Part shown: piece by piece, positions 1 to 64,000 of the stretch
How the letters are laid out: each line of letters begins with the position of its first letter
Numbering within the stretch: position 1 is the stretch's first letter
DNA from: Glycomyces sambucus
GTDB lineage: Bacteria > Actinomycetota > Actinomycetes > Mycobacteriales > Micromonosporaceae
Assembly: GCF_900102815.1 (NCBI RefSeq)
Contig: NZ_FNGF01000003.1
Coordinates: 186,001-250,000, forward strand
Direction: 5' to 3'
Length of the DNA stretch: 64,000 nt
Notes under the pieces: model-generated
The model's database searches: none
What the model was told of the DNA's origin: nothing
What the model saw: the letters and a program-made list of their open reading frames with translations, nothing else
Program-made: the position numbers and the translations under genes

Positions 1-899
1 TCCAGGCCGGTCACGAATTCGCCGGTGAGGGCCTCGAACGCGGTGTTGCGGGCCGCGAACGTGCCGCCGTTGGCGTCCTTGCGGATGACGCGGACGCGCG
101 GGTCGAGCGCGGCGGCCGCGGCGAGGACCGCGTCGTACCCGGGCCCGGAGGCGTCGTCGACGACCAGGAGCTCCAGGTTCGCCCACGTGCCCGACAGGAT
201 CGACCGGGCGGCGGTGAGCAGGGCCCGGTCGGGCCGGTACGCGGTCATGACGACCGAGACCTTCGGCCCGTCGACGCTCGCGGGCGCGGCGTCGGCGCCG
301 AGCCGGTCGAACCACGGCGGTGCACCGTCGGCATCGGCCTCGGCATCGAGGTCGACCCGCAGTTCCGGGTGCCCGCACAGGGCGCCGAGCCGGGCGACCC
401 ACGCCTGCGCGTCGCCGCCCGCGTCCGGGTGCTCCAGGTCCGCGAGCAGCGCGTCCCGCTCCGGTTCGGGCAGGTGCTTGTAGCGGCGCAGCAGCCGCCG
501 GACCCGGTCGGCGTCGCCCGCGGCGAACGCGAGCTGCGCGTGCACCGCCGCGTCGCGGGCCGCGACCCGCTTCGGGCCGCCCAGCTCCAGCGCGAGGTCG
601 TAGAGCGCCAGCGCGTCCCGCCGGTCCTCCGCGGTCCCGAACTGGAGGCCGACCACGCGGGCGAGGTCGCACAGCGCCTCGGGGTCCGCGTCGACGCGCC
701 GCCCCTCCCGCGCCGCCGCCAGCAGCTCCGGGAGCGTCAGGTCGCGGGTCGCGGCGGCCGCGAGCAGGTACCGGCCGCCCGGGGAGCGGGTCCGCAGGGC
801 GGTCGAGGCGAGCGAGCCCCGCCGGCGGGCCTTCGACTGCGCCAGTTGGTCGTCGATCAGGCGGGCCGGGTAGCGCGAGCCCTCGTCAGCTGGGGTCAT
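1..899 (-). CDS. Family 2 glycosyltransferase, C-terminus cut by the window edge
   Basis: A 299-codon open frame runs off the left edge. Residues 1 to about 205 are helical, Ala/Arg/Leu-rich and TPR-like, with no motif I recognise. From about residue 213 a GT-A fold begins: VSVVMTAYRPDR, then LLVVDDAS near 245-251, the nucleotide-sugar binding strand of GT2 enzymes. The acceptor half lies outside the window. The ATG at 899 is the first plausible start, although no strong ribosome site precedes it. It is divergent from the GT2 gene at 1063 and belongs to the same polysaccharide or wall-glycan block. Donor and acceptor sugars cannot be told from sequence. Confidence 0.8.
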   Translation of the reverse strand, partial: MTPADEGSRYPARLIDDQLAQSKARRRGSLASTALRTRSPGGRYLLAAAATRDLTLPELLAAAREGRRVDADPEALCDLARVVGLQFGTAEDRRDALALYDLALELGGPKRVAARDAAVHAQLAFAAGDADRVRRLLRRYKHLPEPERDALLADLEHPDAGGDAQAWVARLGALCGHPELRVDLDAEADADGAPPWFDRLGADAAPASVDGPKVSVVMTAYRPDRALLTAARSILSGTWANLELLVVDDASGPGYDAVLAAAAALDPRVRVIRKDANGGTFAARNTAFEALTGEFVTGL

Positions 900-1062
900 C
901 TCGTCCGTTCATCTCTGCGTCGCATTCAGCCAAGATCCTCGCGTGCCCAGTGGCTCGGAAGTTGAATTGAAAGCGAACGGACGCCCTCACCTGCGTAAAC
1001 AGATGTTGAACTGGGAAGCCGGTCGATGTCCGCCGCCGCTCCCGGGATATCGTGGGCGCGAA

Positions 1063-2562
1063 ATGAGCGACTCACCGAAACGCCCGCGCATCGTCCGCAA
1101 CGACTATAGAGCCCTCCACCCGCCGCAGGCGGCAGCGTGGAAGCCGAGTCTCGCGGTGAGCGTCGTCATCCCAGCCTACGGCGCCCAGGAGAAGCTGGAC
1201 CTCACGCTGGCCGCCCTCGCGGCCCAGACGTACCCGGCCGACCTCATGGAGGTCGTCGTCGTCGACGACAACTCCGCGCCGCCCCTGCGCCTGCCCGGGC
1301 TCCGGCCCGAGCACACCCGGCTCGTCACCACCACGCCCGACTCGTGGGGGTCCGCGCACGGCGTCAACACCGGCGTCGCCCACGCCGACGGCCAGGTGAT
1401 CCTGCGCCTCGACTCCGACATGGTCGCCTACCGCGACCACGTCGAGGCCCAGATGCGCTGGCACCACGCCGCCGACTACCTCGCCGTCCTGGGCCACAAG
1501 CGGTTCACCGCGTGGGAGCCCGGCCGCCTCACCCCCGAGCAGGTCCACGAGAAGGTCCTCGTCGGGGAGGGCGAGGCGCTGTTCGCGGTCGAGGACTCGA
1601 CCGCGCACTGGATCGAGAAGGTCATCGCCGACACCGACGGACTCACCGCCCACCACCCCACGAACTACCGGGTGTTCATCGGCGCCACCGGGTCCCTCCA
1701 CCGCGACTTCTTCAAGACCGCCGGGGGCCTCGACACCGACCTGCGCCTGGGCAGCGACACCGAGTTCGCGTACCGGCTCTCCCAGGCCGGCGCCGTCTTC
1801 GTCCCCGAGACCACCTCCTCCGCCTGGCACCTCGGCATCCCGCAGATGCAGGAGAAGGAGGAGGAGGGCCGCCGCCAGCGCGTCCCCTACATCGCCCAGC
1901 GCGTCCCCCTCCACGGCTGGCGCCGCACCGCCGCGCCCCGCGCCTGGCGGGTCCCCCTGGTGGACATGGTCGTCGACATCACCGGCGCCAACGTGTCCGA
2001 AGTGGACGCCGCCGTGGCGCCCGTCCTCGGCGGCCCCGACGGCGACGTGCGCGTCACCCTCGTCACCGGCCAGGGCCCCGCCCCCCAGGACCGCGCCTCC
2101 ATCCTCGCCGGCGACGGCGCCCAGCTCCGCCTCGTCGAAGAGCTCTACGGCCACGAGGCCCGCGTCCGCCTCAGCGCGCAGGCCCCCGAACCCGACCCCG
2201 CCGTCCCCTACCGGCTCCTCCTCCCCCGCCCGGTCCCCTTGCGCGCCAAGAGCCTCGGCCGGATGCTCCAGCTCATGGAGCGCGTCGACGCCGGACTCGT
2301 CCTCGCCGAACTCCCCGACGGACCCCCCGCTAGGCTCGAACGGACCGCCGCGTTCGCGCGCGCCCGGCACATCGCCGGCGACACCGGCCTCGACCAGGTC
2401 GTCGCCGGGATCTGGGGCGCCACCGTGTTCGCGGACCTCACCGCACCCGAACCGGAGGGCACCGTGTTCAACCCCCCGCCCGCCGACCTCGCGCGCCGGT
2501 TCGCCCGCAAGTACTTCGACGCCCGCCAGCGCGCCCGGCTGCGCGCCATGCTCAAGCGCTAG
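1063..2562 (+). CDS. Family 2 glycosyltransferase (tandem copy 1)
   Basis: This 499-residue protein has a GT-A domain at about 30-290: SVVIPAYG, the VVVVDD strand at 64-69, and a DSD metal/nucleotide motif at 117-119. It probably transfers a sugar from an NDP donor at the inner face of the membrane. The C-terminal 200 residues form a second alpha/beta domain shared only with the next gene. I chose the ATG at 1063; the frame is open upstream to 943, but that stretch lacks coding character. The stop codon is followed at once by the AGGAG site of the next gene, so the two are co-translated paralogues. A 53-bp block (1454-1506) is identical to one in that paralogue. Confidence 0.82.
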   Translation: MSDSPKRPRIVRNDYRALHPPQAAAWKPSLAVSVVIPAYGAQEKLDLTLAALAAQTYPADLMEVVVVDDNSAPPLRLPGLRPEHTRLVTTTPDSWGSAHGVNTGVAHADGQVILRLDSDMVAYRDHVEAQMRWHHAADYLAVLGHKRFTAWEPGRLTPEQVHEKVLVGEGEALFAVEDSTAHWIEKVIADTDGLTAHHPTNYRVFIGATGSLHRDFFKTAGGLDTDLRLGSDTEFAYRLSQAGAVFVPETTSSAWHLGIPQMQEKEEEGRRQRVPYIAQRVPLHGWRRTAAPRAWRVPLVDMVVDITGANVSEVDAAVAPVLGGPDGDVRVTLVTGQGPAPQDRASILAGDGAQLRLVEELYGHEARVRLSAQAPEPDPAVPYRLLLPRPVPLRAKSLGRMLQLMERVDAGLVLAELPDGPPARLERTAAFARARHIAGDTGLDQVVAGIWGATVFADLTAPEPEGTVFNPPPADLARRFARKYFDARQRARLRAMLKR

Positions 2563-2571
2563 GAGCGCACC

Positions 2572-3996
2572 GTGAACGTCCTCCGCCGCAACGACTACGG
2601 CCCCCTGACCCGACCCGGCGAGGACCGGCCCCCCTCCCTGAGCGTCAGCGTCGTCATCCCCGCCCACGGCCACCAGGACAAGCTCGACATCACCCTCGCC
2701 TCCCTCGCCGCGCAGACCTACCCGTCGACGCTGCTCGAAGTCGTCGTCGTCGACGACGGCACCGAACCGGCGCTGCGGCTCCCCGAGATCCGCCCCGAGA
2801 CCACCCGGATCGTCGCCCCCCTCGACGGCGGCTGGGCCTCCGCCCACGCCACCAACTCCGGTGTCGCCCAGAGCGACGGCGACGTGGTGCTGCGCCTGGA
2901 CGCCGACATGCTCGCCTTCGACGACCACGTCGCGTCGCAGCTGCGCTGGCACCACGCCGCCGACTACCTCGCCGTCCTGGGCCACAAGCGGTTCGTGGAC
3001 TACCGGACCGGCGACCTCGACCCGGTCGACGTGTTCGAGGCCGTCCGCGCCGGGAAGGCCGCTTCGCTCTACGACCGGGCCGAACCCCAGTGGGTCGAGC
3101 AGATCATCGAGGCCACCGGCGGCCTGCGCGACGCCGACCACCGGGCGTTCCGCGTCCTCGTCGGCGCCTCGTTCTCCGTGCACCGCGGCATGTACGAGGC
3201 CGCCGGCGGCATGGACGCCGACGTGGTCCTCGGCTCCGACACGGTCTTCGGCTACCGGCTCCACCAGGCCGGCGCGCTCTTCGTCCCCGACGACGACTCC
3301 TCCGCCTGGCACCTCGGCCCCCGTCAGATCGCCTCCCGCGGCGACCTCGCCAAGGCGTACCGCCGGCCCCAGATCGCCAACCGCGTCCCCGAAGTGGACC
3401 TCAAGCGGCCCAGGGCGAACCGGAGCTGGGACACCCCCCTCGCCGACGTCGTCGTCCCCACAGGGGACGGCACCGAGTCCTGTGTGGACGCGATCCTCAC
3501 CGGCACGGTCCACGACCTGCGCGTCACCGTCACCGGTGAGCAGCCCGAACCCCTCACCGGCCGCCACGCGCCCCTCGACGACCCCGCGTTCGCCGCCCGG
3601 CTCCTCATGGAGACCTATAGAGGAGAGGCACGGGTCCGGTTCGCCGCCAAGGAGGAACCCGACACCCGCGTGCCCTACCGGATCGAGATCCCCGCCGCCG
3701 CCGAACCGGGACCGGACGCCGTCGCCGCCCTCATCGCGTACGCCAACGAGCACCGCCTCGGACGCCTCGAACTCGCACTCCCGCAAGGGACCGTGACACT
3801 CGAGCGCACCGCCGCCGCCGCCCGCGCCGCGCACCTCGGCACGAGTATCGAAGCAGTGTGGGGCACCGAGCGGGTCGCGACCGGCCCGCTCGCGGACGCC
3901 TTCGCGCCCTCAGCGCCCGGAGACGCGGCCGGCGGCCGGGACGGTGGCCTCGGCGGATCGCTCCGCCGCGCCGTCCTGCGCGGCCTCGGACGCTGA
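2572..3996 (+). CDS. Family 2 glycosyltransferase (tandem copy 2)
   Basis: This 474-residue paralogue of the preceding gene has the same order of parts: SVVIPAHG near 26-33, VVVVDDG at 57-63, DAD at 110-112, and the shared C-terminal domain. The GTG start at 2572 is fixed by an AGGAG motif overlapping the previous stop, with good spacing. The last 87 bases (3910-3996) overlap tail to tail with the glycosyltransferase on the other strand. In that overlap both proteins have low-complexity ends. Function is inferred from the fold only; a role in surface polysaccharide assembly follows from its neighbours. Confidence 0.82.
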   Translation: MNVLRRNDYGPLTRPGEDRPPSLSVSVVIPAHGHQDKLDITLASLAAQTYPSTLLEVVVVDDGTEPALRLPEIRPETTRIVAPLDGGWASAHATNSGVAQSDGDVVLRLDADMLAFDDHVASQLRWHHAADYLAVLGHKRFVDYRTGDLDPVDVFEAVRAGKAASLYDRAEPQWVEQIIEATGGLRDADHRAFRVLVGASFSVHRGMYEAAGGMDADVVLGSDTVFGYRLHQAGALFVPDDDSSAWHLGPRQIASRGDLAKAYRRPQIANRVPEVDLKRPRANRSWDTPLADVVVPTGDGTESCVDAILTGTVHDLRVTVTGEQPEPLTGRHAPLDDPAFAARLLMETYRGEARVRFAAKEEPDTRVPYRIEIPAAAEPGPDAVAALIAYANEHRLGRLELALPQGTVTLERTAAAARAAHLGTSIEAVWGTERVATGPLADAFAPSAPGDAAGGRDGGLGGSLRRAVLRGLGR

Positions 3997-5133
3997 CACC
4001 GGCGCCGACGGCGCCGCATCAGCGGCGGGACCGCTCCCGAGCGCGTCACCGGCGGCCGTGCCCGGCACGGCCGCACCATTTCCGGCCGTCCCGTTCCCGG
4101 CCGCACCGTTCCCAGTGCTCTTGTCGCCCTCAGCGCCCTTGACGCGCCGGGCCAGCCGGTACACCTGCCGCAGCGCCTCGTACCCGAGGTACGCGCGGGC
4201 CGCCAGCAGCCGCTGCTTCAGACCCGTCACCCCGCCCGCGGGCCGCCACGACTCCGGACCCGGGTGGTAGCGGCGGTACAGGGCCGACGTGCGGCGGAAG
4301 AACTCACGGCGCTTCTTCGGGTCCACCCGCTCGGTGTTCCCGATGACCAGCAGCAGGTGCCACACCATGTGGTTGAACAGGGCCACGCGGACGCCCTCGT
4401 CCGCGACGCCCTCGAAGTCGTCCCAGACCCGCTGCCACTGCGTGAACACGTCGAAGTGCCGGTCGTCGCGGGTGCGCGTGATCGAGGACCCGGCGCGCTG
4501 GCGCCACTGGTAGCAGCACTCGGTGACGACGGCGATCCGCTCGGCGCGGCGCAGGAGCCCGTAGGTCCAGGGGATGTCGGTGTACCAGCCCGCGGGGAAG
4601 CCGAGGTCGATGCCGGTGAGGAACGCGCGGCGGGAGACCTTGGTCCAGGGGGTGTGGGTGTAGTCGACGATGCGCGGCCACTCGGCGAGCGTGAACCCGG
4701 CCGGGTCGGCGGGGCAGTCGGCGGCGAGGCCGGCGAGCTCGCCGATCTCGACGGCGCCGGTGTCGCGGACCTTCTCGTGCTGGACGAGGACCACGTCGGG
4801 CCGGGCCGGTCCCTCGACGGCGGCGAGCACGCGCTCGACGGCGCCGGGCTTGAGCTCGTCGTCGCCGTCCACGAACCAGACGTAGTCTCCGGTCGCCTGC
4901 GCGAGCCCGAAGTTCCGGGCCGGACCCGAGCCCGCGTTCTGCGGGGTCGAGACGATCCGGATGCGGGGGTCCGCGGCGGCGAAGCGCTCGGCGACGGCGC
5001 GGGAGCCGTCGGGCGAGCAGTCGTCGACCACGACGACCTCGAGCCGGTCTCCCCCGCCGACGATCGTCCGGAGGCAGCCGGCGAGGTACGCCTCGGCCTC
5101 ATAGACGGGGATGACGATGCTCAAAGAGGGCAT
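3910..5133 (-). CDS. Family 2 glycosyltransferase with low-complexity tail
   Basis: The 407-residue product begins MPSLSIVIPVYEAE and carries VVVVDDCSPDGS at 33-44 and the DGDD motif at 89-92, the classic GT2 donor site. The middle region (WTKVSRRAFL, WYTDIPWTYGL, a QW-rich stretch) resembles the glycosyltransferase domains found with CDP-glycerol and teichoic-type polymerases; this is from memory of the family. The last 70 residues are a Gly/Ala/Asn/Thr-rich repeat-like tail (GNGAAGNGTAGNGAA) that overlaps the convergent gene. A GTG at 5160 would add nine residues; the ATG at 5133 fits the family N-terminus better. Confidence 0.8.
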   Translation of the reverse strand: MPSLSIVIPVYEAEAYLAGCLRTIVGGGDRLEVVVVDDCSPDGSRAVAERFAAADPRIRIVSTPQNAGSGPARNFGLAQATGDYVWFVDGDDELKPGAVERVLAAVEGPARPDVVLVQHEKVRDTGAVEIGELAGLAADCPADPAGFTLAEWPRIVDYTHTPWTKVSRRAFLTGIDLGFPAGWYTDIPWTYGLLRRAERIAVVTECCYQWRQRAGSSITRTRDDRHFDVFTQWQRVWDDFEGVADEGVRVALFNHMVWHLLLVIGNTERVDPKKRREFFRRTSALYRRYHPGPESWRPAGGVTGLKQRLLAARAYLGYEALRQVYRLARRVKGAEGDKSTGNGAAGNGTAGNGAAVPGTAAGDALGSGPAADAAPSAPVSASEAAQDGAAERSAEATVPAAGRVSGR

Positions 5134-5471
5134 GCACCGATGGTAGCCCCAGGGGGACACCCGGATTCACCGCCGAATAGGACCCAGGTCACGGCGTGTC
5201 GCGGGAGAAACCGCATGTGAACGGCGGATTTCGGGAAGGGACGGGCGGGCGTTCCGGGCGTCGCGAGTGGGCGCCGGGAATGGTGAACATTCGCCGATCA
5301 AACGGTGAACAGATCGCCCGGACCGCAATTGCGCGCACATTACATGACGGAGGAATGAACGATCGGCCAACGGGAATTGACGTTCGCCCTGGCTAGGCCC
5401 TTGGATGTTCCCATTGCTAATCTCGGGGGACTCCCCCGGAACCACCCTGCCGATTCGCAAAGGACTCCACT
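5134..5471. other. Divergent intergenic region, AT-richer than its surroundings
   Basis: About 340 bases separate the glycosyltransferase (minus) from the dehydrogenase (plus). No gene is convincing. A perfect 6-bp inverted repeat with a 3-base loop (5424-5438) sits 33 bases upstream of the GTG at 5472. A TTGACG at 5377-5382 could be a -35 element, but no good -10 follows at normal spacing. Promoters for both genes are expected here; none can be assigned firmly. Confidence 0.4.
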
Positions 5472-6761
5472 GTGTCTCTCAACGACGTGGCATCGAACGA
5501 GCCGGGCCTGGACGTCGACCTGGTCGTGGTCGGTCAAGGCTACGTCGGCCTCCCCCTGGCCCAGGCCGCGACGGCCAAGGGCCTCACCGTCGTCGGCCTC
5601 GACCGGACCCAGCGGGTCGTCGACGCCCTCAACGCCGGCTCCAGCCACATCGACGACATCGCCGACGCCGAGCTCCGGCAGATGCTCGACCAGGGCTACA
5701 CCGCGACCACCGACGCCGCGGTCCAGGCGCGCGCGAAGGCCATCGTCATCTGCGTGCCGACCCCGCTCGGCGAGGCGGGCGGACCCGACCTCGCCGCGGT
5801 CATCGGCGCCTCCCGCGCGGCCGGCAGGCACCTGCGGCGCGGCGCGCTCGTCGTCCTGGAGTCCACCACGTACCCGGGCACGACCGAGGAGGTCGTGGCG
5901 CCGATCCTCCAGGAGGAGTCCGGGCTCGTCCCGGGCGTCGACTTCTGCCTCGCGTTCTCGCCCGAGCGGGTCGACCCGGGCAACCCGGTCTACGGGATCG
6001 TCAACACCCCCAAGGTCGTCGGCGGCCTGACGCCCGCGTGCACCGCCGCCGCGAAGGCGCTCTACTCGCGGTTCATCGACACCATCGTCGAGGCCAAGGG
6101 CCCGCGCGAGGCGGAGATGGCGAAGCTGCTGGAGAACACGTACCGGCACGTCAACATCGCGCTCGTCAACGAGATGGCGGTGTTCTGCCGCGAACTCGGC
6201 GTGGACCTGTGGGACGCGATCGGGCTCGCGAAGACCAAGCCGTTCGGGTACCAGGCGTTCTACCCCGGGCCCGGGGTCGGCGGGCACTGCATCCCGATCG
6301 ACCCGAACTACCTGTCGTACAAGGTGCGGACCCTCGGGTACCCGTTCCGGTTCGTGGAGCTGGCGCAGGAGATCAACAACCGGATGCCGGAGTACACGGT
6401 GAGCCGGGCGATGGCGAAGCTCAACGAGGCCGGCATCGCGCTGTCGCGCGCGCGGGTGCTGCTGCTGGGCGTGACCTACAAGCCCGACATCGCCGACCAG
6501 CGCGAGTCGCCCTCGACCCCGGTGGGGCGCAAGCTCCTCGACGCCGGGGCGGAGCTGGCGTACCACGACCCGCACGTGACGTCGTGGAGCGTCGGCGGGC
6601 AGGAGGTCGAGCGCGTCGCCGACCTCGCGACCGCGAAGGCCGACCTGATCGTGCTGCTCACCAACCACGCCGAGTACCGCCCGGAGGCCCTCCCGGCCGG
6701 CGTCCCCGTCCTCGACACCCGCGGCGCACTGCGCGGCGCGGACGGAGTCGAGACGCTGTAG
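5472..6761 (+). CDS. UDP-N-acetylhexosamine 6-dehydrogenase (WbpA/WecC family)
   Basis: This 429-residue enzyme oxidises a UDP-HexNAc at C6 to the uronic acid with two NAD+, feeding acidic sugars into surface polysaccharide. Seen: the Rossmann motif GQGYVG at 21-26, CVPTPL near 94-99, and the catalytic-Cys signature PGPGVGGHCIPIDP with Cys at 273. The C-terminal substrate-binding domain starts near 310. The IPIDP plus YLSYK pattern is closer to UDP-GlcNAc 6-dehydrogenases (WbpA) than to WecC, in which I recall IAVDP. The GTG start is supported by the family N-terminus. A long terminator hairpin lies 170 bases downstream. The gene fits with the adjacent glycosyltransferases. Confidence 0.88.
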   Translation: MSLNDVASNEPGLDVDLVVVGQGYVGLPLAQAATAKGLTVVGLDRTQRVVDALNAGSSHIDDIADAELRQMLDQGYTATTDAAVQARAKAIVICVPTPLGEAGGPDLAAVIGASRAAGRHLRRGALVVLESTTYPGTTEEVVAPILQEESGLVPGVDFCLAFSPERVDPGNPVYGIVNTPKVVGGLTPACTAAAKALYSRFIDTIVEAKGPREAEMAKLLENTYRHVNIALVNEMAVFCRELGVDLWDAIGLAKTKPFGYQAFYPGPGVGGHCIPIDPNYLSYKVRTLGYPFRFVELAQEINNRMPEYTVSRAMAKLNEAGIALSRARVLLLGVTYKPDIADQRESPSTPVGRKLLDAGAELAYHDPHVTSWSVGGQEVERVADLATAKADLIVLLTNHAEYRPEALPAGVPVLDTRGALRGADGVETL

Positions 6762-6929
6762 CATTCAGGGTCTTCATGGCCCTGAACTGGGAAAACACCC
6801 GCTCGACCACCCCAGGGCACTCCCCCGCCCTCCCAGGGGGGCTACCCCACGTCAAGTCTCTCGCGCGGGTCCGACAAGAACCGGCCGTTCTTACCGTCGT
6901 AACCCGTTCCTGTCACCCGAAAGCGTGAC

Positions 6930-6964
6930 GGGGCCGCCGCGCACCTCCGGTGCGCGGCGGCCCC
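6930..6964. terminator. Bidirectional terminator hairpin between convergent genes
   Basis: A perfect 15-bp GC stem (6930-6944 with 6950-6964) closes a 5-base loop between the ends of the dehydrogenase (plus) and the ABC permease (minus). There is no clear U-tract, as is common in high-GC actinobacteria. Confidence 0.8.
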
Positions 6965-6987
6965 GGATCTCCGGTTCCGAATCGGGC

Positions 6988-7749
6988 TCAGGCCACGGCG
7001 CGGGCGAACTTGCGGGTCGCCCACCACACCAGCACGATCGTGAGCGCGCCGAGGATCGCGGGCGCCTCCCACACGACACTGCTGCCGAGGTTCCCCGCGA
7101 ACAGCTCGCGCGACGCCTGGACGGCGTAGTAGAACGGGTTGAAGTCCGCCACGTTCTGGAGCCACGCCGGCGCCATGACCATCGGCAGCATGATGCCGGA
7201 GATGAGCATGATCGGCTGCACCAGCGTGTTGATCGTCGGCGCCATCGCGTCCTCGCTCTTGAGGATGATCGCGAGCCCCAGCGACACGGCCGCGAGCATG
7301 AACGCGGTGAGCATGACGATGAGCAGCATGAGCGCCACGCCCGGCCAGTACACGTCGAGCTTCCCGGTCAGCGACGCCAGGAGCACCAGCGCGAGCGACT
7401 GGAACACCGTCGTCGTCACGGTCGACAGCGTGCGCCCGAGCATGAGCGCGACCCGGCTGATCGGGGTGACGCGCATGCGCTCGATGACGCCCTGCCGCAG
7501 CTCGGCGATGAGGCCGAAGCCCACGAACGCGGAGCCGAACAGCGCCATCATGATGATGAGGCCGGGCACGAACGTCTCCATCGCGCCGTTCTCGAACCCG
7601 GGCATGCCGTCCATGGGCTCCAAGAGCGGCGCGAACAGGAACAGGAAGTAGATCGGCTGGATCAGCATGACGATGAGCCAGACCGGCTGCTTCAGGTTGA
7701 GCTTCATGGCCCGGGAGTAGACGAGCCAGGTGTCGCGGATGACCTTCAC
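6988..7749 (-). CDS. ABC-2 type exporter permease (DrrB-like)
   Basis: A 253-residue integral membrane protein with about six hydrophobic segments and the ABC-2 signature near GVIERMRVTPISR. It pairs with the ATPase directly upstream to form a drug or lipid exporter of the daunorubicin-resistance type. The GTG at 7749 lies two bases after the ATPase stop, with GGAGAAG upstream inside the ATPase gene, so the two are translationally coupled. A longer open frame exists to 8193, but it only shadows the ATPase. It ends just before the shared terminator. Confidence 0.87.
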   Translation of the reverse strand: MKVIRDTWLVYSRAMKLNLKQPVWLIVMLIQPIYFLFLFAPLLEPMDGMPGFENGAMETFVPGLIIMMALFGSAFVGFGLIAELRQGVIERMRVTPISRVALMLGRTLSTVTTTVFQSLALVLLASLTGKLDVYWPGVALMLLIVMLTAFMLAAVSLGLAIILKSEDAMAPTINTLVQPIMLISGIMLPMVMAPAWLQNVADFNPFYYAVQASRELFAGNLGSSVVWEAPAILGALTIVLVWWATRKFARAVA

Positions 7750-7751
7750 GA

Positions 7752-8720
7752 CTACTTCTCCTCTCGCAGTGACCGGCCGGTCTGCTTCAGGAAGACGTCG
7801 TCGAGGCTCGGCCGGTGCAGCTCGATGGAGGCCGGGGAGATGTCGGCGCCGTCGAGGGCGCGCAGCAGCTCGGGGAGCGCCGAGGCGCCGTCGTCGACGT
7901 AGAGGCGCAGGACCGCCACACCCGTCGCCGGGTCGGGTTCGCCGGCCTCGACCTCGCGCACGAAGTCCTTGGCGCCGAACAGGTCCCGGGCCTCGGAGGC
8001 GCGGTCGGCGACGCCGACGGCGACGACGTCCCCGGCGACCTCCTTCTTCAGCGCGATCGGGGTGCCCTCGGCGACGATCTCGCCGTGGTCGATGATCGCG
8101 AGCCGGTCGCACAGGGCGTCGGCCTCGTCGAGGTAGTGGGTGGTGAGGAAGATCGCGGTGCCGCGCTCGCGCAGGGCCCGCACCTCGTCCCACATGTGGG
8201 CGCGCGACTGGGGGTCGAGGCCGGTGGTGGGCTCGTCCAGGAACAGCAGCTTCGGTTCGTGCATGATGCCGAGCGCGATGTCGAGGCGGCGCTTCTGGCC
8301 GCCGGAGTAGGTCTTGACGTTCCGGTCGGCGTACTCGCCGAGCTGGAACGACTCCAGGACCTCGATCGCGCGCGCCTGCGAGCGCTTCTTCGACATGCCG
8401 TAGAGCCGGCCCTGCATGACGAGCTCCTCGCGGGCCGTCACCTCGCCCCAGGTGCCGCCGGCCTGGCCGACGTAGCCGATGTCGCGGCGGACCTTGCCCG
8501 CCTCGCGGGCGAGGTCGTGGCCGCAGACGACGGCCTCGCCGTCGGTGGGCTCGATGAGGGTGGAGAGCATCCGCATCGTCGTGGTCTTGCCGGCGCCGTT
8601 CGGGCCGAGGAGGCCGAAGACCTCCCCCTCCTTCACGGCGAGGTCGACGCCGCGCACGGCCTCGACCTCCTTGCCGCGGGACTTGAAGGTCTTCTTCAGT
8701 CCCTTGGTCTCGATGAGCAT
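7752..8720 (-). CDS. ABC exporter ATP-binding protein (DrrA family)
   Basis: A 322-residue ATPase. Walker A is GPNGAGKTT at 39-47, followed by the Q-loop region, signature YSGGQKRRLDIA, Walker B LLFLDEPTTGLDP and the switch His in LTTHYLDEAD. The extra C-terminal domain of about 90 residues (to SLDDVFLKQTGRSLREE) is typical of DrrA-type exporters, whose C-terminus contacts the permease. The ATG at 8720 has GAGGTA six bases upstream. It is transcribed divergently from the PadR regulator, which probably represses it through the inverted repeat between them. Confidence 0.9.
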   Translation of the reverse strand: MLIETKGLKKTFKSRGKEVEAVRGVDLAVKEGEVFGLLGPNGAGKTTTMRMLSTLIEPTDGEAVVCGHDLAREAGKVRRDIGYVGQAGGTWGEVTAREELVMQGRLYGMSKKRSQARAIEVLESFQLGEYADRNVKTYSGGQKRRLDIALGIMHEPKLLFLDEPTTGLDPQSRAHMWDEVRALRERGTAIFLTTHYLDEADALCDRLAIIDHGEIVAEGTPIALKKEVAGDVVAVGVADRASEARDLFGAKDFVREVEAGEPDPATGVAVLRLYVDDGASALPELLRALDGADISPASIELHRPSLDDVFLKQTGRSLREEK

Positions 8721-8803
8721 GGGTACCTCGCGGGTGGATCGGTGGTGGTCGGCGCGGCTCGGGCGCCGCGCCGGTATGAGTGAGTCGATCTCCTTGTTCA
8801 AGT

Positions 8804-8868
8804 TTGACTATAACCAGACCGCTGAGACGGCTGCAACTCGGTTTCCGGGCCTACACGGTCATAGTCAA
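8804..8868. promoter_or_regulatory. Candidate PadR operator: inverted repeat in the divergent promoter region
   Basis: TTGACTATAACC at 8804-8815 and GGTCATAGTCAA at 8857-8868 are inverted copies matching at 11 of 12 positions, between drrAB (minus) and padR (plus). On the minus strand TTGCAG (8836-8831), an 18-base spacer and TATAGT (8812-8807) make a plausible sigma-70-like promoter whose -10 lies inside one arm. TAATAT at 8877-8882 is a possible -10 for padR. Binding by PadR is inference from position. Confidence 0.55.
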
Positions 8869-8889
8869 CGCTGGAGTAATATCACCTGC

Positions 8890-9564
8890 ATGTGGAGCAC
8901 GCGATTGCTGGTACTCGGCCTGGTCCGGTGGCTCGGCCCCGTCCACGGCTACCTGGTCCGCCGCGAGCTGGACTCGTGGCGGCTGCCGGGGGTGTCCGAG
9001 ATCGGCGCGGGCTCGATCTACCACGCGCTCAAGCGGCTCGCGCTCGACGGCAGCATCGAGGTCGTCGACACCGAGTCGGTCGACGCGCGGCCCGCGCGGA
9101 CCACGTACCGGGTCACCGCGAAGGGCGAGACCGAGTTCCAGCGGACGCTGCGCGAGAAGCTGTGGGAGGTGTCGGCGTCCGAGGACCCGTTCCACACCGC
9201 GTGGACGTTCGCGCAGGTCCTCAGCCCGGCCGAGAACGTCGCCATGCTGCGCCGGCGGGCCGAGACCCTGTACGAGCGCGTCGAGCTGGTCACCCAGGTG
9301 CTGGCGGCGACGACCTCGGACTTCAAGGAGGCGAACGGCGAGGCGTTCGTCCCGGCCCACGCGAGGGCGATGATGCGGCGCCAGGCCGACCTGTGGGCGG
9401 TCGACGCCGAGTGGTGCGAGCAGACCGCGGAGCGGATCGAGTCGGGCGACCTCGAACTCGGGCCCGACCTCGACGCGGAGCAGGCGGGGTACTGGCGCGA
9501 GGCGATCAAGAGCGACCGGTTCGTGGAGCAGGTCGCGTCGTGGTGCGAGGGCATCGGGAAGTAG
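8890..9564 (+). CDS. PadR-family transcriptional regulator
   Basis: A 224-residue protein with an N-terminal winged helix: LGLVRWLGPVHGYLVRREL, then GSIYHALKRLALDGSIE, the PadR recognition region. Residues 95-200 are the helical C-terminal dimerisation domain of the longer PadR class. Such proteins usually repress a neighbouring multidrug exporter until a drug binds. The divergent DrrAB pair and the intervening inverted repeat fit that. The ATG at 8890 opens directly into the conserved helix; GGAG lies 13 bases upstream, so initiation may be weak or nearly leaderless. Confidence 0.88.
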   Translation: MWSTRLLVLGLVRWLGPVHGYLVRRELDSWRLPGVSEIGAGSIYHALKRLALDGSIEVVDTESVDARPARTTYRVTAKGETEFQRTLREKLWEVSASEDPFHTAWTFAQVLSPAENVAMLRRRAETLYERVELVTQVLAATTSDFKEANGEAFVPAHARAMMRRQADLWAVDAEWCEQTAERIESGDLELGPDLDAEQAGYWREAIKSDRFVEQVASWCEGIGK

Positions 9565-9890
9565 GGCCCCGGGAAGCGAGGCCCGAATGGTCCGTAGCAA
9601 CGGGACAGGGTGGCGGATCGACGAGCGGATCAGCGCGGCGGCGACGCGGTGAACAGGTCGGCGTGACGGCGGATCCGCGCGGCGGCGACTCGGTGCGGCC
9701 TCGTGTCGGCGGATCGGTGTGACGCGTCACGGCGCTGCGTCTCAAACGATCGTTCAGGGGATCACGCTAAAAAATAGACAACCCGTCTTGTGGAGACCCA
9801 CTAAAGATGGTCCGGTTCGTACCGTTTCTTCCGGGCACTGTGCGTCGCCGTCCCCCCGGACCCGGATACCCGGCCACTACACTGCGGGAC
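9565..9890. other. Intergenic region with a short direct repeat
   Basis: The 326 bases before the carboxylase gene hold no convincing gene. A 13-base sequence (gcgcggcggcgac) occurs at 9633-9645 and 9677-9689 within two loosely similar 44-base units. The last 130 bases are AT-richer and probably hold the promoter of the carboxylase gene, which I cannot place exactly. Confidence 0.4.
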
Positions 9891-11633
9891 GTGCGCAAGG
9901 TTTTGATCGCCAACCGCGGCGAGATCGCAGTGAGAGTCATCCGGGCCTGCCGTGACGCCGGCTTCGAGTCCGTCGCCGTCTACGCCGACGGCGACCGCGA
10001 TGCCCCCCACACCCTCCTGGCCGACGAGGCGTTCGCCCTCGACGGCCTCACGGCCGCCGACACCTACCTGCGGATCGACAAGCTGATCCGGATCGCCCAG
10101 CGGTCCGAGGCCGACGCCGTGCACCCGGGGTACGGGTTCCTCTCGGAGAACGCCGAGTTCGCCCAGGCCGTCATGGACGCCGGGCTGACCTGGATCGGGC
10201 CGACCCCGCAGTCCATCCGGGACCTCGGCGACAAGGTCACCGCGCGCCACCTCGCCATGAAGGCGAACGTGCCGCTCGTGCCCGGCACCAAGGACCCCGT
10301 GAAGGACGCGTCCGAGATCCTCGCGTTCGCCGACGAGCACGGCCTGCCCGTCGCGATCAAGGCCGCCTTCGGCGGCGGCGGGCGCGGTCTCAAGGTCGCC
10401 CGCGACCGCGACGAGATCCCCGACCTGTTCGAGTCCGCGGTCCGCGAGGCCGAGGCCGCGTTCGGGCGCGGCGAGTGCTTCGTCGAGCGCTACCTCGACC
10501 GGCCCCGCCACGTCGAGGCCCAGGTCCTCGCCGACACGCACGGCAACGTCATCGTCGTCGGCACCCGCGACTGCTCGCTCCAGCGCCGCCACCAGAAGCT
10601 CGTGGAGGAGGCGCCCGCGCCGTTCCTCACCGACGAGCAGCGCGCCGTGATCCACAACGCGGCCAAGGCCATCTGCAAGGAGGCCGAGTACCACGGCGCC
10701 GGCACGGTCGAGTTCCTCGTCGCCGTCGACGGCACCATCTCCTTCCTCGAGGTCAACACCCGCCTCCAGGTCGAGCACCCCGTCTCCGAGGAGACCAGCG
10801 GCCTCGACCTCGTGCGCGAGCAGTTCCGCATCGCCTCCGGCGAGCGCGTCCCCGTCACCGAGGACCCCGAGCCGCGCGGCCACTCGATCGAGTTCCGCAT
10901 CAACGGCGAGGACCCGGGCCGCGGCTTCCTGCCAGCGCCCGGTGCGGTGTCGAAGCTGCGCCTCCCGGCCGGGCCGGGCGTGCGCGTCGACACCGGCATC
11001 GAGGAGGGGTCCGTCATCGACGGGAACTTCGACTCCCTGCTCGCCAAGGTCATCGTCACCGGCGCCACCCGCGAGGAGGCCCTGCGCCGCTCCGCGCGCG
11101 CGCTCGCCGAGATGGAGGTCGAGGGCATCGCCACGGTGCTCCCGTTCCACCGCCTCGTGGTCGAGGACCCGGCGTTCGCCGAGGACTTCACCGTCCACAC
11201 CCGCTGGATCGAGACCGAGTGGGACAACACGCTCGACCCGTACAGCGCGGGCGCGGGCGCGAACGGCGAGGCCGAGGAGCGCACCAGCCTCGTGGTCGAG
11301 GTCGGCGGGAAGCGACTGGAGGTGTCGATCCCGGCGGGGCTCCTCAACCCGGTCGCGTCGAGCAAGCCGAAGAAGCGCGCCGCGAAGAAGCAGTCCGACT
11401 CGGGCCCGGCGATCGGCGGCGACTCGCTGCCCTCGCCGATGCAGGGCACCATCGTCAAGGTCGCCGTCGCCGACGGCCAGTCCGTGGTCAAGGGCGACAC
11501 GATCGTGGTCCTGGAGGCCATGAAGATGGAGCAGCCGATCGAGGCCCACAAGTCCGGGACCGTCTCGGGCCTGGAGGTCGGGATCGGCGACGTCGTCGCG
11601 GCCGGGGCGCAGATCTGCCAGATCTCGGAGTAG
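9891..11633 (+). CDS. accA: Acetyl/propionyl-CoA carboxylase alpha subunit (biotin carboxylase + BCCP)
   Basis: A 580-residue protein with the biotin carboxylase domain first ([17 protein letters not shown] at the N-terminus, ATP-grasp glycine loop FGGGGRG, then [14 protein letters not shown]) and a C-terminal biotinyl domain with EAMKMEQ, the biotin Lys being residue 545. It carboxylates biotin with bicarbonate and ATP and works with a separate carboxyltransferase beta subunit to make malonyl- or methylmalonyl-CoA. No beta gene is nearby, as is usual for the shared actinobacterial AccA3-type subunit. The GTG at 9891 starts at the family N-terminus; the open frame upstream is not conserved-looking. 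A Lys/Ala linker ([10 protein letters not shown]) precedes the biotinyl domain. Confidence 0.92.
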
Positions 11634-11728
11634 TCGGATCCCGGCGGCGCGGATCCCGGACCTAGGCGAATCCCGTTGCAACACGGATCGGGCGGTAGTC
11701 AAGGGCCCGCGGTGACGGGAAGCCGTAA

Positions 11729-13330
<1,602 letters not shown>

Positions 13331-13344
13331 GCCTCTGTGCGAGG

Positions 13345-13378
13345 CCGCGGGCGTCCGCCTTTCGGCGGGCGCCCGCGG
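13345..13378 (+). terminator. Terminator of guaB1
   Basis: A 15-bp stem (13345-13359 with 13364-13378, one G-U pair) with a UUUC loop begins 14 bases after the stop codon and is followed by a T-rich run. Confidence 0.85.
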
Positions 13379-13393
13379 TGTTTCTCGCGAGGT

Positions 13394-13485
13394 GTCCCGG
13401 CAGGAGCCGAGCGCGGGTGCACCCGCGCTCGGTCTTCGGGGGCGGCCCCCGGGGTTCCCACTTTCGCCGCCGGTCCTGCCGGGAC
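13394..13485. other. Nested palindromes forming a possible branched structure
   Basis: An outer 12-bp inverted repeat (13394-13405 with 13474-13485) encloses a perfect 26-base palindrome (13407-13432) and a second tight hairpin (13437-13451). It lies after the guaB1 terminator in a stretch with no gene. It could be a second terminator, a folded RNA or a protein-binding cruciform. Confidence 0.5.
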
Positions 13486-13579
13486 CGAACCTCCGCTCCG
13501 CACTTCCACCGGAGCAGGGGTTTTTTCTCTACCAACAATCACATGTCCGGTAGCTGCTGCCAAGTACTGTTTTCGGCCC

Positions 13580-13674
13580 TGTGGATAACTTCGTGCCTGA
13601 TCGTCGGTTCGCATCCTGCAACGGTCGCATGCTGGGCCGGGATCGCCCAGGGGTATTTGGTGGGCTGTGGATAA
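13580..13674 (-). promoter_or_regulatory. Two perfect DnaA-box-like nonamers
   Basis: TTATCCACA occurs on the minus strand at 13588-13580 and again at 13674-13666, both in the same orientation, 86 bases apart, between convergent genes. These match the classical DnaA box exactly. No dnaA, dnaN or AT-rich unwinding region is present, so this is not an origin. It may titrate DnaA, or be chance. Confidence 0.4.
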
Positions 13675-13752
13675 GTGTGGGTTGGAGGCAGCTGGAGGTC
13701 GGGTGGGGATACCGCGACCAGGGATGGACGGAGGTTGGGGGTTGACGGGTGG

Positions 13753-14394
13753 TCAGGTTCTTGCGTCTCTTGCCAGGAGGGCGGCCTGGACCCGGTTGGT
13801 GCACTCCAGTTTTGCCAGGATGCGGCTGACGTAGGTCTTCACCGTCGCTTCGCTCATGTGGGCCCGGCCGGCGATCTCCGCGTTTGCGAGCCCTTCCGCG
13901 AGCAGGTCGAGGACCTCGCGCTCTCGCGCGGCGAGGCGGGCGACGCGGGTGACCGCGTCGCGGCGGCGCGGGGCCGCGTCGGGGGCGACCAGGCCGAGGA
14001 CCATGCGCGTGACTACCGGGGACAGGTACGCCTCGCCGGCGGCGACTGCGCGGACCGCGGTCACGAGTTCTTCTGGGGTGCAGGTCTTCAGGACGAACCC
14101 GGCCGCGCCGCGTTCCACCGCGGCGAGCACGTTCTCCTGGTCTCCGAAGGAGGTCAGGATGAGCGCGTGGGTTCCCGGCGCGACCGCACCCAGGCGCTCC
14201 GCCACCGCGAGGCCGCCGAGGCCGGGCATGTGCAGGTCGAGCAGGACCACCTCCGGCCGGTGCCGTTCCACCGCCTTGAGCGCGTCGCGTCCGTTGTGGA
14301 CGACCTCGGCAACGGTACAGCCCGCCGCTTCGAGGACCGTTCGGACTCCTTCGACGACCAGCGGCTCGTCGTCGGCGATGACGACCCTCGTCAT
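13753..14394 (-). CDS. NarL/LuxR-family response regulator
   Basis: A 213-residue protein with a receiver domain (MTRVVIADDEPLVVEGV; phospho-Asp in VVLLDLHMPG; conserved Thr/Ser in LILTSFGD; Lys in VLKTCTPEE) and a C-terminal LuxR helix-turn-helix (LAAREREVLDLLAEG, then TVKTYVSRILAKL). It is phosphorylated by the kinase encoded upstream and binds DNA as a dimer. Its ATG overlaps the kinase stop (ATGA, 14391-14394), so production is coupled. The likely target is the divergent ABC transporter at 15412. Confidence 0.92.
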   Translation of the reverse strand: MTRVVIADDEPLVVEGVRTVLEAAGCTVAEVVHNGRDALKAVERHRPEVVLLDLHMPGLGGLAVAERLGAVAPGTHALILTSFGDQENVLAAVERGAAGFVLKTCTPEELVTAVRAVAAGEAYLSPVVTRMVLGLVAPDAAPRRRDAVTRVARLAAREREVLDLLAEGLANAEIAGRAHMSEATVKTYVSRILAKLECTNRVQAALLARDART

Positions 14395-15302
14395 TTCACC
14401 CCCGTGACCGCGGTGAGCGGCACGAGCACCAGCAGGAGCACCAGCGTCGCCAGCGCCGCCGCGCGTACCCTCGCCGCGACCTTCGGGGCCACCGCCCTGG
14501 GCAGCATGGCGCTCAACCGGAATCGACCGGCTTCGCGGCGGTGGTCGAGCAGGCCGCCGGCCGCGTCGACCCGCTCCCGCAGACCTTGCAGTCCGTGGCC
14601 TCCCGAGCTCTGGAGCGTCGAACCGGAGGACCATTCGGGTGGCGGGCTTTCGGCTTGGTCTTCGGCGTCGGCCTTCCGAGGGGCTTGGTTCTCTACCACC
14701 ACCAGCAGCGCGTCCTCCTCCCATGTCACCGTCGCCGCCACCGGAACACCCGGCGCGTGCTTCACCGCGTTCGCGAGGCCCTCCTCCAGCACCGCGTAGG
14801 CCGCGCTCGCGGCCGCGGCCGGGATCGGGCCCGGTTCGCCGCGCTGGTGGAGGTCGACGGCGACGCCCGCCTCGACGAACTGGGCCGCCAGGGACGCGAC
14901 GGCGGCTGGGTCGAAGACCGGGCCCGCCTCCTCGCCGCCGCGCAGGACCGCGACGAGGCCGTGGAGGTCTTCGACGGCGCCGCGGACGGTGTCGCCGACG
15001 CGGCGGGCCTCGGCGCGGCGGTCGGGGTCGGTCTCGCTGACTTCGAGGGCCGCGGCCTGGACGGCGGCGAGGCCGAGGCGGCGGCCGATGCGGTCGTGCA
15101 TGTCGCGGGCGAGGCGCAGGCGCTCGCGGTGGACCGCGGCCTCGCGTTCGCGTTCGGCGCGGCGGTGGCGCTGCCAGAGGGCGACGACGACCGCGGCGGC
15201 GAGGAGGGCGAGGACGCCGGCGGGGACGGGGCCGGCGGGGAGCATCGCGAAGACGGCGAACTCGACCAGGACGACCGCGACCGCCGCGAGGAGACCTCTC
15301 AT
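14391..15302 (-). CDS. Sensor histidine kinase (HisKA_3 type) with a C-terminal membrane helix
   Basis: A 303-residue protein. Two N-terminal hydrophobic segments (about 4-22 and 26-42) are followed by the HisKA_3 dimerisation helix with phospho-acceptor His in RLARDMHDRIGRRLG (near 88), then an HATPase domain (LEEGLANAVKHA, GHGLQGLRERV). After the ATPase there is an unusual third hydrophobic helix (about 283-300, ending at residue 303), which would anchor the catalytic domain at both ends. No extracellular sensor domain is visible, so it probably senses membrane or envelope state, as in kinases that control ABC exporters. Confidence 0.88.
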   Translation of the reverse strand: MRGLLAAVAVVLVEFAVFAMLPAGPVPAGVLALLAAAVVVALWQRHRRAEREREAAVHRERLRLARDMHDRIGRRLGLAAVQAAALEVSETDPDRRAEARRVGDTVRGAVEDLHGLVAVLRGGEEAGPVFDPAAVASLAAQFVEAGVAVDLHQRGEPGPIPAAAASAAYAVLEEGLANAVKHAPGVPVAATVTWEEDALLVVVENQAPRKADAEDQAESPPPEWSSGSTLQSSGGHGLQGLRERVDAAGGLLDHRREAGRFRLSAMLPRAVAPKVAARVRAAALATLVLLLVLVPLTAVTGVK

Positions 15303-15411
15303 GGGGCCAGCGTACGCACCGGCCGCCGCGCCTGGCCGTGCACTTTCGTCGCGGGAACGCGCGACCTTCGGGGACTGTGCCGGCGCCGTTCGGCGCTCCT
15401 ACGGTGGCGGC

Positions 15412-16143
15412 GTGATCGAAGTGAACCATCTGACCAAGCGGTATCGGGGCGGCACGGCCGTCGACGATCTGACCTTCACCGTGGAGCCGGGCCGCGTCAC
15501 CGGCTTCCTCGGACCCAACGGCGCGGGCAAGTCCACCACCATCCGGATGGTCCTGGGCCTGGACCGGCCCACGGCCGGGAGCGCGCTGATCGGCGGGCGC
15601 CAGTACGCGGAGTTCAAGCGGCCGTTGACGGCGGTCGGGGCGCTCCTGGAGGCGTCCGATCTGCATCCGGGACGCAGTGCCCGCGACCACCTGCTGTGGC
15701 TCGCGGCCTCGAACGGCCTGGGGCGCAAGCGGGTCCAGGAGGTCCTGGAGGAGACCGGGCTGTCGGAGGCGGCCGGGAAGCGGGTGCGGGCGTTCTCGCT
15801 GGGGATGCGGCAGCGGCTGGGGATCGCGGCGGCACTGCTCGGGGATCCGGGGGTGCTCATCCTGGACGAGCCGGTGAACGGGCTCGACCCGGAGGGCGTG
15901 ATCTGGGTGCGGAACCTCGCGAAGCGGCTCGCGGGCGAGGGCCGGACGGTGCTCGTGTCGAGCCATCTCATGGCGGAGATGGCGCTGACGGCCTCGCACC
16001 TGGTGGTGATCGGCCGCGGGCGCCTGCTCGCGGACCTGCCGACGGAGGAGTTCGTGTCGGCGCATTCGGGTGCGAATCTGGAGGAGGCGTTCATGCGTTT
16101 GACGAGCGAGTCGGTGCAGTACCGGGCGGGCGGTGCCCGGTGA
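15412..16143 (+). CDS. ABC transporter ATP-binding protein
   Basis: A 243-residue ATPase with Walker A GPNGAGKST, signature FSLGMRQRLG, Walker B VLILDEPVNGLDP and switch His in VSSHLM. The FSLGMRQRLG signature is typical of bacitracin/lantibiotic-type (BcrA-like) exporters. The GTG at 15412 begins at the conserved IEVNHLTKRY. It is divergent from the two-component genes (109-base gap) and overlaps the permease gene by four bases (GTGA). Confidence 0.9.
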   Translation: MIEVNHLTKRYRGGTAVDDLTFTVEPGRVTGFLGPNGAGKSTTIRMVLGLDRPTAGSALIGGRQYAEFKRPLTAVGALLEASDLHPGRSARDHLLWLAASNGLGRKRVQEVLEETGLSEAAGKRVRAFSLGMRQRLGIAAALLGDPGVLILDEPVNGLDPEGVIWVRNLAKRLAGEGRTVLVSSHLMAEMALTASHLVVIGRGRLLADLPTEEFVSAHSGANLEEAFMRLTSESVQYRAGGAR

Positions 16144-16895
16144 GCGCGCTGGGGGCCGCGGCGGCGGCCGAGTGGGTGAAGGTGCGGTCGGTGCGGTCGA
16201 CGCCGATCATGCTGGCGGCGTTCGCAGTGGTCGGGGTGGGCCTGGGCTGGGTGGTCGCGGGGAGTTTCGCGGACGCGGCGCGGGAGCAGGATTCGCTGGC
16301 GGCGGGGTTCTTCAGCCTGCTGCTGGGGCAGCTGGTGCTCATCACGTTCGCGGTGCAGTTCGCGGGGGCGGAGTTCTCGACGGGGACGGTCCGGGTGTCG
16401 CTGGCGGCGGTCCCGTCGCGGGGCCGGTTCTTCGCGGCGAAGATGCTCGTGACGGGCCTGGTGGTGGCGGGCGCGGCGGTGGTGGTCGAGGTGGCGACGT
16501 TCTTCACGGCGCAGTCGCGGCTGGGTGAGCGGGCGGCGCCGTTCATGGAGTGGGAGACGGTGGAGGCGCTGCTGGGCGGCTGGATCCACTTGACGCTGCT
16601 GAGCCTGTTCGCGGCCGGGGTCGCGGTGATGGTGCGGAGCACGGTGGTGGCGCTGTCGGTGCTGCTGCCGATCCTGTTCCTGAGTTCGCAGGGGCTGGGG
16701 AACGTGGACGCGATCAGGCCGGTCGCGCAGTACCTGCCCGACCAGGTGGGCATGGTGGTCATGCACTTGACGGTGCCGGGCGATCCGCAGTTCGGGCGGG
16801 ACTACGGGCCGTGGGAGGGCATCGGGATCCTGGTGCTGTGGACGGCGGCGGCGCTCGTCGGCGGGTGGATCGCCATGCGCCGCAGGGACGCCTGA
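16140..16895 (+). CDS. ABC transporter permease (BcrB-like, ABC-2 superfamily)
   Basis: A 251-residue protein with six predicted membrane helices. The N-terminal AAEWVKVRSVRSTP motif and the following FAGAEFSTGTVRVSLAAVPSR loop are typical of permeases paired with BcrA-type ATPases. Its GTG overlaps the ATPase stop. With the ATPase it should export a cationic peptide or lipid-like compound. Regulation by the divergent kinase/regulator pair is inferred from arrangement. Confidence 0.85.
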   Translation: MSALGAAAAAEWVKVRSVRSTPIMLAAFAVVGVGLGWVVAGSFADAAREQDSLAAGFFSLLLGQLVLITFAVQFAGAEFSTGTVRVSLAAVPSRGRFFAAKMLVTGLVVAGAAVVVEVATFFTAQSRLGERAAPFMEWETVEALLGGWIHLTLLSLFAAGVAVMVRSTVVALSVLLPILFLSSQGLGNVDAIRPVAQYLPDQVGMVVMHLTVPGDPQFGRDYGPWEGIGILVLWTAAALVGGWIAMRRRDA

Positions 16896-17095
16896 GGCAA
16901 GGGGAACGCGAGGAGGGGTGCGGGGCGGCAGTCCCGCACCCCTGTGGACTGTCCCCAATTGAGGGAACTTCCCGCGTGTGCACAGTGTTCTCATATAGCT
17001 TCGCTCTGTAGTCGGTCCGTCTCTCGGGCCGCACGTGACCTGCGGGCGCGGCCGGAGCGGGCCGGCGCTCCGCGCACCTGAACGAAGGAGCACCT

Positions 17096-18103
17096 GTGAA
17101 ACGCATGGCCATCCTCGGCGCGGGCTCGATGCTGCTCGCCGCCGCCCTCGCCGCCCTCCCCGCGACCGCGGGGGCCCAGGCCCCGGACGAGCTGACGAAG
17201 AAGCTGCTGTTCAGCGCGCCCATGACCGGCAACGGCGACAACGTGCCCGCCGACGCGCTCTCGCTCGACGCGTGCCTGACGGCGGCGACCGAGCTCGTCG
17301 GCCCCGACTCGTTCGACTCGTGCGCCGACCAGGCCGTGGGCCCGGTCCCCGAGTCCGGCAAGTCGCCCGGCTACCTCCAGCTCACCGACGCCAGCAAGTT
17401 CAACACCGGCGCCGCGATCCTCAACAAGGCGCTCCCGAACAAGGGCGGCATCGAGGTCACGTTCGCGCAGTACCAGTACGGCGGCACCGGCGCCGACGGG
17501 ATCTCGTTCTTCCTCGTCGACGGCGGCACCGACCTCACCGAGGCGGGCGCGTTCGGCGGCAGCCTCGGCTACGCCCAGCACGGCGACAACCCGGGGGTGG
17601 ACGGCGCCTACCTGGGGCTCGGCCTCGACACGTGGGGGAACTTCTCGGCCGACACCGAGGGCCGCGGCACCGGCTGCCCGGCCGCGTACCAGGCGCCCGC
17701 GCACCTGCAGGTGCCGTTCAACCGCGCGCCCGACAACGTCGCGCTCCGCGGCCCCGGCGAGGGCACGCAGGGCTACTGCCTGCTGGCGACCACCGCCACC
17801 GACGAGAAGATCGGCGAGTACGCCAACGGCGACATCTACGGGACCGACTTCCCCGAGAGCCTGCGCTCGGCGACCCTCGACGGCGCCAAGCGCATGGTGA
17901 AGCTCAAGGTCGGCGACGGCCAGCACCCGAAGGTCACCGTCGACATCGACTTCCTGGACGGCGAGGGCTGGACCCGCGTCCTGGAGACCGAGGTGCCGTT
18001 CGAGGCGCCCGACACGTTCAAGATCGGCTTCGCCGCCTCCACCGGCGCCGCCACCGACGTCCACCTCATCCGCCACCTGCGCGTCGAGACCTTCGTCGAC
18101 TGA
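17096..18103 (+). CDS. Secreted L-type (legume-like) lectin domain protein
   Basis: A 335-residue protein with a Sec signal peptide (KRMAILGAGSMLLAAALAALPATAGA, cleavage near AGAQA, residue 28). Residues 110-220 read like a bacterial L-type lectin beta sandwich: a GGIEVTFAQYQYGGTGADG stretch, then ISFFLVDG, SLGYA, and GVDGAYLGLGLDTWGNFS. In legume-type lectins these strands carry the metal-coordinating Asp and Asn. The ligand is unknown. The GTG at 17096 has AAGGAG five bases before its spacer. It stands alone, with 200 bases upstream for a promoter and a strong terminator after it. Four cysteines may form disulphides outside the cell. Confidence 0.72.
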   Translation: MKRMAILGAGSMLLAAALAALPATAGAQAPDELTKKLLFSAPMTGNGDNVPADALSLDACLTAATELVGPDSFDSCADQAVGPVPESGKSPGYLQLTDASKFNTGAAILNKALPNKGGIEVTFAQYQYGGTGADGISFFLVDGGTDLTEAGAFGGSLGYAQHGDNPGVDGAYLGLGLDTWGNFSADTEGRGTGCPAAYQAPAHLQVPFNRAPDNVALRGPGEGTQGYCLLATTATDEKIGEYANGDIYGTDFPESLRSATLDGAKRMVKLKVGDGQHPKVTVDIDFLDGEGWTRVLETEVPFEAPDTFKIGFAASTGAATDVHLIRHLRVETFVD

Positions 18104-18158
18104 GGAGCTGCAGGACTGGGGGACCGGGGAACGGTCGAGTAACAGGAACTGAGAACGA

Positions 18159-18185
18159 GGGGCCCGCGCCGATGGCGCGGGCCCC
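18159..18185. terminator. Bidirectional terminator
   Basis: A perfect 12-bp stem (18159-18170 with 18174-18185) and 3-base loop lie between the ends of the lectin-like gene and lpdA. Confidence 0.8.
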
Positions 18186-18208
18186 CTGTTCGCTGGTGCG
18201 GCTTCGGG

Positions 18209-19594
18209 TCAGAACTCCATGAGCTGGCGGGCCGCCTCGGCGACCGAGCCCGACAGGGACGGGTAGATCGTGAACGTCCGGGCGACCTGCTCCACGGTGA
18301 GGCGCTGCTCCACCGCGAGCGCGATCGGGGTGATGAGCTCGGAGGCGCGCGAGCCGACCACGACGCCGCCGGCGACGATCCCCGACGACTTCCACGCGAA
18401 CAGCTTCACGAAGCCCTCGGTGCGGTCGAGCATCTTCGCGCGCGGGTTCGACGCGAACGGCAGCAGCACGCCCCGGCAGTCCACCTTGCCCGAGTCGACG
18501 TCGGCCTGGGTGACGCCGACCGAGGCGAGCTCGGGGTCGGTGAACACGTTCGCGGCCACGTGGGCGAGCTTGATGGGGCGCACGGCCTCGCCGAGCGCGT
18601 GCCAGATCGCGATGCGGCCCTGCATGGCCGCGACCGAGGCGAGCGCGTGGACGCCGGTGACGTCGCCCGCGGCGTACACGCCGGGGACGTTGGTGCGCGA
18701 GACCTTGTCGACGGGGATGAAGCCGCGCTCGTCGACGGTGATCCCGTAGGCGTGCAGGCCGAGGTTGTCGGAGTTGGGGATCGAGCCGACGCAGATGAGC
18801 GCGTGGCTGCCCTCGATGACGGTGCCGTCGTCGAGTTCGACCTCGACGCCGTCGTCGGTGCGGCGGGCGGCGGCGGCGCGGGAGTGGTTGCGCACGTCCA
18901 TGCCGCGGCGCACGAACACGCGGCCGACGGTCTCGGCGGCCTCGGCGTCCTCGTGGGGCATGACGCGGTCACGGGAGGAGATGAGGGTGACCTCGGAGCC
19001 CATGGCGAGGTACGCGGAGGCGAACTCGGCGCCGGTGACGCCGGAGCCGACGACGATGAGGTGCTCGGGGAGCTCCTTGAGGTCGTAGAGCTGGCGCCAG
19101 GTGAGGATGCGCTCGCCGTCGACGGGGGCGGAGGTGAGGGTGCGGGGGGTGGCGCCGGTGGCGATGAGGACGACGTCGGCGTCGGCGTCGAACGGCTCGC
19201 CTTCGAGGGGGACGACGTGGAGTTCGTGGACGTAGTTGTAGCCCTTGTCGACGCGCAGCGCCCCGCGCCCGTAGACGATGTTCACGCCCTGGTTGACGAG
19301 TTTCTGGGCGATGTCGGCGGACTGCTGGGTGGCGAGGCGGCGCACCCGGCCGTTGACGGCGACGGGGTCGGTGGTGGCCTCCTTGGCCGCCACGCCGAGC
19401 TCGGCGGACTCGTGGATCTCGGTGAGCACGTTGGAGGCGGCGATGAACGTCTTGGAGGGGACGCAGTCGGAGAGGACGCAGGCCCCGCCGGCCCCCGTGG
19501 CCTCGATGAGGGTGACGTCGGCGCCGAGCTGGGCCGCCACGAGGGCGGCCTCATACCCGGCCGGGCCTCCGCCGATGATCGCTACTCGTGCCAC
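18209..19594 (-). CDS. lpdA: NAD(P)H-quinone dehydrogenase of the LpdA family
   Basis: A 461-residue flavoprotein of the pyridine nucleotide-disulphide oxidoreductase fold: FAD motif IIGGGPAGYEAA, NAD motif VVGSGVTGAEFA, second FAD motif GVYAAGDVTG, and a C-terminal dimerisation domain. It resembles mycobacterial LpdA (Rv3303c), which reduces quinones rather than lipoamide. Here the redox motif is GGACVLSDCVPSK with both cysteines (CxxxxC), whereas I recall the mycobacterial protein having only one. The catalytic His of true lipoamide dehydrogenases is a Tyr (TIYPSLSGS), so lipoamide activity is still unlikely. It is divergent from the cyclotransferase gene, 62 bases away. Confidence 0.88.
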   Translation of the reverse strand: MARVAIIGGGPAGYEAALVAAQLGADVTLIEATGAGGACVLSDCVPSKTFIAASNVLTEIHESAELGVAAKEATTDPVAVNGRVRRLATQQSADIAQKLVNQGVNIVYGRGALRVDKGYNYVHELHVVPLEGEPFDADADVVLIATGATPRTLTSAPVDGERILTWRQLYDLKELPEHLIVVGSGVTGAEFASAYLAMGSEVTLISSRDRVMPHEDAEAAETVGRVFVRRGMDVRNHSRAAAARRTDDGVEVELDDGTVIEGSHALICVGSIPNSDNLGLHAYGITVDERGFIPVDKVSRTNVPGVYAAGDVTGVHALASVAAMQGRIAIWHALGEAVRPIKLAHVAANVFTDPELASVGVTQADVDSGKVDCRGVLLPFASNPRAKMLDRTEGFVKLFAWKSSGIVAGGVVVGSRASELITPIALAVEQRLTVEQVARTFTIYPSLSGSVAEAARQLMEF

Positions 19595-19656
19595 GGGTGC
19601 GCCTTTCGGTGTTCGGGATGCTTCAGTGCGGGCTGGTTTAAGGGTATCTTCGAGTC

Positions 19657-20100
19657 GTGCATCTCTATGCCGCGTATGGCTCGAATCTCGACCCTGCCCG
19701 CATGCGCGCGACCTGCCCGCGGTCGCCGCTGGTCGGGACGGGCTGGCTGGAGGGCTGGCGCCTGACGTTCGGCGGCGCCGACCTGGGCTGGGAGTCCGCG
19801 GTCGCGACGGTGGTCGAAGCGCCCGGCGAGCGGGTCTTCGTGTCGCTGTACGACCTCGACCCGGCGGACCGGCAGGTCCTCGACGAGCTGGAGGGCTTCA
19901 ACTCCAAGCTCTACCGGAAGATGCACACCCAGGCCGCGACGCTGGAGGCGAACCGCCAGGTGTGGCTGTACGTCTTCGAGGGCTTCGAGGGCGGCCTGCC
20001 GAGCCAGTGGTACCTCGACGAGATCCTCCGCGCCGCCGAGGCGGCGGGCGCCCCCCAGGACTACGTCGAGACGCTCCGCAAGCGCCCGACCGCCGAGTAG
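19657..20100 (+). CDS. Gamma-glutamylcyclotransferase-like protein
   Basis: A 147-residue AIG2/GGCT fold. The N-terminal YAAYGSNLDPARM is the substrate-binding YGSN loop, and the acidic residue of the DELEGF motif (near 78-83) is the expected catalytic Glu. Members convert gamma-glutamyl amino compounds to 5-oxoproline; the exact substrate is unknown. The GTG at 19657 starts at the conserved first strand. It shares a short divergent promoter region with lpdA. Confidence 0.82.
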   Translation: MHLYAAYGSNLDPARMRATCPRSPLVGTGWLEGWRLTFGGADLGWESAVATVVEAPGERVFVSLYDLDPADRQVLDELEGFNSKLYRKMHTQAATLEANRQVWLYVFEGFEGGLPSQWYLDEILRAAEAAGAPQDYVETLRKRPTAE

Positions 20101-20228
20101 GGCCCGCCGAACACCGGGCCGATGCGCCGAGCCCCGGTCCACCCGGAAGGACGGCGTTCGTGCCGCGACGCTGTCGCACCTGCCGGATACGGTTCGGATA
20201 GGGGCGCTTCGGATGTCCGTTTTCTCCT

Positions 20229-20335
20229 GGACGCTCCGTTCACGTTTCCCGCCGCGACCTGGTGTCGCACCCGCTGGGTAGCGTTGAAAACGGGGGGTCC
20301 CCGGGTGCCCGATTCGTCCCGGACGCTCCGTTCAC
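20229..20335 (+). repeat. Pair of short direct repeats
   Basis: The 15-base sequence ggacgctccgttcac occurs at 20229-20243 and 20321-20335, each preceded by a related C/T-rich stretch. The units are about 45 bases and 92 bases apart, in the 293-base gap between the cyclotransferase and the amidohydrolase genes. No gene is seen in this gap. Confidence 0.5.
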
Positions 20336-20346
20336 CTTCTGCAGTA

Positions 20347-20385
20347 CGGCGGCGGGGCGGGCGCGATGCGCCCGCCCCGCCGCCG
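20347..20385 (-). terminator. Terminator of the M20 amidohydrolase gene
   Basis: A perfect 18-bp stem (20347-20364 with 20368-20385) with a 3-base loop begins nine bases beyond the amidohydrolase stop. Confidence 0.85.
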
Positions 20386-20393
20386 TCGCGGTG

Positions 20394-21584
20394 CTAGAAG
20401 GCCGGGCTCTGGGCCGCGGCCAGGACCGTGTGGGTCATGACGCGGACGCCGTGCGAGAGCGCGGTCTCGTCGATGTCGAAGTTGCCCTGGTGGATGTCGA
20501 GGCGCTCGCCGGGGCGGCCGACGCCGAGGCGGGCCATCGCGCCCGGGATCTGCTCCAGGTAGTACGCGAAGTCCTCGCCGCCCATGGACATCGGGGCCTC
20601 GACCACCGCCTCCGGGCCGAGCGCGGCGGCGGCCGCGCCCGCGAACATCGCGGAGGCGGAGCGGTCGTTGACGACCGGCGGCACGCCGCGGCGGTAGTCG
20701 ATCTCGCATTCGACGCCCGAGGCGCGGGCGACCGAGCGCGTGACCTCCTGCACCAGGTCGGGGATCATGTCCCACGTCTCGCGGCCGTGGACGCGCACGG
20801 TGGCGCGGGCCAGGGCCTCCTGCGGGATCGCGTTCGCGGCCTCGCCGGCCTGGACCGCGCCGAAGACGATCGCCACGGACTGGCGCGGGTCGAGGCGGCG
20901 GTTCACCAGGGCCGGCACGTCGACGACCACGCGCCCGATGGCGTTCACCAGGTCGTGGGTGAGGTGCGGGCGGGAGGTGTGGCCGCCGCGGCCGGCCATG
21001 CGGACCTCCATGACGTCGCACGCGGCCGTCAGCGGCCCGTTGCGCACGCCGATCTGCCCGGCCTGGAACTGCGGGTCGCAGTGGAAGGCGAAGATCGCGG
21101 CGACGTCGGTGAGCGCCCCGTACTTGATCATCGTGGGCGCACCCGAGGGGAACTGCTCCTCGGACGGCTGGAAGACCAGGCGGAAGCGGCCCGGCAGGCC
21201 CTCGCGGCGCTCCAGTTCGTGGAGGACGCGGCCGACGCCGAGGAGCATCGCGGTGTGGGCGTCGTGCCCGCACGCGTGGCAGACGCCCTCGACCGACGAC
21301 CGGTACGGGACCTGCTTCGGGTCGTTGATCGGCAGGGCGTCCATGTCCGCGCGGATCGCGATCACGCGGTCGCCGGTGCCGATGTCGCAGGTCAGCCCCG
21401 TGCCGTCGGGGATGAGCTGCGGTTCGAGGCCGGCCTCGGCCAGGCGCGCGGCGACGTAGTCGGCCGTGTCGTGCTCCTGGCGCGAGAGGCGCGGGTTCGC
21501 GTGGATGTGGCGGCGGGCGGCGACGACCTCGGCGGCGTGGGCGGCGAGCCATCCGTCGAGGAAGTCCGGCAGCGGTGTGGACAT
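20394..21584 (-). CDS. M20-family amidohydrolase (AmiA/AmiB, hippurate hydrolase type)
   Basis: A 396-residue zinc peptidase-fold enzyme. Metal ligands are visible in ACGHDAHTA, in FQPSEEQ and near the C-terminus in MGGEDFAYYLE; a dimerisation domain lies between (about 175-290). The family removes N-acyl groups from amino acids or cleaves related amides; the substrate is unknown. The ATG at 21584 has GGAGCAGGT just upstream. The frame stays open to 21818, and an ATG at 21758 with GAAGGA in front would add 58 residues of no known fold. Mycobacteria carry similar amidohydrolase genes next to lpdA. Confidence 0.86.
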   Translation of the reverse strand: MSTPLPDFLDGWLAAHAAEVVAARRHIHANPRLSRQEHDTADYVAARLAEAGLEPQLIPDGTGLTCDIGTGDRVIAIRADMDALPINDPKQVPYRSSVEGVCHACGHDAHTAMLLGVGRVLHELERREGLPGRFRLVFQPSEEQFPSGAPTMIKYGALTDVAAIFAFHCDPQFQAGQIGVRNGPLTAACDVMEVRMAGRGGHTSRPHLTHDLVNAIGRVVVDVPALVNRRLDPRQSVAIVFGAVQAGEAANAIPQEALARATVRVHGRETWDMIPDLVQEVTRSVARASGVECEIDYRRGVPPVVNDRSASAMFAGAAAAALGPEAVVEAPMSMGGEDFAYYLEQIPGAMARLGVGRPGERLDIHQGNFDIDETALSHGVRVMTHTVLAAAQSPAF

Positions 21585-22120
21585 GACCTGCTCCGAAGCG
21601 GTGGTGCCGGGCGAAGCGCTCCCGGCTGCGGTGTCGTGCGAGGGCAAGGCGGCGGGTACCACGAGACACGCCTCCGGTGCGATCGCACTCGGCAGCGGCT
21701 CATTCGATTTCGTGGCGGTACCCATCTCGACGACTTTCTCCGCAGTGAGCGTGTACATTTCCTTCGCGCCTCGCAATTCGCGTTCGAGGATCAAAGCCAA
21801 TGGAAGGCGATTCGGCAAGCTTAATCCGATCGCACTCCGTTGCGGCTAGCGCCGTGATCTGCGACGCCCGGCGGCCGCGACCGGGTCGTCGTGGCGAGCC
21901 CGGGGTCACGGCCGCGCGACAGCCGGTCACGGCCCTGTGGGCCGAACCCGCCGTCATAAGGCATAACGCTTGCCGGGCCGAGAAGTTACGGCCGCGATCC
22001 GACTTTTGAACGGACGGCGGATGCGTCGCCGGTCGATGACGCATCCGCGGCCAAGTCTTTCCCCGCGAGACGCCCCCTGCAACAGACGCGCTGTGCGCTT
22101 CGCCCCTCGCGTCTATTCGC
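21585..22120. other. Intergenic region with a hairpin
   Basis: The 536 bases hold no independent gene I can support. An 11-bp inverted repeat (22017-22027 with 22038-22048, 10-base loop) lies 73 bases beyond the mutase stop and may terminate it. The part nearest 21585 is in frame with the amidohydrolase and may be its leader. The AT-richer stretch around 21735-21845 is the likely promoter area. Confidence 0.45.
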
Positions 22121-23716
<1,596 letters not shown>

Positions 23717-23889
23717 CCTAGGTGGTGAACCGCGCCTCCGGGAGTCATGGTGCCCCCCGGCGGCGCCTTCGCGCTATCGGAGCCGCCTCCGCCCGGCCCC
23801 GTGACCGAGGATCACTTGCGTCTCCCCGGTACAGCGAGGGTGGCCGGGGCGCGGCAGACTAGGGGGGATCCCTCGCGAGGAGTGGTTGC

Positions 23890-25863
23890 ATGACGTACTC
23901 ATCTGACTACGGTCGCGGTGGTCCCGGCGCCTATGAGGACCCCCGATCCGGCCCGGCGCCGTCCCCTCGGTACAGCACGGAGCCCCCGCAGGGGCGCCAG
24001 GGCGGACCGTACGGCGCCGAGCCGCCCGGGCGCGACCCGCACCCCTCCTTCGGGGGGCAGTCGTGGCGCGAGCCCGACGGCTCCGACCCGTACGCGTCGA
24101 GCCGCCAGGGCTTCAACCGCGACCCGTACGGCGGGGACTCCTACGGGGACTCCTCGTACCGCCACAGCTCCTCCTACGGCAACTACGGGAACCTGGGCCA
24201 GAGCTTCGCCGCCGGCGGCGAGCCGGGGCAGCGCCCGCCCGGGCCCGGCCCGGCCAACCGCGCCCGGCCCGGCGACCTCGTCGGGGACCGGTACCGCCTC
24301 GAAGACCTGGTCGGCAAGGGCGGCAACGGGTCCGTGTGGCGCGCCCACGACACGGTGCTGCGCCGCGAGGTGGCCCTCAAAGAGGTGTTCCTGCCCCCGG
24401 ACCTGCCGCCGCAGGAGCGCGTCCAGCTCATCGACCGCTCCCGGCGCGAAGCGCAGATCGCGGCCGGGCTCTCGCACCCCTCGGTGATCCGGGTGTTCGA
24501 CGTGGTCGAGCACGCGGGCCTGCCGTGGATCGTCATGGAGCTGCTCCAGTCGCGCAGCCTCGCCGAGATCCTCTCCCAGGACGGGCCGCTCCAGCCGCGC
24601 GTGGCCGCGAAGATCGGCCTCGCGCTGGTCGGGGCGCTCCAGGCCGCGCACGACGCGGGGATCATCCACCGCGACGTCAAGCCCGGCAACGTGCTCATCT
24701 CCACCGACGGCCGCTGCGTCCTCTCCGACTTCGGTGCGGCGCAGCTCCACCAGGTCTCGGGCGGGACGACGCCCGGGAAGGTCCTCGGCTCGGCGCACTA
24801 CATCGCGCCCGAACGGGCGGTCGGGCACCCGGCCGAGCCCGCCAGCGACGTGTTCAGCCTCGGCGTGACCCTGTACGCCGCGGTCGAGGGGCGCCCGCCG
24901 TTCGACCGGGGCGACGCCGTCTCGACGATGCGCGCGGTCGTGCAGGAGCCGCCGGAGAGCCCCCGCAACGCCGGGCCGCTCACCCGGCTCCTCGGCGGGA
25001 TGCTCGCGAAGGACCCGGGGGCGCGCATGGTGCTCCCCCAGGTCCGCGACGAGCTCCAGGCGCTGCTCGCCGGCCCCCTCGGGGGCGCGGGCGGACCGGG
25101 CCACCAGTCCCCGCCGTACCGCGGCGCGGGCGCCTCCTCGGGCTTCCAGGAGGTCTCGCCCCCGCACACCGGCGCGCGCCCGCGGGTGCGCGAACCCGAG
25201 CCCGAACCCGAGCGCGGGAACCCGTGGAGGTCCGGTGCGGTCATCGCGATCTGCGTCCTGCTGGTGCTCGTCCTCGGCTGGGGCGCCTACAAGCTCCTCA
25301 CCGGCGACGGCGGCGGGAGCGGCGCGGAGGACCCGGGCACGAGCGAGGAGGCCGGGGAGGGCGGCGAGTCCCCCGAGGGCGGCGGCGAGTCGCCGGAGGG
25401 CGAGGGCGGCTCCGCGCCGTTCGAGACCGCCGTCTACGAGGGCGACGGGTTCACCGTCGAGCACCCCGCGGACTGGCCCGAGGGCGAGGGCGGCGACGAC
25501 CACGTGCTGTTCTTCAACCCCGAGGACGAGACGCAGTGGGTGCGGATCTACGCGGCGTCCGAGAAGGGCGCGGGCGACCCCGAGGGCTACCTGGGCGACT
25601 ACTTCGACGGGCTCCCCGCCGAGATGACCGACCTGGAGCAGGTCCGGTTGGAGGGCATCGAGTTCGCCGGGCTGAGCGGCACGGTCCTGGAGTACACCGG
25701 CACGAACCTCGACGAGGCCGGGGCCGAGCGGCACTCGGTGTGGGCCATCGTGGACGCCGGCGACGGGACGACGTTCGGGGTGTTCGTGTCCGGCGACGCG
25801 GATGCATGGGATCTATCACAGGCGGTGTTCGACACGGCCGTGGCTTCGTTCCAGACCGGCTGA
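23890..25863 (+). CDS. Membrane Ser/Thr protein kinase with extracytoplasmic domain
   Basis: A 657-residue protein. The first 125 residues are disordered and Gly/Pro/Tyr/Ser-rich. The kinase domain spans about 133-395: glycine loop GKGGNGSV at 142-149, Lys 164 in VALKEV, HRDVKPGN at 260-267, DFG at 280-282, APE at 306-308. One membrane helix (449-470) leads to an acidic Gly/Glu/Ser linker and a C-terminal outer domain of about 130 residues. That domain looks like a small PsbP/DUF-type sensor and has no PASTA repeats. It probably senses a surface signal. The ATG has AGGAG eight bases upstream. It is divergent from the mutase and 56 bases ahead of the phosphosugar mutase. Confidence 0.9.
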   Translation: MTYSSDYGRGGPGAYEDPRSGPAPSPRYSTEPPQGRQGGPYGAEPPGRDPHPSFGGQSWREPDGSDPYASSRQGFNRDPYGGDSYGDSSYRHSSSYGNYGNLGQSFAAGGEPGQRPPGPGPANRARPGDLVGDRYRLEDLVGKGGNGSVWRAHDTVLRREVALKEVFLPPDLPPQERVQLIDRSRREAQIAAGLSHPSVIRVFDVVEHAGLPWIVMELLQSRSLAEILSQDGPLQPRVAAKIGLALVGALQAAHDAGIIHRDVKPGNVLISTDGRCVLSDFGAAQLHQVSGGTTPGKVLGSAHYIAPERAVGHPAEPASDVFSLGVTLYAAVEGRPPFDRGDAVSTMRAVVQEPPESPRNAGPLTRLLGGMLAKDPGARMVLPQVRDELQALLAGPLGGAGGPGHQSPPYRGAGASSGFQEVSPPHTGARPRVREPEPEPERGNPWRSGAVIAICVLLVLVLGWGAYKLLTGDGGGSGAEDPGTSEEAGEGGESPEGGGESPEGEGGSAPFETAVYEGDGFTVEHPADWPEGEGGDDHVLFFNPEDETQWVRIYAASEKGAGDPEGYLGDYFDGLPAEMTDLEQVRLEGIEFAGLSGTVLEYTGTNLDEAGAERHSVWAIVDAGDGTTFGVFVSGDADAWDLSQAVFDTAVASFQTG

Positions 25864-25919
25864 GGCCACACCGTCCGCAACACCGGTCTCCCAGGCTGCG
25901 GATATGCGACCATTTCCCC

Positions 25920-27578
25920 ATGACCGACCAGACCAAGCTCGACGCGCTGCGAGCCGAAGCGCTGCAGTGGATCACCGACGACCCCGACAAGGACGGCCGC
26001 GACGAGCTCTACCGGCTCCTCGACGGACTGCCGGAGACCGCCGACGAGTTGGCCGACCGCTTCTCGGGGCGCCTGAAGTTCGGCACCGCCGGGCTGCGCG
26101 GCCCGCTCCGCGCGGGCCCCAACGGGATGAACCTCGCGGTGGTGCGCGCCGCCGCGGCCGGCCTCGCGAACTGGCTGGACGCCAAGGGCGCCGACGGCCC
26201 CGTCGTCATCGGCTACGACGCGCGGCACGGCAGCCGCGACTTCGCGGTCGAGACCGCCCGCGTCGTCACCGGCTCGGGGCGCCGGGCGCTGCTCATGCCC
26301 GGGCCGCTGCCGACCCCGGTGACCGCGTTCGCGGTGACCCGCCTCGACGCCGCGGCCGCGGTCCAGGTGACCGCGAGCCACAACCCGCCGCAGGACAACG
26401 GGTACAAGGTGTACCTGGGCCGGGAACTGGGCGGCGAGCTCGGCGCGGGCGCGCAGATCGTTCCGCCCGCCGACACCGAGATCGAGGCCGCGATCGAGGC
26501 GCTCGGGCCGCTCTCGGAGATCCCCCTCGGCGACGAGGGGGAGACCCTCGACGAGTCGGTGCTCGACGCGTACCTCGCGGCGGTCGCCTCCGTGGTCGAC
26601 CCCGACGACCCCAAGCGGCTCGCGTCGGTCGCGACCCCGATGCACGGCGTCGGCGGCGCCACGCTCGTCAAGGCGATGGTGCGCGCGGGCTTCCCCGCGC
26701 CCGCGCTCGTGCCCGAGCAGGCCGAACCGGACGCAGACTTCCCCACGGTCGCGTTCCCCAATCCCGAGGAGCCGGGCGCGATCGACCTGCTCAAGGCGCT
26801 CGCGGTCGAGGAGGGCGCCGACGTGGCGCTCGCGCTCGACCCCGACGCCGACCGCTGCTCGGTGGCCGTCCCCACCGGCGACGGCGGGTGGCGCCAGCTC
26901 TCGGGCAACGAGGTCGGCGTGCTCCTCGCCGACCACTGGATGCGCAAGGGCCGCAAGGGGACGTACGCGACCACGATCGTGTCCACGACGCAGCTCAAGG
27001 CCATGTGCGCGGCGCGCGGCTTCGGCTACATGGAGACCCTGACGGGCTTCAAGTGGCTGGCGCGCACCAGCGGCGACCTCGCGTTCGCGTTCGAGGAGGC
27101 CCTGGGGTACTGCGTGGCGCCGGAGTTCCTGCGCGACAAGGACGGCATCTCCGCGTCCCTCGTGGTCGCCGAGATCGCCGCCGGGCAGGCCGCCCGCTTC
27201 GCGACCCTCCAGGACCGGCTCGACGAGCTCGCCGAGGAGTTCGGGGTGTACGAGACCGGGCAGCTCTCGGTGCGGGTCGAGGACCTGGACGAGATCGCGG
27301 CGTGCATGAAGCGCCTGCGCGCCAACCGGCCCGCGTCGCTGCTGGACGAGCCGGTCGTCGACTACCTCGACCGGATGCCCGAGGCCGACGTCGTCACGAT
27401 CACCACCGCCGACGCGCGCGTGGTCTGCCGCCCGTCCGGCACCGAGCCGAAGCTCAAGGCGTACCTCGAGGTCCGCGAGGAGGTCGGAGGCGACCTCCAG
27501 GCCGCCCGCGAGCGCGCCCGCGCGGGCGTGGAGGCCCTGCGGGCCGAGGTCGCCGGCATCCTCGGCGTGCCGCACTAG
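25920..27578 (+). CDS. Alpha-D-phosphohexomutase (phosphoglucomutase/phosphomannomutase)
   Basis: A 552-residue enzyme of four domains. Phosphoserine loop TASHNPPQDNGYK with Ser 153, metal loop DPDADR, sugar loop EEALGY and phosphate-binding PSGTEPK in domain 4 are all present. It interconverts hexose-1- and hexose-6-phosphates; the length matches the PmmB/PgcA type. The ATG at 25920 starts at the family N-terminus. It is followed by a strong terminator and a convergent upp. This order matches mycobacterial pmmB-upp, though deoD, expected just before it, is missing. Confidence 0.9.
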   Translation: MTDQTKLDALRAEALQWITDDPDKDGRDELYRLLDGLPETADELADRFSGRLKFGTAGLRGPLRAGPNGMNLAVVRAAAAGLANWLDAKGADGPVVIGYDARHGSRDFAVETARVVTGSGRRALLMPGPLPTPVTAFAVTRLDAAAAVQVTASHNPPQDNGYKVYLGRELGGELGAGAQIVPPADTEIEAAIEALGPLSEIPLGDEGETLDESVLDAYLAAVASVVDPDDPKRLASVATPMHGVGGATLVKAMVRAGFPAPALVPEQAEPDADFPTVAFPNPEEPGAIDLLKALAVEEGADVALALDPDADRCSVAVPTGDGGWRQLSGNEVGVLLADHWMRKGRKGTYATTIVSTTQLKAMCAARGFGYMETLTGFKWLARTSGDLAFAFEEALGYCVAPEFLRDKDGISASLVVAEIAAGQAARFATLQDRLDELAEEFGVYETGQLSVRVEDLDEIAACMKRLRANRPASLLDEPVVDYLDRMPEADVVTITTADARVVCRPSGTEPKLKAYLEVREEVGGDLQAARERARAGVEALRAEVAGILGVPH

Positions 27579-27590
27579 ACGAGAACGCGG

Positions 27591-27625
27591 AACGGGGGCC
27601 GGGCGCATCGCGCCCGGCCCCCGTT
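27591..27625 (+). terminator. Terminator of the phosphosugar mutase gene
   Basis: A perfect 16-bp stem (27591-27606 with 27610-27625) with loop ATC is followed by a T-rich tail, 12 bases after the stop. Confidence 0.9.
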
Positions 27626-27673
27626 TCGTTTCGCGCGTCATGTTCAGGAGCGACACGCCCTCACAAAAATGAT

Positions 27674-27702
27674 GAGGCCGAGCGCACATCGCGCCCGGCC
27701 TC
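27674..27702 (-). terminator. Terminator of upp
   Basis: On the minus strand a 12-bp stem with one mismatch (27702-27691 with 27685-27674) is followed by ATCATTTTTGT, a classic U-tract. Confidence 0.85.
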
Positions 27703-27717
27703 TCGTTCGCGTCGGGG

Positions 27718-28350
27718 TCAGAAGCGGCGGTAGGCGCCGAACTGGCGGTCGCCGGCGTCGCCGAGGCCGGGGACGATGTACGCCTTGTCGTTCAGCTCGG
27801 GGTCGACGGCGGCGGTGGTCATGCGCATGGCGATGCCCGAGCCGGCGAGCTTCGCGATGCCGTCGGGCGCGCACAGGACCGACACGAGGTCGATGTCGGT
27901 GCAGCCGCGGGCGGCGATCATCTCGCAGCAGCGCAGGAGCGAGCCGCCGGTGGCGACCATCGGGTCGAGCACGATGACGTGGCGCCCGGCCAGGTCGTCG
28001 GGCAGGGACTCCATGTAGGCGTAGGGCTCGTGGGTCTCCTCGTCGCGCGCGAGGCCGACGAAGCCCATCGACGCGTCGGGGATCATGGCCTGCGCGGCGT
28101 CGGCCATGCCGAGTCCGGCGCGCAGGACCGGTACGAGGACCGGGGGGTTGCCCAAGCGGTAGCCCTTGGCGGGCGCCACCGGGGTCCTGATCGCGTACTC
28201 GGCCACGGCCGCGTCGCGGGTGGCCTCGTAGACGAGCATCATGGTGAGCTCGTGCAGGGCGGCTCGGAACCGCGGTGAGTCCGAGCGCTCGTCGCGCATG
28301 GCGGTGAGCCGGGCGGCGGCGAGCGGGTGTTCGACGATCTTGACATCCAC
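27718..28350 (-). CDS. upp: Uracil phosphoribosyltransferase
   Basis: A 210-residue type I phosphoribosyltransferase that makes UMP from uracil and PRPP. The PRPP loop is VIVLDPMVATGGSLL, the N-terminus MDVKIVEHPLAAARLTAMRD is typical, and the uracil-binding C-terminal stretch YIVPGLGDAGDRQFG is intact. The GTG at 28350 is the only suitable start. It is divergent from deoC with 94 bases between; both serve nucleoside salvage. Confidence 0.95.
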   Translation of the reverse strand: MDVKIVEHPLAAARLTAMRDERSDSPRFRAALHELTMMLVYEATRDAAVAEYAIRTPVAPAKGYRLGNPPVLVPVLRAGLGMADAAQAMIPDASMGFVGLARDEETHEPYAYMESLPDDLAGRHVIVLDPMVATGGSLLRCCEMIAARGCTDIDLVSVLCAPDGIAKLAGSGIAMRMTTAAVDPELNDKAYIVPGLGDAGDRQFGAYRRF

Positions 28351-28444
28351 GGTTCATAACCTTAACGCCCAGTTCGCCGCGCTAATGTGAGCTGGTCACC
28401 ACCGGGTGGTCCAGCGGTCTCCAGGGAACGGATACGATCGGGTC

Positions 28445-29359
28445 ATGGGATCAATTCTGAGCGGCGCCGAGGCCGCCTCCCTCGTCCGCGCCCTCCCGGG
28501 CGTCGACGCGGTCGGCCTCGAGGCGCGCGCGGCGGGGCTGTCGACCCGCTCGGTCAAGACGACGTCGAAGGCGCAGGTGATCGACCTGGCCATCAGCATG
28601 ATCGACCTCACCACGCTCGAAGGCGCCGACACCCCCGGCAAGGTCCGCTCCCTCGCCGCGAAGGCGATGCGGCCCGACGGCGACGCGCCCGCCACCGCCG
28701 CGGTGTGCGTCTACCCGTCGATGGTCGCCGCCGCGAAGGACGCCCTCCAGGGCTCCGAAGTCAAGGTCGCGTCCGTCGCCACCGGCTTCCCCGCCGGGCA
28801 GGTCCCGCTCGACGTGCGGCTCGCCGACACCGAGTCCGCGGTGCGCGCCGGGGCCGACGAGATCGACATGGTCATCAACCGCGGCGCGTTCCTCGCCGGG
28901 GACCTCGAACGGGTCTACCAGGAGATCCGGGCCGTCAAGGCCGCCGCCGGGGACGCCCGCCTCAAGGTCATCCTCGAGACCGGCGAGCTCGCCACCTACG
29001 ACGCGGTGCGCCGGGCCTCGTGGCTCGCGATGTACGCGGGCGCCGACTTCATCAAGACCTCCACCGGCAAGGTGGGCGTCAACGCGACCCTGCCGGTGAC
29101 GCTGCTGATGATGCAGGCCGTGCGCGACTACCGCGCCGCCACGGGCGTCCAGGTCGGCGTCAAGCCCGCCGGCGGCATCCGCAACACCAAGGACGCGGTC
29201 AAGTACCTCGTCACCGTGAACGAGGTCCTCGGCGACGACTGGCTGTCGAACGAGTGGTTCCGCTTCGGCGCGTCCAGCCTCCTCAACGACCTCCTCATGC
29301 AGCGCCAGAAGCTCAAGACCGGCCACTACTCCGGCCCCGACTACGTGACGGTGGACTAG
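28445..29359 (+). CDS. deoC: Deoxyribose-phosphate aldolase
   Basis: A 304-residue class I aldolase that cleaves 2-deoxyribose 5-phosphate to acetaldehyde and glyceraldehyde 3-phosphate. The Schiff-base Lys is residue 204 in ADFIKTSTGKVG. The proton-relay Lys is in GVKPAGGIRN, and Asp is in EIDMVIN. The ATG at 28445 follows a weak GGGTC; upstream codons do not look conserved. It is followed within two bases by an aldehyde dehydrogenase that can oxidise the acetaldehyde. Confidence 0.93.
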   Translation: MGSILSGAEAASLVRALPGVDAVGLEARAAGLSTRSVKTTSKAQVIDLAISMIDLTTLEGADTPGKVRSLAAKAMRPDGDAPATAAVCVYPSMVAAAKDALQGSEVKVASVATGFPAGQVPLDVRLADTESAVRAGADEIDMVINRGAFLAGDLERVYQEIRAVKAAAGDARLKVILETGELATYDAVRRASWLAMYAGADFIKTSTGKVGVNATLPVTLLMMQAVRDYRAATGVQVGVKPAGGIRNTKDAVKYLVTVNEVLGDDWLSNEWFRFGASSLLNDLLMQRQKLKTGHYSGPDYVTVD

Positions 29360-29361
29360 CC

Positions 29362-30780
29362 ATGTTCGAGTACGCCCCCGCGCCCGAGTCGGTGCGGCCG
29401 CAGATCAAGGAGCACTACGGGCTCTTCATCGACGGCGAGTTCGTCGACGCCGAGTCCGACTTCAAATCGGTGAACCCCGCCACCGAGGAGGTCCTGTTCA
29501 CCGTCGCCGAGGCCGACGAGGCCGACGTCGCGAAGGCCGTCGCCGCCGCCCGGCGCGCGTACGAGACCGTGTGGGGCCCCATGAGCGGCACCGAGCGCGG
29601 CAAGTACCTGTTCCGCATCGCCCGCCTCCTCCAGGAGCGCGCCCGCGAGTTCGCCGTCGCCGAGTCCCTCGACAACGGCAAGCCCATCAAGGAGACCCGC
29701 GACTTCGACGTGCCGACCGCGGCGCAGCACTTCTTCTACCACGCGGGCTGGGCCGACAAGCTCGCCTACGCGGGGCACGGGCCCGACCCGCGCCCGCTCG
29801 GCGTCGTCGGCCAGGTCATCCCGTGGAACTTCCCGCTGCTCATGCTCGCGTGGAAGATCGCGCCCGCGCTCGCGTGCGGGAACACGGTGGTGCTCAAGCC
29901 CGCCGAGACCACGCCGCTGACCGCGCTCATGTTCGCCGAGCTGTGCCAGGAGGCCGACCTGCCCCCGGGCGTGGTCAACATCCTCCCCGGCGCGGGCGCC
30001 GCCGGCGCCGCGGTCGTCGACAGCGCCGTGGACAAGGTCGCGTTCACCGGCTCCACCGCCGTCGGCCGCGCCATCGCCAAGGCCGTCGCCGGGTCCGAGA
30101 AGAAGGTGACGCTCGAACTCGGCGGCAAGGCCGCGAACATCGTGTTCGACGACGCCCCGATCGACCAGGCCGTCGAGGGCATCGTCAACGGCATCTTCTT
30201 CAACCAGGGCCACGTGTGCTGCGCCGGCTCGCGCCTCCTCGTCCAGGAGTCCGTCGCCGACGACGTGCTGGAGCGCCTGAAGGAGCGCGTCGCCACCCTC
30301 CGCGTCGGCGACCCCCTCGACAAGAACACCGACATCGGCGCCATCAACTCCGCCGCGCAGCTCGAGCGCATCACCGCCCTCACCGAGGCCGGGCGCGGCG
30401 AGGGCGCCGACGTGTGGCAGCCCGCCTGCGACCTGCCTGAGCAGGGTTTCTGGTTCCGCCCCACCGTGTTCACCGGCGTCCAGCAGTCCATGCGGATCGC
30501 GCAGGAGGAGATCTTCGGGCCGGTGCTCAGCGTCCTGACGTTCCGCACCCCCGACGAGGCGATCGCCAAGGCCAACAACACGCCCTACGGGCTGTCGGCC
30601 GGGGTGTGGACCGAGAAGGGCTCCAAGATCCTGTGGGCCGCCGAGCGGCTGCGCGCGGGCGTGGTGTGGGCCAACACGTTCAACCGGTTCGACGCCGCCA
30701 GCCCCTTCGGCGGCCTGAAGGAGTCCGGATACGGCCGCGAAGGCGGCCGCCAGGGACTGGAGGCGTACCTCGATGTCTGA
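29362..30780 (+). CDS. NAD(P)+ aldehyde dehydrogenase
   Basis: A 472-residue complete ALDH. Seen: IPWNFPLLMLAWKIAPALA, NAD-binding FTGSTAVGR, catalytic Glu in LELGGKAANIVF, catalytic Cys as the first Cys of NQGHVCCAGSR, and EEIFGPVLSV and SPFGGLKESGYGREGG at the C-terminus. It starts two bases after the deoC stop. Its probable role is to oxidise acetaldehyde released by DeoC to acetate. Its last eight bases overlap the start of the next gene, a half-length relative. Confidence 0.9.
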   Translation: MFEYAPAPESVRPQIKEHYGLFIDGEFVDAESDFKSVNPATEEVLFTVAEADEADVAKAVAAARRAYETVWGPMSGTERGKYLFRIARLLQERAREFAVAESLDNGKPIKETRDFDVPTAAQHFFYHAGWADKLAYAGHGPDPRPLGVVGQVIPWNFPLLMLAWKIAPALACGNTVVLKPAETTPLTALMFAELCQEADLPPGVVNILPGAGAAGAAVVDSAVDKVAFTGSTAVGRAIAKAVAGSEKKVTLELGGKAANIVFDDAPIDQAVEGIVNGIFFNQGHVCCAGSRLLVQESVADDVLERLKERVATLRVGDPLDKNTDIGAINSAAQLERITALTEAGRGEGADVWQPACDLPEQGFWFRPTVFTGVQQSMRIAQEEIFGPVLSVLTFRTPDEAIAKANNTPYGLSAGVWTEKGSKILWAAERLRAGVVWANTFNRFDAASPFGGLKESGYGREGGRQGLEAYLDV

Positions 30781-31657
30781 ACACGCTGAGCGACTGCGGG
30801 TGAAGAAGACCTACAAGCTGTACCTCGGCGGGAAGTTCCCCCGCTCGGAGTCCGGAAGGAGCTACCCGGTGAGCAGCCCCGACGGCGCCGAGCTCGCGAA
30901 CGCCGCGCTCGCCAGCCGCAAGGACGCCCGCGACGCCGTCGCCGCCGCCCGCAAGGCCCAGCGGCCCTGGGCCGGGCAGACCGCGTACCTGCGCGGGCAG
31001 ATCCTCTACCGCGCCGCCGAGATGCTCGAAGGCCGCGCCGGCCAGTTCGCCGAAGAACTCGCCGACGCCACCGGCGCGGACGCGCACGACGCCCTCGGCA
31101 CCGTCGAGGCCGCGATCGACCGGCTCGTCCACTACGCGGGCTGGACCGACAAGTACGCCTCTGTCCTCGGCGGCGCCAACCCCGTCGCCGGGCCGTACTT
31201 CAACCACACCACGCCCGAGGCGCTCGGCGTCGTCGCCGCCGTCGCCCCGCACGACGACCCGCTCCTGGGACTGGTCGACGCGTTCGCGCCCGCCATCGCC
31301 GCCGGGAACACCGTCGTCGTCCTCGCCAGCGAGGCGAAGCCGCTGCCGGCCCTGAGCCTCGGCGAGGTCCTGGCGACCTCCGACCTGCCCGGCGGGGTCG
31401 TGAACCTGCTGAGCGGCAAGACCGCCGAGGTCGCGCCGCACCTCGCGTCCCACGCCGACGTCAACGGCCTCGACCTCACCGGGGTCGCCGACACCGCGCT
31501 CGCCGCCGACCTCGAGGCCGCCGCCGCCCAGACCCTCAAGGTCGTCCGGCGCCCCGGCCGGGGCGCCGACGCGCTCGACCTGCTGCGCCAGTGGACCGAG
31601 TACAAGACCGTGTGGCACCCGGCCGGAATGGCCGCGGGCGCGGGCGGGGCGTACTAG
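30773..31657 (+). CDS. Half-length aldehyde dehydrogenase-like protein lacking the catalytic domain
   Basis: A 294-residue protein aligned by eye with the N-terminal (NAD-binding) half of ALDHs: LYLGGKFPRSESGRSYPV, AVAAARKAQRPWAGQTAYLRG, LGVVAAVAPHDDPLLGLVDAFAPAIAAGNT. It has no LELGG, no catalytic Cys and no C-terminal oligomerisation arm. WNFP of active enzymes is replaced by HDDP. Codon use is normal and no missing half follows in any frame before the terminator, so it looks maintained rather than decayed. It may be a regulatory or structural partner of the preceding enzyme, with which it overlaps by eight bases. Confidence 0.78.
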   Translation: MSEHAERLRVKKTYKLYLGGKFPRSESGRSYPVSSPDGAELANAALASRKDARDAVAAARKAQRPWAGQTAYLRGQILYRAAEMLEGRAGQFAEELADATGADAHDALGTVEAAIDRLVHYAGWTDKYASVLGGANPVAGPYFNHTTPEALGVVAAVAPHDDPLLGLVDAFAPAIAAGNTVVVLASEAKPLPALSLGEVLATSDLPGGVVNLLSGKTAEVAPHLASHADVNGLDLTGVADTALAADLEAAAAQTLKVVRRPGRGADALDLLRQWTEYKTVWHPAGMAAGAGGAY

Positions 31658-31666
31658 CAACCGAAA

Positions 31667-31702
31667 CGGAGGGCCTTTTCGCAGTGGCGGAAGGGCCCTC
31701 CG
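31667..31702 (+). terminator. Terminator of the deoC operon
   Basis: A 9-bp stem (31667-31675 with 31694-31702) with an 18-base loop begins nine bases after the last gene of the operon. Confidence 0.7.
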
Positions 31703-31799
31703 CGCTATCCACAAAGAAAAGCGCACACCGGATGCGGAGCGGTGCGCACTCGGGTCGTAGGCTGTTCCCCAGCTAGACGACCTACGGGAGGGACGCGAC

Positions 31800-32675
31800 A
31801 TGGCGGCCGAATCTGACGCGCCGGAGCGCGGCGCCGAGACCGAGAAGCTCTGGAACGAGACCGGGGTGGACCCGGTCGAACTCCACCTGGGCAAGGACTC
31901 GGGGTACACCCTGCGCGCCTACCGGATGTCGGACACCCTCCCGGGTGCGAAGGCGGACCGGGACGCGGCCGAGGACGACGACACCGTTGACGGCACCGAC
32001 GAAGACGACGACGAGGGCGCCGAGGCCCTCGACGCCCTGGACCCGGACGGCGACCGCGAGCGGCCCGAGGCCGACGACGAGCGGGTGCTCCCCGAGGACC
32101 CCGACGCCGGCGAGCCCGACCCGGCCGACTTCGAGGACGAGGCCCCCGAGGCCGACGAGGCCGAGGAGGAGGACGCCCTCGACGCCGAGCCCGAGGAGGT
32201 CCCGGTCTTCCTGACCCGCAAGGGGAAGCTGCTGGTGTTCCGCGAGCGGGCCGCCCTCGTCGCGTACGTCAAGGGCAACGACGACCACGACCTCGCCGTC
32301 ATCGACGAGTACGCCGACCTCCGGGACCGCGTGGACGTGGACGACATCGTCTGTGACGAGAACGACATCTACGAGCTCGACCTCGTCGTCGCGAACCTCC
32401 GCGGCGGCCAGGAGGGCTGGGAGCCCGAGCTGCTCATCAAGGCCGCCGAGGCCGGCCGCGACCTCGGGTACGCGCTCAAGAACGACTCCGTCGTCGCCGC
32501 GCTCGCGCCCGGGTCCCCCCTCGACGACCTCGACGAGACCTTCCGCATCGTCGCCGAAGGCGGCCTCAAGGGCAGGTTCGCCAAGCGCCGCCTCAAGCGC
32601 AACGACCCGCAGCAGGCGGCCATCGCCTGGCGCGGCGTCATCGCGAAGATCAACGACCATGTGGAATGGCGCTGA
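31800..32675 (+). CDS. Acidic conserved-looking protein of unknown function
   Basis: A 291-residue protein I do not recognise by function. Residues 1-45 form a small domain (LWNETGVDPVELHLGKDSGYTLRAYR). Residues 52-138 are a strongly acidic, disordered Asp/Glu/Ala/Pro linker. Residues 139-291 form an alpha/beta domain (VPVFLTRKGKLLVFRER, then IYELDLVVANLRGGQEGWEPELLI) ending in a basic helix (KRRLKRNDPQQAAIAWR). The ATG at 31800 has GGGAGGG nine bases upstream. It is a single gene with its own terminator. No signal peptide or membrane segment is seen. The acidic linker with a basic end could suit a nucleic-acid-associated protein, but nothing proves it. Confidence 0.75.
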   Translation: MAAESDAPERGAETEKLWNETGVDPVELHLGKDSGYTLRAYRMSDTLPGAKADRDAAEDDDTVDGTDEDDDEGAEALDALDPDGDRERPEADDERVLPEDPDAGEPDPADFEDEAPEADEAEEEDALDAEPEEVPVFLTRKGKLLVFRERAALVAYVKGNDDHDLAVIDEYADLRDRVDVDDIVCDENDIYELDLVVANLRGGQEGWEPELLIKAAEAGRDLGYALKNDSVVAALAPGSPLDDLDETFRIVAEGGLKGRFAKRRLKRNDPQQAAIAWRGVIAKINDHVEWR

Positions 32676-32734
32676 CCGCACGCCGGTCAATCCACCGAAC
32701 AGCCCATTGCGGATGGGCCGCCGAGTCCGAATTC

Positions 32735-32767
32735 CGGAGCCGCCGCGCCTGTCGCGCGGCGGCTCCG
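32735..32767 (+). terminator. Terminator of the acidic protein gene
   Basis: A perfect 14-bp stem (32735-32748 with 32754-32767) with a 5-base loop lies in the 314-base gap before the next gene. Further on, gcagaa/ttctgc (32875-32880 and 32888-32893) form a small inverted repeat in the presumed promoter region of the gene at 32990. Confidence 0.8.
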
Positions 32768-32989
32768 CTGCGTCATTCCACAAGGGAACACCCAGGTCGC
32801 GACTGCCAGCGAATTGACGGTTATGCCTGCTATGACCTTCGCTCCGTAGGTGAACCCGCACTGGTTGTCCGCTTGCAGAACCGAGTATTCTGCGGAAAAC
32901 TGATAACGGACTGGTAAAAACGGGCCGGGCTCCAGCCCCGGCGACAGGGGACAGCGCCGGCTGCGCGCCCTACGAGAGGAGCTCCGCGG

Positions 32990-34555
32990 GTGCAAGTGTT
33001 CTGCGGCATCACCACCGACCAGCAGGTGTCCGGGGCCGGGCACGGCGACACCGCGTGCGCCGTCGCCCTCGTCGCCGCGGGCGGCAGCCTCATCGCCACC
33101 GACACGTTCGGCGACGATCCGCGCGGCTGGGTCCGCCTCAACGGCCTCCTCGCCAGGTCGGCCCCCGGCCAGTCGGTCTCGGTCGCGGTGGACGGCGACG
33201 TCCTCCAGCTCGCCGAGTTCGCCGCCGCCGCCGGACAGCTCGTGGTCCGCGCCGACATCCCCGCCTCCCGCTCCAAGGACGCCCTCGACGACGCCATCGC
33301 GATCGCCCGCGGACTCGCCACCGGCGAGGTCGCCGGGCCGCCGCTCGCCGCACGCCCTGAGATGGCCGCTCTGCGCCCCATCCTGGACACGGTGGCCTCG
33401 GCCGCCAGGGCCCGCCACGACGCGGCAGAGGCGCTCACGTGCCTCCTGCGCGCGGTCTTCCCGGCGGCGCTGGCCGCGTGGGACGACCCGAGCGAGGCCA
33501 ACGCCGTCGCGATCCTCACCCGGCTCCCGCAGCCCGGTGCGCTCCAGTCCATCTCGACCGAGGAGCTCGCCGCCGACCTCGCGACCGTGGCCGACCCCGG
33601 CCAGGTCGCCGCGATGGCCGGCGCGCTCACCGAGGCGATCCGGGAGATCGGCGGCGGGGACGACCCGTCGGTGGCCCCCTCCGTCTCCGCGACCGCCGAC
33701 GCGGTCTCGGCATGGGACCGGTCCCTGGAGGGCCTCATCGGCCTGCTGCAGGCCAAGCGGCCCAAACCCGAAGCGGCGCCGCACGTCTCGCAGCCGCTCC
33801 CCCACCAGTCGCAGCCGCAGGTGCCGCAGCCGCAGGAGGACCGCACCGCGGCCGCCCGCAGGCGCGGCCGCGGGCACGACACCGACACGCACCGGACCGT
33901 CCGCCTCCCCGGGGACCTGCCCGACCGCCAGAGCCTGCGGGCCCTGGACCCGGCCTCGCAGCTCCACTCGGTGCTGCCGGACCTCGAAGCGACGCAGGTC
34001 ATCCCGGACTCGTTCTCGTCGCCGTCGATGCAGCAGCCGGTCGACTCCGAAGGCGGGCACACCCGCTCGATCCGGCGCCGCCGGGCCGAGCCGGCCGAGC
34101 TCCCCCACAACGACGACGCGCCGCGCCGCCACCCGTGGCAGCCGCGCGAGGACGTCAACATCGTCGACGTGGCGAGCCTCGCCGCCGACGACGACGGCCT
34201 GCTCATCTTCGGCCAGGCCAAGAGCGCCTGGTTCAAGCGGCCCGAGAGCGAAGAGCCCGAGACCGAGTCGTGGAACCTCCCCGGCGACGACGGGTGGCGC
34301 ACCGCCCGCTCGGCCACCGAGTCCCCCGCGACCGAGGAGCCGACTACGGCGGCGGGCCTGCCGCGGCGCAAGCCGCAGGCGAACCTCGTCCCAGGCGCGG
34401 TCGTCGCCGACGAGCACCCGCGCTTCGACGAGCCGATCGACCGCGACCCGGAGCTGCTGGCGCAGAACACCGCCGGTTACTTCCGGGGCTGGGGCCGCGC
34501 TCGCGGCGGACGTCCCGGCATGGCGTCGCGGACGGAGAGGATGGCGGCCCGATGA
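32990..34555 (+). CDS. IS110 transposase-like N-terminal domain joined to a conservon-kinase-like tail
   Basis: This is a 521-residue protein. Residues 3-200 follow the IS110 (DEDD/RuvC-like) transposase order: VFCGIT where transposases have VGID; a strand and turn GGSLIATDTFGDDPRGWVRL; VSVAVDGD at 63-70; SRSKDALDDA at 93-102, like the KSDAxDA motif; helices ending in LLRAVFPAALAAWDD at 152-166; and LTRLPQPGALQSIS at 176-189. The first catalytic Asp is Thr here. The IS110 C-terminal domain is absent. Residues 255-400 are disordered and Pro/Gln/Arg-rich. The tail has LLIFGQAKSAWFK at 404-416, DDGW at 433-436 and TTAAGLPRRKPQANLVPGAV at 452-471; related motifs occur in the kinase at 39301-42501. 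The GTG at 32990 and the stop overlap with the Roadblock gene (ATGA) indicate coupling. No terminal repeats are seen. Confidence 0.72.
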   Translation: MQVFCGITTDQQVSGAGHGDTACAVALVAAGGSLIATDTFGDDPRGWVRLNGLLARSAPGQSVSVAVDGDVLQLAEFAAAAGQLVVRADIPASRSKDALDDAIAIARGLATGEVAGPPLAARPEMAALRPILDTVASAARARHDAAEALTCLLRAVFPAALAAWDDPSEANAVAILTRLPQPGALQSISTEELAADLATVADPGQVAAMAGALTEAIREIGGGDDPSVAPSVSATADAVSAWDRSLEGLIGLLQAKRPKPEAAPHVSQPLPHQSQPQVPQPQEDRTAAARRRGRGHDTDTHRTVRLPGDLPDRQSLRALDPASQLHSVLPDLEATQVIPDSFSSPSMQQPVDSEGGHTRSIRRRRAEPAELPHNDDAPRRHPWQPREDVNIVDVASLAADDDGLLIFGQAKSAWFKRPESEEPETESWNLPGDDGWRTARSATESPATEEPTTAAGLPRRKPQANLVPGAVVADEHPRFDEPIDRDPELLAQNTAGYFRGWGRARGGRPGMASRTERMAAR

Positions 34556-34977
34556 GCGCCAATCTGGGCGTCTACGAGCGGTCCCTGAGCATGCTGCTCG
34601 GGTCGCTGGTGGCGCGCACTCCGGGGCTGTCGCACGCGGTCCTGGTGAGCGTCGACGGGCTGCCGCTCGCAGTGTCCGCCGGGCTGCCCAAGGAGCGCGC
34701 CGACCAATTGGCGGGCATCGGGTCCGGACTCCTGTCGATCGGCGAGGGTGCCGGGCGTTCGATGGACCACGGTCCGGCGCAGCAGGTCATCGTCGAGATG
34801 GCCGAGGGCGTGCTGCTCGCGGCTCCGGTCGGGCCGCAGATCTGCCTGACGCTGCTGGCGGTGTCGCAGTGCGACCGCGAGCAGCTCGGGTACGAGCTGG
34901 GGCAGTTCACGATGCAGGTGGGGCCGCTCCTCAACGAGGCCCTGACCAACACCGGCTCGATCCCGAAGGTCGTCTGA
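34552..34977 (+). CDS. Roadblock/LC7-domain protein (CvnB-like)
   Basis: A 141-residue Roadblock fold paralogous to the conservon protein at 38857-39255. Shared features include a GLSHAVLVSVDGLPLAVS strand pair, LPKERADQLAGIGSGLLSIGEGAG, VIVEMAEGVLLAAPVG and a final helix. In conservons this protein is the small-GTPase-associated scaffold. Here its partner is the transposase-like protein upstream, with which it overlaps by four bases; there is no kinase, DUF742 or GTPase in this small operon. It may use the GTPase of the full conservon 3 kb away, which is inference. Confidence 0.88.
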   Translation: MSANLGVYERSLSMLLGSLVARTPGLSHAVLVSVDGLPLAVSAGLPKERADQLAGIGSGLLSIGEGAGRSMDHGPAQQVIVEMAEGVLLAAPVGPQICLTLLAVSQCDREQLGYELGQFTMQVGPLLNEALTNTGSIPKVV

Positions 34978-35084
34978 GGCGGGTCTTCGGAGCAAGCGCA
35001 TGCACGGCCCTGGGGCGTGAGCCTCGGGGTCGTTTTGCGTCGTCTCATGGTTCGGTTTTGTTGGTGGCCTTGAGGTGTCGGTGG

Positions 35085-35243
35085 GGTCTTGGTCAGAGCG
35101 GCGGCGACGAAGGGGGAGGTTGGACTCGGCCTCCGTTGTCGGCCATGGGGTGTCGCTCGGGCCCGAGTCCTGAGGCGGCGACGAAGAGGTCAGACGGTTC
35201 TCGACTTCCGTTGGCGGCCTTCGGGTTCGACTTGGGCTCGGGG
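35085..35243 (+). repeat. Left arm: two degenerate ~74-base repeats upstream of the HNH gene
   Basis: Two units with identical 12-base cores (gcggcgacgaag at 35101-35112 and 35175-35186) and loosely matching flanks (ccgttg, ggcc, then a TCG-rich end) lie in the 400-base gap before the HNH gene. A weaker third copy may precede them. The sequence 35167-35183 matches, at 16 of 17 bases, the reverse complement of 37308-37324 in the array downstream of the gene. The rest of the gap (35244-35377) is AT-richer and probably holds the promoter. Confidence 0.6.
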
Positions 35244-35377
35244 CGAACAATCCTCATCAAAGTTCACTCTTCAGGGTGTTGGCACCTCTCTCAACATCAG
35301 TCACAATTGAGTCACAACCATCGAACAGGCACACGGAAAACAGCAAGGCATTCGAGAACAGAACGGGGGTGACACCG

Positions 35378-37465
35378 ATGGCGACCAATCCGAGCGACCA
35401 GGCCCAGGCCATCAGGACCACCCTCGAATCCGCTGCCGACCTCATCAACGCCCAGTACGCTCAGGTGCTCTCCGCGGTCATCGCGATGAAGCAGGCGAAC
35501 CTCCACCGCACCGCCTTCGGCTACTCGGCCCTGCGCGACCTGTTGCTCTCCCAGTTCGACTTCACCTATGCGACAGCGGGTTCGATCGCTGCCATCGCAC
35601 GGCTGTCGACGAAGTTCCGGACGCTGGCGGCAGCAGCCACCTCAGGCAGGGCGAGGATCGACCAGGTCGCCTACGCAGTACGGCAGTTGGACAAGACTCC
35701 GGCAATGCGACTGTTCGCCCGCACCCCCTTCCGGGAACCGGTGGCCTCCCCCTTCGATGCGGACACCCTCTGCGCGACACCCGAACACCTGATCGCCGAG
35801 TACTGCGAGCACGCCCCCTTCAAGGACCTCCAGCGCCACTTGGACGAGCTGGCGGCGCACCTGGCCGAGGAAGACGAACTCCTCGACGGCCTCGGCGAGC
35901 AGTCCCTCCAGTGGATCGAACTCGCGGAGCAGGGCAACGGCATGTGGGCGCTGTCGGGCGAGCTGTCGTGGGACACCGGCCTCCTGCTGGACAAGTACCT
36001 TCAGACCGCCTGCCCGCCTCCGCGCCAGGAGGAAGCCGAATCCGAGCCCGGTGAAACGACCGGACTGCTCCCCGCCGCACCCAACCGCCACGCCGAAGCC
36101 CTCCACCAACTCCTCGCCGGATACGGCTCCTCCCCCGAAGCGGCGAAGCGCCACGGCCACACCGCCACGCTCGACCTGACCGTCGACATCCACGCCCTCC
36201 AGGGCCGGCACACCGGCCAGGCCGACACGAGCGCCGAAGCAACGGGCGCGACATCACAGCAGGGCCCGGGCACCACCCGCACGCCGCTCTTGGAAGGCCG
36301 ACCGATCAGCATCGCCAAGGCCCGCCTGCTCGCCTGCGACACCAAGGTCATCCCCTCGGTCTTCGACTACGAAAGCGGCGAAGCGATCGAACTCGGCCGC
36401 ACCGCCCGCCTCCCTAACGCCTCGCTGCGCAGAAAGCTCGAACTCGAACAACGTGACGGCTGCGCTTGGAACGGTTGTTCGCGGCCGGTGGCCTGGGCCG
36501 AGGCGCACCACATCGTGCACTGGGCGGACGGCGGTGAGACGAACGCCGACAACCTGATCCTCCTGTGCCGCTTCCACCATGGTCGGATCCACACCATGGG
36601 CTGGAGCGTCGAGAAGACCGGGCCCGGTCAGGCGGTCATCACTCACCACGACCACCTTCTGATCGAGGACGGGAATGCCGGGCAGGGCGGGTGCGGGTGC
36701 GCGGACTGGCGCAGCGATACCGACATCGACGCCGAGAACCAGGGTTCCGACTGGGATGTGTTCCCGACCGGGCTCTATCGGTCCGAGTGGTCCGAGGGGC
36801 TGAAACCGGACCTCGATGCCAGAGCCGAAGCGGCCGAGAGGCAACGTGCCCTGGCCGCCATCAGAGCAGCCCGAGCCAAATGCCGAGACAGATTCGCACC
36901 ACCCCAGGTGCCGGGCAAGACCGCACCACCCGAGACCGCAGGGAAGGCGGCACCTCCTGAAGCGCCCGGCCCTGCGAAGTCGACAGCACGACCGGTCGAT
37001 CCCGGAGACCTCGGCGACCCGCCCTTCTTAGGCCGCCCGCTCCGGACCGGCCGGGGCGGGGGAAGGGAAGGCCCGCAAGTGCAATGCCTCCCAGCTCGGA
37101 CCCCACCAGGTCCGGGCCCACCGCCACGCCCAGGCCCGGAGTACCGACCCGCTCCCCCGCCCACCTCACCCTCGCTGCCTCAGGACCTGCACCCGCACAA
37201 CGCAGAAGGTCGAAAGACCCGCCCACATACCCACCCGCCTTCGCTGCCCCAAGACCCGCACTGGTGCGAGGCGGAGACTTGGAGCGCCACCCCGAAGACC
37301 CACCCGCCGTCGCCGCCTCAAGACCTGTACCCACGCAGCGCGGAAAGCCGAAGCGCCGCCTCCGAATCGCCCGCCCTTCGCCGCTTCAAGACCCGCACCC
37401 ACGCAACGCGGAGAGCCGAAGACGTCACACCGGAATCAACCCGCCGTCATCGCTGCCCGCTCTGA
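35378..37465 (+). CDS. DUF222 / HNH endonuclease family protein (13E12-like)
   Basis: A 695-residue protein of the class called 13E12 repeat family in mycobacteria. The N-terminal DUF222 part is helical (about 5-310: ALRDLLLSQFDFTYATAGSI, QVAYAVRQLDK). The HNH nuclease domain follows: RDGCAWNGCSRPVAWAEAHH, IVHWADGGETNADNLILLC, RFHHGRIH, with Zn cysteines and the HH metal pair intact. Residues beyond about 500 are a Pro-rich, low-complexity tail; its last 100 residues are the translation of a 69-base repeat array (PSLPQDLHPHN, PSLPQDPHWCE, PSPPQDLYPRS). A rare TTA Leu codon is at 37028-37030. An in-frame GTG at 35369 is an alternative start. Base composition is less GC-biased than its neighbours, consistent with a mobile origin. 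Confidence 0.85.
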   Translation: MATNPSDQAQAIRTTLESAADLINAQYAQVLSAVIAMKQANLHRTAFGYSALRDLLLSQFDFTYATAGSIAAIARLSTKFRTLAAAATSGRARIDQVAYAVRQLDKTPAMRLFARTPFREPVASPFDADTLCATPEHLIAEYCEHAPFKDLQRHLDELAAHLAEEDELLDGLGEQSLQWIELAEQGNGMWALSGELSWDTGLLLDKYLQTACPPPRQEEAESEPGETTGLLPAAPNRHAEALHQLLAGYGSSPEAAKRHGHTATLDLTVDIHALQGRHTGQADTSAEATGATSQQGPGTTRTPLLEGRPISIAKARLLACDTKVIPSVFDYESGEAIELGRTARLPNASLRRKLELEQRDGCAWNGCSRPVAWAEAHHIVHWADGGETNADNLILLCRFHHGRIHTMGWSVEKTGPGQAVITHHDHLLIEDGNAGQGGCGCADWRSDTDIDAENQGSDWDVFPTGLYRSEWSEGLKPDLDARAEAAERQRALAAIRAARAKCRDRFAPPQVPGKTAPPETAGKAAPPEAPGPAKSTARPVDPGDLGDPPFLGRPLRTGRGGGREGPQVQCLPARTPPGPGPPPRPGPEYRPAPPPTSPSLPQDLHPHNAEGRKTRPHTHPPSLPQDPHWCEAETWSATPKTHPPSPPQDLYPRSAESRSAASESPALRRFKTRTHATRRAEDVTPESTRRHRCPL

Positions 37466-37470
37466 CTCGC
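37165..37470 (-). repeat. Right arm: array of ~69-base repeats at the end of the HNH gene
   Basis: Cores of the form GGTCTTGAGGCGGCGA on the minus strand lie at plus positions 37172-37187, 37241-37256, 37310-37325 and 37378-37393, with a partial copy near 37450. Spacings are 69, 69, 68 and about 72 bases. The units are degenerate. They are the inverse of the left arm upstream of the same gene. Because 69 is a multiple of three, the array is read in frame as a repeated peptide. Confidence 0.7.
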
Positions 37471-37548
37471 ACCCGCTCGGCGCAGGAGCCCGGGGACTCG
37501 GCTCGGGATGCACACGACGAGCCCGAGAACAAGTGCCCTGCACAGCAA

Positions 37549-37575
37549 AAGGCCCGAGGCGTTGCCTCGGGCCTT
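37549..37575 (-). terminator. Terminator of the conservon operon
   Basis: A perfect 12-bp stem (37549-37560 with 37564-37575) with a 3-base loop is followed on the minus strand by TTTTGCTG, placing it downstream of the GTPase gene. Confidence 0.8.
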
Positions 37576-37668
37576 CGCTATGGTCCAGGTGGTTCGGGTC
37601 AGCCTAGACGGTCGCCGCGCTCAGGCGCGGTTCCCGGTTGTGGTCGTCGTGCGTCCGTCTGTGGGCAC

Positions 37669-38256
37669 TTAGTGGACGCCGACGGTGCGGGTGCGCCGCA
37701 TCGACAGCACGTACTCGACGAGCTTGATGAGCACCTGCTTGGTGGACTCGCGGTTGCGCGCGTCGGTGTACACCACGGGGACGTCCTGCGAGATCTGCAG
37801 TGCGTCGCGGATGTCCTGGATCTCGTGGAGCTGCTTGCCGTCGAAGCAGTTCACGGCCACCAGGTACGGGAGCTTGCGGTGCTCGAAGAAGTCGATGACC
37901 GAAAAGCAGTCGGCGAGGCGCCGCGTGTCGACCAGGACGATGGCGCCGATCGCGCCGCGCACCAGCTCGTCCCACATGAACCAGAAGCGGGTCTGGCCCG
38001 GGGTGCCGAACAGGTACAGGATCAGGTCCTGGTCGATCGTGATGCGGCCGAAGTCCATCGCGACGGTGGTCGTCGCCTTGTCGGGCACCAGGTTGTTGTC
38101 GTCGACGCCCTCTGAGGCGGAGGTCATGATCGCCTCGGTCGTCAACGGGGTGATCTCGGAGACCGAGCCGACCAAGGTCGTCTTGCCGACGCCGAAGCCA
38201 CCGGCGATGACGATCTTGGCAGAGGTCACACGAGAGGTGTCTGCGGGTGAGTTCAT
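37669..38256 (-). CDS. Conservon GTPase (CvnD type)
   Basis: A 195-residue small Ras-like/MglA-like GTPase. P-loop GGFGVGKTT near 19-27, switch II FGTPGQ, and a base-recognition motif NCFD in place of NKxD. It is the output G-protein of the conservon, thought to cycle between membrane complex and cytoplasm under control of the Roadblock and kinase proteins. The last gene of the operon, it ends 94 bases before a strong terminator. Six bases separate it from the DUF742 gene. Confidence 0.93.
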   Translation of the reverse strand: MNSPADTSRVTSAKIVIAGGFGVGKTTLVGSVSEITPLTTEAIMTSASEGVDDNNLVPDKATTTVAMDFGRITIDQDLILYLFGTPGQTRFWFMWDELVRGAIGAIVLVDTRRLADCFSVIDFFEHRKLPYLVAVNCFDGKQLHEIQDIRDALQISQDVPVVYTDARNRESTKQVLIKLVEYVLSMRRTRTVGVH

Positions 38257-38262
38257 TAGGGT

Positions 38263-38640
38263 CTATAGCCTCCTGAGTCCACTGAGAACGCGCTCAAGGA
38301 GCTCGGTTCCGACCGATCCGTCGCCGCCGTCCGCGTCGAAACCGGTGGGTTCGTGCACTGCCAACAAGCCGTCGGCCGCCATGTCGGCGACCAGCACGCG
38401 GGCGACGCCGAGCGGCACCTCCATGCGTGCGGCGATCTCGGCCAGCGACTGCAGCCGGCCGCCGCACAGGTCGACGATCACCTTCTGCTCCCTGCCGCCG
38501 AGGAACTGCCCGGACCGGCCGCGCGCGGTGGTCTCCACCAGCGCTTCGAGGGCGATCTCCAATTGGGGCCGCGTGCGGCCGCGCGTGACCGCGTACGGTC
38601 TGACGAGTGAGCCAGTAGGCTCATCACCACCGAGGACCAT
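38263..38640 (-). CDS. DUF742 protein of the conservon (CvnC type)
   Basis: A 125-residue protein with the DUF742 signature SLVRPYAVTRGRTRP near the N-terminus and a winged-helix-like C-terminal part (QSLAEIAARMEVPLGVARVLVADMAADGLL). I chose the ATG at 38640 because GGAGG stands six bases upstream; the longer frame to 38841 begins in a region without coding character. This leaves a 216-base gap after the Roadblock gene, longer than usual in conservons and room for an internal promoter. Confidence 0.9.
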   Translation of the reverse strand: MVLGGDEPTGSLVRPYAVTRGRTRPQLEIALEALVETTARGRSGQFLGGREQKVIVDLCGGRLQSLAEIAARMEVPLGVARVLVADMAADGLLAVHEPTGFDADGGDGSVGTELLERVLSGLRRL

Positions 38641-38856
38641 TGTTACCTCCAACCACGGCACTTGATCCCACAATCCTTGTGCCGCAGTCTTGTCAGTTAT
38701 CCATGTACCGCGTGCCCGGGGAGGCACCGGCCCGTCGCCTGGGGATGCGACGGAGGGGTTCTTGTTCAGTTCGTCCCACTCGTGCTGCGTTCCGCTCGAA
38801 TGGAGCCTACCGTGCCGCAACCCGTTGCGCCAAGCGCGCACCGGAAGCGGCCCGGA

Positions 38857-39255
38857 TCAGCTTCGGGCCGAAGGCGTCAGGGCCTGGCCGACCCGGTCGA
38901 CCAGGAGGGCCATCTCGTAGCCGACCTGGCCCACGTCGCAGTTCTTCGACGCCAGCACCGCGAACGAGGAACCGTCGCTGATGGACATCAGGAACAGGAA
39001 TCCACGGTCCATCTCGACCACCGTCTGGAGGACGGCGCCGCCCTCGAAGCAGCGGGACGCGCCCTGGGTCAGGCTCACCAGACCCGAGGTCACCGCCGAC
39101 AGCTGGTCGGCGCGGTCCCTTGGCAGGTCCCGGGAGGACGCCAGCAGCAGACCGTCGGCGCTGACCGCGACGGCGTGGGCCACGCCCGGCACGCGTTCGG
39201 CGAAGCCGGCCAGCAGCCAGCCCAGGTCCTGGACCGAGGTTCCACCAGTGCTCAT
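38857..39255 (-). CDS. Roadblock/LC7 protein of the conservon (CvnB type)
   Basis: A 132-residue Roadblock fold: [32 protein letters not shown], then [20 protein letters not shown] and [19 protein letters not shown]. It should bind the GTPase CvnD and link it to the kinase CvnA. It lies 45 bases after the kinase stop. Its paralogue at 34552-34977 is coupled to the transposase-like protein. Confidence 0.92.
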
Positions 39256-39300
39256 CGTTTGCGCTCCTTAGTAGCGTCTGCCGTGTTGCGGATCAGCGAC

Positions 39301-42300
39301 TCAGTTGCCGTCATTGCCACGTCCTCGCTGCACCCCACGGTGATAGGCCGACAGCAGGCCACGAATGCCCTCAGGGTTGCGCTTCTGCGCGCTGACGGTC
39401 TCCTGAGATTCCTCCACCGCGCCGGGAACGAGGCGTTCCATGGGCCGGCGCTTGGGGAGACCGACCGTGGTCGTCTCCTCGATGGTCTCGGCGAAGGCGT
39501 CGTCGACCCGGGACCACCCGTCGTCGGCGGCGGTGCGCCACGCGTAGGACCCGGTGTCGGTCTCCGGAGAGGTGAGACGGCGTCGCTCGAGACCCGAGGC
39601 GGCCGGCGACTCGTCGGCGGCGGGGGTGCTCTGCATGGTCGGGCCTTCCGTGGGCTGCGGAGGGGAGGGCGGCACCGCGTCCCAAGCCGGGGCGGGGGAC
39701 TCGGCCGCACCTGACTGGTCAGCGTAGCGCGGCGGCGTAGCCTCCGCCACCTCCGCAGGTGCAGGCGGGGCCGCCCGGAAGGACGACTCGGGCGCGTCCT
39801 CGACCTTCGCCGACTCGTCATCGACCTTCTTGGGCGCGGGGGTGACCGCCTTGAACCAGGCGGACTCCACCTCCCGGAAGATCGGGAGCTCGGTCGTGGC
39901 GTCCAGGGCGGACACGCGGTCGCGGCGGGCGGCCCGCGGCGCCTCCGTGCCGGACGGGGCCGCGGCCACGTCGGGCCACGACGGCGGCACCGGCTCGGGC
40001 TCGGGCGTCCACGCCTCCAGCTGGATCTTCGGCAGGGCGACGTGCTCGGAGGAGACGATCTCCCCGGTCACCTCCATGACCTTGCCGTTGGCCTTGCGCT
40101 CGTCGGCCAGGCCGCCGGGCCGGAACATGAAGCCCGGCTCCTCGTCGGCGGGGCGCTGCTGCGGGAACGGCGGCTGGAACGCCTGCGTCTGCTGCGGGCG
40201 CTGCACCGAGTACTCGCCGGTGACCGGCTCGACGGGCGGCGGGACGTTCGGGCGCGAGGGCATCTGCGGCGCGCTCGGCTGCCACGCGGGCGGCGTGGGC
40301 TGGGGCGGCGGCGGGGAGTGCGGGGCCTGGGGCGCGGCGGTGTCGAACAGGCCCGCCGGGCTCTCGGGGACCCGCGGCAGGGCGCCGGTGGCCTCCATGC
40401 CGGAGAGCAGTTCGCGGGAGCCGTTCGCGCCATCGAGCGGGACGCCGCTGCGCAGGCCGCGCTCGGGGAGCTTCGCCTCGGTGAGGACCGCGTCGCCCAG
40501 GATGACCTCGGCGACCGTGCCGCGCTGCTCGCCCGGGCGCAGTTCGACGTGGACCTCGTGGCGCTTCGCGAGGCGCGCGACCACGACCAGGCCCATCATC
40601 CGCGAGGACGCGAGGTCGATGGCGTCGGCGGACTCCGAGAGCTGGCGGTTGATGTCCTCGATCTGCGCCGGCGGCATGCCGATGCCGACGTCGTTGATGC
40701 GGACCCGGATGGCGCCGTTGGGGCTGCCGGCCGTGCGCATCTGCTCGGCCTCGACCAGTACCGGGGACTCCGGCGGGGAGAACGCGGTCGCGTTGTCCAT
40801 GAGCTCGGCGATGAGGTGCACGAGGTCGTTGACGGCGGCCGGGCGGATCTCCCGCTCGGCCTCCAGGCTGCCGAAGTCGATGCGGGTGTACTGCTCGACC
40901 TCGGACTGGGCGGCCTGGAGGATGTCGCCGATCGGGGCCGGGTAGCGCTCCTGGCGGGTGGAGTCCGCACCGGCGAGCACCAGGAGGTTCTCGTCGTTGC
41001 GGCGCATGCGGGTCGCGAGGTGGTCGAGCTGGAACAGCTCGGCCAGGCGGTCCGGGTTCTCCTCGCCGCGCTCCAGGTGGTCGAGGTGGCCGATGAGCCG
41101 GTCGACCAGGTTCTGGGAGCGGCGGGCCAGGTTGATGAACATCTGCGAGACGTTGGCGCGCAGGGCGGCCTGCTCGGCCGCGATGCGGATGGCCTCGGTG
41201 TGGACGATGTTGAACGAGTGCGCCACGTTGCCGATCTCGTCGCGCTGGTCGATGTCGATGACCGCGCCGGTGTCGGCGGCGACCTCGTCCGGGGTCCGGT
41301 TGCCGATGCTCTCCGCGTCGCGCATCTGGGCCACCGCCTGCGGCAGCGACACGTGCGCCACGTCCAGCGCGCCCTCGCGCAGGCGCCGCAGCCCGGTCGC
41401 CATGTTGCGGGCGATGAGCAGGGCGATCACGGTCGCGATGACGAAGGCCGCCAGGATGAGCACGGCTTCGAGCAGCAGCTGGAAGATCTGCGAGTTGAGG
41501 TCGGCGGTCGCGTCGTCGAGGACTTCCTCGGACTCGTCGTTGATGTAGTCGAGGCCGTTCTCGAGGATCGCGTTGTACGAGTCGATGACGGCGGCGTCGA
41601 CGGTGAGCGCCTGCGTGGTGCCGGCGTTGACCGCGGAGTTCTCGAACAGGAGGGCCGCCTCGGCCTCGGTGGTGTTGAGGCCCCCGGGGCTGAAGAAGAA
41701 CGCGAGCTGCTCGTTGCGGTCGGCGACGGTCTTGAATTCGTCGGCGGCGGTCTCGCGGAGCTTCGCGAAGGCGATGAAGTTCTGCCAGCGCGTGTTGTTG
41801 ATGAACTTCTTGTCGTTGCCGACGTTGATCGCGATCGCGCGCTCCTCCTCCAGCGTCTCCAGGACGGTGGTGGCGGCGGCGATGGCCTGCAGGTTCCGGG
41901 CGATCTCGGGGTCGTTGACGATACGGGAGGAGATGTCGGTGATCGTCACGAGCTCGTCGACGAGCCGCTGGTAGACGCGGGAGGTCGCGTCGATCGACAC
42001 GCCGTCGGGGCTGTCGGCCGCGGCCTGGCGGATCTGGATGAGGCTCTCGTACTGGGTCCGGACCGCGTCGATGCGGTTGGAGATGTCGTCCGAGACGTCG
42101 GGGAGGCCGTCGGCCTTCTCGTTGAAGACGTCCAGGGCCTCGTCGGTGGACGCCTGCTGGGCGGCCACGGCGGTCTCGTCGTACTGGGAGACGTCGATGC
42201 CCTCGACGTGGTCCTCGCCGAGCCGCAGGTTCGTGACGAGCAGGGACCGCTCGACCTGGAGGTCGTAGCGGAGTTCGGCCGTGACGGCGTTGAACTCCAC

Positions 42301-42501
42301 GAGGTCCACCATGTCGGCCGACTCGAACACCCGGTTCGCCAGGTCGTAGAGCCGGAGGCCGGCGACGGCCACCAGGACGACGAGGGGCACGAGGAGGATC
42401 AGTCCCAGCTTGGACCGGATTCGCATGTCGGCGATGCGGGGCAGGCCGAGCGGTCCTCGTCGAGCCGCTGAACCCGCACGGTTCGAGCTGCGCTTGCTCA
42501 C
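39301..42501 (-). CDS. Conservon sensor histidine kinase with nitrate-sensing (NIT) domain (CvnA type)
   Basis: A 1066-residue membrane kinase. A basic N-terminus is followed by one helix (SKLGLILLVPLVVLVAVAGL), an extracellular NIT sensor domain (about 60-350, helical), a second helix (LLEAVLILAAFVIATVIALLIA), HAMP, a dimerisation helix with candidate phospho-His in LDHLATRMRRNDENLL, and HATPase (ELMDNATAFSPP, NDVGIGMPP). The last 400 residues are disordered, with terminal motifs ELPIFREVESAWFK (about 871-884), DDGW and TTVGLPKRRPMERLVPGAVE (about 1011-1030). The GTG at 42501 has AGGAGG nine bases upstream. NIT domains sense nitrate/nitrite in known cases. No response regulator is adjacent; output is through the B-C-D proteins. 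Confidence 0.92.
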   Translation of the reverse strand: MSKRSSNRAGSAARRGPLGLPRIADMRIRSKLGLILLVPLVVLVAVAGLRLYDLANRVFESADMVDLVEFNAVTAELRYDLQVERSLLVTNLRLGEDHVEGIDVSQYDETAVAAQQASTDEALDVFNEKADGLPDVSDDISNRIDAVRTQYESLIQIRQAAADSPDGVSIDATSRVYQRLVDELVTITDISSRIVNDPEIARNLQAIAAATTVLETLEEERAIAINVGNDKKFINNTRWQNFIAFAKLRETAADEFKTVADRNEQLAFFFSPGGLNTTEAEAALLFENSAVNAGTTQALTVDAAVIDSYNAILENGLDYINDESEEVLDDATADLNSQIFQLLLEAVLILAAFVIATVIALLIARNMATGLRRLREGALDVAHVSLPQAVAQMRDAESIGNRTPDEVAADTGAVIDIDQRDEIGNVAHSFNIVHTEAIRIAAEQAALRANVSQMFINLARRSQNLVDRLIGHLDHLERGEENPDRLAELFQLDHLATRMRRNDENLLVLAGADSTRQERYPAPIGDILQAAQSEVEQYTRIDFGSLEAEREIRPAAVNDLVHLIAELMDNATAFSPPESPVLVEAEQMRTAGSPNGAIRVRINDVGIGMPPAQIEDINRQLSESADAIDLASSRMMGLVVVARLAKRHEVHVELRPGEQRGTVAEVILGDAVLTEAKLPERGLRSGVPLDGANGSRELLSGMEATGALPRVPESPAGLFDTAAPQAPHSPPPPQPTPPAWQPSAPQMPSRPNVPPPVEPVTGEYSVQRPQQTQAFQPPFPQQRPADEEPGFMFRPGGLADERKANGKVMEVTGEIVSSEHVALPKIQLEAWTPEPEPVPPSWPDVAAAPSGTEAPRAARRDRVSALDATTELPIFREVESAWFKAVTPAPKKVDDESAKVEDAPESSFRAAPPAPAEVAEATPPRYADQSGAAESPAPAWDAVPPSPPQPTEGPTMQSTPAADESPAASGLERRRLTSPETDTGSYAWRTAADDGWSRVDDAFAETIEETTTVGLPKRRPMERLVPGAVEESQETVSAQKRNPEGIRGLLSAYHRGVQRGRGNDGN

Positions 42502-43062
42502 CTTGTCTAGCCTCCTGGGGTGGTCCTCTGTGTCAGACCGACGGGCCCGTGCCGGGCCGGGCTCGGTCTCGGGCCGACGGCGCGCGCCGGCTGCCGTCCT
42601 GCCGCCGGGGGCGGCGGGGGCCGGCATGTGAAGCCCAGCAGATTCCATCATGACGAATGACGGCGTCGAAATCCAGGGGCGTACCGGAGTACTGAAAGCG
42701 GCTCCGTATCGCACCGTGTTACAGGGCGAATCTCAAGAAACACTGATCTTTCGGACACACGCCTACGCGGTATTCGGCCGTACGGCTGAGAAAACCGACT
42801 ACTCGGACGACGACCGTGGCGCTGAACGGCCCTGACCGCCTCCGACGAAGGTCGCCGCGACCGAGTGCCCTGATCCGGGCACGTTCGGTAGTGCCCGAAA
42901 GGCGGCATTGGTCCGGTGGCGCGGCATCCCCGGGCGCCCACGGGTTCCGGACAGATCCGCCATATCCGTCGCCGCGTCCGGGACAACTCGCACATCCTGT
43001 GCGACGGGAGACGCCTCCCGCTCGGGCACGGTTGACCCACGACGCCCCGCAGGAGGAACCCC
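42502..43062. promoter_or_regulatory. Divergent control region with mutually exclusive hairpins
   Basis: The 561 bases between the conservon and the MHYT genes hold no convincing gene. On the plus strand gtgccc (42865-42870), gggcac (42877-42882) and gtgccc (42891-42896) allow two alternative hairpins sharing the middle segment; the second extends to 7 bp (42876-42882 with 42891-42897). They lie about 170 bases ahead of the first MHYT start and would be in its leader if transcription starts upstream. The ribosome site AGGAGG for that gene is at 43051-43056. A promoter for the kinase is expected near 42650-42740 but is not clear. Confidence 0.4.
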
Positions 43063-43866
43063 ATGGACCCGCTAGCGGTCACCCTAGAGCACCACCACTT
43101 CACGTACGGCTGGCTCAATCCGGCGATGGGCCTCGCCTTCGCCGCCGCCGGGTCCTTCCTGGGCCTGACGGCCTCCCGCTACGCCCGCGCCGCCGCCACC
43201 TCCGGCGGTCGGCTCCGCTGGATCCTCATGGCCGCCTTGGCCATCGGCGGGATCGGCATCTGGATGATGCACTTCATCGCGATGATCGGCTTCACCGTCA
43301 CCGGCGCCGACATCGCGTACGACCCCGCGCTCACCGCCGCGTCCTTCGGACTCGCGGTGCTCGCGGTGGGGACCGGGCTGTTCGTCTCGGGGGGCAAGCG
43401 CGCTGGCTGGCCGCGCCTGCTCCTGGGCGGACTGCTCTGCGGCGCGGGCGTGGTGGGCATGCACTACACGGGCATGGCGGCGGTCGCGACGGGGGGCCGG
43501 GTCGTCTACGACCCGGCGCTCGTCGCCGCCTCGGCGGCGGTCGCGGTGGTGGCCTCGACGGTGGCGCTGCGGTTCACCGCGGTCGTCGACCGGCGCGGCT
43601 CGATGGCGCTCGCCGCCGCGGTCATGAGCGTCGCGGTCGTCGGCATGCACTACACGGGCATGGCCGCGGTCCGCATCGAGGGCGTGGCCGATCCGGTCGT
43701 CTCGGGCATCGATCCGCTGATCCTGCTGCTGCCCATCATGATCCTGGCGCTCATCGCGATCGTGGGCATGGTGTTCGGGGTACTCGCCTCGCCGAACCTC
43801 GACCGACTCGACCGAAATGACCGTCCTAGTGCAACTGTCCGTCTTGCGGATGCAGCCGGACAGTAG
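43063..43866 (+). CDS. MHYT-domain integral membrane sensor
   Basis: A 267-residue protein of about seven membrane helices with three copies of the MHYT motif at the ends of helices: WMMHFIAM, GMHYTGMAA and GMHYTGMAA. The Met/His residues are thought to bind a metal such as copper and sense a small gas (oxygen, CO or NO). There is no GGDEF, EAL or kinase domain; the short polar C-terminus (from about 240) may contact a partner. AGGAGG precedes the ATG with ideal spacing. The tandem paralogue follows after 80 bases, and a nitrate-sensing conservon is divergent. Confidence 0.9.
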   Translation: MDPLAVTLEHHHFTYGWLNPAMGLAFAAAGSFLGLTASRYARAAATSGGRLRWILMAALAIGGIGIWMMHFIAMIGFTVTGADIAYDPALTAASFGLAVLAVGTGLFVSGGKRAGWPRLLLGGLLCGAGVVGMHYTGMAAVATGGRVVYDPALVAASAAVAVVASTVALRFTAVVDRRGSMALAAAVMSVAVVGMHYTGMAAVRIEGVADPVVSGIDPLILLLPIMILALIAIVGMVFGVLASPNLDRLDRNDRPSATVRLADAAGQ

Positions 43867-43946
43867 TCGTATAAGTTTCGAATCGCGCGAATCGCAATCG
43901 CGCGACATTCCGAATACGGGCGTACGCCTGGGGAGGAAGACAACTG

Positions 43947-45014
43947 ATGGAACACGTGAGCCACTTCACTTACGGGTGGATCAACCCCATCATGTCGTTC
44001 GGATTCGCCTTCGCAGGCTCGATCCTGGCGCTGATGTGCATGACGCAGGCGCGCCGTCAGGACGGCACCGTCAAGGCCGTCCGCAAGCGCGTCCGGTGGA
44101 TCGCTCTGGCCTCGTTCTCGTTGGGCGCCACCGCCATCTGGATGATGCACTTCACGGCGATGATCGGGTTCAAGGTCATCGACTCCGACATCGCCTACGA
44201 CCCGCTCACCACGTTCCTGAGCCTGGTCGCCTCCGTCGGCTCGGTGTTCTTCGGCCTCCTGGTCGCCGGCACCGGCTCCCGGGGCACCGTCGGCAAGATC
44301 CTCATCGCCGGGCCGCTCACCGGACTCGGCGTCGTCGTCATGCACTACTCGGGCATGGCCGCCATCAACGTCTCCGGCCACATCACCCACGACCGCACCT
44401 ACTTCATCGCGTCGGTCGCGATCGCGGTCGTCGCCGCGACCGCCGCACTGTTCTGCGGCATGTACCTCGACGGCTGGAAGTGGCACACCGCGGCGGGCGT
44501 CGTCATGGCGATCGCGGTGTGCGGCATGCACTACACGGGCATGGCCGGCGTCCGCGTCACCCTCTACAACCGGGGGCGCGACACCGTCGAGGGCATCGAC
44601 CCGATCATGCTCATCCTGCCGATCCTCGGCGTCGCCACGATCGGCATCATCGTGCTCCTGTTCGCGCTCATGGGGACCACCCCGAAGACCGTGACCCGCC
44701 GCGAGCAGCTCGGCATCCACGTCGAGGACGAAGAGGTCCTCCCGACCGCGACCGGCGCGATCCCCGTGGAGCGCATGCGGTCCCAGCCGCAGCGCCCCTC
44801 CCGCGGGCCCGGCCGCGTCCGCAACCGCACCGACCGCTCCAGCGGCCACGTCCCCGACCAGCGCGCCGGCGCTGTCCCCGCCCCCCGAGGCCAGGACGAC
44901 GCCCCCCGCATCGTCCCCGACCGCCCCCGCGGCGGCCAGCGCTCCTTCCAGCAGGTGGAGCTCGACGCCACCGTCGAGCACTTCGACGTCACGCGGAACA
45001 CGCGCGGACGCTGA
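43947..45014 (+). CDS. MHYT-domain membrane sensor with long cytoplasmic tail
   Basis: A 355-residue paralogue of the preceding protein, starting MEHVSHFTYGWINPIM. MHYT-type motifs are WMMHFTAM, MHYSGMAA and MHYTGMAG; seven membrane helices end near residue 245. The remaining 110 residues are a basic/Pro-rich disordered tail (QPQRPSRGPGRVRNRTDRSS) unlike anything in the first copy. GGAGGAAG lies in front of the ATG. The operon ends in a strong terminator. No catalytic output domain is present, so signalling must use a partner, possibly the divergent conservon (inference). Confidence 0.9.
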   Translation: MEHVSHFTYGWINPIMSFGFAFAGSILALMCMTQARRQDGTVKAVRKRVRWIALASFSLGATAIWMMHFTAMIGFKVIDSDIAYDPLTTFLSLVASVGSVFFGLLVAGTGSRGTVGKILIAGPLTGLGVVVMHYSGMAAINVSGHITHDRTYFIASVAIAVVAATAALFCGMYLDGWKWHTAAGVVMAIAVCGMHYTGMAGVRVTLYNRGRDTVEGIDPIMLILPILGVATIGIIVLLFALMGTTPKTVTRREQLGIHVEDEEVLPTATGAIPVERMRSQPQRPSRGPGRVRNRTDRSSGHVPDQRAGAVPAPRGQDDAPRIVPDRPRGGQRSFQQVELDATVEHFDVTRNTRGR

Positions 45015-45064
45015 TGCGCCGCAACCAGATGCGCCACTGACCCTCGCACCCGGCAAGCAGCCGA

Positions 45065-45096
45065 AACGGCCCCCGTCCACTCGGACGGGGGCCGTT
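45065..45096 (+). terminator. Terminator of the MHYT operon
   Basis: A perfect 14-bp stem (45065-45078 with 45083-45096) with a 4-base loop lies 50 bases after the second MHYT gene. An AT-run (tatatatat, around 45107-45115) just beyond may belong to the promoter of the next operon. Confidence 0.85.
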
Positions 45097-45235
45097 CCCG
45101 CATACCTTATATATATGGGCCGCTACACAACGTCGGCACGACGCGCGCGGATTCCGGTGTACCGCACGCTGGGTGAGGAACCGATACCATGAGGTTCCGA
45201 GCAAATGATCCCGATTTACCCCCGGAGGTCCCGCC

Positions 45236-45565
45236 GTGGCCGAACGGATCCTCGATCCCGCATACCTCGAAGCCTTCCGCGACGAGCTGGTGAACCGGCT
45301 CAACTTCGTCACCGAGCTGACCTCGAAGCTCCAGTCGGGCGGCGAGCTCGGCGTGGAGCCCGGCTTCGGCCTGCTCGAAGCGTCGCAGCAGGCGCGCGCC
45401 GATTACGCACGGGCCCATGAGGAGACCTGGAACAACCTCCAGAAGCTCCGCCAGGACTTGTACGGTGCGGTGGTGACGCTCAACGACGCCCTCGGACTGC
45501 ACATGGAGTCCGAGGAGCTGAACGTGACCATGCTCAGCGCGCCCGGCGCCGACATCGAGAGCTAG
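45236..45565 (+). CDS. Small helical protein, possibly WXG100-like
   Basis: A 109-residue, Leu/Ala/Glu-rich protein predicted as two long helices (12-35 and 49-88) joined by a Gly-rich turn (SGGELGVEPGFG). Size and hairpin shape recall WXG100 proteins, but the turn has no WxG; the only Trp is in EETWNNLQKLRQD. GGAGG precedes the GTG. It is the first of three closely spaced genes, followed by a lipoprotein and a Gly-rich protein with a WQG motif, which supports a link to type VII-type secretion. Confident as a gene, less so as to family. Confidence 0.72.
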   Translation: MAERILDPAYLEAFRDELVNRLNFVTELTSKLQSGGELGVEPGFGLLEASQQARADYARAHEETWNNLQKLRQDLYGAVVTLNDALGLHMESEELNVTMLSAPGADIES

Positions 45566-45577
45566 GACCCCCTCACC

Positions 45578-46288
45578 ATGAAGCGAATCGCGAAGACCTG
45601 CACCGCCGTCGGCGCCGCCGCCCTGTTCCTGGCGGGCTGCAACGCCGCCGAGGAGCCCTCGGGCGGCGACGCCACCGACGGCGGTGGCGGCGACGATCCG
45701 GTGTACGCCGCGATGTCCGCCTGGGACGCGTGCGAAGTCCTCGACGGCCTGGCCCCGGTCACCGACGAGATGGGCATCGTCGGCTGGGGCTCCTCGACCG
45801 CCGAAGGCGGCGAACCCGGCAGCTCGGCGATCGGCAACACCTTCGACCCCGACGCCCTGGGCTGCAACGGCCTGTTCAACCTCGGCGACTACGAGGGCTA
45901 CACGATGTCCGGCGAGGCGCAGTTCAAGATCGTGCCCGCCGAGAGCGCCGAAGCCGCTGCGACCGCGTACGAGTCGCGCGTCGCCGCCGCCGAATCGGAC
46001 TCCGCGGAAGGGCAGGACGCAGTGAGCGAGGCGTTCGCCGGCCCCTGGGACCAGGGCACCGTGGTCTCCTGGATCGGCGATGCCGACCAGCCGTACACCG
46101 AGGTCGTCGGCCAGGACGGCCAGTGGGTGTTCCACATCCAGCTCTACCACTCGAACGACTACGGACTCCGGGGCGGCGGCGACCCGGCCCTGGCGTTCAC
46201 CGAGGAATCGCTCAGGCAATGGCTGGTCGACACCTATCTGCCGCAGGTGAACCAGGCCGTGAACGACCGGATCGCGGAGGCGGGATGA
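45578..46288 (+). CDS. Lipoprotein, DUF3558-like
   Basis: A 236-residue protein with a lipoprotein signal (MKRIAKTCTAVGAAALFLAGC; lipobox LAGC, Cys 21) and a Gly/Asp-rich spacer. The folded domain begins YAAMSAWDACEVLDGLAPV and holds a second Cys pair partner in LGCNGLFN, like the DUF3558 layout of actinobacterial surface lipoproteins. The family assignment is from pattern only. It is 12 bases after the preceding gene and overlaps the next by four bases (ATGA). Confidence 0.75.
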   Translation: MKRIAKTCTAVGAAALFLAGCNAAEEPSGGDATDGGGGDDPVYAAMSAWDACEVLDGLAPVTDEMGIVGWGSSTAEGGEPGSSAIGNTFDPDALGCNGLFNLGDYEGYTMSGEAQFKIVPAESAEAAATAYESRVAAAESDSAEGQDAVSEAFAGPWDQGTVVSWIGDADQPYTEVVGQDGQWVFHIQLYHSNDYGLRGGGDPALAFTEESLRQWLVDTYLPQVNQAVNDRIAEAG

Positions 46289-47910
46289 CGATGGGCGATG
46301 AGATAGAGTTCGCCGCCGAGACCTACGGCGGCATGGAGGGCGCGACGGCGTCGGGCGGCGTCCAGACCGCTGAGCAGTCGTACCTCGTCACCGGCGACGG
46401 CTGCTCCGACTCCGGTTGCACCAACCGCCAGAGCCCGGCGGAGGTGGCCTGGATCAAGCTGGTCTCGGCGATCCCCGTCTCGGGCCAGGTCGAGAGCTTC
46501 CAGTGCGTCCCCGGGGGCACGGCCGCGCCGACCCCCGCAGAGGTCCAGTCGATGGTCGCGCAGATCAGGCCCTCCGAGGGCGACGACTACGCGCTCCGCA
46601 CCATCGCCGAGAAGTGGACCACGGCGCAGTTCGACTTCGCCGCGAACGAGTCCACGGCCGTCGCCAAGATTCTCCGCACCATGCTCACCGACCTCGCGAA
46701 CGGCTGGCAGGGCAGCGACTTCGACGCCTTCGCCGAGCAGATGGAGACGGTCTTTACCAACTGCGAGCAGATCAGCGCCGAAGTCGGCGACGGGTCCGCG
46801 GGCATGTCGGGCCTGCTCAACCAGACGGCCGACGAGATCTACGCCCTCCAGGGCGGCGACTCGCACGAACTCCCCTACCCGGCACCCCAGTACTGGGTGA
46901 AGGACGAGGGCGGGCTGTTCTCCGATCCCGAAGTGCACCACCGGGTCCCGTTCAAGAGCGGGGACTGCGAGGTCACGGACGGGTGCTCGTGGGACGGCGA
47001 GGACGACTCGGCGAACCGGGCCATGGAGCTGGGCGGATTCAACGGCGACTACGCCAACGAGCTGGGCCAGTACGTGACCGACCAGACCGAGTACCACCTC
47101 GCCGAGCTCAAGGCCGCGAACCCGGACTCTCCCGAGACGGAGCTGCGGACGCAGGCCGAGCAGCTCGCCCGCCAGGACGGCGACACCCGCGCCAAGCGGG
47201 ACTACGACTCCGGGTCGCAGGACTACCAGGAGCGCGCCGCCGAGCAGAACGACACCGTGATCGCCCGCTGGGAGGACGCGGAGATCTCCGCGTCCGAGTT
47301 CACGCCGACCGTGGAGACCGTGCAGGACACCACGTTCCGCGAGTCGGGGCAGGACCTCGACGGGGGCGGGTACTCGCCGCCGAGCGGCGGGGACTTCAAC
47401 GGGTCGCCGTCGAGCTCGGGTTCGGGCGGGCTGACGCCGCCGTCGGCCACGACGCCGTTCGGCGGCGGGGGTTCGGGCGGCGGTGGCGGCGGGAGTTCGT
47501 GGACGCCGACGACCGGGGGCGAAGACGAGACGTCCGGCGGCCTGGCGGGCGGCGGGCTCGGCGGCGGTCTGCCCGGGGGCGGTGCCGGTGGCGGCGCGCC
47601 CGGACTGGGCGGCGGCGCGGGCGGCGGGCTGGGCGGTTCCGGGATGGGACTGTTTGGTCCGGCGGCCGGAGCCGGTGCCGGTGGCGCCGGTGCGGGCGGG
47701 GCCCGCGCGGGGGGTTCGGGGCTCGGCAAGGGCCAGGGGCTGTTCGGGAAGACCGCCGGTGCGGGCGGGGCCGGGATGATGGGCGGTGCCGGGGGCCGTC
47801 CCGGTGCGGGCGGCGACGAGGACGGCGAGGGCAAGGAGTCCTGGCTGACCGAGGACGAGGACGTGTGGGGCCTGGCCCGCTTCGATGACGAGGACGACCC
47901 GCTGGCGTGA
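46285..47910 (+). CDS. Gly-rich WXG/PPE-like exported protein
   Basis: A 541-residue protein. The N-terminal 80 residues have four cysteines. A helical part at about 95-200 contains NGWQGSDFDAFAEQMETVF, a WxG turn typical of type VII (ESX) substrates. Residues 365-515 are a Gly/Ala/Ser-rich, glycine-repeat linker. The C-terminus SWLTEDEDVWGLARFDDEDD is an acidic tail; similar endings occur on actinobacterial WXG/PPE-like proteins. No Sec signal. Export by a type VII system is inferred; no eccC or eccD gene is in the window. It is the last gene of the trio, with a strong terminator. Confidence 0.75.
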   Translation: MTMGDEIEFAAETYGGMEGATASGGVQTAEQSYLVTGDGCSDSGCTNRQSPAEVAWIKLVSAIPVSGQVESFQCVPGGTAAPTPAEVQSMVAQIRPSEGDDYALRTIAEKWTTAQFDFAANESTAVAKILRTMLTDLANGWQGSDFDAFAEQMETVFTNCEQISAEVGDGSAGMSGLLNQTADEIYALQGGDSHELPYPAPQYWVKDEGGLFSDPEVHHRVPFKSGDCEVTDGCSWDGEDDSANRAMELGGFNGDYANELGQYVTDQTEYHLAELKAANPDSPETELRTQAEQLARQDGDTRAKRDYDSGSQDYQERAAEQNDTVIARWEDAEISASEFTPTVETVQDTTFRESGQDLDGGGYSPPSGGDFNGSPSSSGSGGLTPPSATTPFGGGGSGGGGGGSSWTPTTGGEDETSGGLAGGGLGGGLPGGGAGGGAPGLGGGAGGGLGGSGMGLFGPAAGAGAGGAGAGGARAGGSGLGKGQGLFGKTAGAGGAGMMGGAGGRPGAGGDEDGEGKESWLTEDEDVWGLARFDDEDDPLA

Positions 47911-47931
47911 CCGGTAGGAAGCGTTCGGGCC

Positions 47932-47971
47932 CCTTGCACTGGCGCGCAAGGGGCCCGAACGGTGTCCGGTA
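47932..47971 (+). terminator. Terminator after the Gly-rich protein gene
   Basis: A perfect 16-bp stem (47932-47947 with 47956-47971) with an 8-base loop, 21 bases after the stop. Confidence 0.88.
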
Positions 47972-48125
47972 CTGCGTCTTCGGCGGTCGGTCCGGAGTCG
48001 GCCTCCGGTGAGACAGACCTGGTGGCTCGAACTCCGCTGCCCGGCAAGGCATCAGCGTCCGGCGGCTCGGGCTCCGGCTCCAGCGCCCGACCGTGCGGAC
48101 TCCGGTCGTGCAGACGCTCCGGGGC

Positions 48126-49109
48126 TCAGACTCCGGCGTAGGAGTGGAGCCCGGGGAAGACGAGGTTGACGGCGGTGAGGTTGAAGAGCATGACCGCGTA
48201 GCCGAGGATCGCGATCCAGGGCGCGTTCGCCTTGGCGGACCTGCCGGAGACGCGGGCGTGCAGGTAGGCGGCGTAGACGACCCAGGCGATGAAGGCCCAG
48301 ACCTCCTTGGGGTCCCAGTTCCAGTAGCGGCCCCACGCGAGGTGGGCCCAGACCGAGCCGGCGATGATGCCGAAGGTCAGGAGCGGGAACGCGAAGACGT
48401 GGATCTTGAACGTCAAGCGCTCCAGGACATTCGCGTCGGGGAGGCGCTCGGCGATGCTGAGCGGGAAGCGGACCGGCCGGTCGTCGGAGACGCGGCGGTC
48501 GTGGCCGCGCTTGAGCAGGTGCAGGATCGCGAAGACGCAGCCGATCATGAGGATGCCGGAGGCGGCGATGGCGGCGGTGACGTGGATGATGATCCAGTAC
48601 GAGTCCAGGGCCGGGACCAGGGGTCCGGCCTCGGTGTAGACGCGGACCGAGGTGCCGAGGACCATCGTCACGGCGAAGGTCGCGAACAGGCCGAGGCGGC
48701 GGGGGACGCTGCCGCGCGAGACGAGGAACAGCCACGTCGCCATGCCCGCGAGGGCCACGCCGACGGTGTACTCGAACATGTTGCCCCACGGCCAGCGCCC
48801 GGTGTAGATCACGCGGGTGACGATGCTGGCGCCGAGGGCGGCGGTGCCGAGGTAGGTGAGGATGAGGCCGAGCCGGCCGGCGCCGCGGGCGGCGGCGGGG
48901 CTGATGGGGGCCTCGGTCGGGGCGTCGGCCCCGAGATCGGCCCCGGCCTCGGAGTCGTGGCCGGCGTCGCGGCCGGCGGTGACGAGGGCCTTGGCGCGCT
49001 TGGGGGCGCGCTTGTCGAAGGCGTATTCGACGGCGTAGGAGAACATCGCCGCCGCGTAGACGAGGATCGTGGCGACGAACAGGGCGTTCGCGGCTTCGGC
49101 ACCGGTCAT
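48126..49109 (-). CDS. ccsB: Cytochrome c biogenesis protein CcsB (heme handling, CcsA/CcsB family)
   Basis: A 327-residue membrane protein of about eight helices with the tryptophan-rich heme-binding WWD segment WGRYWNWDPKEVWAFIAW and conserved histidines (IIIHVTAAIAA, KIHVFAFP). With ResB it forms the system II synthase that moves heme out and attaches it to apocytochrome c. The ATG at 49109 overlaps the resB stop (ATGA). It is the last gene of the heme/cytochrome operon. The first cytoplasmic loop is long and Ala/Pro-rich. Confidence 0.92.
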   Translation of the reverse strand: MTGAEAANALFVATILVYAAAMFSYAVEYAFDKRAPKRAKALVTAGRDAGHDSEAGADLGADAPTEAPISPAAARGAGRLGLILTYLGTAALGASIVTRVIYTGRWPWGNMFEYTVGVALAGMATWLFLVSRGSVPRRLGLFATFAVTMVLGTSVRVYTEAGPLVPALDSYWIIIHVTAAIAASGILMIGCVFAILHLLKRGHDRRVSDDRPVRFPLSIAERLPDANVLERLTFKIHVFAFPLLTFGIIAGSVWAHLAWGRYWNWDPKEVWAFIAWVVYAAYLHARVSGRSAKANAPWIAILGYAVMLFNLTAVNLVFPGLHSYAGV

Positions 49110-50686
49110 TGGTCGCTCCCGGACTTGTCGGTGTGGGTTCCCGGCGGCGGGGAGTCGGGTGCGATGGCGGCAGTGAGCTCGTCGCACTCCTCGTCGAGGC
49201 CGTCGAAGTCGTTGCGGTTGAGGCCGGCGGTCTCGACGGTCCCGTCGGGGTTCCATCGGATCCAGTAGCGCCTGCGGCGCACGGCGAGCCCGGGCAGGAG
49301 GCCGAGCAGGAGGAGGACGGCGCCGGCGAGGACGACGGGGCCGCCGGGGTCGTGGCGGACCTGGAGGACGGCGTACTGCTCGACGCCGTCGAAGCTGAGG
49401 CTGGTGCCGTCGGGCAGCGTCATGCTGTCGCCGACGCCGATGACCTCGACCTCGTCGTTGACCTGCTGGAGTGCGCCGGAGGCGATCTGCTCCTCGTTGA
49501 CGGCGTACACCGATTCGGGCTTCCCGTCGCCGAGGCCGAGGTCGCCGGTGTAGGCGGTGAGGGCGAGGACGGGGTTGTTCAGCTCGGGTTCGGTGCCGAG
49601 GAGCATCGGGGTGGAGTCGTCGAAGGTGGGGACGAGGATCGCGTCGAAGCCGACTTCGGCGTCCTGGTCGACGGTGCCGGTGGCGGGGTCGACGTTGGCG
49701 TCGGGGAACTTGAAGGCGCCCTCGGAGTTCAGGGCCGCGTCCATGGACAGGAACTCCTGGTGGAGGGTCTGGGTCTGCCCGTAGCGGTCGGTGTAGGTGA
49801 CGACGGCGGTGTAGCCGTGGCCGATGAGGAAGACGTTGGTGCCGTCGATGTTGAGGGGGTGGTTGACCTGGAGGTCGTACTCGCCGGTCTCACCTTCGGC
49901 CTCGTAGGTGACGTCGGCGTCGTAGGCGGTGGGGCCTCCGTCGGTGAACTCGGCGTCGAAGGCGTGCAGGTCGACGCAGAACCGGGGCAGGGCGGTCTCG
50001 TCGACCCAGGCGCCGAGGCCGTACTCGTCGTACTGCTGGAGGTTGTTGCAGTAGGACTTGCCTTCGGAGAGGATGCGGTTGCCGTACCAGCTCATGAGGC
50101 TGCCGACGGCGACGCCGACGAGGATGAAGATGACGCTGGTGTGGAAGAGCAGGTTCCCGGTCTCGCGGAGGTAGCCCTTCTCGGCGGCGATGACGACGGT
50201 GCCGTCCTCGTGCTCGCGCACGGCGGTGCGCCAGCGGCGCTGCTTGAGGACGGCGCGGGCGCGGCCCTGGTTGGCGCCGCCGTCGAGGACGCGGTGGTGC
50301 GGGAGGATCGACATGCGCTTGGGGGCGTCGGGGACGGGGGCGCGCAGGGCTCTCCAGTGGACGGCGAGGCGCGGCACGATGCAGCCGGCGAGGCTGACCA
50401 TGAGCAGCAGGTAGATCGCGGAGAACCAGGGCGAGGTGTAGACGTCGAACGCCCAGAGGCGGTCGAGCCAGGGGGCGAGGTCGGGGTGCTCGTCGAAGTA
50501 CCCGGCGACGTCGACGGTGCTGATGGAGCGCTGGGGGAACGTGGAGCCGGGGATGGCGGCGAGCGCGAGCGCGAGGAGCAGGATGAGCGCGGTGCGCATG
50601 GCGGTGAGCTGGTGCCACCAGCGGCGCCAGAACGCGCGGAGGCGCTTGGCGGCCTTGGGTTTGCGCGGCGTGAGTGTGGCGGTCAC
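49106..50686 (-). CDS. resB: Cytochrome c biogenesis protein ResB
   Basis: A 526-residue partner of CcsB with three N-terminal membrane helices (TALILLLALALAAIPGS and two others), a large extracytoplasmic beta-rich domain (about 205-440), and a final helix (VVLAGAVLLLLGLLPGLA) followed by an acidic cytoplasmic tail. The periplasmic domain carries a Cys pair (SYCNNLQQYD, RFCVDLHAF). The GTG at 50686 overlaps the ccdA stop (GTGA). The open frame continues to 51052 but only shadows ccdA. Confidence 0.9.
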   Translation of the reverse strand: MTATLTPRKPKAAKRLRAFWRRWWHQLTAMRTALILLLALALAAIPGSTFPQRSISTVDVAGYFDEHPDLAPWLDRLWAFDVYTSPWFSAIYLLLMVSLAGCIVPRLAVHWRALRAPVPDAPKRMSILPHHRVLDGGANQGRARAVLKQRRWRTAVREHEDGTVVIAAEKGYLRETGNLLFHTSVIFILVGVAVGSLMSWYGNRILSEGKSYCNNLQQYDEYGLGAWVDETALPRFCVDLHAFDAEFTDGGPTAYDADVTYEAEGETGEYDLQVNHPLNIDGTNVFLIGHGYTAVVTYTDRYGQTQTLHQEFLSMDAALNSEGAFKFPDANVDPATGTVDQDAEVGFDAILVPTFDDSTPMLLGTEPELNNPVLALTAYTGDLGLGDGKPESVYAVNEEQIASGALQQVNDEVEVIGVGDSMTLPDGTSLSFDGVEQYAVLQVRHDPGGPVVLAGAVLLLLGLLPGLAVRRRRYWIRWNPDGTVETAGLNRNDFDGLDEECDELTAAIAPDSPPPGTHTDKSGSDQ

Positions 50687-51426
50687 AGGAGGCTCACCCC
50701 GGTGCCGACGGTGGCGCGGAGCCAGTTGGTGAACTCGCCCCAGGCGCCGGTGGCGAGCATGAGGCCGACGGCGATGAGCATGGCGCCGCCGGCGACGGCG
50801 ATGGCGCGGCCGTGGCGCTTGAGGAAGTCGAGGGCGCGGGCGAGGCGGTGCATGCCGACGGCGAAGAGCACGAAGGGGAGTCCGAGTCCGGCGCAGTAGG
50901 CGATCATGAGGCCGACGCCGCGGGCGGTGCCGTCCTGGATGACGGCGAGGCTGGTGATCGCGGCGAGGACCGGTGAGGTGCAGGGGATCCAGGAGAGGGC
51001 GAAGACGGCGCCGAAGAGGGGGGCGCCGGCGAGGCCGACGGCGGGGCGCCACTTGGGGGTGTAGCCGCCGCGGGTGGGGATGAGGCCGATGAACATGAGG
51101 CCCATGGCGATCATGACGATGCCGGCGACGGTCTCGAGGGCGCCGGTGTTCTGGAGGAGGGCGCGTCCGGCGCTCTGGAGGGCGAAGACGACGACGGTGT
51201 AGACGGCGGTGAACCCGGCGACGAACAGGAGGGCGCCGGTGAGGACGCGGCCGGTGCGGCGGGCGGGGGCGTCGAGTTCGGCGCCGCTCATGCCGGTGAC
51301 GTAGGAGACGTAGCCGGGAATGAGGGGGAGGGTGCAGGGGGACGCGAAGGAGACGAGTCCGGCGAGGGCGGCGACCCCGAAGGCGAGGAGGAGCGGCCCG
51401 GAGGCGGCGGTCTCGGCCGGGTTCAC
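50683..51426 (-). CDS. ccdA: Thiol-disulphide transporter CcdA
   Basis: A 247-residue protein with six to seven membrane helices and the two redox cysteines of the family: FASPCTLPLIPGYVSY at the first helix and LSWIPCTSPVLAAI at the fourth. It passes electrons from cytoplasmic thioredoxin to the extracytoplasmic TlpA-type protein so that apocytochrome thiols stay reduced for heme attachment. The GTG at 51426 overlaps the stop of the small gene before it by four bases. Confidence 0.92.
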   Translation of the reverse strand: MNPAETAASGPLLLAFGVAALAGLVSFASPCTLPLIPGYVSYVTGMSGAELDAPARRTGRVLTGALLFVAGFTAVYTVVVFALQSAGRALLQNTGALETVAGIVMIAMGLMFIGLIPTRGGYTPKWRPAVGLAGAPLFGAVFALSWIPCTSPVLAAITSLAVIQDGTARGVGLMIAYCAGLGLPFVLFAVGMHRLARALDFLKRHGRAIAVAGGAMLIAVGLMLATGAWGEFTNWLRATVGTGVSLL

Positions 51427-51572
51427 TCGGCCTCCTCGCGGGCGGGGGGCTCGGGCGGGTTGAGGCGGCGTTTGACCAGGGAGGTCACGGCGACGGCGGC
51501 GAGGGCGGCGGTGCCGGCCATGACGGCGCCCTTGGCGGCCTTGCGGACGGCGGGGTCGACGGGCTTGCGCAT
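51423..51572 (-). CDS. Small 49-residue membrane protein in the cytochrome c operon
   Basis: The product is MRKPVDPAVRKAAKGAVMAG, continuing with one hydrophobic helix (about 14-32), then SLVKRRLNPPEPPAREEAE. Its ATG shares a base with the tlpA stop (TGATG) and its stop overlaps the ccdA GTG by four bases, so it is translated within a chain of coupled genes. I do not recognise a family. A single-span protein placed between TlpA and CcdA may help assemble the reductive pathway; this is inference from position. Confidence 0.7.
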   Translation of the reverse strand: MRKPVDPAVRKAAKGAVMAGTAALAAVAVTSLVKRRLNPPEPPAREEAE

Positions 51573-52162
51573 CAGGTCTCCAGGGCTTTGGTCACGTCGG
51601 CGGTGATCGTCTCGGTGTCGTCGAGGGGGCCGCGCCAGATGGAGAAGACCCGGTGCTCGGCGTCGATGACGATCGTCGCGGGGATGTCGTTGGGGGAGAG
51701 TCCGTAGTCGACGAACTGGTCGGCGACGCGTCCGGCCTCGTCGCTGAGCGACGGGTAGGGGACGGCCCAGCGCCGCTCGAAGGCGCGGGCGGCGTCGGCG
51801 GTGTCGCGGATGTTGACGCCGAGGAAGCGCACGTTCTGCCCGGCGAAGGCGTCGGCGGCCTCGACGAGGTAGGGGGCCTCGGCGACGCAGGGGGCGCACC
51901 AGGAGCCCCAGAAGTTGACGATGACGACGTCGCCGGCCCAGTCGTCGGTGTCGACGGTGTTCCCGTCGAGGTCCTCGCCGGTGAGGCGGGGGGCCGCGAA
52001 GCGGTCGGCGGGGTCCTCCCACCGGTAGTTGGAGCCGTCGCCCGAGACGTACCGGTCGCGGTTGATCTCGTTGACGCGGTTGCTGTCGGCGCCGGTGTCC
52101 GAGCAGGCCGCGAGGGCCAGCAGCGGTGCCGCGGCCAGCATGGTCCTCCGCCGGAGCGCCAC
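51572..52162 (-). CDS. TlpA/ResA-like thioredoxin lipoprotein
   Basis: A 196-residue protein with a lipoprotein signal (RRRTMLAAAPLLALAAC, lipobox LAAC) and a thioredoxin fold with active site WGSWCAPC and a cis-Pro loop NDIPATIVID. It is anchored outside the membrane and reduces apocytochrome c disulphides with electrons from CcdA. The GTG at 52162 lies two bases after the phosphatase stop. Confidence 0.9.
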   Translation of the reverse strand: MALRRRTMLAAAPLLALAACSDTGADSNRVNEINRDRYVSGDGSNYRWEDPADRFAAPRLTGEDLDGNTVDTDDWAGDVVIVNFWGSWCAPCVAEAPYLVEAADAFAGQNVRFLGVNIRDTADAARAFERRWAVPYPSLSDEAGRVADQFVDYGLSPNDIPATIVIDAEHRVFSIWRGPLDDTETITADVTKALET

Positions 52163-52164
52163 GG

Positions 52165-52818
52165 TCAGGCGCCCTTGGCGCGCCGGGCGGTGGCCGACTT
52201 GAGCACGAGGTGCGCGGCCGGTTCGGAGTACTCGATGCGGGCGAGCGCTTCGCCTTCGTAGACGAAGCTGGTGATCGAGGCGAGGGAGCACTGGCGGTTG
52301 CGCGGGTCGTGCCAGAGGCGCTTGCGCTCGGCGAAGCGGCGGACCGTCCAGATGGGCAGCTGGTGGGAGACCAGGAGCGCTTCGGCGCCGTCGGCGGCGG
52401 CGCGGGCCTTGTCGAGGGCGTCCATCATGCGGCGGGCGATGTCGAGGTACGCCTCGCCCCAGGAGGGGCGGAAGGGGTCGCGCAGGCGCCACCAGTAGCG
52501 GGGTTCGCGCAGGGCGCCGTCGCCGACGCCGACCTTGAGCCCTTCGAAGGAGTTCCCGGCCTCGACGATGCCGTCGTAGGTGACGGCGTGGAGGCGGTGG
52601 GAGGCGGCGACGGGCTCGGCGGTCTCCTGGGCGCGCTGGAGCGGGGAGGCGCCGACGTGGACGATGTCGCGCTTGGCGAGCTTCTCGGCGGCGGCGAGCG
52701 CCATCTCCCGGCCGAGCTCGGACAGGCCGTAGCCGGGGAGGCGCCCGTAGAGGATGCCTTCCGGGTTGTGGACCTCGCCGTGGCGCAGCAGGTGGACGAT
52801 GGTCGTGGAGCCGCTCAT
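52165..52818 (-). CDS. Histidine phosphatase family protein
   Basis: A 217-residue phosphoglycerate-mutase-like protein with the RHG motif [12 protein letters not shown] near the N-terminus (phospho-His), [12 protein letters not shown], and the second catalytic His in [10 protein letters not shown]. Substrate unknown. It overlaps hemL by four bases (ATGA), so its placement in the heme operon is firm; similar hemL-phosphatase-tlpA-ccdA-resB-ccsB orders occur in other actinobacteria, to my knowledge. Confidence 0.9.
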
Positions 52819-54119
52819 GAGCGCACCTTAGCCGCGGCTTCGGCCGCGGGTTGCAGCGCCTGTTCGATGTGTGACAGGGCTTCCTCGTCGATCGCGGCGG
52901 AGGTGAACCAGCACTCGTAGGCGCTGGGGGGCAGGTAGACGCCCTGGTCGAGCATGGCGTGGAAGAACGCGCCGTACGCGGCGGCGTCCTGGGCCTTGGC
53001 CTCCTCGAAGTTCGTCACGGGTCCTTCGGTGAAGAACACGGAGAACAGGTTCGAGGGCGCCGAGACGAAGTGGGGGACGCCGGCCTTGGCGAGGGCGGCC
53101 CCGGCCATGTCGGCGATCGCGGCGGCGGTGCGGTCGAGGGTCCGGTAGACCTCGTCGTCGCACAGGCGGAGCGTGGCGAGGCCGGCGGCGACCGCGAGCG
53201 GGTTCCCCGAGAGGGTCCCGGCCTGGTAGACGGGCCCGGCGGGGCTGATCGCCGACATGAGGTCGGCGCGGCCGCCGAACGCGGCGGCGGGCAGTCCCCC
53301 GCCCATGACCTTGCCGTACGTGTAGAGGTCGGCGGGGGCGGCGAGGCCGCCGGGGGCGACCCGGAAGCCGGTCATGACCTCGTCGGAGATGAGGAGCGCG
53401 CCGCGGGCGTGCGCGACGGCGTAGAGCTTCTCGTTGAACCCGTCGAGGGGGGCGACGGCGCCCATGTTGCCGGGGACGGCCTCGGTGATGACCGCGCCGA
53501 TCTGCCCGGGGTGGGCGGCGAACGCGGCCTCGACGGCGTTGATGTCGTTGTAGGGCACCACGATCGTGTCGGCCGCGGCGGCGGCGGGGACGCCGGGCGA
53601 GTCGGGGTGGCCGAGGGTCGCGACCCCGGAGCCGGCCTCGGCGAGGAAGTAGTCGGCGTGCCCGTGGTAGCAGCCCGCGAACTTGATGACCTTGTCGCGG
53701 CCGGTGGCGGCGCGGGCGAGGCGCACGGCGCTCATGGTGGCCTCGGTGCCGGAGGAGACGAGGCGGACCATGTCGCACGGGGTGCGGTCGACGATGAGTT
53801 CGGCGAGGTCGACCTCGGCCTCGGTGGGCGCCCCGTAGGAGGTGCCGCGGGCGGCGGCCTCGGCGAGGGCGTCGACGACGGCGGGGTGCGCGTGCCCGAG
53901 GATGAGGGGTCCCCACGAGCCGACGAGGTCGACGTACGTGTTGCCGTCGACGTCGGTCATGCGCGCGCCATGGGCCTCGGCGATGAACACCGGGGTGCCA
54001 CCGACGCCGCGGAAGGCGCGCACCGGCGAGTTCACGCCGCCGGGGATGACGCGGGCCGCCCGCTCGGCGGCGGCCTTCGAGCGGGAGCGCTCGCGCGGCT
54101 CCGGTTGCGAGTCAGTCAC
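52815..54119 (-). CDS. hemL: Glutamate-1-semialdehyde 2,1-aminomutase
   Basis: A 434-residue PLP enzyme making 5-aminolevulinate, the first tetrapyrrole precursor. N-terminal [45 protein letters not shown] and the PLP-Lys in [18 protein letters not shown] are all present. The GTG at 54119 begins at the usual N-terminus (a few residues before the [18 protein letters not shown] stretch). The frame is open upstream through the whole cyclase-ATPase gene; see that entry. It heads the chain of overlapping genes for cytochrome c maturation, which makes functional sense. Confidence 0.93.
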
Positions 54120-56045
54120 GGCCCCAGCATCGCACACGTCCCACCGGTCGCGCGGGAGCGGCGGCGGCGGGCGTGAACGCCGTCCCCGGGGTGGGCCCGG
54201 GGGACGGCGGCGGCCCCGTCCCCGCCGCCTCGGCCGCGCGGCGCGGGAGGCGGCGGGGGCGGGGCGTAAGGCGACCGCGCGCAGGCGCGGGGCGTCGAAC
54301 GCGACCGGGTGGACCAGGCGCTCGGCGAAGCCCGGCGCGAGCGGGGCGGGGGCCGGCTCGGGGTCCGGGCCGGCCAGGAGCCAGCGCAGCGGCGCGGGCA
54401 CCCGGTAGACGGCCTGGTCCATGGCGGGCCGCTCGATGACGACGAGCGCGGCGTCCACGAGCTCCACGAGCGCTTCGAGGCTCCCGTCCCGCTGGCGGCA
54501 CAGGTCGAGGACCTCGTCGACGCTCGCGCCGCGTTCGCGGGCGGCGAGTTCGAGCAGCACCGCGCGGGCCGGGCCCGAGATCGCGGCCACGGCCTCGTCG
54601 ATGGCCTCCCGGAAGCGCCCGCCCGCGTCGAGGACGGCGACCGGGTCGTCGCGCAGGCGCCGCAGCGCCGCCTGCGGGGAGGCGAGCGCGACGAGGTCGG
54701 CGAGGGCCAGCAGCGCGGGCGGGAAGTTCTCGACCGCCGCGGCCAGGCCGCGGCAGTCGGCCGCGGTCCACGGCGCCCCGCGGTCCTCGCAGAACCCGGC
54801 GAGCAGCTTCGCGCCGACGCCCCCCGCGGGCAGGTCCAGGGCCCGCTTGGCGGCGCCGGGCAGGTCAAGGGGCCGGCGGCCGACGGCGAGGAGGTGCAGT
54901 TCGGGGCAGGACTCCAGGAGCACCAGGAGCTCGTTGCGGCGCTCGGCGCCGAGCTGGTCGGTGCCGTCGACGACCAGGAGCGCGCGGCGGTCCCGGAAGT
55001 GGTCGATGACGGTGCGGATCGGCGCGCGCAGCGGCTCCGAGCGCAGGTCCAGGGCGTCGAGGAGGGCCCGGCCGAGGTCGGGCCCGGCCTCGGAGTACCA
55101 GACGCCGTGCTCGTAGCAGGACAGGCGCTTGCGCGCCCACGCCTTCGCGAACGTGGTCTTCCCGCAGCCGGGGAGGCCGCTGAGGGTGACCATGCGGCTG
55201 ACGGCGAAGGCCCGGTCCAGTTCGCGCGCGTCCTCGGGCCGCTCCACCGGCGGCTTCAGGGCGGTCGGGAGGTTGTGGCGGCGCGGGCGCACCCGCGGCG
55301 GCGGGAAGTCGTCCGGAAGGCCGGGGGCGGTGAGCTGGACCAGTTCGGTGGCGCCGGGCAGGCCCCGCAGTTCGAAGTCGCCCAGGCGGCGGCGCCGGTC
55401 CGGCGCCAGCCCCGCGGCGGCGGCGCACTCGGCCGAGGCCAGGACCTGGTCGCCGTGGGCGGCCGAGCAGATGCGGGCGGTCCGGTGCACCTCAGGCGTC
55501 GCGTACCCGCCGGCGGAGGGCCACGCCTCCCCGGTGTGCAGTCCCATGCGGACGGGCGGGCGCAGCGGGGCGCCGTCCTCCTCGGGCCAGCTCGCGCCCC
55601 GCAGGGCCTCCTGTATCCCGACGGCGGCGGCGCAGGCGTCCGCCGCGTCGTGGAACGCCACGAAGAACGAGTCGCCCTCGGTGTCGACCTCCACCCCGCC
55701 GTGCGCGGCCAGGACCTCGCGGACCAGGGCGCGGTGGCGGTGGAGGACCACCCGGTAGCGCTCGGCGCCGAGCCCGGAGGCCAGGCGCGTGGAGCCCTCG
55801 ATGTCGGTGAACAAGAACGTCACGTCGCCGGCGGGCAGCAGGGCCCGGCGCGCTCCGGCGGGGCCGTCGCCGCCGCCGGGGACCGCCGCTCCTCCGGCCA
55901 CATCGGACGGATTCCGGTATTCCGATGTCTCATTCCCGAGCGTCCCGAATCCCGGTCCCCCCGGCGGCTCCAGCGGGTCCGGCCCTTCGAGCGCGAGCAG
56001 GGAAGGGGAGGTCAGTGCGGCGTGCGATGCCGTTGTCGTATCCAC
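54112..56045 (-). CDS. Class III nucleotide cyclase domain fused to a STAND-type ATPase; 3' end ambiguous
   Basis: The frame from the GTG at 56045 encodes a class III cyclase domain (about 75-235: [14 protein letters not shown] with the metal Asp, [28 protein letters not shown]) and an NB-ARC-like ATPase (P-loop [19 protein letters not shown]). It has no stop before hemL; strictly read it continues in frame to 52815, a 1076-residue fusion. Between about 54225 and 54270 the GC3 pattern moves to another frame, which would give [16 protein letters not shown] and stop at 54114-54112, overlapping the hemL start by eight bases. A one-base indel in the G/C run there is the simpler reading, and I used that end. 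The cyclase may signal or merely sense nucleotides. Confidence 0.7.
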
Positions 56046-56494
56046 GTGTCGGTCAACTTTCGTTCAGCCCCCGTATGCCGGGCTGTGGCGCGCTGGTGCG
56101 CGGGCACAATTGCCCAGCGGCCTCACAGTGTCACCCCCATCTCAGTCGGTTACCTGCCGTGATGGGAACTGGCACTCCGCATGGCCGTGGCTCTCCTGCC
56201 CTTGCGCGGACGTGAGGCGTTCTCGACGCGGGTTTGCTCGTGGCAACCACCGATCCGTTATAGGGAACGATCCGAGCGCCCGCTGGTGGCGGGCAGCGGA
56301 GAGAATTGTTCCCCCTCAGGCGTTGCCCGCGGGAACGAAACTAGGGAATACTCGCATTCATCCCGGTCCCCCACGGGGCCGCGCACCCGCCGGCACCCGG
56401 GTGCATACTGGGCGCTCCGGCGCGGCGGGCCCCGTCCGCGCGCCTCCCGCCCCCCGATCGGACCGCCGCGATCGAGAAAGGACGACCCGCTCCC
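56046..56494. other. Divergent intergenic region, no gene seen
   Basis: The 449 bases lie between the cyclase gene (minus) and the transglycosylase gene (plus). I see short inverted repeats, such as the 12-base palindrome gcacccgggtgc near 56393, but no riboswitch that I can defend and no clear promoter pair. AAAGGA lies 14 bases before the GTG at 56495. Confidence 0.35.
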
Positions 56495-57367
56495 GTGCAG
56501 CACCTCCGCCGCATCGCACTCCTCCCCTGGCGCGCCCTCAAGGCCGCCGGCAGGGGCGCGCGCGCCGCCGCCCGCGCCACCGGCAGGGGCGTCCGCGCCG
56601 CCGCCCGCGGACTGCGGGCCCCGGCGGGCCGGCTCGGCGTCCAGGCGACGCTGACGGTCCTCGCGGTCGCCGGAGCGCTCGCCGCGGGATGGTTCGTCGT
56701 CCCCGGCGCCGGGCCCGCCTGGTCGTTCGGCACCGAGCCCTCCCCCGAACCCGAGGAGGCCCCCCTCGTCCTCGCCCCCGAGGACGCCCCCGACGCCGGC
56801 CGCCCCGCCGAGACCGACCCGATCGAGGAGGTCGGCACCGCCTCCCCCGGCGACGACGCCACCACGCCCGCCGGCGCCACCGACCTCGACTCGTGGGCCC
56901 AGGGCCTCGCGCCCCTCGGCATCCCCGAGCGGGCCCTCGTCGCCTACGGGCGCGCCGAGCTCGTCTCCGCCGTCGAGAACCCCGGCTGCCACCTCTCCTG
57001 GACCACCCTCGCCGGCATCGGCGCCACCGAGACCACCCACGGCACCACCAACGGGAACCGGATCCAGGCCGACGGCACCACCGTCACGCCCATCCGCGGC
57101 TCCGGCTACGACGAGATGGGCCCCATGCAGTTCCTCCCCAGCACATGGGAGGCGTGGAAGGCCGACGGCGACAAGGACGGCCTGTTCAACCCCGACGACA
57201 TCGACGACGCCGTCACCGCCGCCGCGAACTACCTGTGCCACGGCGGCCGCGACCTGACCACCCCGGCCGGCTGGCAGGCCGCCGTCCACTCCTACAACCC
57301 CAGGGACGACTACGTGCAGAAGGTGTTCGACCGCGCCGACCAGTACGGCAGGGCCAGCACCGCCTGA
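56495..57367 (+). CDS. Membrane-anchored lytic transglycosylase
   Basis: A 290-residue protein. A basic Arg/Ala-rich N-terminus of about 47 residues leads to one membrane helix (about 50-72), an acidic Pro-rich spacer, and an MltB-like transglycosylase domain from about 125: LAGIGATETTHG with the probable catalytic Glu, GYDEMGPMQFLPSTWEAW, DDIDDAVTAAANYLCHGG and a closing SYNPRDDYVQKV. It cleaves the glycan strands of peptidoglycan outside the membrane. It is monocistronic or coupled loosely to the acetyltransferase 71 bases on. Confidence 0.85.
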   Translation: MQHLRRIALLPWRALKAAGRGARAAARATGRGVRAAARGLRAPAGRLGVQATLTVLAVAGALAAGWFVVPGAGPAWSFGTEPSPEPEEAPLVLAPEDAPDAGRPAETDPIEEVGTASPGDDATTPAGATDLDSWAQGLAPLGIPERALVAYGRAELVSAVENPGCHLSWTTLAGIGATETTHGTTNGNRIQADGTTVTPIRGSGYDEMGPMQFLPSTWEAWKADGDKDGLFNPDDIDDAVTAAANYLCHGGRDLTTPAGWQAAVHSYNPRDDYVQKVFDRADQYGRASTA

Positions 57368-57438
57368 CAGGGGCCCCGATCGCTGCAATCCGTGAGCCGG
57401 GGGTTCCGTTCGGTGACGATTTCGGGTAAGGATAAGAG

Positions 57439-58464
57439 ATGCCCCTGAAGCAGCTCGCTCCCGGCGAGATGACGGACGACGACCTCCGCGACTGGTGCTC
57501 GGTGCTCAACGACATGACCGCCGCCGACATGCCCGCCGAGCCGCGCTGGCGCACCGACGCGCTGCGCGAGTACCTCACTGCGACCCTCCCCGAGGACGAC
57601 CGGTACCTGTTCCTCGACCGCGACGCCGACGGCGACCTGGTCGGCCACGCGAGCCTCATTGTGTTCGGCGGCGAGCAGTCCGGCACCGGGGTCGTCGAGA
57701 TGTCGACCCGGCCCTCGGCGCGCGGCAAGGGCGTCGGCACGCGGCTGCTGCGCGCCGTCGCCGAGTGCGCCAAGGCCGGCGGCTGCCGGACCCTCTCGGT
57801 CGAGGTCATCGCCACCACGCCCGCCGTCGGCTTCTACGACCGGCACGGGTTCGCGCGCTCCACCGTGGAGCAGCGGCACCTGCTGCGGTGGTCGGACATC
57901 GACTGGGAGAAGATCGAGCGCGCCGCCGGGCGCCTCGCCGCCGGGTACCGGCTCGAATACCACGCCGGGGGCGTCCCCGACCGGCTCATGGACTCCTACG
58001 CCGACGTCAAGGCGAACCTGCGCTCCGCGCCCGGGAACGTCGCGTTCGTGCCCGAGTGGCGCGGCTCGGCCTACGCCCCGGCCCTGCGCGACTCCTTCCA
58101 GACCCTCGCCAGCCGCGGCATGCGCTCGCACATCGCCGTGGCCGTCTCCGAGCCGTACGGGAACGTCGTCGGCCTCACCGAGCTCGTCGTCTCCGCGCAG
58201 CGGCCCACCCGCGCCGACCAGTACGACACCGTCGTCGCGCCCGCGCACCGCTCCTACGGCCTCGCCATGACCATGAAGGCCCGGCTCCTCACCGAGCTGC
58301 GCCGCGCCGAACCGCAGCTCGTCGACGTCCAGACCTGGACCCTCGACACCGCCGACGACGTCCGCTGGATCAACGGCGAGCTCGGCTTCGTCCACGACGT
58401 CGACTGGTACGACTACGAGGCGGACGTCGACAAGCTCCTCGCCCGCCTCTCCCGACCCTCCTGA
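57439..58464 (+). CDS. Double GNAT-fold N-acetyltransferase
   Basis: A 341-residue protein with two GNAT domains. The first (about 1-160) has the acetyl-CoA loop RPSARGKGVGTRLL and FYDRHGF; the second (about 165-335) has VVAPAHRSYGLAMTMKA and INGELGF. The two-domain layout recalls mycothiol synthase (MshD), but the sequence lacks features that would let me name it. It acetylates an unknown amine. The ATG at 57439 has AAGGA upstream. Confidence 0.85.
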   Translation: MPLKQLAPGEMTDDDLRDWCSVLNDMTAADMPAEPRWRTDALREYLTATLPEDDRYLFLDRDADGDLVGHASLIVFGGEQSGTGVVEMSTRPSARGKGVGTRLLRAVAECAKAGGCRTLSVEVIATTPAVGFYDRHGFARSTVEQRHLLRWSDIDWEKIERAAGRLAAGYRLEYHAGGVPDRLMDSYADVKANLRSAPGNVAFVPEWRGSAYAPALRDSFQTLASRGMRSHIAVAVSEPYGNVVGLTELVVSAQRPTRADQYDTVVAPAHRSYGLAMTMKARLLTELRRAEPQLVDVQTWTLDTADDVRWINGELGFVHDVDWYDYEADVDKLLARLSRPS

Positions 58465-58522
58465 CGCGGGCGCGGTCCGCCGGGGCCGCAACCGTTTGCG
58501 AAACCTCCCTACACTGAGGGTC

Positions 58523-60334
58523 ATGCACCCCCGGCAGGCCAGGTTCGAGGACGCGCGCCCCGACCGGCGCGTGATCGTCGTGGGCGACAACGGACTCACC
58601 CTCAGGTTCATCAGGAACCTCATCGACAACTTCGCGTTCCGCGTCATCGCCGTCATCCCCGCCGGTCCCGGGGGCCAGCGCTCCGAGCTGCGCCGCGCCG
58701 CCCGCGCGCACGACCGCCTCTCGGTCCTGGAGGTCCAGCAGACCGACGCCGACAGCGTCGCCGCCGCCATCCGCGAGGCCGGGCTCACCGACGCGTACGC
58801 CGTGGCCCTCATGGACCAGAACGACGTCGGGAACCTCCACCTCGCCCTCAAGATCCGCGAGATGTCGCACTACCTGGGCGACGAGACCCTGCCGCGCCTG
58901 GTCATCCGCATGTACAACCGCGGCCTGCGCGACCACATGCAGAAGCTGCTGGGCGACGACGGCGTCTTCGTCAAGTCCGACGCCGACATGGTCGCCCGCA
59001 CCTACGCGGCCGCGGCACTGGAGCAGATCCCGCCGGGCGACATCGACATCTGGGACCGGCGCCTGTACCTCGCCCGCGCGGCCGACCCGCGCGCCCAGGC
59101 GCAGTGGGTCGTCGCCACCGGCAACGAGTTCGGGGTCGACATGATCCCCGACGACGCCGACGAGGCGGTCCGGCTCCTGTGCCTCGAACCCGTGGCCGCC
59201 CGCCGCTGGGTGCGCCCGATGTGGGAGGCGGTGGCGCAGTGGTCGCGGCAGTGGCTCCACACGCTGCGGCGCACGTTCAGCAAGGGCCTGTGGATGGCCG
59301 CGGCGGTGCTCATGGCGGTCATGCTCGGCGGCATGACGACGCTTCTCACCGTCGACAGCCTCAACGGCAGCCGCAAAGTGGACGGGGACTTCTGGGACGC
59401 GCTGTACATGCTCGCGATGATGGCCGCCGGGGGCGCCGACCCCGACACCACCGACCACTGGGAGCTGCGGCTCACCCACGTGGTCGTGGTGGTCTCGGGC
59501 GCGCTGCTCATCCCGGTCGTCACCGGTGCGATCGTGCAGGCCGTCGTCGAGCGCCGGTACGCGCTCGCCGAGGGGCGGATGGTCCGGGCGGTGCGCGACC
59601 ACGTCATCGTCGTCGGCCTTGGCAACATGGGGACCCGCGTCGTGGAGACGCTGCGGGACCGGCGCATCCCGGTCGTGGCGATCGAGAAGGACCGCGACGC
59701 GATCGGCGTGCGCGCGGCCCGCGCCGCGGGCGCCCAGGTGCTCCTGGGCGACGCGAGCCGCCCCGAGACGCTCCAGGAGGCCGAGGTCAAGTACTCGCGG
59801 TCGCTGGTGGCCATGGCGAAGCAGGACTCCGCGAACCTGGAGACGGCCCTGTCCGGGCTCGAGTGCAAGCCGGACCTGCGGACGGTCATGCGGATCTACA
59901 ACCCCGAGTTCGCGTCCCTGATCCGCCGCAACCTGAACAAGAACCGGTCGCTCCACGAGGCGTCCCAGCACTCCTCGTACAGCGCGCCGCAGGTCGCGGC
60001 GGGCTCGTTCGCGCGCGAGCTCACCGACGACGAGATCCTGGAGACCATCCCCGTGCGCGGGCAGATCGCGTACATCGCCGAGGTGACGGTGGAGGAGGAC
60101 GCGTGGCTCGACGACGTCCCCGCCCACAAGGCGAGCGTGCCCGGCTCGCACCGGCTCCTCGCGGTCAAGCGCTCCAGCGGCGGCGTGCGCTGGAACCCCG
60201 ACGCGGCCTTCCGGATCACGCACGGGGACACGCTGCTGGTCCTGGTGACCCGCAAGGGCCTCAACGAGGTCCGCGAGTACTGCCAGCGCGCGGCCCCGAC
60301 CGCGGGCGGACGCAGGCGGCCGGACTTCGCGTAG
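58523..60334 (+). CDS. RCK (TrkA-N)-gated membrane protein, CASTOR/POLLUX-like ion channel
   Basis: A 603-residue protein. An N-terminal Rossmann RCK domain (VIVVGDNGLTLRFIRNL, about 16-160) leads to two membrane helices (about 256-278 and 312-340) with a loop between them, and a second RCK domain (VIVVGLGNMGTRVVETL, about 360) with a TrkA-C-like end (HGDTLLVLVTRKG). This is the plan of nucleotide-gated cation channels. The loop between helices reads YMLAMMAAGGADPD and has no TVGYG potassium filter, so ion selectivity is open. The ATG at 58523 is the best start. Confidence 0.82.
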   Translation: MHPRQARFEDARPDRRVIVVGDNGLTLRFIRNLIDNFAFRVIAVIPAGPGGQRSELRRAARAHDRLSVLEVQQTDADSVAAAIREAGLTDAYAVALMDQNDVGNLHLALKIREMSHYLGDETLPRLVIRMYNRGLRDHMQKLLGDDGVFVKSDADMVARTYAAAALEQIPPGDIDIWDRRLYLARAADPRAQAQWVVATGNEFGVDMIPDDADEAVRLLCLEPVAARRWVRPMWEAVAQWSRQWLHTLRRTFSKGLWMAAAVLMAVMLGGMTTLLTVDSLNGSRKVDGDFWDALYMLAMMAAGGADPDTTDHWELRLTHVVVVVSGALLIPVVTGAIVQAVVERRYALAEGRMVRAVRDHVIVVGLGNMGTRVVETLRDRRIPVVAIEKDRDAIGVRAARAAGAQVLLGDASRPETLQEAEVKYSRSLVAMAKQDSANLETALSGLECKPDLRTVMRIYNPEFASLIRRNLNKNRSLHEASQHSSYSAPQVAAGSFARELTDDEILETIPVRGQIAYIAEVTVEEDAWLDDVPAHKASVPGSHRLLAVKRSSGGVRWNPDAAFRITHGDTLLVLVTRKGLNEVREYCQRAAPTAGGRRRPDFA

Positions 60335-60450
60335 CGGAGCGCCGGGGCGAGATGTTCGGCGGAGGCTCTGCGGTGTGCGGCGAGGGGGATCCCCGCCGAC
60401 CGGCCCGCTCCCAGGCTGTCACCGGCCCGCGGTCGCCGTCACGGCGCAAG

Positions 60451-60605
60451 CGGAGCGCAGGTGGAGTGTGCGACCCTCGCTCCGGCCTTCCAGGCTCCGC
60501 CGCGGAGCAGGAGAGCGCACGTGGAGTGTGTGACCCTCGCTCCGGCCCGCCCGGCTCTGCCGCAGAGTGAGAAGAGTGCATGTGGAGTGTGACGCTCGCC
60601 GGTCC
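60451..60605 (+). repeat. Tandem repeat, unit 60-61 bases, 2.5 copies
   Basis: Units begin at about 60451, 60512 and 60573; the shared segment gtggagtgtg lies at 60461, 60521 and, one base shorter, at 60582. Each of the two full units has a hairpin (60494-60508 and 60554-60568: 6-bp stem, loop CCG). One stem pair changes from C-G (60498/60504) to T-A (60558/60564), a compensatory change. It occupies the gap between the channel gene and the protease gene; no gene is supported there. Confidence 0.75.
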
Positions 60606-60679
60606 GCGTGACGGTGCGCAACTTCCGGGCCGCTCACTCGTTTCAACCGTGGAGACATCTCTCACGGAAGGGGCCGGCA

Positions 60680-61927
60680 GTGGCGGCGAGCGAGCGGAGA
60701 CCGCGGGCGGAGCACGGGACCAGGGACCGGAAGCGCCGCAAGGCCGTCCTGGCGGCGACCGCCGGGGCACTGGCCCTGGGCGGTGCGGCGGTGGTGGTCC
60801 CCACGGCGTTCGCCGACGACCCGGTGACCGAGGCCCTCGCGGGCGCCGCCGAGCTCCTGCCGGTGGACGACGACCTGCTGGGCCTCGTCGACGTCGGGGA
60901 GGTCAAGGAGCTCACCGAGTCGCTGACGTACGCGGACGGGGAGGACGCGGTCACCGTGTCGGAGCCCGACGCCGGGTACGTCAAGGTCCACTTCGAGCGG
61001 ATGCTGCTCGACGCCGGTGACTACGTGACCGTCGCGAACCCCGAAGGGACCGAGTCGTACCGGTACGAGGAGTCGATGGTCGACCAGTGGGCGACCTCGA
61101 TCAGCGGCGACACCGCGGTCGTGGAGCTGCACCGGGCCGAGTCCGGCGCGGCCTCCGACGCGCTGGGGGTCCTCATCGACCGGGCCGCGTACGGCTTCGC
61201 GGCCGACGTGGTCGACGCGCTGGTGGCCGACAAGGCCGACCAGGCGCGTCCCGAGGAGTCGGTCTGCTCGGGCGACGAGAAGCGGCCCTCGGCCTGCTAC
61301 CGGACCTCGTACCCGGAGGTCGTGGAGCACGCGGACCCGGTGGCACGGCTGCTCATCGACGGGACCGTGCTGTGCACGGCGTTCCGGGTGGGCGAGTCGA
61401 ACCGGCTGCTGACGAACCACCACTGCTTCACCGAGACGTGGGAGGCGAAGCAGACCGAGGTGTGGTTCGGCTACGACTGCGTCGCGTGCGGGGCCGACAC
61501 GGCGAACATCCCGGTGAAGGTCGCGGGCCAGCAGGTCCTGAAGACCTCGAAGCCCTTGGACTACACGCTGTTCACGGTGGAGGACTTCTCGCGGATCGAC
61601 CAGTTCGGGTACCTGGAGCTGTCCGACCGCGCGGCGAAGGCGGGCGAGGCGATCTACATCCCGCAGCACCCGGCCGGGCGGCCCACGGAGATCGCGATGG
61701 AGTCGGCCGTGGACGGCGGCAACTGCGTGGTCAAGAACGCCGTCTACGACGGCTACGTGCCCGGCAGCGACGTCTCGTACTACTGCGACACCGAGTTCGG
61801 GTCCTCCGGCTCCCCGGTGATCTCCCGCGACACCCATGAAGTGCTCGCCCTGCACCACTTCGGCGGCTGCCCGAACTCCGGCGTCAACGCCCAGCTGATC
61901 CGAGCCGAGATCGGCAACCTGATCTAG
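60680..61927 (+). CDS. Secreted trypsin/V8-like serine protease
   Basis: A 415-residue exported protein. A basic N-terminus, hydrophobic segment KAVLAATAGALALGGAAVVV and AxA site (PTAFADD, about 51) give a signal peptide. A propeptide-like region to about 200 precedes a chymotrypsin-fold domain. The triad is visible as His in LLTNHHCF, Asp in KPLDYTLFTVED, and Ser in GSSGSPV. Cys pairs (CSGDEKRPSAC, CVACG, NCVV, YYC) suggest disulphides. The GTG at 60680 has GGAAGGGG seven bases upstream; the frame extends back to 60608, but without a ribosome site. Substrate unknown. Confidence 0.88.
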   Translation: MAASERRPRAEHGTRDRKRRKAVLAATAGALALGGAAVVVPTAFADDPVTEALAGAAELLPVDDDLLGLVDVGEVKELTESLTYADGEDAVTVSEPDAGYVKVHFERMLLDAGDYVTVANPEGTESYRYEESMVDQWATSISGDTAVVELHRAESGAASDALGVLIDRAAYGFAADVVDALVADKADQARPEESVCSGDEKRPSACYRTSYPEVVEHADPVARLLIDGTVLCTAFRVGESNRLLTNHHCFTETWEAKQTEVWFGYDCVACGADTANIPVKVAGQQVLKTSKPLDYTLFTVEDFSRIDQFGYLELSDRAAKAGEAIYIPQHPAGRPTEIAMESAVDGGNCVVKNAVYDGYVPGSDVSYYCDTEFGSSGSPVISRDTHEVLALHHFGGCPNSGVNAQLIRAEIGNLI

Positions 61928-61954
61928 AGCCCCGCCCCAGGGACTCGCGGAAAA

Positions 61955-61992
61955 CGGCGGCGGCGCAGACCAGAAGGTCTGCACCGCCGCCG
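61955..61992. terminator. Bidirectional terminator between protease gene and mqnC
   Basis: A 17-bp stem (61955-61971 with 61976-61992, one G-U pair) with loop AGAA separates two convergent genes. Confidence 0.85.
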
Positions 61993-62054
61993 ATGTCGTA
62001 CCCACCGGGCACTGTTGACAACGGACCCGCCGCGCCCTGCCGCGCGGCCCTGCC

Positions 62055-63212
62055 TCAGACGGCCTTCACCTGGAGCTCGGCGACGATCGTCGAGAAGTGC
62101 GAGCGGATGCGGTCGTCGGTCGGGTCGTCCTCGGGGGTCCAGTGGACCGACATGCGCTCGTACAGCGTGTTCCGCTGCGCCGGCACCCGGTCCGCGGAGC
62201 GGATCAGGCCGATGAGCTCCGACAGGCGCGACTGGTGGCGCGCGCCGGCCGAGGAGATCACGTTCTCCTCCAGCATGATCGACCCGAGGTCGTCCACGCC
62301 GAGGTGGAGGCTGAGCTGCCCTGACGCCTTGCCGGTCGTCAGCCACGACGACTGGAGGTGCGTCACGTTGTGGAAGAACAGCCGCGCGGTCGCCAGCAGC
62401 CGCAGGTACTCCAGCGTCGTCGCCTGCGTGCGGCCCTTGAGGTGGTTGTTCTCCGGCTGGTAGGTCCACGGGATGAACGAGCGGAACCCGCCCGTGCGGT
62501 CCTGCACGTCGCGGATCATCCGCAGGTGCTCGATCCGCTCGGCCGCGGTCTCTCCGGTGCCCATCATCATCGTCGCGGTCGACTCCAGGCCCTGGAGGTG
62601 CGCGGCCTCCATGATCTCCAGCCAGCGCTCGCCCGACTCCTTGAGCGGCGCGAGCGCGGTGCGCGGGCGGGCCGGGAGCATCTCGGCGCCGGCGCCGGCG
62701 ATCGAGTCGAGCCCGGCGGCCTTGATGCGCCGGATCGACTCGCCGATCTCCACGCCGGAGACCTTCGACATGTGCGCGATCTCCGAGGGCCCGATCGAGT
62801 GGATCATCAGCTCGGGGTACTCGGCCTTGACCGAGGAGAACAGCTCCTCGTAGTACTCGACGCCGAAGTCGGGGTGGTGCCCGCCCTGGAGCATGACCTG
62901 CGTGGCGCCGAGCCCGACGGCCTCGCCGCAGCGGCGCAGGACCTCCTCCATCGGGTGGGCCCAGCCCTCCTCGTGCTTGGGGGCGCGGTAGAAGGCGCAG
63001 AACTTGCACGCGGTGACGCACACGTTCGTGTAGTTGATGTTGCGGTCGATGATGTAGGTGACGATGTTGTCGCCGATGACGCGGCGCCGGGCCGCGTCGG
63101 CCGCCTCCGCGAGGGGGTGGAAGGGCGCTTCGGTGTAGAGCAGCAGGGCTTCCTCGGCGCTGATGGCGCCGCCGTCGGCGGCGCGGGCGAGGACCTCGTC
63201 AATCTCGGCCAT
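62055..63212 (-). CDS. mqnC: Cyclic dehypoxanthinyl futalosine synthase (radical SAM)
   Basis: A 385-residue radical SAM enzyme of the futalosine route to menaquinone. The cluster motif CVTACKFCAF (CxxxCxxC) near 66-75 binds [4Fe-4S]; NINYTNVC and QGGHHPDFGVEYYEELF are typical of MqnC rather than the related CofH/MqnE. It cyclises dehypoxanthinyl futalosine. The ATG at 63212 has no clear ribosome site, so translation may be leaderless. Other mqn genes are not in the window. Presence of this gene implies the futalosine pathway, as in many streptomycete relatives. Confidence 0.92.
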   Translation of the reverse strand: MAEIDEVLARAADGGAISAEEALLLYTEAPFHPLAEAADAARRRVIGDNIVTYIIDRNINYTNVCVTACKFCAFYRAPKHEEGWAHPMEEVLRRCGEAVGLGATQVMLQGGHHPDFGVEYYEELFSSVKAEYPELMIHSIGPSEIAHMSKVSGVEIGESIRRIKAAGLDSIAGAGAEMLPARPRTALAPLKESGERWLEIMEAAHLQGLESTATMMMGTGETAAERIEHLRMIRDVQDRTGGFRSFIPWTYQPENNHLKGRTQATTLEYLRLLATARLFFHNVTHLQSSWLTTGKASGQLSLHLGVDDLGSIMLEENVISSAGARHQSRLSELIGLIRSADRVPAQRNTLYERMSVHWTPEDDPTDDRIRSHFSTIVAELQVKAV

Positions 63213-63341
63213 GCACGAAGCGTATCCGCCGCGGGGCCCTCCGGGACAGTGCGCCCGAACGGATTGACTCGTGGGTTACTCCCCGGTGAACCTCACGGGG
63301 CCGTCGTGCCGCGCTCGCGTCGCGCGGGACCCGGCGCTCCG

Positions 63342-64000
63342 CTAGACCGTGTACAGCTCGGTGTGGATCTCGCCGGTCCCGGCGGCCTCCAGGACCTCCT
63401 TGACGCCGAGGACCATCTCGTACGGGCCGCACAGGAACCACTCGTCGACCTCGCGGGGGTCGACGACGGTGCCGAGGACCTCGCGGAGCCGTTCGGGCGT
63501 CAGGCGCCCGGTGAGCAGCGGCGTGGGTCCGTCGGTGCGGGTGCGCACGTGGTGCAGGCGCAGCCGGTCGCCGTGGGCGCGTTCGAGTTCGCGCAGTTCG
63601 GGGCCGAACATGGTGCTGTCCTCGGTCCGGTTGGAGTAGAGGAGGGTCACGGTGGCGCCGGATTCGAGGGCCGCGGTGGCGATCGCGATGATCGGGGTGA
63701 TGCCGGAGCCGGCGACGACGGAGCCGTAGTGGCGGTCGGGCCGGATGTCGGTGCAGAAATTGCCGAGGGGCGGGAGGACTTCGAGGACGTCGCCGGGCAG
63801 GAGCCGCCGGTTCGCGTATCCGGAGAAGTTGCCCTCGGGGATCGAGCGGATGCCCAGGCGCAGGGTGCCGTGCTCGGCGAGTTCGCGCGGGGTGGAGGCG
63901 AGGGAGTAGGAGCGGCGGACTTCGGCGCCGTCGGGTTCGACGCGCTGGAAGGTGAGGTGCTGGCCGGGCTTGAAGTCGAAGGCGGGCCGCAGGTGCTCGG
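63342..64000 (-). CDS. FAD/NAD(P)H oxidoreductase of the PaaE/ferredoxin reductase type, N-terminus cut by the window edge
   Basis: The visible 218 codons encode a flavodoxin-reductase module: a FAD-binding RRSYSLASTPRE, the phosphate loop after EGNFSGYANRRL, the nucleotide site VVAGSGITPIIAIATAAL, then LLYSNRT and WFLCGPYEMV. It most resembles PaaE, the reductase of phenylacetyl-CoA epoxidase, but the frame stops at ELYTV, where PaaE continues into a 2Fe-2S ferredoxin domain. No cysteine cluster is found downstream in any frame before mqnC. It may use a separate ferredoxin. The start lies beyond position 64000. Confidence 0.78.
   Translation of the reverse strand, partial: EHLRPAFDFKPGQHLTFQRVEPDGAEVRRSYSLASTPRELAEHGTLRLGIRSIPEGNFSGYANRRLLPGDVLEVLPPLGNFCTDIRPDRHYGSVVAGSGITPIIAIATAALESGATVTLLYSNRTEDSTMFGPELRELERAHGDRLRLHHVRTRTDGPTPLLTGRLTPERLREVLGTVVDPREVDEWFLCGPYEMVLGVKEVLEAAGTGEIHTELYTV

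What the first reader, a model, noticed from the sequence alone, without database searches (positions are those of the whole stretch)
32990..34555. Apparent domesticated IS110 transposase domain in a signalling operon
Residues 3-200 follow the segment order of IS110 RuvC-like transposase domains (GIT for GID, a KDALDD block for KSDAxDA, helices ending FPAALAAWDD, then a PQPGALQSIS stretch). The first catalytic Asp is replaced by Thr, and VAVDGD stands where I expect an IE pair. The second IS110 domain is missing. In its place is a long disordered region and a C-terminus shared with the conservon kinase. The gene is coupled by a 4-base overlap to a Roadblock gene, and no element ends are seen. 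This looks like a transposase fold recruited as a binding or scaffold protein, possibly for a guide-like RNA, since IS110 relatives use a bridge RNA.
Basis: partly seen in the sequence, partly recalled or inferred. Interest (0 to 1): 0.85.

Follow-up and report, generated by a model that had tools for sequence, protein, structure and literature searches.

The report
Dead transposase recruited into signalling operon
A jumping-gene enzyme that lost its cutting site and its second half became a fixed, usually single-copy gene in nearly all sampled members of one bacterial family, joined to the tail of a signalling kinase and, in what looks like its older form, paired with a GTPase-regulator-type protein.

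Summary
The reading of the sequence is right. The gene at 32990-34555 encodes 521 aa in a Glycomyces genome. Residues 1-~260 are an IS110 transposase RuvC domain plus coiled coil: BLASTP to an IS110 transposase E 1e-12, profile-profile E 1.8e-22 over 262 columns, two orthologs above Pfam's PF01548 cut-off, matching AlphaFold folds. The second domain is missing and the DEDD tetrad is broken: first Asp in 0 of 47 homologs against 24 of 24 transposases. Homologs form one clade, 100/99, with matches in 296 of 300 family genomes: a fixed host gene. The C-terminus is the tail of conservon kinases (E 4e-19). A Roadblock gene follows in 34 of 47 loci, the CvnA-CvnB order; the tree needs one change, read as one loss. 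The guide-RNA idea is not supported: the upstream gap is mostly ~70 nt outside Glycomyces and the surface has turned acidic. Best reading: a catalytically dead, dimerising scaffold in place of the kinase CvnA that presents a Roadblock protein to conservon G-protein signalling. Origin near certain; function inferred.

The parts
32990..34555 (+). IS110-derived gene (called X here), 521 aa, GTG start
32990..33322 (+). Residues 1-111: RuvC/RNase H-like domain, catalytic site broken (tetrad D-E-D-D reads T8-D68-A98-D101)
33356..33754 (+). Residues 123-255: helical/coiled-coil module with the long insert of the actinobacterial IS110 transposases compared here
33773..34183 (+). Residues ~262-398: Pro/Gln/Arg-rich linker, presumed disordered; residues 262-385 are the fastest evolving part (dN/dS 0.44)
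   Evidence: disorder itself not computed
34184..34552 (+). Residues 399-521: conservon-kinase (CvnA-type) tail with motifs LLIF..xxSAWF, DxGW, GLPRRxPQANLVPG and YFxGW
34552..34977 (+). Roadblock/LC7 gene (Ra), ATGA overlap with X, 141 aa
   Evidence: PF03259 E 5.6e-18; ATGA in 20 of 20 other Glycomyces loci, dN/dS 0.025
31800..32675 (+). Upstream gene U, distantly SatS-like, precedes X in 46 of 47 loci examined
32870..32929 (+). Block conserved 93-96% among 21 Glycomyces sequences upstream of X; probable promoter/leader (inferred)
37669..42714 (-). Convergent complete conservon: GTPase 37669-38256, DUF742 38263-38841, Roadblock 38857-39255, NIT-HAMP-HATPase kinase 39301-42714

Best explanation
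The gene is a domesticated IS110 transposase. Shown: the RuvC domain and coiled coil of an IS110 transposase, without the Tnp domain and with a broken DEDD tetrad, is followed by a linker and a tail homologous to that of conservon sensor kinases (CvnA). It is a conserved, mostly single-copy gene of the family that holds Glycomyces. Inferred: an IS110 gene and the 3' end of a cvnA-like gene became one reading frame, next to that gene's cvnB-like Roadblock partner. Inferred function: the coiled coil dimerises the protein, as in IS621; the dead RuvC domain is a structural platform; the CvnA-type tail holds a Roadblock protein, as CvnA is hypothesised to hold CvnB. X would thus be a kinase-less CvnA that presents a Roadblock regulator to a Ras-like GTPase, most simply the CvnD of the convergent conservon. 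In genera that lost the adjacent Roadblock gene, X would use another, such as the CvnB of that conservon.
For: Origin: BLASTP to IS110 transposase L136, 30% over 233 aa, E 1e-12; hhalign Prob 99.5, E 1.8e-22, 262 columns against an unrelated control of Prob 0.3, E 0.19; PF01548 above Pfam's cut-off of 29 bits in the orthologs of G304 (42.8) and G340 (32.4; tail confirmed), below it in several more; 18 of 47 members match PF01548 at E<=1, the next family 6 of 47. Fold: pLDDT 91, nearly the same order of elements as an IS110 control model. Dead site: first Asp 0/47, third 3/47, fourth 5/47, against 24/24 each in transposases. One clade 100/99. Constraint: matches in 296/300 genomes, dN/dS 0.30 in Glycomyces. 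Tail: E 4e-19, 37% identity over 79 columns. Roadblock directly after X in 34/47 loci, one change on the tree, dN/dS 0.025 in Glycomyces. Published hypothesis that CvnA9 is bound by CvnB9 and CvnC9: passages of PMC8510531.
Against: No interaction, localisation or phenotype was tested. 13 of 47 loci have X with its tail but no adjacent Roadblock gene. No cvnC or cvnD was found in the X operon, and the convergent conservon was not seen in 6 non-Glycomyces loci. The strong constraint on the coiled coil in Glycomyces (dN/dS 0.07 and 0.04 against 0.32 for RuvC) is reversed in 30 genus-g2 sequences (0.19-0.24 against 0.08) and does not follow Roadblock presence in other genera, so the binding surface is not settled. 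Foldseek of the X model against PDB gave only weak hits (best E 0.03, Nop5; none at E<=0.001; IS621 not among the 50 shown), while the IS110 control found IS621 at 8e-9. Binding of a CvnA-type tail to Roadblock is inferred; none of the passages I read states it.
Confidence: 0.55

Rival explanations
1. X is still a nucleic-acid-binding, perhaps RNA-guided regulator, like the nuclease-dead TnpB proteins (TldR), using the IS110 coiled coil to hold an RNA made elsewhere in the genome.
For: The IS110 part C-terminal to RuvC binds bridge RNA and resembles Nop RNA-binding proteins (passages of PMC11208158 and PMC12045711). The best, though weak, fold hit is Nop5 of the box C/D RNP (E 0.03). TldR shows that dead transposon nucleases can keep RNA guidance (passages of PMC13418256).
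Against: The Tnp half that completes the composite site is gone. Mean net charge of the coiled-coil module is -4.4 in 47 homologs against +3.6 in 24 transposases; K/R in the insert 5.4% against 12.6%; RuvC -10 against -1.9. The gap to the upstream gene is mostly about 70 nt outside Glycomyces, too small for a 177-nt bridge RNA. No credible Rfam match. The Glycomyces gap (246-336 nt in the 14 loci measured) is conserved above 90% only in a ~60-nt block and next to the start codon.
Confidence: 0.1
2. X mainly acts on the convergent conservon: its CvnA-type tail competes with the kinase's own tail for CvnB, so X is a decoy or antagonist rather than the head of a separate X-Roadblock module.
For: The convergent conservon is visible near X in 34 of 47 loci and the tails are homologous. 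It is near X in 13 of the 13 loci that have no adjacent Roadblock gene, in some with one gene between.
Against: 34 of 47 loci have a Roadblock gene directly after X, with ATGA overlap and dN/dS 0.025 in Glycomyces. The conservon was not seen near X in four g4 loci, one g83 locus and G305.
Confidence: 0.25
3. X is a dominant-negative protector against IS110 elements, mixing with their transposases through the coiled coil.
For: The dimerisation module is kept. None of the three Glycomyces genomes has a PF01548 match at E<=10.
Against: Other family genomes that carry X have many PF01548 matches (G303 16, G319 22, at E<=10). The kinase tail and the Roadblock pairing stay unexplained.
Confidence: 0.03
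4. X is a decaying IS110 copy or a chance resemblance.
For: Pfam and NCBIfam scans of the window protein alone show no IS110 match.
Against: Matches in 296 of 300 family genomes, dN/dS 0.30, one clade, conserved gene order.
Confidence: 0.01

Closest known systems
IS110 family transposases (PF01548 + PF02371; IS621, ISCro4)
   Same: RuvC domain and coiled coil, collinear over 262 columns; nearly the same order of fold elements
   Different: No Tnp domain, tetrad broken, single copy in the window genome, little room for a bridge RNA upstream in most genera, kinase-type tail added
Conservon (actinobacterial G-protein system) sensor kinase CvnA
   Same: C-terminal tail and position directly before a Roadblock gene
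   Different: No HATPase, HAMP or NIT match in X; no cvnC or cvnD found in the same operon
Conservon accessory proteins CvnE (P450) and CvnF (GAF)
   Same: Extra proteins linked to conservons; CvnF8 modulates its kinase (passages of PMC13343842)
   Different: X has neither fold; it carries the kinase's own tail and precedes a Roadblock
TldR (TnpB-like nuclease-dead repressors)
   Same: Transposon RNA-guided nuclease inactivated and tied to non-transposon genes (passages of PMC13418256)
   Different: Another transposase family; TldR keeps guide RNA and DNA binding, X shows no sign of either
Piv invertase of Moraxella
   Same: IS110-related protein outside an insertion sequence (passages of PMC11187229)
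   Different: Piv needs its DEDD and SG motifs and inverts DNA (same passages and the titles they cite); X lacks them

Membership tests
IS110 transposase | N-terminal DEDD_Tnp_IS110 (PF01548) domain by homology | tested here: met
   Met for the family and for the window protein by BLASTP; the window protein alone gives no Pfam match at E<=10
IS110 transposase | Intact DEDD catalytic tetrad | tested here: not met
   Window T-D-A-D; first Asp 0/47. Mutation of any of the four abolished IS621 recombination (passages of PMC11208158)
IS110 transposase | C-terminal Tnp domain with catalytic serine (PF02371) | tested here: not met
   No Pfam match in 521 aa; alignment ends before that domain
IS110 transposase | Adjacent noncoding region for bridge/seek RNA | tested here: inconclusive
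   Upstream gap 44-135 nt in the non-Glycomyces loci measured, except 251 and 287 nt in two; 246-336 nt in 14 Glycomyces loci, without credible Rfam match in the window. Downstream noncoding space was not surveyed for RNA
IS110 transposase | Mobility: several copies, scattered positions | tested here: not met
   Single copy, mostly one match per genome, conserved neighbours. A plasmid search with the window N-terminus was empty, a weak test
Conservon (cvnABCD) | CvnA kinase with HATPase domain at the head of the operon | tested here: not met
   No HATPase match in X
Conservon (cvnABCD) | CvnA-type C-terminal tail | tested here: met
   hhalign Prob 99.15, E 4e-19; that this tail defines CvnA is my generalisation from 22 kinases seen
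Conservon (cvnABCD) | Roadblock gene directly downstream (cvnB position) | tested here: met
   Window and 33 of 46 other loci
Conservon (cvnABCD) | DUF742 (cvnC) and Ras-like GTPase (cvnD) in the same operon | tested here: not met
   Found only in the convergent conservon on the other strand
RNA-guided dead-nuclease regulators (TldR-like) | Bound guide RNA | not testable with these tools
   Only indirect evidence, against

The most novel reading that the evidence does not exclude
X kept a weak or altered RNA-binding ability in its IS110 coiled coil and uses it as the sensory input of a small-GTPase circuit: an RNA-responsive, kinase-less conservon in which a dead bridge-RNA recombinase gates a Roadblock regulator.
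Probability: 0.06. Interest if true: 0.95.

Novelty: new variant of a known kind. Interest (0 to 1): 0.66.

Why it matters
In the passages I read, an IS110-related protein outside an insertion sequence is an active recombinase (Piv), and dead RNA-guided transposon nucleases are DNA-binding regulators (TldR). Here an IS110 domain seems to have become a protein-binding part of a G-protein signalling system, once, and to have been kept in nearly every sampled genome of one family of actinobacteria. It would widen the known uses of transposase folds and point to the CvnA tail as a candidate Roadblock-binding module. It also warns that some of these genes may be auto-named IS110 transposases, since PF01548 and NF033542 match some orthologs.

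Tried and rejected
Single-sequence Pfam and NCBIfam scans of the window protein gave no IS110 match (a TIGR00120 match at E 0.05-0.17 is far below its cut-off). Sequence search of the PDB with the family profile found no IS621 (best E 0.45), while the profile of complete IS110 transposases found it at 1.6e-44, mainly through the Tnp domain that X lacks. Foldseek of the X model was weak and was calibrated with a control model. VIA-align was not available.

I considered that the Roadblock binds the helical module, because that module is the most constrained part of X in Glycomyces. It failed: the pattern reverses in genus-g2 genomes and does not follow Roadblock presence in the eight groups compared.

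Search for the fusion outside the family: of 296 class genomes, 22 match at E<=1e-8, 3 of them of the family. The non-family places have open frames of 208-451 aa, as IS110 genes or parts of them, except one of 756 aa (L170), which on reading is a complete IS110 transposase with a longer open frame. The others were judged by length only, only 8 candidates per genome were scored, and sister families were not targeted. Looking for the pre-fusion site through gene U failed: of 196 class genomes 17 match, 3 of the same family and 14 weak ones in family f8.

The first tree held transposase rows read in a wrong frame (L166, L171, L172; L168 was dropped by the program) and was discarded; one search replaces it. 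One search used 37 of the 47 rows of A1: ten close relatives were left out beforehand; the Roadblock state was scored on 32 rows (5 unknown). A1 is the window plus 46 of 109 N-terminal regions kept by an 82% identity filter; two of the 111 loci with a hit (L095, L100) were left out before that as incomplete, and some of the 111 are the same gene fetched twice. A2 uses 27 of 31 transposases found (L054, L132, L145, L151 left out); A3 uses 24 of those 27 (L050, L053, L153 left out because they start or read poorly). A4 uses 24 of 26 X tails and A5 19 of 22 kinase tails.

Paper searches that could have shown an earlier report of this protein gave none in their listings; the library lacks most subscription journals. 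Searches were background searches.

Full report
WHAT IS THERE. The window lies in genome G000, contig C9. I take it for a Glycomyces because the best named contigs are Glycomyces with 97% identity. The gene, called X here, runs 32990-34555 on the + strand, 521 aa with a GTG start. It is single-copy. All 20 relatives returned from the genome collection by a patterned search that reaches close relatives only are Glycomyces, best-segment identity 75-97%. Other genomes bear group codes, no names; where the finding or I say Micromonospora-type (genus g2), that name is recalled and comes from no call.

IS110 ORIGIN. With a query from a g2 ortholog, 296 of 300 genomes of the same family and 43 of 44 genera have a match, mostly one per genome; the three weakest (G305, G337, G382) were confirmed as X by tail and gene order. 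Seven weak hits of the first order-wide search were read and are IS110 transposases; two of them are repeated genes. Pfam's own PF01548 model rings over its cut-off of 29 bits in the orthologs of G304 (42.8 bits) and G340 (32.4), and below it in the orthologs of G309, G334, G332 and G333 among others; G340 was read and carries the CvnA-type tail, as do G345 and G325. Of 47 family members scanned one by one, 18 match PF01548 at E<=1 (best 1.6e-10); the next family matches 6, best E 0.13. NCBIfam's IS110 model matches 3 of 47 (best 8.6e-9); ten other models match one or two members, best 7e-4. Profile against profile, family N-termini (A1, 47 rows) and 27 IS110 transposases (A2) align over 262 columns, Prob 99.5, E 1.8e-22; an unrelated control gave Prob 0.3, E 0.19. 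The window protein itself aligns with transposase L136 at 30% identity over 233 aa, E 1e-12 for that one comparison.

FOLD. AlphaFold2 of residues 1-265 reached pLDDT 91.2, pTM 0.87. An IS110 control (L136) reached pLDDT 93.1, pTM 0.77. The order of elements is nearly the same, strand-strand-strand-helix-strand-helix-strand-helix and then the coiled-coil arm with its helical insert; the control has one more helix (82-91) and X one short helix more (123-126). Foldseek against PDB is weak for X (best: Nop5 of the box C/D RNP, E 0.03, then various RNase H-like and other proteins, none at E<=0.001), while the control finds IS621 at 8e-9 and Nop5 at 4.6e-5. A link between IS110 and Nop proteins is published (passages of PMC12045711). 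X has drifted, but keeps this fold.

DEAD CATALYTIC SITE, NO TNP DOMAIN. In a joint alignment of 47 family members and 24 transposases the first Asp is D in 24/24 transposases and 0/47 family members (T in the window); the Glu site is E 18, D 6 against D 40, E 1, others 6 (window D); the third Asp is 24/24 against 3/47 (window A); the fourth 24/24 against 5/47 (window D). In IS621 mutation of any of these residues or of Ser241 abolished recombination, and the domains are RuvC 1-122, coiled coil 123-188, Tnp 189-326 (passages of PMC11208158). X stops before Tnp. That X is inactive is inferred from these residues, not measured.

A FIXED HOST GENE. A maximum-likelihood tree of 37 family and 24 transposase N-termini separates the family by one branch, 100/99, in 100% of 200 bootstrap trees. 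This holds for the transposases sampled. Median pairwise dN/dS in 21 Glycomyces sequences (simple counting method) is 0.30 overall: RuvC part 0.32, helical part 0.074, last helix 0.041, linker 0.44, tail (residues 390-507) 0.31. In 30 genus-g2 sequences the order is reversed: RuvC part 0.083, helical parts 0.19 and 0.24. Protein distances in eight groups and one cross comparison do not tie the pattern to the Roadblock gene. In 296 class genomes no clear case outside the family was seen at E<=1e-8 (judged by frame length, one read).

THE TAIL. The tail query from 34160-34525 matches the convergent conservon kinase of the same genome (E 2.9e-9), an 847-aa frame on contig C11 (E 5e-5) and, barely, a 550-aa frame on C7 (E 0.04). 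Profiles of 24 X tails and 19 conservon kinase tails match at Prob 99.15, E 4e-19, 37% identity over 79 columns. Shared motifs include IF...xSAWF, DxGW, T..GLP+R.P...LVPG and a final Y.xG..R (the first lies outside the scored 79 columns).

NEIGHBOURS. Of 47 loci read (window, 20 Glycomyces, 26 others), X carries the tail in 47, gene U precedes it in 46, a Roadblock gene follows it directly in 34, and the convergent conservon is visible in 34. Of the 13 loci without a visible conservon, seven are Glycomyces loci with only 2-5 kb of sequence after X, where it may lie just beyond; in the other six (G157, G337, G370, G382, G304, G305) it was not seen in the stretch held. The 13 loci without the Roadblock gene are g2 and related genera. 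On the tree the Roadblock state needs one change among 32 scored rows; because both sides of the deepest family split have it, one loss is the simplest reading (some inner forks are weak). In Glycomyces the two genes share ATGA in 20 of 20 other loci, and the Roadblock protein has dN/dS 0.025. Pfam gives PF03259 for it and recognises the GTPase, DUF742, Roadblock and kinase of the conservon.

RNA. The gap between U and X is mostly 66-75 nt outside Glycomyces (U end motif found in 100 of 111 loci, some of them the same gene fetched twice), too small for a 177-nt bridge RNA. In 14 Glycomyces loci it is 246-336 nt, conserved above 90% in a block at 32870-32929 and next to the start codon, which looks like a promoter and leader. 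Rfam gave only one chance-level microRNA match (E 0.12, 24 bits against a gathering score of 100). The coiled-coil module has mean net charge -4.4 against +3.6 in transposases, and the RuvC part -10 against -1.9; 20 of the 24 transposases come from the same family, so a general acidic bias of the proteome is partly controlled for. Ranges overlap (-14 to 0 against -3 to 9 for the coiled coil), and rows are related, so no p-value is given. Downstream noncoding space was not surveyed.

HOW IT MAY WORK. In the published hypothesis CvnA is bound by CvnB and CvnC, and CvnB resembles MglB, which acts on a Ras-like GTPase (passages of PMC8510531). Known accessory proteins are a P450 or a GAF protein (passages of PMC13343842). 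X has the CvnA tail and the cvnA position before a Roadblock gene, but an IS110 dimerisation and RuvC platform in place of the kinase. I infer a kinase-less CvnA-like scaffold for a Roadblock regulator. Everything after homology, gene order and constraint is inference.

VERDICT. Origin as a domesticated IS110 domain with a broken catalytic site: about 0.97. Fusion to a conservon-type tail: about 0.97. Scaffold role with Roadblock: about 0.55. RNA-guided or nucleic-acid-binding role: about 0.1.

Noticed in passing
window 31800-32675 (+): Gene U, which precedes X in nearly every locus, is distantly related to the mycobacterial protein-export chaperone SatS (NF050072, E 5e-7 to 1e-9 in three orthologs, far below the curated cut-off of 700 bits); it has a long acidic stretch and no Pfam match.
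   Followed up: partly
window 35276-37465 (+): An HNH/DUF222 endonuclease-type gene lies between the Roadblock gene and the convergent conservon.
   Followed up: no
window 32735-32767: Perfect 14-nt inverted repeat with a 5-nt loop between U and X, possibly a terminator of U; with the conserved block at 32870-32929 it suggests separate transcription of X in Glycomyces.
   Followed up: no
L055-L084 against window and L001-L020: The selection pattern along X is reversed between Glycomyces (coiled coil most constrained) and genus-g2 genomes (RuvC part most constrained); unexplained.
   Followed up: partly
L043-L047, L190-L196, L198: In the loci without an adjacent Roadblock gene the listed X tails run on past the CvnA-type part with a GGRPGR...GW-F motif, and the open frame of X is often longer (650-930 aa against 490-620 in most of the others).
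   Followed up: no
G000, G070, G105: No PF01548 match at E<=10 in any of the three Glycomyces genomes searched, while other family genomes have up to 22.
   Followed up: no
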